NCBI GenBank assembly: GCA_023701365.1 | Contig: JAMPXD010000010.1 | Span: 1-38,167 of the forward strand | Origin: Geobacteraceae bacterium | GTDB lineage: Bacteria > Desulfobacterota > Desulfuromonadia > Geobacterales > Geobacteraceae | Direction of reading: 5' to 3' | Length of the DNA stretch: 38,167 nucleotides | Shown here: piece after piece, positions 1 to 38,167 of the stretch | How positions within the stretch are numbered: position 1 is the stretch's first letter | Layout: each line of letters begins with the position of its first letter | Notes under the pieces: generated by a model | What the model saw: the letters and a program-made list of their open reading frames with translations, nothing else | Database searches by the model: none | What the model was told of the DNA's origin: nothing | Made by a program: the position numbers and the translations under genes

Positions 1-1376
1 GAGTCTTTCTTAAATTAGTTGAAACGCCTCGGGTTGAGGAATCCGCAGTGCTGATGGATTTTCAGCAGGAAGTAAGAGACGTCCCTGTACCCGTAGGCCA
101 TTCGTTTCAGCCGCTTAATCTTATTGTTGATCCCCTCGGAAATGGCTGAGGTGACCCGACGGACAAAGAAGTTCAGGATGTAGTGTCGCTTGCGAAAGAG
201 CTTCAGAGCCAGCTCCTTGAAAGGGGCAAGCCCCGAGTGAAGGGCATCGCCAATCCAGGCTCGCAGGGCTGGCTGAGCGTCTTTCTTCTCCCTGAACTCG
301 TAAATGGTTGCAAACTGATCTTTGAGAAGCATGGCCTTATAGACCGGTTCGTTCAGCTGCTCCAGGCGTTTGAGCATCTGGGTTTTCTTCCTGGACGATT
401 TGTTGCGCAGCAGGATGAAACGCTGCTTGCAGTGCAGCAGCCCGACAAGCTCCTCTTGGGATTTGTCCCTCTTCGCCTTAGCGAGTTCCTGCTTGCGGAC
501 ATCCTCCAGCGCCGTACTCAGGTACGCCTTGACATGGAAGTGGTCAAGGACGATCAAGGCATTCTCTGCGTGCTGCCGGGAGGAGGAAAGGAAACCGCTG
601 GCCCCATCGCAGGCGACTACTTCGATCTCTGCGCACTCCTTCTCGGTTAGGCTTTCGTAGAAGGCGTCAAGGACGGTTTTGCCGTGTTTGTCGTGGTTCC
701 AGATGACGACGCGCTTATCAATGTCTACTACGTTAGTGACGTAGGAGTGCCCCTTCTTCCAGGCAACTTCGTCAACGCTCATGGCCTTGGGGGCTGGCGT
801 AGGTATCAGCAGATCGTCAGCTTTTTCTTGGAGGATTGCCCGGTCGATCCGGTACACAACCTCATCATCAAGGCCAAAGAACCAGCCAGCCTCCGTGTTT
901 GTGGTGATGGATGTGAGTCGGTTTACCTGCTCGGCGAAGCGCCTGGTGAAGCGGCCGTGCAGCCAGGGCAGATACTCCACGTGGATGCCTCCGTCAGGGC
1001 AGCGGCACTTGCGTTTCTCCAGGTAGAGAAACACACGGCGCCCAAGGATCGGCAGATCTTCGGCACACATCTGGCCCCTACTGTGAACCGAGGAGTGTAC
1101 CGCTCCGCACCATGAGCAAACTGGCGGACTAGAAGTGTCAGAGCGCGTAACAACAAGGTGAAGGTGGTCATCGCCGCACTCCAAGGCGTCGACGACGATA
1201 ACATTTGGGAGATTGAGCAACTTTGTGATAGTCTCGAAATGCATCGGATTTGGCACCCTTTCTGCGAATTTTGTCGGGAAACAAAACTCTACCAGAAATT
1301 GTCAAATCCGGTGTACTTCCCTCTATCTGCTCTCCTCTCCTTTGAATCTACGTTGCAACTAATTCACGAATGAACC
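1..1376 (-). mobile_element. ISL3-family insertion sequence, about 1.38 kb
   Basis: The two ends form an imperfect terminal inverted repeat: bases 1-26 match the reverse complement of bases 1351-1376 at about 20 of 26 positions, with the inner 14 bp (13-26 and 1351-1364) matching at 13. The length and the single transposase gene read on the minus strand fit the ISL3 family. The left terminus is at or just outside the window start, so the target duplication (usually 8 bp in this family) cannot be checked. The right end lies 28 bp before the start codon of the polysaccharide gene at 1405. Confidence 0.75.
15..1256 (-). CDS. ISL3-family transposase
   Basis: This 413-residue protein should catalyse cut-and-paste movement of the surrounding element. 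It has the family layout: an N-terminal zinc-binding region with paired cysteines (CSWCGAVH near residue 47, CRCPDGG near 84), then a DDE-type catalytic domain with VVDIDKR (about residue 175), VVACDGASGF (about 212) and LDHFHVKAY (about 236), and a basic C-terminus with SEGINNKIKRLKR typical of ISL3 enzymes. Full family length with no frameshift, so it may be active. The stop codon lies inside the left inverted repeat, as is common for compact IS elements. The GC-rich coding contrasts with the AT-rich gene that follows. Confidence 0.93.
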   Translation of the reverse strand: MPNPMHFETITKLLNLPNVIVVDALECGDDHLHLVVTRSDTSSPPVCSWCGAVHSSVHSRGQMCAEDLPILGRRVFLYLEKRKCRCPDGGIHVEYLPWLHGRFTRRFAEQVNRLTSITTNTEAGWFFGLDDEVVYRIDRAILQEKADDLLIPTPAPKAMSVDEVAWKKGHSYVTNVVDIDKRVVIWNHDKHGKTVLDAFYESLTEKECAEIEVVACDGASGFLSSSRQHAENALIVLDHFHVKAYLSTALEDVRKQELAKAKRDKSQEELVGLLHCKQRFILLRNKSSRKKTQMLKRLEQLNEPVYKAMLLKDQFATIYEFREKKDAQPALRAWIGDALHSGLAPFKELALKLFRKRHYILNFFVRRVTSAISEGINNKIKRLKRMAYGYRDVSYFLLKIHQHCGFLNPRRFN

Positions 1377-1404
1377 TACTTTTGCTGAATTTTAGTGAAT
1401 AAAA

Positions 1405-2940
1405 ATGTCGTTAACTAACGCTCAAATAAGAGCCATAATTAATGAAATAGAAAACAAGTATCCGGTAGAAACGTGGGTGATGAATGATATCCATGTTTGG
1501 CCGCTGGTTCGCATACAATTATCCTTTGAATTGTTTTATGCCGGTAGAAACGATAGCAGCAATACGATTAAGAAAAGCGGAATTATTGCCGCGCTGACGC
1601 CGCTTAAGAGGGTCTTTAAAAGTATCTTTGCGTTTTGCAAGGCGTACATCACTGATCTTGAGCATAATGCCTCTTCCGATAATTTAGTAGATTGCCTTTT
1701 CTTGAGCTATACAATACATCGAACATTGTTAAGTAATAAGTGGTTTGATAAGTTTTGTGATCCTTACGTAGATGCGCTCTCTGCACTTGGGCTGAAAAGT
1801 CTGGTGCTTGAAATGTCGGCAAAAGAAGAATACCGTATCCCAAGGTATCGACAATCTAAGTTTATTCAACCTGCTCTTGAAGGCGTTTTGATCAGGAGTA
1901 AATGCCGGGGGAAAAGAGTGTCATGGCATGAAGAACTGACAGGTTTTGCGGAGATGATTGAGTCACTGAAAAAGATAAATCCCGAGATCTCCATGCCTGC
2001 TCCTGAAAATCTCCGTGTCAAAGTTGTCGAACTTATAGATTTAAAAGCTTATTTCAAAAGAATACTCGCTAAAGTAAGACCATCAATAGTCTTCATTGCT
2101 GAATACTATTCCCTCTGTGGCATGGCGTTAATCCTTGCCTGCCGTGAGTGTGGGATTAGGACGGTCGATATTCAACATGGAGTGCAAGGTGACGACCATG
2201 CAGCCTACGGGTTCTGGACCAAAGTGCCGGCAAGCGGCTATGAAATGCTTCCGTCAGTATTCTGGTGTTGGAGCGATTACGAAGCCGGTGTGCTTAACAA
2301 ATGGAACCCGGATTTTCAGCAAATCCATCGTGCCTTCGTTGGCGGAAACCTTTGGCTGGATTTGTGGAGGGAGGAACACAGTGAACTTGTTGAATATTAC
2401 GATAATATACTTGATCGGTTGAAGTCGATGACCGGCAGGGTGACGCATGTATTGTTAACACCTAGTCAACTTGCCGACATGAAGGAATGGATCTTCACCG
2501 CGATGCAGGCATCATCTGCCGAATGCTTCTGGTGGGTTAGGGTGCATCCCAGCAGGTTTGAACAGCGTGATATAGTTAGAGATATGCTGATCAAGCATGG
2601 GCTTAACAATGTGAACTTGGATCATGCGACTGATTTGCCGCTACAAGCTCTCCTTCGGCATGTAGATATAAATGTGACGGCATCTTCCTCAACTGTATTA
2701 GATGCCGAATGTTATGGTATCCCGTCGGTGCTCACTGATATCTCGGAGATAACATTGTTCCCAGAACAGATTGCATCCGGCCTTGTGACGACAGCCTTCA
2801 ATGCCGAAGAACTACTTGATGTTATTAAGGGTCAGACTGAAAAAATGGGTAAAGCGAAACATGTGCTAAAAACAGCTCCCAGCAATCGCGAGGTAGTCAA
2901 GAAGTTTCTATTAACATGCGATGAAGCAGTAAGTATCTAA
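1405..2940 (+). CDS. GT-B-like surface polysaccharide biosynthesis protein
   Basis: A 511-residue protein I do not recognise by name. The C-terminal half looks like a GT-B glycosyltransferase or CDP-glycerol-transferase-like fold: a VDIQHGVQGDDHAAYGFW stretch (Q257, H258) resembles the donor/acceptor loop of these enzymes, and residues about 411-450 (LLRHVDINVTASSSTVLDAECYGIPSVLTD) resemble the nucleotide-sugar site with its conserved serines and acidic residue. No signal peptide or membrane segment is seen, so it is probably cytoplasmic. An in-frame TGA lies 9 nt before the ATG, so the start is not cut by the IS, but the ribosome binding site is poor. Base composition is AT-rich, as in the next three genes, suggesting a transferred O-antigen or capsule locus. 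It likely acts on the sugar made by the downstream cassette; that link is inference. Confidence 0.6.
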   Translation: MSLTNAQIRAIINEIENKYPVETWVMNDIHVWPLVRIQLSFELFYAGRNDSSNTIKKSGIIAALTPLKRVFKSIFAFCKAYITDLEHNASSDNLVDCLFLSYTIHRTLLSNKWFDKFCDPYVDALSALGLKSLVLEMSAKEEYRIPRYRQSKFIQPALEGVLIRSKCRGKRVSWHEELTGFAEMIESLKKINPEISMPAPENLRVKVVELIDLKAYFKRILAKVRPSIVFIAEYYSLCGMALILACRECGIRTVDIQHGVQGDDHAAYGFWTKVPASGYEMLPSVFWCWSDYEAGVLNKWNPDFQQIHRAFVGGNLWLDLWREEHSELVEYYDNILDRLKSMTGRVTHVLLTPSQLADMKEWIFTAMQASSAECFWWVRVHPSRFEQRDIVRDMLIKHGLNNVNLDHATDLPLQALLRHVDINVTASSSTVLDAECYGIPSVLTDISEITLFPEQIASGLVTTAFNAEELLDVIKGQTEKMGKAKHVLKTAPSNREVVKKFLLTCDEAVSI

Positions 2941-2998
2941 CTCACAGCGAATATTGTTAGCTCCCTGATCACATGCGCTGCCTGGAGACTTTTCGTAC

Positions 2999-3613
2999 AT
3001 GATTGTTATTATTGACTACGGTATGGGCAATTTGGGCTCGATATTTAACATGCTGAAAAAAATAGGGGCGCAGGCACTCATCTCTTCCGATGTAGAGGAG
3101 ATCGAGCAAGCAGACAAGTTGATCCTGCCGGGTGTGGGTTCATTCGATAACGGGATGAGAAATCTCAACGAAGGAGGCTTTCGGTCAGTGCTGGATAAGA
3201 AAGTGCTGAGGGACAAGGTCCCGATACTTGGCATTTGTCTTGGCATGCAACTCTTCAGCAGGAAAAGTGCGGAAGGAAGTTTGACTGGGTTGGGCTGGCT
3301 CGAAGCTGAAACGGTTCGGTTCAGCTTCGACGTGCGTATGGGACCGAAAGTCCCGCACATGGGGTGGAATACTGTTCAGATTGTCAAGAGTAGTCGTATC
3401 TTCGACGATATATATCATGATTCCCGGTTTTATTTTGTTCACTCCTATCACGTCGTTTGCCGCAATGAAGCTGATGTCCTGACAAGAACCTTTCATGGTT
3501 TTGATTTTGCCTCCTCGGTTGCCCGTGACAACATTATCGGGGTCCAGTTCCATCCGGAAAAGAGCCACAAGTTCGGCATGAAACTCTTGAAAAACTTTGC
3601 GGAGCTTAATTGA
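2999..3613 (+). CDS. hisH: HisH-type glutamine amidotransferase of an acetamidino-sugar cassette
   Basis: A 204-residue class I glutaminase that releases ammonia from glutamine for its partner. The nucleophile Cys80 (GICLGMQ) and the His185/Glu187 pair (QFHPEKS) are all present, as are the PGVGSF oxyanion-side loop and the N-terminal IIDYGMGNLGS typical of HisH. Family length is normal. Its stop codon is directly followed by the ATG of the HisF-like gene, and an amidotransferase gene comes next. This three-gene order is known from O-antigen loci (Pseudomonas WbpG with HisH2/HisF2), where it turns an acetamido group into an acetamidino group. I therefore read it as the sugar-modification paralog rather than the histidine enzyme, although no other his genes are here to compare. 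Confidence 0.88.
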   Translation: MIVIIDYGMGNLGSIFNMLKKIGAQALISSDVEEIEQADKLILPGVGSFDNGMRNLNEGGFRSVLDKKVLRDKVPILGICLGMQLFSRKSAEGSLTGLGWLEAETVRFSFDVRMGPKVPHMGWNTVQIVKSSRIFDDIYHDSRFYFVHSYHVVCRNEADVLTRTFHGFDFASSVARDNIIGVQFHPEKSHKFGMKLLKNFAELN

Positions 3614-4384
3614 ATGTTGGGTACACGTGTGATTCCCTGTCTGCTCCTTCGTAACCAGGGGCTGGTCAAGACGGTCAAGTTCAAGGATCCGAAGTATGTC
3701 GGCGACCCGATCAATACGGTGCGAATTTTTAATGACAAAGAAGTGGATGAGCTGATCTTTCTCGACATAACTGCTACTTTTGAGAACAAAAGACCGAATT
3801 TCAGGCTTATCTCCGACATTGCCAGTGAATGTTTCATGCCGCTCGGTTATGGAGGAGGTATAAGGACTGTAGAGGATATTAAAGAGATATTGGGTTTGGG
3901 GGCAGAGAAGGTAATAATTAACAGCTATGCCTTGGAAAATACTTCATTCATAAGTGAGGCCGCGGAACTGTTCGGCAGTCAAAGCATCGTCGTGTCACTT
4001 GATGTGAAGAAGAATTTTTTCGGCAATTACGAAGTGTTTAGCCACAGCGGGACGAAACGGACAAAGCTCGATCCGGTCAGTGCTGCAAAGCAATCGGAAC
4101 AGATGGGTGCCGGAGAGTTATTCCTGAATTCGATTGATCGCGACGGGACGATGCAGGGGTATGATATTGACCTGGTCAGTAAGGTTTCGGGTGCGGTATC
4201 CATTCCTGTGATCGCTTCCGGCGGGGCAGGGAAACTGGACGATTTCTCGGCAGCGGTGAACAGCGGGGGAGCTTCCGCAGTGGCAGCAGGAAGTTTTTTT
4301 GTGTTTCACGGCAAACATCGAGCCGTGCTAATCAGTTTTCCCACCCGCGAGGAAATGCAGAACATTTTGAAGAGTTCTTGGTAG
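3614..4384 (+). CDS. HisF2/AglZ-like acetamidino-modification protein
   Basis: A 256-residue (beta/alpha)8-barrel related to imidazole glycerol phosphate synthase subunit HisF. It keeps the barrel phosphate loops (GYGGGIRT about residue 79, IASGGAGK about 196), Asp130 (SLDVKK) and IDRDGT near 174. The HisF motif PCLDV at positions 8-12 reads PCLLL here, so the catalytic Asp11 of true HisF is replaced by Leu. That fits a subunit that only channels ammonia from HisH to the WbpG-like amidotransferase. The ATG abuts the hisH stop codon, and the gene overlaps the TTG-initiated version of the next one, so translation is probably coupled. GC is lower than in the later core genes. Confidence 0.85.
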   Translation: MLGTRVIPCLLLRNQGLVKTVKFKDPKYVGDPINTVRIFNDKEVDELIFLDITATFENKRPNFRLISDIASECFMPLGYGGGIRTVEDIKEILGLGAEKVIINSYALENTSFISEAAELFGSQSIVVSLDVKKNFFGNYEVFSHSGTKRTKLDPVSAAKQSEQMGAGELFLNSIDRDGTMQGYDIDLVSKVSGAVSIPVIASGGAGKLDDFSAAVNSGGASAVAAGSFFVFHGKHRAVLISFPTREEMQNILKSSW

Positions 4385-4413
4385 ATCAAATTCCCGGTAC
4401 AAGCGAGTACGAC

Positions 4414-5529
4414 ATGACTAAAGCATATAGAATCTGCATTCAATGCATAATGGATACGACGGATGCTGATATCGAATTCGATGAGCAGGGGGTCTGTAAC
4501 CATTGCAGGAAATATGATGAGCTCGCAGCAAAGGGGTTGTCTTGTGGGGCAGAGGGGGAGCGAAGGCTCCAACAACTAGTGGAGAAAGTAAAGTCTGACG
4601 GGAAAGGGAAGGAATACGACTGCATAATTGGTTTGAGCGGTGGTGTGGACAGCTCATATCTTGCCTGCCAGGCAAAAAGGCTTGGATTGCGTCCCCTTGC
4701 TATCCATATGGATAATGGCTGGAATTCGGAGCTCGCGGTCAAGAACATTGAAAACATCGTTAAAAAGCTTGATCTGGACCTTTTCACCTACGTACTAGAT
4801 TGGGAGGAGTTTCGGGATCTACAGATCGCGTTTTTCAAAGCTTCAGTCATAGACATTGAAATGCTGACAGATAATGCGATAACTTCAATTGTTTATAAAA
4901 TTGCCAGAGAGAAAAAAATCAAGTATTTCCTCGATGGCCAAAATATAACAACCGAAGCAATTATGCCGAAATCATGGGTACATCTTAAGTCTGATCTGAA
5001 AAATATCAAGGCAATCCATCAACGATTCGGGATGCGCAAAATAATAAGTTTTCCTTTGATAGCACTGTGGCGGAAGTTGTTTTACAAATACTCAAGAATA
5101 CTTCAACCGATATGCCTGCTTAATTACATGAACTATAACAAACCCGAGGCTATTAGTTTTTTGGAAAAAGAAGTTGGGTGGAAATACTATGGCGGTAAGC
5201 ACTATGAGTCAATCTTTACCAAGTTTTACCAGGCATATGTTTTGCCGGTGAAGTTCAACGTTGATAAAAGACGAGCCCATCTATCATCGTTGATATGTTC
5301 CGGACAAATCACGAGAGAGCAGGCATTGAAAGAGATGGAGATAGATTTATACCTTCCGGAACAGCTGAAATGGGATCAAGAGTATGTTATAAAAAAACTT
5401 GGTTTTACAATGGAAGAATTTGAACAGATAATGAATATTCCGGTAAAATCGCATTTGGACTATCCTTCCAGTGTCCCAATATATGAAATGATAGTTAGAG
5501 TTGCCGAATCATTGCATTTAACATGGTAA
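4414..5529 (+). CDS. N-acetyl sugar amidotransferase (WbpG/PseA family)
   Basis: An ATP-pyrophosphatase-type amidotransferase expected to adenylate an N-acetyl group on a nucleotide sugar and replace its oxygen with ammonia supplied by the HisH/HisF pair. The N-terminus carries two CxxC pairs (C8/C11 and C28/C31) that likely bind zinc, followed by the PP-loop SGGVDSS at residues 75-81. I prefer the ATG at 4414 (371 residues) because homologs begin just before the first CxxC pair; a TTG at 4378 would add 12 residues and overlap hisF by 7 nt. The substrate cannot be read from sequence: ManNAc3NAcA, FucNAc or pseudaminic/legionaminic-type sugars are options. It is last in the cluster and ends facing the minus-strand gene at 5560. 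Confidence 0.88.
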   Translation: MTKAYRICIQCIMDTTDADIEFDEQGVCNHCRKYDELAAKGLSCGAEGERRLQQLVEKVKSDGKGKEYDCIIGLSGGVDSSYLACQAKRLGLRPLAIHMDNGWNSELAVKNIENIVKKLDLDLFTYVLDWEEFRDLQIAFFKASVIDIEMLTDNAITSIVYKIAREKKIKYFLDGQNITTEAIMPKSWVHLKSDLKNIKAIHQRFGMRKIISFPLIALWRKLFYKYSRILQPICLLNYMNYNKPEAISFLEKEVGWKYYGGKHYESIFTKFYQAYVLPVKFNVDKRRAHLSSLICSGQITREQALKEMEIDLYLPEQLKWDQEYVIKKLGFTMEEFEQIMNIPVKSHLDYPSSVPIYEMIVRVAESLHLTW

Positions 5530-5543
5530 TGCAAACGTTGCAT
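5529..5543. terminator. Weak hairpin between convergent genes
   Basis: ATGCAA (5529-5534) and TTGCAT (5538-5543) form a 6-bp stem with an ACG loop at the stop codon of the amidotransferase gene. An AT-rich but not uniform T stretch follows. It may help end transcription between the two convergent genes, but it is short. Confidence 0.3.
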
Positions 5544-5559
5544 CATTTATTTCTTGACG

Positions 5560-7422
5560 TTAAATTGAAGTTCCATGATCCACGCACGACTTTCCTCTAT
5601 CTTCAAGAATATAGACGACGATGCCTGCCAAAGTGGTAAAGAATATGCAAATACCAAGCAGAAAGGAGTTGGGAAAATAAGAAACCTCAATATCGTATTC
5701 TCCGGGCGAAAGATCGATTGCCAACAAACCCTCATGCGGGGTCAATACTCCGCGAGAAGCAAGCCAGCCCGGCCAATAATTCTGATTGACGACCAAGCGA
5801 TCTTTTTCCTGCAACTTTATATGGAAGGTAAATTTATTGGGACTCCAGCTCCGGAGTGACACTTCTCCTTTCCCAACAAAATAGAATTCACCCTTGTACT
5901 CCTCATCATTGACGGCGCGAGCATGACGTTCGAACTGAATTGGTTCATAGGCATCAACAACTCCCCTGTTTTGCAACAAGGGGAGATATTGATCACTCCA
6001 GGCACCATGAACGAATCGCTCAAGATCTGGTATTCTAATCTGGGAAAAAGGGCGATGGACGGAGACAACAGAATGCCAGAGCCCGGTCGTAGCGGCAGGA
6101 GGGACATGGTAAAGTTTCGGGGGCTCCTGTAAATGCATTGGTCCGTTGAAACGAAAAAAGAAAACCTCGACAGGCTTAGGGGCTTCGGCAAATATTCGAG
6201 AGCTCAACAAAAATAAATCCATCCCTATGAATACAATTACTATTCCAAGGAGGAACGTCGCCCGGATATCTGTGCGGATCCCCGGCTTTCCCATGTATAG
6301 GCCGATCAGGAGCGCGACGGAAAAATTGAAGACGATCAGCGATCTGGTCGGGATCTGGAAACTTCTGAACAGTGGAAGTTCGTGCAAAATAGTCCATGGG
6401 GCAAATTCCGAGAAGTTGCCCAAAGAGAGAAGCAAGATGAATAGGGATGCAATAACCAGCGCCCGATGTTTCTTGTAAAGCGAAAGGCTGAAGAGATAGA
6501 ATACCACTACCACTATTCCAAGATACGAGCCGGATTCCAGCGAAGCCGGGTCGAGCGAGCTGCTTCGCTCAAGAAGCAGAGCAAGATAATCGTCCCAGGA
6601 AATTGCTCCGCCTGCCTCCATCTGCCGGGGATGACTGGCGAGGAGATTCAGGACGGGAAGAAGCTTTGGCGCCGACAAGGCGGCAGCAAGAAGGTTCACG
6701 GCAGTAAAGGCAATTATCGGTTGCCAGTTTCTGGTTTCAATGGCATGACAGACAGCGTAGACAGAAACAAACAGCAGGGAAAACGCCAAGACGTAGGTTC
6801 CACCTTCGTAGAACATCAAACTTTCAACAACCGCGGCGGCCAGAAGCCACCGTTTATTGTCCAGCCCTTTCAGAAATGCCAGGAAGAAGAACGGCAAGAG
6901 CGCCGCTGGCAGCCAGACTATATGCCCTTCGGCGAGATGAAGCGCCCAGGAGCTGGAAAGCATGAATATGAGGGAAGGGGCCAGCCGAGCCGGTCCGCTC
7001 ACCCCCATGTGGCCGCTCAGGAGCCACATTCCCCATAAACCGAGAAACGTGTGCACCCAGACGGATATTTTCAGACCGGCAATGACACCGAACAGGGAGG
7101 TGAAAAGGAATGTCAGCGACGGGAATCCCGCCTGCGGATTGCCAACGAAAGGCATTCCACCTCCGCAATAGGGGTTCCACAGCGGAATTTGACGGTATTC
7201 AAATAAGCTGATGGAGGGGACTTCGTACAAAAAGAAAAAATAGTCCCAGTCGCCCCGACATGACTGATACAGCTCTCTTAGGAGAGGGAAACATAAGGCA
7301 TAGGATATGGCCAGAAACAATAGTATGGACAGGGTGCCATAAATACGTTTTTTATGCGGATTTGCGTAGTCCATATGAATGCCAGATTCCCGATAAACGT
7401 TTTGCCCCTGATCCAGCAACAT
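5560..7422 (-). CDS. YfhO-like polytopic membrane protein
   Basis: A 620-residue integral membrane protein resembling the YfhO/GT-C group, whose members transfer sugars from lipid carriers on the outer face of the inner membrane. After the first membrane segment comes a loop with RGDWDYFFF and IPLWNPYCGGGMPFVGNPQAG (about residues 57-98), a pattern recurring in these proteins. Some ten further hydrophobic segments follow, then a soluble C-terminal domain (about 460-580) and a last segment near the C-terminus (FLLGICIFFTTLAGIVVYIL). The start is uncertain: ATG at 7422 has no clear ribosome site, and ATG at 7374 (MDYANPHKK) gives a more usual short basic N-terminus. It is divergent from the ligase gene and convergent with the acetamidino cassette. 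Its sugar substrate is unknown. Confidence 0.75.
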   Translation of the reverse strand: MLLDQGQNVYRESGIHMDYANPHKKRIYGTLSILLFLAISYALCFPLLRELYQSCRGDWDYFFFLYEVPSISLFEYRQIPLWNPYCGGGMPFVGNPQAGFPSLTFLFTSLFGVIAGLKISVWVHTFLGLWGMWLLSGHMGVSGPARLAPSLIFMLSSSWALHLAEGHIVWLPAALLPFFFLAFLKGLDNKRWLLAAAVVESLMFYEGGTYVLAFSLLFVSVYAVCHAIETRNWQPIIAFTAVNLLAAALSAPKLLPVLNLLASHPRQMEAGGAISWDDYLALLLERSSSLDPASLESGSYLGIVVVVFYLFSLSLYKKHRALVIASLFILLLSLGNFSEFAPWTILHELPLFRSFQIPTRSLIVFNFSVALLIGLYMGKPGIRTDIRATFLLGIVIVFIGMDLFLLSSRIFAEAPKPVEVFFFRFNGPMHLQEPPKLYHVPPAATTGLWHSVVSVHRPFSQIRIPDLERFVHGAWSDQYLPLLQNRGVVDAYEPIQFERHARAVNDEEYKGEFYFVGKGEVSLRSWSPNKFTFHIKLQEKDRLVVNQNYWPGWLASRGVLTPHEGLLAIDLSPGEYDIEVSYFPNSFLLGICIFFTTLAGIVVYILEDRGKSCVDHGTSI

Positions 7423-7484
7423 GGGGGTACAAAATAAATTCGAAGGCCATATAACACATTTTACTCGTTTTTCATATCTGATAA

Positions 7485-9311
<1,827 letters not shown>

Positions 9312-9334
9312 GCATCATCAGCAAGGGGAGAAGC

Positions 9335-10426
9335 TTGCTCAAAACCAGAATGCTAAAATTGTTGGACAAGGGTATAGGCATGCTGGCCGTAAGTTGCATG
9401 TCGCCCCCTTTGCCGGCGGGCAAACCGGCAATGCTCCGTTCTATCCTGTTCATCCGTCCCGGCGGGATCGGGGATGCGGTGCTGCTGATGCCGGCTATCC
9501 TCGCTTTCAGGGAAAGATATCCCGGCGCACGGATAACGGTTCTTGCCGAGAAACGGAACGGGGCGGTCTTCGGGCTCTGCCGCGCGGTTGACGCTCTCCT
9601 TCTCTACGACAGGGGCGGGGATCTGCTGAAGGCCGTGCTGGGAAAGTATGATGCGGTCATCGACACCGAGCAGTGGCACCGGCTGTCGGCGGTGGTGGCC
9701 CGCCTTACCCGGGCTCCGCTCCTGATCGGCTATGGAACCAACGAGCGGCGGAAGCTGTTCAGCGATCCGGTTCCCTATTCCCATGACGACTACGAGGCGG
9801 AGAGCTTCCTGCATCTGCTGGAACCGCTTGACGTATCCGGACCGGCCGGGATTGGCTATCCCTATCTTACCGTTCCCGCAACCGCGGCAAAGAAGGCGGC
9901 AGGGATGCTCGCCCCGCTGAGCGGGGGGGCGTTTGCGGTAATCTTCCCAGGGGCCACCATTCCCGAGCGCCGCTGGGGAGCTGCAAAATTCCGGGAGCTT
10001 GCGGAGCGGCTTGCAGCCCTGGATCTCTCCGTCGTCGTCATCGGGGGGATGGCGGACGTGGCCGCCGGCGAGGAGATTGCCGGCAACGGGCGCGGCCTGA
10101 ATCTGGCGGGGAGGGCGTCGCTTGCCGAGTCGACGGCAATAATCGAGAAGGGGGCCGTCCTGGTGAGCGGTGATTCCGGCATTCTCCATATCGGCGTGGG
10201 GCTGGGGAAACCGACTGTTTCCCTGTTCGGGCCCGGCATTGCAAAAAAATGGGCGCCACGCGGAAACCGGCATCACGTTGTCAATAAACAGCTGCCTTGC
10301 TCGCCCTGCACCCGCTTCGGCCATACTCCCAAATGCCCAGTCAGCGCGAAATGCCTGGCTGATATCGCCGTGGATGAGGTGGTGGCGGCCGTGAAACTGC
10401 TGATCGGAACAGAGGCAAGGTTGTAG
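9335..10426 (+). CDS. GT9-family heptosyltransferase
   Basis: A 363-residue ADP-heptose:LPS heptosyltransferase-like enzyme that would add heptose to the lipopolysaccharide core at the inner face of the cytoplasmic membrane. Family marks: ILFIRPGGIGDAVLLMPAI at about residue 37, a phosphate/nucleotide-binding stretch VIFPGATIPERRW (about 206), VSGDSGILHIGVGLGKPTVSLFGP (about 278), and the GT9 cysteine-containing tail (LPCSPCTRFGHTPKCPVSAKCL). The start is TTG at 9335 behind AAGGGGAG; an in-frame ATG at 9350 lies too far from that site. It follows the ligase gene by 23 nt and could be cotranscribed with it. Which core position it modifies cannot be told. Confidence 0.85.
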   Translation: MLKTRMLKLLDKGIGMLAVSCMSPPLPAGKPAMLRSILFIRPGGIGDAVLLMPAILAFRERYPGARITVLAEKRNGAVFGLCRAVDALLLYDRGGDLLKAVLGKYDAVIDTEQWHRLSAVVARLTRAPLLIGYGTNERRKLFSDPVPYSHDDYEAESFLHLLEPLDVSGPAGIGYPYLTVPATAAKKAAGMLAPLSGGAFAVIFPGATIPERRWGAAKFRELAERLAALDLSVVVIGGMADVAAGEEIAGNGRGLNLAGRASLAESTAIIEKGAVLVSGDSGILHIGVGLGKPTVSLFGPGIAKKWAPRGNRHHVVNKQLPCSPCTRFGHTPKCPVSAKCLADIAVDEVVAAVKLLIGTEARL

Positions 10427-10472
10427 GCAAAGAGCCGCGAGCAAATAAAATTATTTCGAGGAAACTATTCCC

Positions 10473-10501
10473 TTGACAATCACGGCACGAATTGTTAAAA
10501 A
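10473..10501 (+). promoter_or_regulatory. Sigma70-type promoter of tRNA-Val
   Basis: TTGACA (10473-10478), a 17-nt spacer and TAAAAA (10496-10501) lie 18 bp before the mature 5' end of the tRNA gene. The -35 box is a perfect consensus; the -10 is off-consensus. Confidence 0.6.
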
Positions 10502-10519
10502 TACCTTCTGTTTTCATGT

Positions 10520-10594
10520 AGGCGCGTAGCTCAGGGGTAGAGCACTAGCTCGACACGCTAGGGGTCGGCGGTTCGAAACCGCCCGCGCCTACCA
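10520..10594 (+). tRNA. tRNA-Val (anticodon GAC), with C33
   Basis: All four arms fold: acceptor AGGCGCG/CGCGCCT, D stem GCTC/GAGC, anticodon stem CTAGC/GCTAG, T stem GGCGG/CCGCC with loop TTCGAAA, and an encoded CCA. The seven-base anticodon loop reads TCGACAC, giving anticodon GAC (valine). Position 33, almost always T, is C in this reading. The rest of the molecule is regular, so it is probably a working gene with an odd base or a sequencing error. Confidence 0.9.
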
Positions 10595-10624
10595 TTTAAA
10601 CATGCCGAAGTTATTCATCTGACG

Positions 10625-10645
10625 GGGCATCGAGGTTCGATGCCC
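10625..10645 (+). terminator. Hairpin between tRNA-Val and thrS
   Basis: GGGCATCGA (10625-10633) pairs perfectly with TCGATGCCC (10637-10645) around a three-base loop and is followed by TTTCTGTT. It could end the tRNA transcript or act as a partial attenuator of thrS, whose ATG is 21 nt downstream. Confidence 0.5.
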
Positions 10646-10666
10646 TTTCTGTTAAGGGGCTGCTAA

Positions 10667-12577
10667 ATGAGCGACATCAAGGTGACGCTTCCCGACGGTT
10701 CGTCAAGGGACCTCAAAGAGGGCGCAACGGTGCATGACCTGGCCGCTTCGATCGGGGCCGGTCTTGCCAAGGCCGCCATTGCCGGCAAGATTGACGGCAC
10801 CCTGGTTGACCTGGCCACCCCCTTGCATGACGGAGCCCCGGTCGAGATCATTACCGAGAAAAGCCCCGAGGCACTGGAAATCATCCGCCATTCCACCTCC
10901 CACCTGATGGCCCAGGCGGTCCAGATTCTCTTCCCCAAGGCCAAGGTCACCATCGGCCCTGCCATAGAAAACGGCTTTTATTACGACTTCGATGTGGACG
11001 CCCCGTTCGGCCCCGAAGACCTCGAGAAGATCGAGAAGAAGATGGCGGAGCTGGCAAAGGCCGGCCTCAAGATCGAGCGGCAGGTCCTCGCCAGGTCCGA
11101 AGCGGTCAAGCTGTTCCGGGAGATGGGAGAGAGCTACAAGGTTGAGCTGATCGAGGCCCTGGACGCCGAGACGGTCTCGCTCTACCGCCAGGGTGATTTC
11201 GTCGATCTCTGCCGCGGCCCGCACCTCCCCTCCACCTCCTGGTGCAAGGCGTTCAAGCTGACTTCCATCGCCGGCGCCTACTGGCGCGGCGACGAGAAGA
11301 ACAAGATGCTCCAGCGCATCTATGGCACCGCCTTTGCCGACAAGAAGGAGCTGGAGGCCTACCTGGCGCGCCTGGAGGAGGCGAAGCGGCGCGACCACCG
11401 TAAGCTAGGCAGGGAGCTCGATCTGTTCTCCTTCTCCGATGAGGTCGGCGCCGGCCTGGTCATCTGGCACCCGAAAGGGGCCATGCTCAGGACCATCCTG
11501 GAGGATTTCGAGCGCAAGGAGCACCTCCGGCGCGGCTACGACATAGTGCTCGGCCCCCAGATCCTGAAGACCGAGCTCTGGCAGCGCTCCGGCCACTACG
11601 ACAACTACCGCGAAAACATGTATTTCACCGAGATCGAGGGGCAGAGCTACGGGGTCAAGCCGATGAACTGCCTCTCCCACATGATGATCTACAAATCCCA
11701 CCTCAGGAGCTACCGCGACCTGCCGCTCCGCTTCTTCGAGCTCGGCACCGTGCACCGGCACGAGAGGGCGGGGGTGCTCCACGGCCTCCTCAGGGTGCGC
11801 GGCTTCACCCAGGATGACGCCCATATCCTCTGCACCCCCGAGCAACTGGACGGCGAGATCAAGGGGGTCATCTCCTTCGTCAACGACGTGATGGGGATCT
11901 TCGGGTTCGAGTACGACATGGAGCTCTCCACCCGTCCCGAGAAGTCGATTGGCTCCGATGAGGACTGGGACAGGGCGACCAGCGCCCTGCTGGGGGCATT
12001 GCAGGATTCCGGCCGGCCCTTCGAGATAAACGAGGGTGACGGCGCCTTTTACGGTCCGAAAATAGACATCAAGCTGCGCGACGCACTTGACAGGAAGTGG
12101 CAATGTGCTACAATCCAGTGCGATTTTACCCTCCCCGAACGTTTCGAGCTCACCTACGTCGATGCGAATGGTGAGAAGAAGCGGCCGGTCATGGTGCACA
12201 GGGTCATTCTCGGCGCCATCGAGCGGTTCATCGGGGTCCTGATCGAGCACTTCGCCGGGAATTTCCCGGTCTGGCTCGCCCCGGTGCAGGCCGTGGTGGT
12301 GACGGTTACCGACAGCCAGATACCGTACGCCCAGCAGGTCTTTGACGAGCTCCGCGGAGCGGGGGTGCGTATCCAGAAGGATTTCCGGAACGAAAAACTC
12401 GGCTTCAAGATCCGCGAGGCCCAGTTGCAGAAGATCCCGTACATGCTGGTCATCGGTGATAAAGAGGTCGAGTCCGCTACTGTTACTCCCAGGTTCCGCG
12501 ACGGCAGCAATCTTGCGGCGATGCAGCCGATTGAATTTGCAGATTACATGGCGAATGAAGTGAAAAGCTTTCATTAG
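10667..12577 (+). CDS. thrS: Threonyl-tRNA synthetase
   Basis: A 636-residue class II synthetase that charges tRNA-Thr in the cytoplasm. Domains in order: TGS (1-62), the N2 editing domain that removes misacylated serine (about 63-225, with [10 protein letters not shown] and CRGPHLPST), the catalytic core, and a C-terminal anticodon-binding domain (about 535-636). The three zinc ligands sit at C335, H386 and H511, matching the E. coli enzyme almost residue for residue. Motif 2 is [24 protein letters not shown] and motif 3 lies in [13 protein letters not shown]. The ATG follows TTAAGGGGCTGCTAA. It opens the block leading to infC, whose ribosome site overlaps the thrS stop codon, so the two are translationally linked. 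Confidence 0.98.
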
Positions 12578-12588
12578 GAGGTGGCATC

Positions 12589-13101
12589 ATAGCTAAACCC
12601 ACAGTTAACATCAATCAGGCCATCCGCTCCAGGGAGGTCAGGGTCGTCGGTGCCAACAGCGAGCAGCTGGGGATACTTCCTCTCCATGAAGCGCTGGCGC
12701 TTGCGGAGAGTCAGCAGCTCGACCTGGTCGAGGTTTCGCCAACCGCGGTTCCGCCGGTCTGCCGGATCATGGATTACGGCAAATTCAAGTATCAGCAGAG
12801 CAAGAAGCTCCAGGAAGCCCGGAAAAAGCAGGTGCAGGTCCAGGTGAAGGAGATCAAGCTCCGCCCCAAGACCGATGAACACGATCTCGATTTCAAAATC
12901 AAGCATGCCCGCCGCTTCATTGAAGAGGGGAACAAGGCCAAGATCACGGTCGTGTTCCGCGGCCGGGAGATAACCCACATGAGTCTGGGCCAGGTGGCCC
13001 TGGACAAATTCGTCGAAGCGCTCAAAGACATCGCAATAATCGAAGTGAAACCGAAGATGGAAGGGCGCAGCATGTTCATCATCGTTGCCCCGAAAAAATA
13101 A
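12589..13101 (+). CDS. infC: Translation initiation factor IF-3, non-AUG start
   Basis: IF-3 binds the 30S subunit and proofreads initiator tRNA and start codons. The reading frame upstream of the first ATG (12769) encodes the conserved IF3 N-domain (VNINQAIRSREVRVVGANSEQLGILPLHEAL), so the real start lies earlier. The only candidates near the AGGAGG at 12576-12581 are ATC (12586) and ATA (12589). ATA has the better 7-nt spacing and gives 170 residues, close to family size. Rare start codons in infC are known to let IF3 repress its own synthesis, which explains the choice. The Shine-Dalgarno overlaps the thrS stop codon. The C-domain (KFKYQQSKKLQEARK, EIKLRPKTDEHDLDFK) is complete. Confidence 0.93.
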   Translation: MAKPTVNINQAIRSREVRVVGANSEQLGILPLHEALALAESQQLDLVEVSPTAVPPVCRIMDYGKFKYQQSKKLQEARKKQVQVQVKEIKLRPKTDEHDLDFKIKHARRFIEEGNKAKITVVFRGREITHMSLGQVALDKFVEALKDIAIIEVKPKMEGRSMFIIVAPKK

Positions 13102-13125
13102 TACAAAGTTAAACAATACAAAGTT
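13100..13125 (+). repeat. Direct repeat in the infC-rpmI spacer
   Basis: AATACAAAGTT occurs at 13100-13110 and again at 13115-13125, a 15-bp period, beginning at the infC stop codon. Function unknown. Confidence 0.7.
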
Positions 13126-13142
13126 CAATGGAGGAAAGCGGG

Positions 13143-13340
13143 ATGCCTAAGATCAAGACCAACAGGGGAGCCGCCAAGCGTTTCAAGAAGACCGGCTCCG
13201 GCAAAATCAAGAGAAGCCACGCCTTTACCAGCCATATCCTCACTTCCAAAACCAGGAAAAGGAAGCGTAACCTCCGGAAATCGACCGTAGTCGAGGCGGT
13301 TGACCATAAGAACATTCTGAAGCTTATCCCGTACATGTAA
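13143..13340 (+). CDS. rpmI: Ribosomal protein L35
   Basis: A 65-residue, strongly basic large-subunit protein. It begins [18 protein letters not shown] and carries the family's [17 protein letters not shown] segment, ending in KLIPYM. The ATG at 13143 sits 8 nt after GGAGG (13130-13134); the in-frame ATG at 13128 would add five residues not found in L35. It lies between infC and rplT, the usual order. Confidence 0.97.
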
Positions 13341-13343
13341 CAA

Positions 13344-13414
13344 AAGCAGGCGCTAGGTGCCAGGCGCTGGGCATGGGTTAGATAATCCTCGTGCCTAGTG
13401 CCTCGTACCTGCTT
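13344..13414 (+). repeat. Long imperfect hairpin of heptamer repeats, rpmI-rplT spacer
   Basis: The left arm (13344-13371) pairs with the right arm (13387-13414). The outer 7 bp (AAGCAGG/CCTGCTT) are perfect and the inner part has several G-U pairs and a few mismatches. Each arm consists of 7-bp near-repeats, for example GCTAGGT, GCCAGGC, GCTGGGC on the left and GTGCCTA, GTGCCTC, GTACCTG on the right. No T tract follows, so it is not a classical terminator. Confidence 0.75.
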
Positions 13415-13484
13415 CCAAGTCCGCGAACCGTGAGGAAACGTCTCCCCTTGCGGATCCGGCAAATATCAAGCAAAGGAGCAGAAA

Positions 13485-13838
13485 ATGCCGAGAGTAAGAA
13501 GAGGATTTAAAGCGAGACAGAGAAGAAACAAGGTATTGAAGCTGGCCAAGGGTTACCGGGGCGCCAGAAGCAAGTTGTTCAGAAGCGCCACCGAGGCGGT
13601 GGATCGCGCGCTGAACTATGCATTCCGGGACCGGCGGGTCAAGAAGAGGGATTTCCGGGCGCTCTGGATTACCCGGATCAACGCTGCGGCAAGGATCAAC
13701 GGCCTTTCCTACAGCAAGATGATCCATGGGCTGAAAGCGGCGAAGGTGGAAATTGACCGGAAGGTCCTCGCCGACCTCGCAGTCACCGATCCCCGCGGGT
13801 TCGCCGAGATTGCCTCCCTTGCCAAAGCCGCCATCTGA
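13485..13838 (+). CDS. rplT: Ribosomal protein L20
   Basis: A 117-residue primary-binding protein of the large subunit, needed early in 50S assembly. It starts [29 protein letters not shown], the hallmark of L20, and keeps [27 protein letters not shown] lies just upstream of the ATG. The 144-nt gap after rpmI is long for this pair and holds a hairpin. In E. coli L20 represses rpmI-rplT by binding the mRNA; whether this hairpin plays that part is unknown. A strong terminator follows the gene. Confidence 0.98.
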
Positions 13839-13860
13839 TCAGTTATCTCGCACGAATAAA

Positions 13861-13897
13861 AGAAATGGGATGCAGGGCATCTCATTTCTTTTTTTTT
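13861..13897 (+). terminator. Intrinsic terminator / possible attenuator before pheS
   Basis: A 13-bp stem (13861-13873 with 13877-13889, one G-U pair), loop AGG, and nine T residues (13889-13897). It ends rplT transcripts and lies only 14 nt before the pheS ATG, so pheST expression must pass it by readthrough or initiate close by. Confidence 0.88.
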
Positions 13898-13911
13898 AAA
13901 GGTTCCAATAT

Positions 13912-14928
13912 ATGAGGGAAAAACTAGAGGCTCTGTTACAGGAGGCCGTCACCGAACTTGCCGCCATAGCGACTGAAGAGGCCTTTCACGAACTGCGGGT
14001 CAAGTATCTGGGGCGCAAGGGGGCTCTTACCGCCATAATGAAGGGGGTAGGCGCTCTCCCACCCGCAGAACGTCCCCTGATCGGCCAGGTGGTCAACTCG
14101 GTGAGGGATCAGCTCGAAGAACGGTTCGACGCGGCCCTGGCAACCATCCGCAACGCTCGGAAGGCCGAAAAGCTGCGGGAAGAAAGGCTCGACGTTACCC
14201 TGCCGGGCCGGCGCAGGCCGCTCGGCACCAAGCATCCGATCACCCTGGTGCGGGAAGAGATATCGGAGATCTTCGCCGGGCTCGGCTTCCAGGTGGCGGA
14301 GGGGCCGGAAATTGAGCTGGACTACTACAATTTCGAGGCCCTCAATTTCCCCAAGGACCATCCGGCCCGGGACATGCAGGACACCTTCTTCATCGGCGAC
14401 AATCTGCTCCTGAGGACCCACACTTCTCCGGTCCAGATCCGCACCATGCTGAAGCATGCCCCGCCGGTGCGTATCATTGCCCCGGGTACCGTATACCGCT
14501 GCGATTCGGATGCCACCCATTCGCCGATGTTCCACCAGATCGAAGGGCTCATGGTCGACAAGGGGATAACCTTCGGCGACCTGAAGGGGGTCCTCACCAT
14601 ATTTGTGAACCAGTACTTCGGCAGGGGGACCGGGGTCCGGTTAAGGCCGAGTTTCTTCCCCTTCACCGAGCCGAGCGCCGAGGTGGACATCGCCTGCGTG
14701 ATCTGCAAGGGGAAGGGGTGCCGGGTCTGCAAGAATTCCGGCTGGCTGGAGATTCTCGGGGCAGGGATGGTCGATCCGGAGGTTTATCGGCATGTCCACT
14801 ACGATCCGGAAACCATATCCGGGTTCGCCTTCGGCATGGGGATCGAGCGGATCGCCATGCTGAAATACGGCATCAGCGACATGCGGCTGTTGTTTGAGAA
14901 TGACCTGCGCTTCCTCAGTCAATTCTAG
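13912..14928 (+). CDS. pheS: Phenylalanyl-tRNA synthetase alpha subunit
   Basis: The 338-residue catalytic subunit of the alpha2-beta2 enzyme that charges tRNA-Phe. The N-terminal coiled coil (about 1-85) would bind tRNA. The class II core follows with GFQVAEGPEIELDYYNFEALN (motif 1), LRTHTSPVQIRTM, GTVYRCDSDATHSPMFHQIEG (motif 2) and FAFGMGIERIAMLKYGI (motif 3). A CVICKGKGCRVCKNSGW segment near residue 265 is typical of many bacterial PheS. Normal length. The ATG comes 14 nt after a strong terminator and has only a weak AAAGG site. pheT follows after 58 nt. Confidence 0.97.
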   Translation: MREKLEALLQEAVTELAAIATEEAFHELRVKYLGRKGALTAIMKGVGALPPAERPLIGQVVNSVRDQLEERFDAALATIRNARKAEKLREERLDVTLPGRRRPLGTKHPITLVREEISEIFAGLGFQVAEGPEIELDYYNFEALNFPKDHPARDMQDTFFIGDNLLLRTHTSPVQIRTMLKHAPPVRIIAPGTVYRCDSDATHSPMFHQIEGLMVDKGITFGDLKGVLTIFVNQYFGRGTGVRLRPSFFPFTEPSAEVDIACVICKGKGCRVCKNSGWLEILGAGMVDPEVYRHVHYDPETISGFAFGMGIERIAMLKYGISDMRLLFENDLRFLSQF

Positions 14929-14986
14929 CCGCAAGATTTATGGCATTACTTGAACAATCTCCCATATCTATTCAAAAGAGCGCGAT

Positions 14987-17392
14987 ATGATAGTAACATA
15001 CAACTGGCTTAAGGAATTTGTCGATGTAGAGCTCCCGGCCGCAGAGCTTGCCGATCTCCTCACCATGCTCGGGCTGGAAGTCGAGCGGATGGAGAGCCGC
15101 GGTGAAGGGATGGACGAGGTGGTGGTGGCGCTGGTCCAGGAAAAGGCGCAGCACCCCAACGCCGACAAACTTTCCCTCTGCAAGGTGAATGACGGACGGG
15201 AAATCCTGGACATAGTCTGCGGGGCGCAGAACTTCAAGGCCGGCGACAGGGTCGCGCTGGCCCGGATCGGCGCGGTGCTCCCCGGTGGCTTGAAGATCAA
15301 GCGGTCTAAGATAAGGGGGGAGGAATCGTTCGGCATGCTCTGTTCGGAAAAGGAACTGGGGCTGGCGGATGAGTCGGCGGGGATCATGGTGCTCCCCCCC
15401 GACCTGCCGCTCGGGGTTCCTCTTTTCGAGGCAATGGGGCTGAAGGACACCATTTTCGAGATAGGGCTCACCCCGAACCGGGCCGACTGCCTGAGCGTGA
15501 TCGGCATAGCCCGGGAGATAGCCGCCAAGCTGGGGAAAAAAATCAGCTACCCCGGGCTGGAGGTTCCGGAAACCGGCGTCCCGATCAGCGATATTGCCTC
15601 GGTGCAGGTGGAGGATCCCCAGCTATGCCCCCGCTACACCGCCCGTTACGTTTCAGGGTGCACCATAGCGCCGTCTCCGCAATGGCTGGCGGACCGGCTG
15701 AAAGCGGTAGGGCTGCGCCCCATCAACAACGTCGTGGACGTCACCAACTACGTCCTCATCGAATTCGGCCATCCGCTCCACGCGTTTGACTTTGACCTCC
15801 TCTCCGGAGGGAAGATCATCGTCAGAAGGGGGGCAGATGGGGAGAGCTTCACGACCCTGGACGGCCAGCCGCGCCATCTCAAGGCATCAGACCTCACCAT
15901 CCGTGATGCGGCAAAGGTGATCGCACTGGCCGGCGTCATGGGGGGAGAGAACTCCGAGATTTCACCGGGCACTACCAATATCCTGCTGGAAAGCGCCTAT
16001 TTCAAGCCATCGGCCATCAGGCTGACCGCCAAGAGGCTGGGGCTGCATACCGAGTCTTCACACCGCTTCGAACGGGGAACGGACTTCCATGTGCTGACCA
16101 AGGCCCTGGACCGGGCCGCTTCATTGATAGCGCAACTCTCCGGCGGGAGTGTTGCCCAAGGTACGATAGATGTTTCCGCCGGGCCCGTTGAAAGGAAGAA
16201 GGTGCCGGCCCGTCTCGATCACATCAACAGGCTGCTGGGCACCAATCTTGCCGCCGAAGAGGTGATCCGGATCTTCCACAGCCTAGAGTTTACGGTCGAA
16301 ATCATCGAGCCGGGGCTCTTCGAGGTCGAGGCGCCTTCGTTCCGGGTCGATATCGAACGGGAAATAGACCTGGTGGAGGAAGTCGCCAGGCTTCACGGCT
16401 ATGACAAGATCCCGGTGACCATGCCGAAAGCCAGGGTATTTTCCGACCGGCCGACCCGCCATCAGAAGCTGGAAAACCGGGTCAAGGACCTGCTGGTGGC
16501 CCATGGCTTCAATGAGGTCGTCAATTTCAGTTTCATCTCTCCCGATTGCTACGATAAGATCCTTCTGGAGAGCAGCGACCCGCGCCGCGATTCGATCGGG
16601 CTCCTCAACCCCCTGGTCGCGGAACAATCGGTGATGCGCACCGCCCTGTTGCCGGGGATTCTTGAGACAGCCGCCAGAAACGTCAGCTTCAGGGTTATGA
16701 ACCAGCGCATATTCGAGATGCGCCGCGTCTACCTCCCCCGCGCGGGCAGGGAACTCCCCGATGAACCGATTAATATTGCCGCTCTTCTTACCGGGTTGCG
16801 TGATCCGGAGGGGTGGAATCAGCAGAGGGGGGAAGTGGATTTCTACGATGCGAAGGGGGTTGTCGAAAACCTTCTCGATCAGCTCAAGGTCCTGAATGTC
16901 GCCTATGACAGCAGCGAGGTCGAAAACTTCTACCATCCCGGCAAGTCCTGCAACATCACGGTCAACGGAGAAGTCGTCGGTTCCCTGGGGGAGATTCACC
17001 CCACCGTCCAGGAAAACTACGGCTTCGAGAAGCCGCTCTATTATTTTGAGATGAATTTCGAGAAACTGGTTCTCTGCTGCGGTGAAGAAGTCGCGGTCCA
17101 GGTGCCTCCCCGCTTTCCGGACACATTCCGTGATATTGCCATGGTTCTCGACGATGGCACGCCCGCAGCCGAGATCTTGAACTGCATCAGGAGCCTCCGG
17201 GAGAAGGAGATAGAAGGGGCTGAAATATTTGACCTGTACAAGGGAGAGCATATCCCGTCCGGCCAGAAGAGCATCGCCGTCAGGGTACGGTATCGCTCGC
17301 CGGAGAGAACGCTGGCGGATGAGGAGATTACCAGACTCCATACGCGCGTCGTTGAAACCATGATAAAAAAATTAAATGTATCAATCAGATAA
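14987..17392 (+). CDS. pheT: Phenylalanyl-tRNA synthetase beta subunit
   Basis: The 801-residue partner of PheS. In order: an EMAP-like OB tRNA-binding domain (about 40-150, HPNADKLSLCKVN), the B3/B4 editing domain that clears Tyr-tRNA-Phe (about 205-380, HAFDFDLL, TESSHRFERGTDF), the B5 domain (about 405-475), the inactive synthetase-like core, and the C-terminal ferredoxin-fold anticodon-binding domain (about 705-800, PPRFPDTFRDIAMVL). Length and order are normal. It ends 91 nt before ihfA, as in many proteobacteria. Confidence 0.98.
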   Translation: MIVTYNWLKEFVDVELPAAELADLLTMLGLEVERMESRGEGMDEVVVALVQEKAQHPNADKLSLCKVNDGREILDIVCGAQNFKAGDRVALARIGAVLPGGLKIKRSKIRGEESFGMLCSEKELGLADESAGIMVLPPDLPLGVPLFEAMGLKDTIFEIGLTPNRADCLSVIGIAREIAAKLGKKISYPGLEVPETGVPISDIASVQVEDPQLCPRYTARYVSGCTIAPSPQWLADRLKAVGLRPINNVVDVTNYVLIEFGHPLHAFDFDLLSGGKIIVRRGADGESFTTLDGQPRHLKASDLTIRDAAKVIALAGVMGGENSEISPGTTNILLESAYFKPSAIRLTAKRLGLHTESSHRFERGTDFHVLTKALDRAASLIAQLSGGSVAQGTIDVSAGPVERKKVPARLDHINRLLGTNLAAEEVIRIFHSLEFTVEIIEPGLFEVEAPSFRVDIEREIDLVEEVARLHGYDKIPVTMPKARVFSDRPTRHQKLENRVKDLLVAHGFNEVVNFSFISPDCYDKILLESSDPRRDSIGLLNPLVAEQSVMRTALLPGILETAARNVSFRVMNQRIFEMRRVYLPRAGRELPDEPINIAALLTGLRDPEGWNQQRGEVDFYDAKGVVENLLDQLKVLNVAYDSSEVENFYHPGKSCNITVNGEVVGSLGEIHPTVQENYGFEKPLYYFEMNFEKLVLCCGEEVAVQVPPRFPDTFRDIAMVLDDGTPAAEILNCIRSLREKEIEGAEIFDLYKGEHIPSGQKSIAVRVRYRSPERTLADEEITRLHTRVVETMIKKLNVSIR

Positions 17393-17483
17393 AAAGGGTT
17401 GATTATCTTCAAGTGCTGTGATATAAAGCAAGCCGTTGTCTAACCCTTCGGGATAGTTGAACAATCAGCTTGTAGAGGTAGTC

Positions 17484-17762
17484 ATGACTAAAGCGGATAT
17501 TGTCGAAAAGATATATGAAAGGGTCGGCTTCTCCAAAAAGGAATCCGCCGAGTTGGTGGAGACGGTTTTTGATATCATCAAGAACACCCTGGAGGGCGGC
17601 GACAAGATCAAGATAGCCGGTTTTGGTAACTTTGTGGTTAAAGAGAAGGCAGACCGCCGGGGCAGAAACCCTCAGACCGGCGAGGAGATCACCATTTCCG
17701 CCAGGAAAATCCTCACCTTCAAGCCGAGCCAGGTACTCAAGTCATCTCTCAATAAAGAGTAG
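17484..17762 (+). CDS. ihfA: Integration host factor alpha subunit
   Basis: A 92-residue DNA-bending protein of the HU/IHF family that works as a heterodimer with IHF-beta in transcription, recombination and replication. It starts MTKADIVEKIYERVGFSKKE and has the beta-arm GRNPQTGEEI whose proline intercalates into DNA. The ATG at 17484 follows AGAGG; an upstream in-frame TTG at 17457 would add nine atypical residues. The place after pheT is conserved for the alpha rather than the beta subunit. Confidence 0.93.
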   Translation: MTKADIVEKIYERVGFSKKESAELVETVFDIIKNTLEGGDKIKIAGFGNFVVKEKADRRGRNPQTGEEITISARKILTFKPSQVLKSSLNKE

Positions 17763-17784
17763 CGCTTTTTCAGAAGAGGGGACG

Positions 17785-18159
17785 ATGGGGGCCGGAATTC
17801 CCGACAAGCTTTATTTCAAGATCGGTGAGGTGGCTGAACTCGTCTCTTTGCGTCCTTCAGTGCTCAGGTACTGGGAGACCGAATTCGAGCTGTTAAAGCC
17901 GAGCAAGAGTCGGGCCGGACAGCGTCTCTACACAAAAAAGGAGCTGGAATTGCTTCTGGAGATCAAGAAGCTGCTCTATACGGAGAAGCTCACCATAGAG
18001 GGTGCCAGAAAAAGGATCAACGGCAAGGTGAAAAGGGGCGAGGTGGCGATTGCCGGAAGTGAGTTCGCTCCGGACAGCATGCGTAAAGTGCTCGCCGCAG
18101 TAAGAGAAGAGCTTGTTGCAATAAGGAATTCCTTGCAGGATCATCATATCGGGGCGTAG
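17785..18159 (+). CDS. MerR-family transcriptional regulator
   Basis: A 124-residue regulator with an N-terminal winged helix-turn-helix ([30 protein letters not shown], residues 10-39) and a wing followed by a helix ([12 protein letters not shown]). The C-terminal part is short, with no obvious metal-binding cysteines, so the signal it senses is unknown. GAGGGGAC precedes the ATG, 22 nt after ihfA, so it is probably cotranscribed. Unusually, its last three codons and stop lie inside the tRNA-Pro gene: the coding end (18159) overlaps the first ten bases of the mature tRNA. Confidence 0.85.
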
Positions 18160-18226
18160 CGCAGCCTGGTAGCGCACTAGACTGGGGGTCTAGTGGTCGC
18201 TGGTTCGAATCCAGTCGCCCCGACCA
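18150..18226 (+). tRNA. tRNA-Pro (anticodon GGG)
   Basis: Acceptor CGGGGCG/CGCCCCG, D stem GCGC/GCGC, anticodon stem CTAGA/TCTAG with loop CTGGGGG, T stem GCTGG/CCAGT (one G-T) with loop TTCGAAT, and encoded CCA. The 5' end overlaps the MerR-type gene. The 3' 33 bp are repeated exactly at 20451-20483. Confidence 0.96.
18194..18226 (+). repeat. Candidate att repeat, copy 1 (tRNA-Pro 3' end)
   Basis: These 33 bp, from the variable loop through CCA, are identical to 20451-20483. tRNA 3' ends are common integration sites, so this copy would be the attachment site kept with the intact tRNA. Confidence 0.7.
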
Positions 18227-18232
18227 ATATAA

Positions 18233-18277
18233 ACAAAAGGGTTACAGCTTATGCTGTAGCCCTTTTGTCGTTTTTTT
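18233..18277 (+). terminator. Intrinsic terminator after tRNA-Pro
   Basis: A 16-bp stem (18233-18248 with 18253-18268, one T-G pair), loop TTAT, then TCG and seven T residues (18271-18277). Confidence 0.92.
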
Positions 18278-18412
18278 GCGGCCACCTGAGGAGATATTCG
18301 CCGATGGCCAGCCTGATGGCGATGCGGATGGCTGAATCTCTGATGTCTTCGAGAATGACAGGTTCCATGATGTCGATGCCGGTTCGTACTCTGCCGGAGC
18401 AGATGGCTGGTT

Positions 18413-18679
18413 TTACATCTTGCAAATGTCCGGGCCGCAGGAGCTTGTGGAACAGACAGAGAGCAGGAATCGCTCCAGTTCCTCAAACATCTCCTCCATC
18501 TGCACATGGAGCGCCTCTACGTGGTCGAAATCCGGCGGTGTTCCGTCCGCTTTATACTGATCATGCATCGCACCGATGCCGGATCTCAATTCCTGCAAGC
18601 GACAGTATGTCTCCTTCAACACCTGGTATTCGCTCTCTCCCAGCTCTTTCAGGTTTGCTATCGTTTCTTGTTCGATCAT
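18413..18679 (-). CDS. Small acidic helical protein with cysteine-containing tail
   Basis: An 88-residue protein of unknown function. I chose the ATG at 18679 because AAGGAGAAG lies at good spacing upstream; longer readings of the frame lack a ribosome site. Residues 1-75 are charged and probably helical (LKELGESEYQVLKETYCRLQEL, VEALHVQMEEMFEELERFLL), which could form a coiled coil. The tail VCSTSSCGPDICKM has three closely spaced cysteines that could bind metal or form disulfides. It lies on the minus strand downstream of the DUF1540 gene, inside the segment bounded by the tRNA-Pro repeats. No related enzyme motif is seen. Confidence 0.6.
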   Translation of the reverse strand: MIEQETIANLKELGESEYQVLKETYCRLQELRSGIGAMHDQYKADGTPPDFDHVEALHVQMEEMFEELERFLLSVCSTSSCGPDICKM

Positions 18680-18914
18680 GACGCTTCTCCTTTCCTGTTG
18701 TTTGATCCTGTCCTTATGTATTCGTTCTGGGCCGGCAGCGGAAAGATGTTGGCAGGGGCCGGCGATGGTACTGCCCGACTGTGAAAAGAGCTCGGGAGCT
18801 TGGCCATCAATGCCGCTGAGCTCCTGGTGAAGGAGTTTCACAGAGGGCGGGGCAATTTGAGGGAAGGGAAGGGAGGAGGGGGGTTTCTTCCGAAACTTCT
18901 TCGTTCTCCAAGTG

Positions 18915-19208
18915 CTACCTGGGTTTGAAGGTCGTACAATCCGCATGGCCCTGGTGCAGTCCCACCTTGATACCAGGCGCCGAACACTCGAACGAGCTGT
19001 TGAACGAGCAACTACCCACCTTACATGCCCCTACACCGCCGGTCCTATCGGCATCCCCGCCTTTTTGGGCGGCGTGCAGGTATGTATCGCAGCGTGCGCA
19101 TACCTCCGGCCCGCCGACGGTAATCGCCAAGGCATGGCACTGCTTGTTCTGGTTATATGAGCAATCAGTTACTCCACACGAGGCAATTCTTGACATCTGC
19201 ATCGCCAT
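18915..19208 (-). CDS. Protein with two DUF1540 cysteine modules
   Basis: A 97-residue protein with two DUF1540-like units: CGVTDCSYNQNKQC...C..C (about residues 11-40) and ACKVGSCSFNSSFEC...C (about 61-91). Each unit has spaced cysteines consistent with a small metal-binding fold. The family's function is not established. GAGAGGAG precedes the ATG at 19208, and a promoter-like pair lies further upstream. It is the first gene of a likely two-gene minus-strand unit with the 88-residue Cys-tailed protein, 235 nt downstream. Confidence 0.78.
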   Translation of the reverse strand: MAMQMSRIASCGVTDCSYNQNKQCHALAITVGGPEVCARCDTYLHAAQKGGDADRTGGVGACKVGSCSFNSSFECSAPGIKVGLHQGHADCTTFKPR

Positions 19209-19515
19209 GGGCGTGTCTCCTCTCTTTTGCCGCCATCCCTTCCCGTTCTAGTTTTTAACATGCATCGGACGGTTGTCAAGGAGGGGGCCGCTTGTCATAT
19301 ATTTTGTCATGTCCTCCACGCGTCACGACCGCTAAGCCTGCCGAAGCAGTCTGATATTTGCGTGCTCTGCATGCCCTGTTGGAGCTCAGGATTGATTGTA
19401 AATGAACAGGCAGATGGTACATTTATGATAGCGGCGGAAAGGACGAGGAATTACCCGAATGTCCATTTGGTGCACGCAATCCACTCTTGAAGGGCTGAAT
19501 GAAAGGTCCCTGGCC
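19209..19515. other. Intergenic region between divergent small genes
   Basis: A 307-bp stretch between the minus-strand DUF1540 gene and the plus-strand lipoprotein gene. It should hold promoters for both; the only one I can point to is the minus-strand pair at 19252-19279. No convincing coding frame or RNA gene is seen. Confidence 0.5.
19252..19279 (-). promoter_or_regulatory. Promoter-like sequence for the DUF1540 gene
   Basis: On the minus strand, TTGACA (19279-19274), a 16-nt spacer and TAAAAA (19257-19252). The two hexamers are the same as those of the tRNA-Val promoter. Confidence 0.45.
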
Positions 19516-19974
19516 ATGACTGGGAAAATCATCGCCGGGGCGGTGATTCTGCTTCTCCTGGCCGCCTGCGCGACGCCGCGCAAGGAGCTGGACACAAACC
19601 CGCCATTCTCTTCCCATTACTACCGCTATTACGACCTGGAAATCCTCTGGAAATCTGCAAGGACGGATAACGTTATCAGCATCGAAGGGACGGTAAGAAA
19701 CCTCCGCTATTACTACCTGCGCGACCTGGAACTGACGGCAAGCCTCCTGGACGATAAGGGAGAGGTTGTGGCCAAGGAGACCTTCGCCTCCTTTCCCACC
19801 CTGCTCGACACTTCCGGGAGTGAAAGGTTCCGGCTGGAGTTGCGTCTCAAGCCGGGAGAAGCTCCAAGACGGATAAGGTTCTCATACACCTATCAGCTTG
19901 CCGACACCTACCAATTACCCGGATATCCGCGGGGCGACGTCCCCCGGTTCAATAGTTTCGAATCCAACCTGTGA
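19516..19974 (+). CDS. Putative lipoprotein with FxLYD-like domain
   Basis: A 152-residue protein with a lipoprotein signal: basic start MTGK, hydrophobic core and LAAC lipobox at C18. The mature part is a predicted beta-rich domain ([32 protein letters not shown]...) similar to FxLYD/immunoglobulin-like modules that describe bonds between an envelope lipoprotein and its partner; the role is unknown. The ATG at 19516 is preferred over the upstream in-frame ATG at 19459, which would bury the signal peptide. AAAGG lies upstream. It may be the only gene of its transcript; cspA follows after 160 nt with its own promoter-like sequence. Confidence 0.72.
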
Positions 19975-20050
19975 CCTTGCCACAACCCGTTCTCACACCG
20001 CGAGCTTCAGGGAACTCTTGTTCAACATGAAATTCCCGCAATTCTGTCCC

Positions 20051-20084
20051 TTGACATTGCAAGTACAATTGTTAGGTTTAATAT
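20051..20084 (+). promoter_or_regulatory. Candidate cold-shock gene promoter
   Basis: TTGACA (20051-20056) and an overlapping TTGCAA (20057-20062) stand before TAATAT (20079-20084). The second -35 gives a 16-nt spacer; the first is too far away. The exact pair is uncertain. Confidence 0.4.
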
Positions 20085-20134
20085 ATGACCACAGAAACTT
20101 CCGAAAAAATCAACGCTATGAGGAGAACGAAAGA

Positions 20135-20335
20135 ATGGCAAAAGGAAAGGTAAAATGGTTTAACGATGCCAAGGGGTTTGGTTTTATTGAGCAGGATAAC
20201 GGCGATGATGTTTTTTGTCATTTCTCCGCTATCACGGGTGAAGGCTTCAAATCCCTGCAAGAGGGGGATGAAGTAACATTCGATGTAGTCAAGGGACCGA
20301 AGGGTCTGCAGGCGGCCAACGTAAGAAAAGTTTGA
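20135..20335 (+). CDS. Cold-shock domain protein
   Basis: A 66-residue single-stranded nucleic acid binding OB-fold of the CspA family. The RNP1 motif KGFGFI and RNP2-like DVFCHF are present, with [17 protein letters not shown] at the start. Such proteins melt RNA structure, at low temperature or in stationary phase. AGGAG (20121-20125) supports the ATG at 20135. It ends with its own intrinsic terminator and lies inside the tRNA-Pro repeat-bounded segment. Confidence 0.95.
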
Positions 20336-20358
20336 GCATAGGGATCTCCATTGTACAC

Positions 20359-20388
20359 AAAGGCCCCTGAGAAATCCGGGGCCTTTTT
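20359..20388 (+). terminator. Intrinsic terminator of the cold-shock gene
   Basis: AAAGGCCCC (20359-20367) pairs with GGGGCCTTT (20378-20386) across a 10-base loop, ending in five T residues. Confidence 0.85.
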
Positions 20389-20450
20389 CGTGCCGCGTGG
20401 CGTTATAAGGGACGGCAGGAATCTGCGGAAGGTGTGGCCAGTGGAGGGAT

Positions 20451-20483
20451 TGGTCGCTGGTTCGAATCCAGTCGCCCCGACCA
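20451..20483 (+). repeat. Candidate att repeat, copy 2 (tRNA-Pro 3' fragment)
   Basis: Exact copy of 18194-18226, without the 5' two-thirds of the tRNA. The bases on both sides differ from those at copy 1, so the identity stops at the tRNA's CCA end. It fits the distal attachment site of an integrated element. Confidence 0.7.
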
Positions 20484-20487
20484 CTTA

Positions 20488-20518
20488 AAAAAAGGGGTTA
20501 CGGTTTTTCCGCAACCCC
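20488..20518 (-). terminator. Terminator of the RelA/SpoT-type gene
   Basis: Read on the minus strand, GGGGTTGCGG (20518-20509) pairs with CCGTAACCCC (20503-20494) around AAAAA and is followed by a T run. It sits 22 bp after the stop codon of the minus-strand gene at 20540. Confidence 0.85.
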
Positions 20519-20539
20519 GGGGGTGTGCTCCGCGGTGTA

Positions 20540-21622
20540 TCAAGCAGAGTTCCCCCGTGATACTTTCTGCCAGCAGGCAAAGCGTTCTCTCGTCCCCTTG
20601 GATATAATCCGCCCGAAGGCTTCCTGATCGTAGAGGTACAGACAGTGTCTGATCGAGGTGTAGGGGCTGAAGGTTTTGTCAGGGTTTTCTGCCATGAAAT
20701 GGTCGCGATAATCTCTGATGATTTTCAAATTCTCGTTCAAGCATTTATGCAGAGCCGATTTTTGAAAACCACTGTCAAGTTTCAGAATGTCCTGAACGAA
20801 ATCGTCGACTTTGTAGTCCTCGAATTCGAAATCCCTGAAGAAATGGCCCGCCACACGCAGGAAATTAAAGGCGTTTACGGTTTTGGCGCTGGCCGCCGCT
20901 GTTGCTAGTCCCGCCGTCTCACGGGCGTCATCCAGGGGATCGCCGATTGGCGCCACCGTCGCCTGCTGCATCAGTTCCGTAGTAGCGTTGCGGATTTCCT
21001 GGAATTCCCGGTCGGCCAGCTCAAACAGGGCAGAGAGAACATTAATCCTGCGCTTGAGATCACCGGGGATCGATTTCTTGTATTTGATCTTATGGTCCAG
21101 TACACTCCAGGCATCCTGGATCAAGGACCTGATCTGCACTTCGAAGGGACGGTCCAGATACGGCAGGTACTTAGGCAGGGAAGCCATCTCATCGCTCAGG
21201 GTCAGGTCCATGTGCAAGCCCTTGTAGCCGAAGGAATCCTCGGTACTCTCCACGGCCGATGTCTTGTCGGTGACGTCGAGGATCCTGAAGTGTCGTTGCA
21301 ACACCTCAGACACCACGGAGATCTGGTCTTCATAGAGGCAGACGATCCGGATGCCGATCAGGTCGGAAATGAAATCCTTGATCTCGTAGGGTTGCTCATC
21401 TGCTTCCAGCCTGCTCTGGTATTTACGGTGAAATTTCCTGATGCACTCCTCTTGGTCCTTGATTCGACCTTCGATTTTCGTTACCTCTCCTACATCACAC
21501 CGCTTGATAAGTGAACTGATGGTGCGGATATAGGCGTTCTTGGCATCAGCAAAATGGTGCCGGTTGCTCTCGTAGAACTTTCTGAAGACGCTCTTTTCCT
21601 GCTCATAATCCAGTGAGGCCAT
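20540..21622 (-). CDS. RelA/SpoT-domain (p)ppGpp synthetase-like protein
   Basis: A 360-residue protein with one alarmone synthetase domain and no hydrolase, TGS or ACT domain. Synthetase motifs: RIKDQEECIRKFHRK (about 53-67), DLIGIRIVCLYED with D87 and R92, GYKGLHMDL (about 132-140) and EVQIRSLIQDAWSVLDHKIKYK with E161 and Q163. The C-terminal 150 residues are helical and I do not recognise them. It is larger than typical small alarmone synthetases (about 210-260 residues). AAGGAG supports the ATG at 21622. It is the second gene behind the DUF3553-like gene with a 24-nt gap and has a clear terminator. Making pppGpp, or acting as a toxic alarmone synthetase, are both open. Confidence 0.85.
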   Translation of the reverse strand: MASLDYEQEKSVFRKFYESNRHHFADAKNAYIRTISSLIKRCDVGEVTKIEGRIKDQEECIRKFHRKYQSRLEADEQPYEIKDFISDLIGIRIVCLYEDQISVVSEVLQRHFRILDVTDKTSAVESTEDSFGYKGLHMDLTLSDEMASLPKYLPYLDRPFEVQIRSLIQDAWSVLDHKIKYKKSIPGDLKRRINVLSALFELADREFQEIRNATTELMQQATVAPIGDPLDDARETAGLATAAASAKTVNAFNFLRVAGHFFRDFEFEDYKVDDFVQDILKLDSGFQKSALHKCLNENLKIIRDYRDHFMAENPDKTFSPYTSIRHCLYLYDQEAFGRIISKGTRERFACWQKVSRGNSA

Positions 21623-21646
21623 GGTTGGCTCCTTATCCGCCAGTAC

Positions 21647-21904
21647 TCAAACCGCCGGTTGCTTTATCTTTTTCTGCCGCTTGGGAGTTACCCGAGCCTT
21701 TACGACCGGGACGCTGTCTGGAATTGCCACGTAAGAAGCCCGATCTGCCGGCCGAAGGATATCGTAATGGGAGAAGGAAATCTTCCTGATGATGCCATCA
21801 CTGAACTGTATCGTTGCCCTTAGAGGAGTCACCTCCATCACCTTGCCGACTCCCCATTCATGCGCTACTGTGTGGCTAACTACGTTACCTCGTTTGATAA
21901 TCAT
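21647..21904 (-). CDS. Small DUF3553/CarD-Tudor-like protein
   Basis: An 85-residue protein: RGNVVSHTVAHEWGVGKVMEV followed by ATIQFSDGIIRKISFSHYDILRPA. This resembles small beta-barrel modules (DUF3553 or Tudor/CarD-like) that begin with a glycine-turn sequence and recur in nucleic-acid-associated proteins. The tail is basic (TPKRQKKIKQP), consistent with nucleic acid or ribosome contact. GAGGAG precedes the ATG at 21904. It is transcribed before the alarmone synthetase gene and probably with it. Family assignment is tentative. Confidence 0.6.
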   Translation of the reverse strand: MIIKRGNVVSHTVAHEWGVGKVMEVTPLRATIQFSDGIIRKISFSHYDILRPADRASYVAIPDSVPVVKARVTPKRQKKIKQPAV

Positions 21905-21983
21905 GTTCTCTCCTCATGTATTGGATTTACAACTTGTCAGGCAGAAGACTGTCAGGAACACCCATTCCTTCAGCCTTCCACCT

Positions 21984-24900
21984 TCAGCCTGCCTCATTTC
22001 CCATCCGGACGACAACCTGGTGCTTCACCAGGCCCCGCTCCAACGGGATCATGCCACCGGTCACGCGCTGCCCATCCATCTCAACCCAGGCGACACCGCG
22101 CTCGCAGCCGTGGGGATTCTCCACCTGGATCGCGTAGATCGCTTCACCGTGCCGATAGCGGAGGCTGAAGCCATCCCATGCCGCGGGGATGACGGGATTC
22201 ACCCGCAGCTGCCCGCCGTGCACCTGCAAGCCCAGGACCTCTTCAATCCAGGCCCGATACATCCATGCCGCCGAGCCGGTATACCAGGACCAGCCACCCT
22301 GTCCCACCCGACCGGGTAAACGGTAGACGTCGGCCGCAACCACATAGGGTTCAACCCCGTAGTGCCAGACCGCTGCCGCATCGCGGGCGTGCTCGATCGG
22401 ATTGAGCATGCGCAGGAGCTGCACAGCCCGCTCCCCATCCCCTTTGCGGGCCATGGCCATGGCCATCCAGAGGGCGGCGTGGGTGTACTGACCGCCGTTC
22501 TCCCGCACCCCGGGGGGATACCCCTTGATGTAGCCGGGGGAGGGGTCCGATTTGTCGAAGGGGGGCTCGAAGAGGAGCACCAGACCTTCATCCTTGTGGA
22601 CGAGATGGCGCCAGGCCGACTCCAGGGCCTGAGCCGCGCGCTCAGGATCGGCTGCACCGGAGAGCCATGCCCAAGACTGGGGGAGGGAATCGATCCTCGC
22701 CTCCCTGTTTGCCGCGGACCCGAGCGGGGTGCCATCGTCGAAGGTCCCCCGCAGATACCACTCACCATCCCAGCCGGCCTGCTCGACCCGCTGGATCAGG
22801 GCATACCGCTCATCTTGATAGGTTTGGCTCAGCTCCGGCTGGTCGAGGAGGCTTGCCAGTTCGGCCATCCCGCGCAGAGAATCACAGAGGAACCAGGCGA
22901 GCCAGACGCTCTCCCCTTTCCCCCCGGCGCCCACCAGGTTCATCCCGTCATTCCAATCCCCTGTCCCCATCAGGGGCAAGCCATGGGGCCCGATCGTCAG
23001 GCCGCGGCTGACTGCGGCCCGGCAGTGTTCAAAGAGCGTGGCGCGTTCAAAGGTTACCTCCGGCGTGGCGAATACCTCGTGCTGATCGTCCGCCAGCGGG
23101 GGGGCGTTGAGGAAGGGGACCTCGGCCCGGAGAATGTCGGCATCGCCGGTGGTCCGGACGTAGTGGGCCACCACGTACGGGAGCCAGAGGAGGTCGTCGG
23201 AGATACGGGAGCGGATCCCGGCGCCCTCAGGTTCATGCCACCAATGCTGGACATCCCCCTCCTTGAATTGCCGGCTGGCGGCCAGCAGGATCTGGTTACG
23301 CGCCAGCTCCGGTTTGGCGTAGAGAAACGCCATGACGTCCTGCAGCTGATCGCGAAAGCCGAAGGCGCCGCCCGACTGGTAAAAAGCGGAGCGTCCCCAG
23401 ATGCGGCAGCTTAACGACTGGTACTGGAGCCAGCGGTTGATCAGGAGGTCGGCGGCCAGTTCTGGGGTGCGTACTTCAATCGTCCCCAAGAGCGCATCCC
23501 ACCAGGCCCTGGTCTGATCGAACGCGTCCTCCAGGGCCTGATCCTCCCGGAAGCGGAGCACCAGCTCCCGGGCCTGCGCCACCGACCCGGCCTGGCCCAG
23601 CATGCAGCTGATCTCCCGTCGCTCGCCGGGAGCCATTTCCAGGGTCACCCGGAGTGCCGCGCACGGGTCGAGCCCCGCCCCGGTCCGTTGTGACAGCCGG
23701 GTCAGCTCCATGGCCGCCGGGTTGGCCAGCGAGCGGTTGCGGCCGATGAAGGCGGTGCGGTCGCCGCCGTATGAGTCGGCCCGGGGAGTGATGGCCACGA
23801 AGGCGACCCGCTCCCCGTACTCGGGGTGGTAGCGGTTCCGCGCCAGCAGGGCCTCGGCTTCGTCGTCCCAGTTGGTCATGACGTGCATCTGGGAGGTTTC
23901 GCGGTTCTCGCCGAGGGTCAACTCCACATAATAGGTTATCGAGAGCCGGCGTCTTCTGGGGGAGGCATTGGTGAGCCGCAGCCGCTGCAGCTTGATCGGC
24001 TCTCCCCCCTTCTCATTCACGGGGACGAAGACGGTCAGCTCCTGCTCGATGCCGTTGCTGTTATGCTCGAAGACCGTGTAGCCCGCCCCGTGCCGGGCCC
24101 GATAGGCGCTCTCCTCGCGGATCGGCGCCGCGGTCGGCGACCAGAAGACGCCGCTTTCCTCGTCGCGGATGTAGAGCGCCTCGGTCGCCGGGTCCAGCAC
24201 CGGGTCGTTCGACCAGCCGGTCAGGCGGTTGCGCTGGCTGTTGCCATACCAGGTGAAGCCGGACCCGGTTTCGCTGACCAGGGTGCCGAAGGTCGGATTG
24301 GCGATGACGTTCACCCAGGGTGCGGGGGTGTTGGTGTCGGGGCCGAGATAGATCGCGTATTCACGCCCGTCCGGGGTAAAGCCACCGAGGCTGTTGAAGT
24401 AGTTCAGCTCCATGAAGGGGAGCGGGGCCGAGGGCTCCCGGGGAGCACGTTTCCGGGGAAGCCGCTCCAGCATTTCGGTAGCCTCCACCGGCACCCCCAG
24501 TTGCTGGGGCAGCGTGCCGCGTGCCGCCACCAGCACGATGCTGGCCGCGGCCTTGAGAAGCCTTAGATCCTCTTCCGGGATCTGCGCCGCGCTCCGCAGG
24601 AAGATCCCGCCCGGCCGATCAGCCGCTGCGGAGAGGGTATGGGCCTGGATCAGCTGTTCCAGTCGTTCCTGGAGCGGCCGCTCATAGCCCCCCGCCTCCT
24701 CGTTGAGGATCACCAGGTCGGTCGCCAACCCGTGCGAACCCCAATAGGTGTGGGCCTGGAGCATCTGGCGGACCAGGCTGATCTCCCGCGCCTCACCGAT
24801 GGTAACCAGGGCCATCGGCAGGTCGCCCGAAATGGCGTAGGGCCATAACCCTGCCTGGCCCTTGCGGTTCTCTTCCAGGCGTTCGCCGGGTGGCCGCAAG

Positions 24901-27900
24901 AGGTGATTGGGAAACAGCAGATGACTCGCCAGTTGCTGGAAGCGGCGCGCTTCGTCAGGCTGGATGTGCAGCATCTGCAACTCCTGCTGGGCCGAGCCCC
25001 AGGCGAAATCCATGGCCCGTTCGGCCGCATGGGGGTCGCTGTACTTATCCATCAGCAGCAGGACCTGCTCGCGGGTCGCCCCGGCGGCAAGCACCAGGGA
25101 AACCCGGGCGCGCTGGCCCGGCTCCAGGACAAGACTCCGCCGCAGGCTTAAGCTCGGATCCAGGACAAACCCCTGGCTGTTGCCGAGCTCTTGCACGGCC
25201 CCCATGGGATTGGCGAGGGTCCGGCCACGGCCGATGAAGCGGCCCCGGTCGGTTTCAAACTGGAAATCAGTTTGAACTGATCGGTCGGATATGTCTGATC
25301 GGTCCGGTATGTCGGATTTTGAATCATGTAGCGTCAGGCAATGAGCCACATACAGCGGTGGGTCATTTTCACCCCGCGGTCTCCGGAAGGCGAGGAGCGC
25401 CTGTTGCTGCGGGACCGCCTCGGTCTGGATGAACAGCTTGTTGAAGGCCGGGTGCTGGCGGTCCGCGTTGTGGGGCGCCATGGAGAGCTCAACGTAGCTG
25501 GTCAGGTTGAGGCGGCGGTCGCGGCTGGAGCGATTGACCAGGGTAATCCGGCGCACCTCCACGTCGTCTTCCGGCGAGACGATGATCTCTGTTTCGGTGT
25601 GAATTCCGTTATCGCTGCGCCGGAACACGGCCCGGTCAAGGGCGAAGTCAACGGAATACCCTTCAGGCTTGCCGCCGACCGGGTGCCAGGTGCTGGACCA
25701 GACACGATCCGGATCGGCCTCGTGGATGTAGCAGAAGGTCCCTTGCCCATCACGGGTCTGATCCGACCGCCAGCGGGTTAGTTCCCGGTCGCCCCACTGA
25801 CTGTAGCCGCCGCCGCTGTTGGTGACCATCAGGCCGTAGCGGCCGTTGCTGAGCAGGAGGCTCTTGGGAGTGGCGGTATGGGGCGTGGTAATGGTGCTTC
25901 CTGCCGGGGCGACCAGGTCTGCAGCCAGGAGCTGCGGCTCACTCTGCCGCGTCGAGATCAGGTGCAGCGGCGGCAGGGTCGGGATGCGCTCCTGAAGCAG
26001 GGCCTCAAAGGCGCGCACCCGCGGGTCGCTGTGAAAGCGGCGCGGGAACGGGTTGCCATGGAGGAAGTTGGTCAGCGCCAGGAACGCCATCCCCTGATGA
26101 TGGGCCATATACGCCTCGATGATCACCCCGCGCTTGAGAGGCTGGCTCCCGGCGTCACGCTGCGGTTGCCGGCTGAAATCCATCGCCTCGTAATAGCCGT
26201 AATCACCGAGCAACCCCAAGCCGGCCAGTCGTTGCAGATTCTGCACGGTCTCGCCCGGCGCCACGTTCAGTGCCAGCAGGGTGGCATAGGGAGCGACGAC
26301 CAGTTTTTCCTCCAGACCGCGCTTCAATCCGAGGGCCGGAACGCCGAAGGCCTTGTACTGGTAGTTCTTGTTGAGGTCGAGATCGGCAAAGGCGGACTCG
26401 GAAATGCCCCAAGGCACATTAAGCGAGCGGCCGTAGGCGATCTGGATCGCAACCGCTTCCCTCGCTGCCTTGTCCAGGAGCGAATTGCCGTAGGAGCGCT
26501 GGAACAGGAGCGGCATCAGGTATTCGAACATGGTCCCGGTCCAGCTGAGCAGCACCCGCTGCCGGCCGATTGCTCCGTAGGGGCGGCTCATGGAGAACCA
26601 ATGCTCCAGGGGGACGTCGCCCCGGGCAATGGCAACGAAACTGCCGAGCCGCGCCTCACTGGCCAGCAGGTCATAACTGGAGGCGTCCAGACGATCCAGA
26701 GAGACGTTGTAGCCGATGGCGAACAGCTTTCGCTTGGGGTCATAGAGAAATTGCATATTCATCCCGGCCGACAGCTCGCGGACGTCGATGATCAACCGCT
26801 CAGCCATTGCCAGGGTTTCGCCGGCCAGCCATTGCGATGAGGCGAATGCTGCGATAACGCGGTCGAGCCATGGTGCCAGAGATGCGTCGCTACGAAAATC
26901 TCCCTCTCCTTCCCCATCCCCCTCCTGACCTCCCCCTTGAAGGGGGAGGGACCCGACCAGCGGAATATTGGCGCTGATCCTATCCCGAATTGCTGTAAGA
27001 ATTTCGATCGAATCGACCCGGCCATGGGCGAGATCGAAGAGCGAAGGCGCCCGGGACAGGTCCCGGCGGATGGCGAGCAGGGCCTCTGGCCCCAGCTGGG
27101 CAAGCTCCGGTTCGGTCTTCTCCGCAAGGATTTCGATCCAGGTGAGATAGCGGTCCGAGATCGTTGTCCAGGCGGCCACCTGCTCCTCCATCTCACCGGC
27201 CCATGAGGCCGCTCCTCCCGGGACAAGAGGGACCCTGAAGTTACCCGCCATTCTCCGCAGCAGGCGCAGTCCATCAACGATGCGGGGGGGTGGAGATTCC
27301 CACTCGGCCAACAGGCCGCCCAGGATGCGGAGATCGAAGCCGGAGCGGCGTTCAAGGCCCACGGACTGTTTCAGGATTGCGCCGGTGTCGTAAAATCCGG
27401 CAAAGGCCTTGTCATCCAGGAGGGGGGCGTGCACCAGCTCGTCAAGCCCCTGTTCCATGGCCACCAGGGCGCCGAGCAGGTTGCCGCTGTCGACGCCGGA
27501 GACGTAGCGAGGCTCCAGGGGGACCAGGGTCTGGATATCGTACCAGTTCAGGAGATGCCCTTGATGGCGTTCCAGACGGCCTATGGTTGCCATGGTGCTG
27601 GTCAGCCTTTCGACGACCTGGTTGATGGTCAGGTAGCCGCAGTCATGGGCACCCAGCGCGCTGGTCATCCAGAGGCCGATGTTGGTCGGACTGGTACGCA
27701 TGGCCAGGCGGTCCAGATGGGAGACCTGGTAGTTGTCGGGGGGCAGCCACGACGTGTCATCACTGACAAATGCCGAAAAATAGCGCCAGGTCCGCCGGGC
27801 GACCTCCCTGAGGAAGCGGCGGTCCGTTTCCGGCAGCGGGTGTGCCCTCTGTTGCTCGGCAGGACGCAGGTTCAGGAGCCAGCCGAGCAGCGGCGAGAGA

Positions 27901-30900
27901 AACCACAGCCCGAGCCAGGGGAGGGCCAGCGGCAGGCTCTCCGGCATGACGCGAAAGGTCGCCCAGCCCGCAATGACACTGAAGAGGCTCCCCAGCGCCA
28001 GGCTTGCAACGAAGAGCGGTTGCCGGCGGGAGGCGCTCCAATGGGTAGCCTGGGCCGTCCACTCCAGAAGATCGCGCCCGGATATCAAGCGGCGGTACCA
28101 GACCCGGGCAATGGCATCCAGGGTCACCGCCGCCTGGTGCGGCAGCAACGCGGCGTCGGCGGTCGCCCGCAGCAGGTCGTGCAGTACCTTCGACAGGTCG
28201 AAGTACTTCAACCCCTTGCGGGTGGTGGCCATGGTGAAGGGCTGCGCCAGAGGGTGGAAGAGGAGCTGCATGCCGACCACCAGCGTGGCGATCCCGCCGA
28301 TCCCCGGGGAAATGAGCCAGGAGGCGATCAATAGGCAAAGGCTCGCGGCGGGCAACAGGCTGCGGCGCAGGTTGTCGAGGATCTTCCAGCGGTTCAAGAG
28401 GGAAAGCGGGTTCGGTCCCCGGCCGCCGGAAGCCAGCGGAACACGCGGGAAAATCCACCCGGCGATCTGCCAGTCGCCGCGAATCCAGCGATGGGCCCGG
28501 CTGCTGAAGCTCTGGTATCCTTGCGGAAACTCATCAAAGAGCTCGATATCGCTCGCCAGTCCCACCCGGACGTGGGCGCCTTCGATCAGGTCGTGGCTCA
28601 AGACCCACTCTTCGGGGAATTTCCCCGACAGCACGCGGCTGAAGGCGGCTACGTCGTAGATCCCCTTGCCATGGTACGATCCTTCGCCGCTCAAGTCCTG
28701 ATAGACATCGGAAACCGCCTGGGTGTAGGGGTCGATGCCGACCGCATCGGCGAAGAGCCGGCTGAAGGTCGAGACGCTCGTGCTCGGCAGGGTCGGGCTC
28801 ACCCGCGGCTGGATGATGGTGTAGCCGGCCATGATGCGACCCGACGGATCGAAGCGGGGCCGGTTGAGGGGGTGCGCCAGGGTTTCCACCATCCTGCGGG
28901 CCGCAGCGTGCGGCAACTGGGTGTCACTGTCCAGGGTGATGACGAAGCGCACGTCCGCCAACTGATCCTGGTCGCCCACGTAGACCATGGCTGCGGCGGT
29001 CTCCGGGCGCGTGCCGTCGATCAGGCGGTTCAGTTCCTCCAGCTTGCCCCGTTTGCGCTCCCAGCCGATGAATTTCTGCTCGGATTCGCTCCAGGTGCGC
29101 TCCCGATGGAACATGAAAAAACGCGCGCCGCCATGACGCTGGTTCAGCTCCGCCAGGGATGCTGTCGCGGTCTGGAGGAGTTTGCTGTCGTCTTCGCGCG
29201 TGAGCGTGGCTGCATCAGTGTAGTCCGTGAACAGGCTGAACAGCAGATTTGCTTCCTTGTTGGCCAGGTAGCGGATCTCCAGCTTCTCCACCTCGGCTAG
29301 TACCGTCGCCGTGTTCACCAGCATCATCGGCACGACCACCAGGGTGCGGAATGCATCGGGAATCCCCGCGTCCTCGAAATCCATCTTGGGCAAGGGGCGT
29401 GGCGGCAGGAGTCGCGTGACCAGGTAGTTGACCAGCTCTATCGCCAACTGGCTTACCGGAATCAGCAGGAGCAGCAGAAGTCCAAGACAGACTATAGGTG
29501 ATGATCCGACTGATCGGTCCGATCCGACCGATCCGACCGAGAATAAGATCAAAGCAGAGAAGCCGCCGATGCCGAGGGCGTAGACGGCGGCGTGGTGCCG
29601 ATAAACCCATTCCAGGGCACGGTAACGCAGCGCTTCGCGGCATTCCAGCAGCCGCGTCAGCTCAGCCCGTCCCTCCCCGACCAGCCAGGCGCCGACGTGG
29701 CTGCGCCGCTCATCGGCTGTTGCTTCACGCCCTGCCTGCGTCGCCAGCTTGACAACGCGCTCCGCGACCTGTTCCTCGGTACGGGCGGAGCGGCGGGCGA
29801 GATCCTCGATCGCCCGACGGCAGCGGTCACGGGTTGCGAAATCCATCACGGGGTAGACCCCGGACGGATCGCGGCGCAGCAGCAGCTCCACCTTGCTTAG
29901 CTTCTCGAAGATCTCCCGCCAGTCCAGCAGGGCCAGCTGACGCAGGCTGGTGAAGGCATTGCCGCAGGCCAACTGCTCGCTGGTCTGCCGGTTCTGCTCA
30001 CGCTGGTTGAGGTCGTGCAGGGGGTTCTTGAGCGTGCGCTCAAGCCAGCTCTGGACCGGCGCCAATGCGGCCGCCTCGTCGTAGAGCAGGCCGACCAGCT
30101 GCGCGCCGAAATAGGTAGTGGGGCACGGCTCCGCTTTCGCAAGTTCCGCGAGGATTGCGAAGAGTTGGTTGGCGTCGCGGCGATTGGCGGCGATCAGCCG
30201 GTTCGCCCAGAAGTCGGCCAACTGACGTTCGCGCAGGTCCGCCAGGGCCGTGACGGCCAGACTCTGGATGCTTTCGATCAGTGCGATGCGCAGCATCTGG
30301 GGAATGGCCCAGAGCTCGCCGATCGTCAGCGTGCGCACGGACTGGTGGGCCTCGATGAATGCCAGGATATTCTCCCGGTCCAGGCGCAGTTCGTTATGGG
30401 AAACGAGATTCTTGGCCAGACCGTAGATGCACGGCAGCCCCCGGAGGGGATCGGCGGCCAGTGTGGGGAGCTGCCGGTAAAAACGCCGGGGAAGGTTCAG
30501 CAGGACATCGCGGGCGTTCCCCTCAAGGATGTACTCGTTATCAAGGATCCAATCGGCGGCCGGCGTGGCCTTCTGCTCCAGACGGCTCGCCGCGGCAAGG
30601 TCTGCGCAGACCTGACGGACCCATAGACGGGACTGCTTGAGACGCTTGAGCAGTTCGGCAGTGCGCTGCGGCCCCGGGTCCACCTGCTGCTCGCCGGCAT
30701 GGCGCCGGGCATGCTCAAGGACCTGTGCCGGGGAGAGCTTTGCCGCGATGCCCCGCGCCTCCAGCCGCCGCTCGCACCTGGGATGGATGACGAACAGCGC
30801 CGGAGGGATATCGCTGCTTTCCCGCAGCATGGCCAGCGGACGCTGCAAGGTCTCGACCGGTGCCTGGAGGATCAGCACGGATTCACCGGAGACGAGCCAG

Positions 30901-31325
30901 CGGGCGTGATCGTGCACGACCCCTGGCTCGACACCATGCCTGGAGCGTCGCAGCCACAAAAGAGCTGCCAGAGCGCCGATTGTGGCAGATGCAAGGATCA
31001 GCGCCGGGGAAGTGGCAATACTCCAGCCTGGAAGCGACTTCTGCCGGTGCAGGAGCAGAGCGGCCATTCCGGCAATTCCCCCGAAGAGACAGGCAGCCAG
31101 GGTTATCCCCAAGGCACGGCGCCGGAGGAACGGCTCTGCGATATGGACATCTCCGTCCGTGCCCTTATGCACCAGGGCGGTGCGGCGGAAACCCTGTCGC
31201 GCCAGTTCCCGGAGAGCTGTCCGGGCTTCATCTTGTTTTGCGAAGTAACCAATCAGAATGCCAACGCCCACTATTTGTCCTTTGACTACGTAGTCTGAGC
31301 GTCGAGCCATGGTGAGGAATTTCAC
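21984..31325 (-). CDS. Giant NdvB-like cyclic beta-glucan synthase (GT84/GH94)
   Basis: A 3113-residue membrane enzyme expected to build, cyclise and trim a beta-glucan, probably delivered to the periplasm. In order: an N-terminal segment (about 1-150) with hydrophobic stretches; a GT84-like glycosyltransferase with LDSDTQLP near residue 798 and RAHRWIRGDWQ near 945, bounded by membrane segments; a glycoamylase-like domain (about 1210-1720); two GH94 N-terminal sandwich domains (about 1822-1882 onward and 2308-2378 onward); and a GH94 phosphorylase-like catalytic domain with the acid Asp in GTGDWNDG near 2790. Known NdvB/Cgs proteins are about 2800-2900 residues, so this one is longer. Three low-complexity segments (about 595-609, 1459-1476, 2004-2017) look like inserted repeats. 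The start (GTG 31325 or ATG 31310) lacks a clear ribosome site. Confidence 0.88.
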   Translation of the reverse strand: MKFLTMARRSDYVVKGQIVGVGILIGYFAKQDEARTALRELARQGFRRTALVHKGTDGDVHIAEPFLRRRALGITLAACLFGGIAGMAALLLHRQKSLPGWSIATSPALILASATIGALAALLWLRRSRHGVEPGVVHDHARWLVSGESVLILQAPVETLQRPLAMLRESSDIPPALFVIHPRCERRLEARGIAAKLSPAQVLEHARRHAGEQQVDPGPQRTAELLKRLKQSRLWVRQVCADLAAASRLEQKATPAADWILDNEYILEGNARDVLLNLPRRFYRQLPTLAADPLRGLPCIYGLAKNLVSHNELRLDRENILAFIEAHQSVRTLTIGELWAIPQMLRIALIESIQSLAVTALADLRERQLADFWANRLIAANRRDANQLFAILAELAKAEPCPTTYFGAQLVGLLYDEAAALAPVQSWLERTLKNPLHDLNQREQNRQTSEQLACGNAFTSLRQLALLDWREIFEKLSKVELLLRRDPSGVYPVMDFATRDRCRRAIEDLARRSARTEEQVAERVVKLATQAGREATADERRSHVGAWLVGEGRAELTRLLECREALRYRALEWVYRHHAAVYALGIGGFSALILFSVGSVGSDRSVGSSPIVCLGLLLLLLIPVSQLAIELVNYLVTRLLPPRPLPKMDFEDAGIPDAFRTLVVVPMMLVNTATVLAEVEKLEIRYLANKEANLLFSLFTDYTDAATLTREDDSKLLQTATASLAELNQRHGGARFFMFHRERTWSESEQKFIGWERKRGKLEELNRLIDGTRPETAAAMVYVGDQDQLADVRFVITLDSDTQLPHAAARRMVETLAHPLNRPRFDPSGRIMAGYTIIQPRVSPTLPSTSVSTFSRLFADAVGIDPYTQAVSDVYQDLSGEGSYHGKGIYDVAAFSRVLSGKFPEEWVLSHDLIEGAHVRVGLASDIELFDEFPQGYQSFSSRAHRWIRGDWQIAGWIFPRVPLASGGRGPNPLSLLNRWKILDNLRRSLLPAASLCLLIASWLISPGIGGIATLVVGMQLLFHPLAQPFTMATTRKGLKYFDLSKVLHDLLRATADAALLPHQAAVTLDAIARVWYRRLISGRDLLEWTAQATHWSASRRQPLFVASLALGSLFSVIAGWATFRVMPESLPLALPWLGLWFLSPLLGWLLNLRPAEQQRAHPLPETDRRFLREVARRTWRYFSAFVSDDTSWLPPDNYQVSHLDRLAMRTSPTNIGLWMTSALGAHDCGYLTINQVVERLTSTMATIGRLERHQGHLLNWYDIQTLVPLEPRYVSGVDSGNLLGALVAMEQGLDELVHAPLLDDKAFAGFYDTGAILKQSVGLERRSGFDLRILGGLLAEWESPPPRIVDGLRLLRRMAGNFRVPLVPGGAASWAGEMEEQVAAWTTISDRYLTWIEILAEKTEPELAQLGPEALLAIRRDLSRAPSLFDLAHGRVDSIEILTAIRDRISANIPLVGSLPLQGGGQEGDGEGEGDFRSDASLAPWLDRVIAAFASSQWLAGETLAMAERLIIDVRELSAGMNMQFLYDPKRKLFAIGYNVSLDRLDASSYDLLASEARLGSFVAIARGDVPLEHWFSMSRPYGAIGRQRVLLSWTGTMFEYLMPLLFQRSYGNSLLDKAAREAVAIQIAYGRSLNVPWGISESAFADLDLNKNYQYKAFGVPALGLKRGLEEKLVVAPYATLLALNVAPGETVQNLQRLAGLGLLGDYGYYEAMDFSRQPQRDAGSQPLKRGVIIEAYMAHHQGMAFLALTNFLHGNPFPRRFHSDPRVRAFEALLQERIPTLPPLHLISTRQSEPQLLAADLVAPAGSTITTPHTATPKSLLLSNGRYGLMVTNSGGGYSQWGDRELTRWRSDQTRDGQGTFCYIHEADPDRVWSSTWHPVGGKPEGYSVDFALDRAVFRRSDNGIHTETEIIVSPEDDVEVRRITLVNRSSRDRRLNLTSYVELSMAPHNADRQHPAFNKLFIQTEAVPQQQALLAFRRPRGENDPPLYVAHCLTLHDSKSDIPDRSDISDRSVQTDFQFETDRGRFIGRGRTLANPMGAVQELGNSQGFVLDPSLSLRRSLVLEPGQRARVSLVLAAGATREQVLLLMDKYSDPHAAERAMDFAWGSAQQELQMLHIQPDEARRFQQLASHLLFPNHLLRPPGERLEENRKGQAGLWPYAISGDLPMALVTIGEAREISLVRQMLQAHTYWGSHGLATDLVILNEEAGGYERPLQERLEQLIQAHTLSAAADRPGGIFLRSAAQIPEEDLRLLKAAASIVLVAARGTLPQQLGVPVEATEMLERLPRKRAPREPSAPLPFMELNYFNSLGGFTPDGREYAIYLGPDTNTPAPWVNVIANPTFGTLVSETGSGFTWYGNSQRNRLTGWSNDPVLDPATEALYIRDEESGVFWSPTAAPIREESAYRARHGAGYTVFEHNSNGIEQELTVFVPVNEKGGEPIKLQRLRLTNASPRRRRLSITYYVELTLGENRETSQMHVMTNWDDEAEALLARNRYHPEYGERVAFVAITPRADSYGGDRTAFIGRNRSLANPAAMELTRLSQRTGAGLDPCAALRVTLEMAPGERREISCMLGQAGSVAQARELVLRFREDQALEDAFDQTRAWWDALLGTIEVRTPELAADLLINRWLQYQSLSCRIWGRSAFYQSGGAFGFRDQLQDVMAFLYAKPELARNQILLAASRQFKEGDVQHWWHEPEGAGIRSRISDDLLWLPYVVAHYVRTTGDADILRAEVPFLNAPPLADDQHEVFATPEVTFERATLFEHCRAAVSRGLTIGPHGLPLMGTGDWNDGMNLVGAGGKGESVWLAWFLCDSLRGMAELASLLDQPELSQTYQDERYALIQRVEQAGWDGEWYLRGTFDDGTPLGSAANREARIDSLPQSWAWLSGAADPERAAQALESAWRHLVHKDEGLVLLFEPPFDKSDPSPGYIKGYPPGVRENGGQYTHAALWMAMAMARKGDGERAVQLLRMLNPIEHARDAAAVWHYGVEPYVVAADVYRLPGRVGQGGWSWYTGSAAWMYRAWIEEVLGLQVHGGQLRVNPVIPAAWDGFSLRYRHGEAIYAIQVENPHGCERGVAWVEMDGQRVTGGMIPLERGLVKHQVVVRMGNEAG
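25277..25316 (-). repeat. 18-bp tandem repeat inside the glucan synthase gene
   Basis: Two adjacent 18-bp units (25277-25294 and 25295-25312) agree at 16 of 18 positions; being six codons long they keep the frame. They encode the Asp/Ser-rich DIPDRSDISDRS. Confidence 0.7.
26899..26950. repeat. Palindromic C-rich/G-rich element inside the glucan synthase gene
   Basis: CCTCCCCCTT (26929-26938) and AAGGGGGAGG (26940-26949) form a 10-bp perfect inverted repeat around one base, flanked by a pyrimidine-rich tract. It encodes SLPLQGGGQEGDGEGEG, unlike the rest of the protein, and looks like an intergenic-type repeat carried in frame. Confidence 0.65.
29500..29541. repeat. 9-bp tandem repeats inside the glucan synthase gene
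   Basis: GATCCGACC is repeated at 29521-29529 and 29530-29538, preceded by GATCCGACTGATCGGTCC. The nine-base period keeps the frame and encodes VGSVGSDRSVGSS between hydrophobic segments. Confidence 0.65.
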
Positions 31326-31518
31326 GTGACGGGAGGGCCCGGAAAGGAACTGTGCTGACTGTTCCAGGGATTTGACGGAGAGGTGGATGGAGATGACCGG
31401 AAAACAGAGGGGGGGCGAAATGACAGAGATGAATGATTTCGGAAGGTAGGTCAGCTTTTTATATTACGCTGTTCCCAGGTTAATAGATAGGGATATTTAT
31501 TCTACCCCATTTAATAGG

Positions 31519-31983
31519 CTAGCGTTTGATCTGAGAAATCAGGCTTTTTTCAAGCTTGCCGGAAGAATGGCAGGACAAGACCCTTGATTCAGCGCCGATC
31601 CCGGCGCTAAAGGCGGCTTTGATGGAAGAATTGACCCTTATGGCGGTCGCCTTTTCCGAAATCTTCTCCAAGTCAATGAAGAGCGTAATGTAGGTGGAGG
31701 TTCTGTGATCCTTAAGGTAGGAGATTCCGCCGAATTTTCCGCAGTCGGCCAGATGATCGTCGAGTCTGACCGTGGCTCCCTCGACTGAGATCACGCCCCC
31801 TTGTTTGTTGCTGAGATCGATAGGGTAGCCTTGCGCGGTTAGAGCCTGCACGGTTCTCTGCCAGGCTTTCTCATAAGGGATTTTCAGTGTGTCAGAAATA
31901 ATGAGCTTATCGGATCTGACCGCTGGATCTGAGGCACAAGCAGCTAATAAAACAGTGGCTAAAATCAGGAATATACTCTTCAT
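31519..31983 (-). CDS. Putative outer-membrane or periplasmic lipoprotein
   Basis: A 154-residue protein of unknown function with a lipoprotein signal (MKSIFLILATVLLAAC, lipid-modified C16). The mature part LKIPYEKAWQRTVQALTAQGYPIDLSNKQGGVISVE has the alpha/beta pattern of small BamC/NlpB-like domains, where a strand-helix unit precedes a strand ending in the 'GxIxVE' type turn. Two cysteines (in LADCGKFGG and LSCHSSGK) remain after the lipid site. The ribosome site is weak. A TATAAT-like box (minus strand, 32025-32020) lies 37 bp before the ATG. It is not obviously cotranscribed with its neighbours. Confidence 0.6.
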   Translation of the reverse strand: MKSIFLILATVLLAACASDPAVRSDKLIISDTLKIPYEKAWQRTVQALTAQGYPIDLSNKQGGVISVEGATVRLDDHLADCGKFGGISYLKDHRTSTYITLFIDLEKISEKATAIRVNSSIKAAFSAGIGAESRVLSCHSSGKLEKSLISQIKR

Positions 31984-32179
31984 GCGCCACCATACCGGCA
32001 GTTTGCTTTAAGCAATGTGATTATAGTCATATATTGATGTAAGTTTTAACGCTGTTTAATCTAACTCCAGAAGAAGTTCTCCCGCACGACACTGTTTTTA
32101 TACAGTATTGCTCGAATCATTTCAATGCAAAAACACCTCTCGTCGCTGGCCAACGAACCGGAGCAGACTCCCTTTCGCC

Positions 32180-32857
32180 CTATTGGGCAGGGATGGTGTG
32201 GCGGATATCCTTCCCCTTGACCATGAAGATCACCATCTCCGCTACGTTGGTGGCGTGGTCGGCGATCCGTTCCAGGCACTTGGAGATGTAGTTGATCTTG
32301 ATGGCGCGGGAGATGGTCTCGGGGTCCTCGATCATGAAGGAGAGGAGCTCCCGCTGGATTTGCTCGTTCAGGTCGTCCACGAACTGGTCGTCCCGGCAGA
32401 CCTTGAGCGCCATGGCGTCGTCGCCCCGGACAAAGGCGTCCAGCGCCTCCTTGACCATCACCCCGGCCGCCTGGGCCATCCTGGGGAGGTCGATGTAAGG
32501 CTTGAGCGGCGGCTCCCGGTTGAGCTCCATCGCCCGCTTGGCGATGGCGGCGCACTGGTCGCCGATCCGCTCCAGGTCGGTGACGATCTTCAGCGCCAGG
32601 GTGAGGAAGCGCAGGTCGCGGGCCGCCGGCTGGCGGGTGGCAAGCACCTGGAGGCACTTCTCGTCGATCTCCACCTCCAGGTGGTTGATCTGGTGGTCGA
32701 AGGCGATGGTCTCCGCGGCCAGCGCCGAGTCCCGCTCCACCAGCGACTTCATGGAGTTGGTGATCATCACCTCCACCTTCCCCCCCATCTCCAGGAGCTT
32801 CTGGCGGATCTCGTTCAGCTCCAGGTCGTACTGTTTGACTATGTGTTCTCTTTCCAC
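32180..32857 (-). CDS. phoU: Phosphate signalling protein PhoU
   Basis: A 225-residue all-helical protein of two three-helix bundles that links the Pst transporter to the PhoR/PhoB pathway and restrains both when phosphate is plentiful. Each bundle has the family's metal-binding helix pattern: TLALKIVTDLERIGDQCAAIAKRA (about 86-109) and KINYISKCLERIADHATNVAEM (about 187-208). The start is GTG at 32857, 5 nt after GGAGG (GGAGGTTTCC). It is the last gene of the pst operon, in the usual position after pstB. Confidence 0.97.
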   Translation of the reverse strand: MEREHIVKQYDLELNEIRQKLLEMGGKVEVMITNSMKSLVERDSALAAETIAFDHQINHLEVEIDEKCLQVLATRQPAARDLRFLTLALKIVTDLERIGDQCAAIAKRAMELNREPPLKPYIDLPRMAQAAGVMVKEALDAFVRGDDAMALKVCRDDQFVDDLNEQIQRELLSFMIEDPETISRAIKINYISKCLERIADHATNVAEMVIFMVKGKDIRHTIPAQ

Positions 32858-32871
32858 GGAAACCTCCAGAA

Positions 32872-32951
32872 TCAGGTAAAGTTAGAACAAAAATCAGGTT
32901 GAGGTTGAGGTTGAGGAATTAAATACTTTACCTTTACCTCTACCTTTACCT
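32872..32951. repeat. Hexamer repeats in the phoU-pstB spacer
   Basis: On the plus strand three GGTTGA units (32897-32914) are followed by CTTTAC, CTTTAC, CTCTAC, CTTTAC (32926-32949). GGTAAAG at about 32874 can pair with CTTTACC, giving an extended hairpin. The 127-nt spacer otherwise shows no gene. Confidence 0.75.
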
Positions 32952-32984
32952 GTGAGCGCAGCGAACGGACACCTCTACCTGCTG

Positions 32985-33764
32985 TTAACCGAACCGTCCG
33001 GTGATGTAGTCCTCGGTCTGGCTCTTGTCGGGATTGGTGAAGATCTTCTTGGTCTCATTAAATTCTATCACCTCTCCCAGGTAAAGAAAAGCGGTATGAT
33101 CGGAGACCCGGGCCGCCTGCTGCATGTTGTGGGTGACGATCAGGATGGTGACCTTCTCCTTCAGCTCCAGCATCAGCTCCTCGATGCTGGCGGTGGCGAT
33201 CGGGTCGAGGGCCGAGGTCGGCTCGTCGAACAGGACCAGCTCTGGGTCGATCGCCAGGGCGCGGGCGATGCAGAGCCGCTGCTGCTGGCCGCCGGAGAGG
33301 TTGAACGCCAGGTCGTGGAGGCGGTCCTTGGCCTCGTTCCAGAGGGCCGCGTCGCGTAGCGCCTGCTCCACCTTCCCCTCCAGGGTGCTCCTCTTGCTTA
33401 CGCCGCGCACCCTGAGGCCGTATGCCACGTTCTCGAAGATCGACTTGGGGAACGGGTTCGGCTTCTGGAACACCATGCTGATCCGCATCCGCACCTCGAT
33501 CGGGTCGACCTTCGGGGAGAGGATGTTGACGTCGTCCGGATGGAGGATGATCTCCCCGTCGTAGCGGTTGCCGGGGTAGAGGTCGTGCATCCGGTTGAAG
33601 CAGCGCAGGAAGGTGGACTTGCCGCAGCCGGACGGGCCGATCAGCGCCGTGATCTTGCGGTCGTGGACCGGCAGGCTGATTTCCTTGAGCGCCTTGTAGT
33701 CACCGTAGTAGAAGGAGAGGCTCCTCGCCTCCGCTTTGAGGGTGTTGCCGCCTGTTTCAGACAT
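32985..33764 (-). CDS. pstB: Phosphate ABC transporter ATP-binding protein
   Basis: The 259-residue ATPase that powers phosphate import through PstCA. Walker A is GPSGCGKST (43-51), the signature LSGGQQQRL lies near residue 155, and Walker B with catalytic Glu is [12 protein letters not shown] near 176; the H-loop is IVTHNMQQA. Length is normal. AGGAG stands 6 nt before the ATG at 33764. It lies between pstA and phoU in the standard order. Confidence 0.98.
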
Positions 33765-33790
33765 ATCATGCTCCTGAATGGTTCCGCTGT

Positions 33791-33847
33791 GCTAACTGCC
33801 AACTGCTGGTCCTAGGTCACTGGTCACTGGTCACTGGTCACTGGTCA
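33791..33847. repeat. Heptamer tandem array in the pstB-pstA spacer
   Basis: Eight consecutive 7-bp units: GCTAACT, GCCAACT, GCTGGTC, CTAGGTC, then ACTGGTC four times (33819-33846). The last four are identical, the first four diverged, as in an array that grows at one end. Confidence 0.85.
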
Positions 33848-33857
33848 GGCCATCGTC

Positions 33858-34781
33858 TCACCACTTGATCCTCTTCCTGATCCGGTAGCGCAGCCAGATC
33901 GCCACCCCGTTCATCAGCAGCGTCATCCCGAGCAGCACCACCCCGGCGGCCGCCGCGTTGTGCTGGAACGCCTCCTCCGGGCGGGAGGTCCAGTTGAACA
34001 TCTGGATCGGCATCACCGTGAACGGGTCCTTGAGCCAGGCGAAGGAGAGGTAGGGGAACTCGCCGGTCACGGGGGGGTGGGGGAGAAAGGCGATGAAGGT
34101 GAGGGCGCCGATGGTGATGATCGGGGCGGTCTCGCCGATGGCGCGGGAGAGGCCGATGATCACCCCGGTCATGATCCCCCCCTGGGAATAGGGGAGGACG
34201 TGGTTGGAGACCATCTGCCACCTGGTCGCCCCCAGGGCGTAGGCCGCCTCCCTGATGCTGCCGGGGACGGCGCGCAGCGCCTCCCTGGTGGCGACGATCA
34301 CCACCGGCAGGATCAACAGCGCCAGGGTGAGCCCCGCCGAGAGGATGCTCTGGCCGAGGTCGAGCTGGTAGACGAACAGCCCGAGCGCCAGCAGGCCGTA
34401 GACGATGGAGGGGACCCCGGCCAGGTTGGTGACGTTGATCTCGATCACGGCGGTGAGCCAGTTCTTCGGGGCATACTCCTCCAGGTAGATGGCGGAGGCG
34501 ACCCCGAGCGGCACCGCGGCCAGGGCGGTCACCAGCATGACCAGGGTGGTGCCGACCCAGGCCGACAGTATCCCCGCCTCCTCCGCGCTGCGGGAGGGGA
34601 ACGAGATGAAGAAGCCGGGTTTCAGCCGGGGGAGCCCCTCGGCGACCAGCTGGCCGAACAGCGCCAGCAGGGTCAGTATCCCCACCAGCAGGCAGACGAG
34701 GCCGACGATAGCGAAGATGATGTCCCAACGTTTGTGGCGGGCGATCAGTCCCCGCATTTCGTTGATGTTTGGCTGATTCAT
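33858..34781 (-). CDS. pstA: Phosphate ABC transporter permease PstA
   Basis: A 307-residue inner-membrane permease with about six segments that forms the phosphate channel with PstC. The EAA-like coupling loop is seen in EALRAVPGSIREAAYALGATRWQM (about 175-198), and GVIIGLSRAIGETAPIITIGA matches the family. I prefer the ATG at 34781 because GGAG lies 8 nt upstream; ATG at 34796 would add MRSLT and has no site. It ends about 93 nt before pstB, where the heptamer array is located. Confidence 0.96.
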   Translation of the reverse strand: MNQPNINEMRGLIARHKRWDIIFAIVGLVCLLVGILTLLALFGQLVAEGLPRLKPGFFISFPSRSAEEAGILSAWVGTTLVMLVTALAAVPLGVASAIYLEEYAPKNWLTAVIEINVTNLAGVPSIVYGLLALGLFVYQLDLGQSILSAGLTLALLILPVVIVATREALRAVPGSIREAAYALGATRWQMVSNHVLPYSQGGIMTGVIIGLSRAIGETAPIITIGALTFIAFLPHPPVTGEFPYLSFAWLKDPFTVMPIQMFNWTSRPEEAFQHNAAAAGVVLLGMTLLMNGVAIWLRYRIRKRIKW

Positions 34782-34796
34782 GGTCAAACTCCGCAT

Positions 34797-34833
34797 GGAG
34801 GTTCGAGGTTTAAATCCTCGTTCCTCGTTCCTT
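34797..34833. repeat. Heptamer and inverted repeat in the pstA-pstC spacer
   Basis: CGAGG (34804-34808) and CCTCG (34816-34820) form a short inverted repeat, and CCTCGTT is repeated in tandem (34816-34822, 34823-34829). Confidence 0.6.
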
Positions 34834-35745
34834 TTAGTAAACTTCCCGGAACCGCTTCTTCAGCCAGTAGCCGGCGATGTTGAAGACCAGGGTCATCAGC
34901 ATCAGGGTGAGTCCTGCGGCGAAGATGGTCTGGTAGCCGATGCTGCCGTGGGGGAGGTCGCCGAGGCAGACCTGGACGATGTAGGCGCTGATGGTGGCCG
35001 CCGGCTCCAGCGGGTTCCAGGTGAGGTTCGGCTGCATCCCGGCGGCTACGGCGACGATCATGGTCTCGCCGACGGCCCGGGAGATCCCCAGGATGTACGC
35101 CGCGGCAATGCCGGAGAAGGCGCTCGGCACCACCACCCTGGTAGCGGTCTGGAACCGGGTCGCCCCCATGGCGTAGGAGCCTTCCCTGATATGCATCGGC
35201 ACGGCGCGCATGGCGTCCTCGCTGACCGAGCTGATGTAGGGGATGATCATGATCCCCATCACCAGCCCGGCGGAGAGCATGTTGAAGCCGGAGAGGTCGG
35301 GGTAGATCATCTGCAGGAGCGGGGTGACTACGCCCAGGGCGAAGTAGCCGAACACCACGGTCGGCACGGCGCCGAGGAGCTCCAGGAAGGGCTTGACCAC
35401 TTCCCGCAGCCGGTGCGGGGCGAACTCGCTCAGGTAGATGGCGATCACGGTCCCCATCGGGATCGCCACCAGGAGCGCGACCGCGGTGGTGGTCAGGGTA
35501 CCGGCGACGAGCGGCATGATCCCGTAATGGGCGTCGTCGAAGAGCGGCGTCCACTGGCTGTCGGTCAGGAACTCCTTGAGCGGCACCTTGCGGAAGAAGG
35601 GGATCGACTCGTAGCAGAGAATCGCGACGATGGCGAAGGTGGTCGCCACCGAGGAGAGGGCGGCGAGGAGCAGGACCGACTCGATCAGCCGTTCCCGCAG
35701 GTGCCGGGTGTGGCTGTGGGCCAGGCGATGGTTTTTTCCGTTCAT
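34834..35745 (-). CDS. pstC: Phosphate ABC transporter permease PstC
   Basis: A 303-residue permease with about six membrane segments, partner of PstA. The coupling loop is EDAMRAVPMHIREGSYAMGATRFQTATRVVVPSA (about 180-213), and SRAVGETMIVAVAAGMQPN is typical of PstC. ATG at 35745 has CGGAG 9 nt upstream; a GTG two codons earlier (35751) is too close to that site. It follows pstS by about 116 nt. Confidence 0.96.
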   Translation of the reverse strand: MNGKNHRLAHSHTRHLRERLIESVLLLAALSSVATTFAIVAILCYESIPFFRKVPLKEFLTDSQWTPLFDDAHYGIMPLVAGTLTTTAVALLVAIPMGTVIAIYLSEFAPHRLREVVKPFLELLGAVPTVVFGYFALGVVTPLLQMIYPDLSGFNMLSAGLVMGIMIIPYISSVSEDAMRAVPMHIREGSYAMGATRFQTATRVVVPSAFSGIAAAYILGISRAVGETMIVAVAAGMQPNLTWNPLEPAATISAYIVQVCLGDLPHGSIGYQTIFAAGLTLMLMTLVFNIAGYWLKKRFREVY

Positions 35746-35861
35746 GGGCACGGACTCCGTAAGACTATCGTGACACGGCTGTAATCAGACTGCAACATAT
35801 GGCTGGCCAAAAAGAGAGGGGCGCAGGGCACCCCTCCCATCACCGGCGATGAACAGCGCTA

Positions 35862-36869
<1,008 letters not shown>

Positions 36870-36919
36870 GCTTTCCTCCTTGGACAGGTTTGAAGTGCGA
36901 TTGAGCGTAAATTAGCAGG

Positions 36920-36942
36920 TAAATGTTACAGCCGGGTTACGG
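36920..36942 (-). promoter_or_regulatory. Candidate Pho box upstream of pstS
   Basis: On the minus strand CCGTAAC (from 36942) and CTGTAAC (from 36931) are repeated at an exact 11-bp period, the spacing of PhoB direct-repeat half-sites. The site lies between phoB and pstS. Confidence 0.6.
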
Positions 36943-36962
36943 GTTGTCAAAGATTGGGTGAA

Positions 36963-37646
36963 TTATTGCTCCGCCTCCATTTTGTAGCCGAAGCCGCGCA
37001 CCGTCCTGATGAGGTCGCCGGCCTCTCCCATCTTGGTGCGCAGCCTGGTGATGTGGGTATCGACGGTCCGCGTGTCGCCGATGTGGGCCATACCCCAGAC
37101 GGTCTTGAGGAGCTGCTCGCGGCTCTGTACCCTGCCGACCCGTTCGGCCAGGCAAAGGAGCAATTTGTATTCGGTCGTAGTGAGGACCGCTTCGCTCCCC
37201 TCGATGGTTACCGTGTGCCGATCGGTATCGATGGCAATGGGGCCGATCCTGATGGTTCTGCCGGTCTCTTCGTCGGCGCCGACGCGGCGAAGCACCGCCT
37301 TGATCCGCAACAAAAGCTCCCGCGTGGAAAAGGGCTTGACCATGAAGTCATCGGCGCCGATCTCGAATCCGACCACCCGGTCGATTTCCTCCCCCCTGGC
37401 GGTCAGCATGATGACCGGAATCCGGGCTGTTTTTGCGCTGTTTTTCAGCACCTTGCAGACCTCCGTCCCGTGCATGCAGGGGAGCATGAGGTCGAGGAGG
37501 ATCAGGTCAGGCGAGTTGTTGCGGGCCGATTCCAGGCCGGTGCTGCCGTCCGGGGCGATAATGGCCAGGTACCCTTCCTTTTCCAGGTTGAATGCAATGA
37601 GTTCCGCCAGGTCGCTTTCGTCTTCGATGATCAGGATCGTCTTCAT
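36963..37646 (-). CDS. phoB: PhoB-like response regulator
   Basis: A 227-residue OmpR-family regulator expected to activate phosphate-starvation genes. Receiver domain (1-118): acidic pair E8/D9, phosphoacceptor D52 (LILLDLMLP), T82 and K104 (VKPFS). Winged-helix DNA-binding domain (about 130-225): LTTTEYKLLLCLAERVGRVQSREQLLKTVWG and RTVDTHITRLRTKMG. Length and layout match PhoB; adjacency to pstS and its own Pho-box-like repeats support the name. No phoR kinase gene follows; pstS comes instead. Confidence 0.88.
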   Translation of the reverse strand: MKTILIIEDESDLAELIAFNLEKEGYLAIIAPDGSTGLESARNNSPDLILLDLMLPCMHGTEVCKVLKNSAKTARIPVIMLTARGEEIDRVVGFEIGADDFMVKPFSTRELLLRIKAVLRRVGADEETGRTIRIGPIAIDTDRHTVTIEGSEAVLTTTEYKLLLCLAERVGRVQSREQLLKTVWGMAHIGDTRTVDTHITRLRTKMGEAGDLIRTVRGFGYKMEAEQ

Positions 37647-37685
37647 TGGCCGGCATCTCCTCGACCATTCATATACACGAGGTTT

Positions 37686-37703
37686 ATTACAATCTTGTTA
37701 CAG
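37686..37703 (-). promoter_or_regulatory. Candidate Pho box upstream of phoB
   Basis: On the minus strand CTGTAAC (37703-37697) and TTGTAAT (37692-37686) form a direct repeat with an 11-bp period. It lies about 40 bp before the phoB start, fitting autoregulation by PhoB. Confidence 0.7.
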
Positions 37704-37832
37704 CTGCCTGAAAAGAATGTAACATCCAGGAAGCACTGCGGGAATAAATACCCCCGGGTGTGCTGAAAGGGATTGCAGTTGAGCGGCAAACCCTTTATGA
37801 TTTCCCTTGGTTCTTTTCTAAACCTAAAAACG

Positions 37833-37985
37833 GCATTTGGACACGGATTAACACGGAAAAAGCGGATTAACACCGATAAATCAAAGAGATACCAGCTTTA
37901 ATACCACAACCCTTTGGGTTAATGGTCACAATAGTTTAAATCCGTGAAAATCCGTATAAATCAGATTTTATCCGTGTTCAAATGC
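37833..37985. repeat. 153-bp intergenic inverted-repeat element
   Basis: Its ends, 37833-37848 and 37970-37985, are inverted copies (15 of 16 bases match). Inside, several ACACGGA/CGGATTAACAC motifs on the left face AATCCGTGAAAATCCGT motifs on the right. It contains no open frame and resembles a short non-coding dispersed repeat. Confidence 0.75.
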
Positions 37986-38028
37986 TTTTTCTGATATGGC
38001 CAAGACACTGTCTCCCGGAGAGACCGAG

Positions 38029-38167
38029 ATGAAAATACTGGTGACCAATGACGACGGCATCAACGCGCCGGGCATCAAGATGCTGGCAGAGTCCCTGGCG
38101 CATTTGGGAGAGGTCGCGGTGGTGGCGCCCGACAGGGAGCGGAGCGCGGTCGGCCATGCGCTGACCC
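38029..38167 (+). CDS. surE: 5'-nucleotidase SurE (partial, 3' end outside window)
   Basis: The first 46 residues of SurE, a stationary-phase survival nucleotidase that removes phosphate from nucleoside 5'/3'-monophosphates. The start [16 protein letters not shown] has the metal-binding D8/D9 pair, and [14 protein letters not shown] is also conserved. The ATG follows GGAG by 8 nt; an in-frame ATG at 37996 would add 11 residues and is less likely. Divergent from phoB. Confidence 0.95.

Follow-up and report, generated by a model that had tools for sequence, protein, structure and literature searches.

Between pstA and pstB of a Geobacteraceae bacterium (GCA_023701365.1), eight heptamers stand in tandem inside the pst operon, and the question is whether such an array carries a role of its own or is spacer DNA that has grown by itself. 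Here, we consider this array within the window, i.e. the whole stretch of 38,167 nt analysed on contig JAMPXD010000010.1, together with further arrays of the same genome and with orthologous spacers of related genomes. The source genome is a draft of 3.79 Mb in 283 contigs, 90% complete, and the relatives searched include no other member of its genus. On balance the pstA-pstB array is probably slippage-grown spacer DNA without a unit-specific role. Coordinates of all features are collected in Table 1.

Table 1. Heptamer arrays, neighbouring genes and comparison landmarks in the window.
Feature	Position	Strand	Remarks
Eight-heptamer array	33791..33846	(-)	between pstA and pstB; from unit reading and TRF
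Homogeneous (presumably youngest) block	33819..33846	(-)	ACTGGTC x4 on plus strand, GACCAGT x4 on mRNA; pstA side
Four diverged (presumably older) units	33791..33818	(-)	pstB side of the array
pstS	35862-36869	(-)	pst operon
pstC	34834-35751	(-)	pst operon
pstA	33858-34796	(-)	upstream gene of the array spacer
pstB	32985-33764	(-)	downstream gene; CAGGAG between array and ATG
phoU	32180-32857	(-)	pst operon
pstC-pstA spacer, heptamer hairpin (AAGGAACGAGGAACGAGGATTTAAACCTCGAACCTCC)	34797..34833	(-)	37 nt; fold z = -3.0
pstB-phoU spacer, inverted pair of hexamer arrays	32896..32951	(-)	AGGTAA / AGGTTG types; fold z = -3.1
rpmI-rplT spacer hairpin, period-7 arms	13346..13411	(+)	directly before L20 leader; fold z = -4.5
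L20-Deltaproteobacteria ribosomal protein leader (RF03126)	13419..13478	(+)	conserved comparison landmark

Read on the plus strand from 33791 to 33846, the units are GCTAACT, GCCAACT, GCTGGTC, CTAGGTC and four times ACTGGTC; the mRNA strand accordingly reads (GACCAGT)x4 GACCTAG GACCAGC AGTTGGC AGTTAGC. The original prediction of eight 7-bp units, four of them identical and four diverged, is borne out by this unit-by-unit reading as well as by TRF, whose row 33806-33847 has the top score (68) among 24 rows in the window. With exact 7-bp tandem units, a non-coding location and an occurrence far above chance, the array belongs to the intergenic heptameric simple sequence repeats (LSSR/STRR). On the mRNA it starts 11 nt past the pstA stop codon and ends ahead of the CAGGAG-CATGAT-ATG of pstB, so that the ribosome-binding site lies outside. 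Since GACCAGT includes a TGA and its length of seven is not divisible by three, three units suffice to close all sense frames. The RNA of the spacer folds no better than shuffled sequences (z = +1.7, and +1.4 for the array alone), which gives no sign of an RNA hairpin at this site, and the fold and partner check of the spacer revealed no inverted partner array nearby; the pst array is thus of the unpaired form. An intrinsic terminator was likewise rejected, given the z value of the spacer and the scarcity of T-runs elsewhere in the genome, where 3 of 39 strict pairs of period 7 are followed by one.

The pstA-pstB spacer differs between relatives. Geobacter sp. UBA6151 (L031) has 33 nt and no array; Geobacteraceae GEOBC (L032) has 67 nt containing GGGACCG units; here, the spacer reaches 93 nt with GACCAGT units. 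In these two nearest relatives, pstC and pstA overlap (TGATG), as opposed to the short heptamer hairpin that separates them in the window. In the pstB-phoU spacer (32858-32984), the inverted hexamer arrays are followed by ATTTTTG, a terminator-like arrangement.

Arrays no more frequent in operon spacers than expected by chance, the outcome that had been set against the original prediction, were not observed. In a 664-kb sample of the window's genome, the 85 kb of non-coding sequence contain 35 perfect runs of period 7 (array minus period at least 10), compared to a mean of 0.05 and a maximum of 1 in 20 dinucleotide shuffles; none of the other periods from 4 to 15 exceeds 6 runs. Placement was scored in 1.10 Mb with 1007 genes called by a home-made gene caller, such that some arrays scored as coding probably sit in spacers: arrays occur in 35 of the 466 spacers between co-directional genes, in 5 of the 79 between convergent and in 2 of the 77 between divergent ones, and 29 of 68 arrays lie in the first fifth of a co-directional spacer. 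Recurring unit types in the genome include AAAACTC, AAAGTGC, AATGCGG, ACTCCGC, AAGGCTG, AACCTCG, AAGGGCT and ACCAGNN, among others. The CTGGTC-N type, to which the pst array belongs, recurs at many loci, and most arrays keep one N. Contig ends, where long arrays might have broken the assembly, carry 5 arrays versus 2.4 expected, which is not significant. At five places (L148 11540, L168 2428 and 5145, L166 1046, L186 2522) the upstream gene has its stop codon inside a heptamer array, which suggests that the ends of these genes were rewritten as the arrays grew.

How arrays grow can be read from the 25 arrays of at least 49 bp in this genome. Unit identity is 0.939 between neighbours and drops steadily to 0.824 at a distance of eight units; neighbours also match far better than under shuffled unit order (1633 versus 1506 +/- 12). 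These long arrays consist of blocks of successive variants, e.g. GGGGACC followed by AGAGACC (in L212, four GGGGACC and then AGAGACC units) or GCGACCA, GCAACCA and GTGACCA in turn. Similarity falling with unit distance, together with variant blocks, agrees with the prediction for slippage of mutated units, and the expansion by slippage at one end that had been proposed for the pst array fits. The pst array, with its four identical units on the pstA side and decayed ones towards pstB, reads as a short version of these variant-block arrays.

From this we derive the following model. The pst array would be a self-sustaining, non-coding period-7 repeat located where extra DNA is tolerated, namely past a stop codon, within an operon and clear of the ribosome-binding site. 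Replication slippage, the presumed engine, would gain and lose whole units. A point-mutated unit (ACTGGTC, GACCAGT on the mRNA) would be copied locally and give rise to the homogeneous block, and at the opposite end the older units would decay; the word of the array would therefore drift over time, and period and position would persist. Growth of this kind would be nearly neutral, and a regulatory role tied to the unit sequence is most likely absent at pst. The direct effect of the array would be the longer intergenic gap, 93 nt versus 33 nt in the array-free L031, which may loosen translational coupling between pstA and pstB. In terms of the whole genome, the array would be a partnerless member of a set that consists mostly of inverted pairs with the G-rich strand reading inward.

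This pairing is pronounced. An inverted partner within 150 nt accompanies 107 of 152 sampled arrays, compared to 6 in a reversed-not-complemented control. The inward-read strand is the G-rich one in 105 of the 106 paired arrays that could be scored, and in all 39 strict period-7 pairs, which start at a median of 5 nt past the stop codon. An inverted repeat score of at least 12 is reached in 119 of 546 co-directional spacers, in none of their shuffles, and in 30 of 50 array-bearing spacers. A rival reading is that the arrays are RNA hairpins selected in operon spacers, where they protect mRNA 3' ends or insulate ribosomes or transcription; the words would be free to vary as long as the arms pair, and at pst one would be looking at a half that has degraded. 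Both the excess of inverted repeats and the start close behind the stop codon speak for it. However, the spacer at pst fails to fold, T-runs after strict pairs are rare, and the mismatches in the arms do not bear the mark of RNA. In repeat arms, 32 mismatches are G-U-compatible and 34 incompatible (A-C), which is what one would expect without selection on RNA pairing; with 66 mismatches a strong bias is unlikely to have been missed, although a weak one could be. Other hairpins without a T-run show 55 G-U versus 55 A-C, and T-run hairpins 12 versus 6, the latter being small numbers. The order of unit variants is not significantly mirrored between the arms (combined p = 0.66); the arms are therefore not clearly unit-by-unit inverted copies of one another. 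Pairing of the arms looks DNA-like rather than RNA-like, and the missing G-U preference together with the unmirrored variant order favours an origin at the DNA level. Shared loops were considered as proof that whole elements are copied and were rejected, as 31 loops are unrelated except for heptamer pieces and matches of 11-13 nt.

A further case for hairpins comes from the rpmI-rplT spacer. Here, lag-7 identity within the window is 0.53, versus 0.12-0.31 at other lags, and the hairpin is built from GCGCTAG/GTGCCAG and GTGCCTA/GTGCCTC units. The link that had been drawn from the pst units to this spacer holds with respect to the shared period-7 class, but not further: the unit differs, and a strong inverted hairpin is present there. 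We compared the stretch between the rpmI stop codon and the L20 leader in 16 Geobacteraceae genomes including the window's own (orthologous spacers L283-L306), counting an element when a hairpin with a G-rich 5' half was found in which lag 7 was the strongest of lags 5-9. Such a period-7 hairpin exists in 13 of the 16 genomes (fold z = -2.1 to -6.7) and is absent in the remaining three, which represent three genera. Its words include GGTCGAT, GTGACGA, GTGAAAA, GGCAAAG, GGGACCG and GGGACTA, and three species within one genus have three different words. Further g13 spacers, outside the scored 16-genome count, are of GGGACTA type with longer inserts. In the sequences compared, site, period and inward G-strand are kept while the heptamer word changes between species; this comparison was centred on the pst and rpmI-rplT sites, with light sampling elsewhere. 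A stable hairpin that persists after rpmI across most genera despite differing words is in favour of RNA hairpins and could indicate selection for structure, yet three genera do without it. Taken as an account of the arrays in general, the RNA hairpin strikes us as unlikely.

Slippage-grown spacer DNA, the reading we prefer, leaves three things unexplained as long as slippage acts locally: the nearly invariant inward orientation of the G-rich strand, the prevalence of inverted pairs, and the occurrence of a private word at dozens of unlinked loci. Several words are indeed private. GGTCGRT has 112 overlapping hits in genome G020, 2 in G025 and 0 in 45 others, and GAATGCG occurs 17 times in the window's genome and in none of 46 others. 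CTGGTC-N is less strictly private, with 99 occurrences here, 14-17 in G003, G006 and G019 and 1 in G002 and G011, and GGGACTA is spread over several genera. Since local slippage alone cannot spread a word across unlinked loci, we propose, with considerable reserve and as something that will more probably turn out wrong, that every genome of the Geobacteraceae distributes one or more private heptamers over many spacers behind stop codons, G-rich strand inward, and overwrites inherited words by an undescribed genome-wide copying process. Fold-back synthesis combined with inter-locus transfer, or an unknown enzyme, might accomplish this. Unit addition by a reverse transcriptase or telomerase-like enzyme was rejected, as the 90%-complete genome yields no RVT_1 (PF00078) match.

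Heptamers in this family are no novelty as such, although the original prediction knew of no description here. Aklujkar et al. 2009 listed 49 four-heptamer elements (GGACCGG) in G. metallireducens, where repeats in inverted pairs occur as well (PMC2700814), and private direct repeats of 6-42 nt, palindromes and multicopy sequences in 12% of intergenic regions are reported for the G. bemidjiensis genome (PMC2996986). The (GGACCGG)x4 elements, named Gmet_H4##, resemble the pst array in being dispersed tandem heptamers of Geobacteraceae (PMC2700814), and GGGACCG arrays occur elsewhere in the window's genome and in seven other genomes of the family in addition to the GEOBC pstA-pstB spacer. In contrast, Gmet_H4## forms one family that also lies within genes, whereas the pst unit, GACCAGT and not GGACCGG, is one among many. 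G. bemidjiensis agrees in that multicopy sequences are drawn in its phosphate and molybdate transport clusters; it differs in that the passages considered do not mention period 7, polarity or unit replacement at fixed sites (PMC2996986).

A different function has been proposed for other repeats of G. metallireducens. Its paired short-repeat sites, including arrays of five heptamers (MTYCTGA), were interpreted as IHF/HU sites (PMC2700814), and by analogy the arrays here might be DNA sites for a nucleoid protein or global regulator of this type. The layout is the same, in that short tandem repeats pair across opposite strands: the 'global regulator binding sites' of classes 1-3 (GTTGCTYN octamers, TCTCCGTS[Y], MTYCTGA heptamers) are likewise inverted pairs around a variable gap (PMC2700814), and the DNA-like pairing of the arms would suit a DNA-binding protein. 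On the other hand, the pst array is partnerless and its units are others; words vary by species and by locus without a common consensus, and a sequence-specific protein would have to follow every change. Moreover, the pst array sits inside an operon and not at a promoter. We consider a binding site of this kind improbable.

Equally little speaks for REPIN-like, non-autonomous mobile elements moved in trans by a Y1 (RAYT-type) transposase, which we hold for quite improbable. REPs flank their RAYT genes. There are seven Y1_Tnp genes in the window's genome, which would provide the enzyme, but none of them has a period-7 array nearby, and the RAYT route is thus unsupported. Like REPINs, the arrays are genome-private, dispersed over spacers and equipped with inverted arms around variable, unrelated loops (PMC3116915); unlike REPINs, they show neither RAYT linkage nor a fixed arm sequence or tag, their arm lengths vary, they carry local growth gradients, and the pst array is unpaired. 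A phase-variation (contingency) locus, in which unit number switches pstB output, is very improbable: four identical units make a change in copy number plausible, but the array neither overlaps nor spaces a ribosome site or promoter, is not in a reading frame, and has comparable counterparts in many kinds of spacer.

In favour of slippage, heptamers are reported to outnumber all other long simple repeats in the majority of bacterial genomes, and slippage was proposed as their cause (PMC4679880). The GGGAATC and GGGGA(C/T)T heptamers of Xanthomonas and Nostoc are also intergenic, close behind the upstream gene and rare between divergent genes, they recur at shared sites in two species although their sequence has changed, and no regulatory role was found for them (PMC4692102); they differ in that each lineage has one G4-forming word, whereas the pst unit lacks G-tracts. 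The TAACTGA repeats of Beggiatoaceae, Cyanobacteria and Bacteroidetes are intergenic tandem heptamers as well, but use one word across phyla and mostly stand before start codons over the ribosome site (PMC4679880), whereas the pst array has another word and follows a stop codon instead of directly preceding a start codon. For a site, period and polarity that persist under a change of word, we found no earlier description in the main texts of open-licence papers. For Geobacter, an array like the one at pst is nothing unusual; the wider pattern is less commonplace. Anchored by fixed landmarks, the L20 leader among them, this pattern offers a comparative system for studying the origin, spread and maintenance of heptamer repeats in bacteria, which have raised the same question in Xanthomonas, Nostoc, Beggiatoa and Geobacter.

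Several other repeats were noticed. A gene for 3113 aa in the window (21984-31325) contains in-frame tandem repeats of 18 bp and 9 bp (CTGATCGGTCCGATATGT; GATCCGACC) at 25277-25317 and 29503-29540, which yield the protein stretches SDIPDRSDISDRSV and GSVGSDRSVGSS; repeat insertions are tolerated in this coding gene. Palindromes of the type GTAGGGTGGATTAAG lie beside a Y1_Tnp gene (L313 flanks) and in other spacers (L162 7133; L169 108), and are likely to form with that gene a REP/RAYT pair separate from the heptamer arrays. A second family of spacer palindromes, GTAGGGGCG...CGCCCCTAC, was seen at L167 15130, L166 5263, L178 17405 and L249 12960, and similar sequences exist in the pst spacers of the relatives L046 and L138. 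In L168 (1-5300), successive spacers of a co-directional gene run carry near-identical CTGGT-type elements with the common core GGAAACCCACTG..GACTCGACA; these elements were probably copied together with duplicated genes. Finally, the ORF at 7485-9311 of the window, which begins with a signal-peptide-like stretch, resembles by eye an NAD-dependent DNA ligase.
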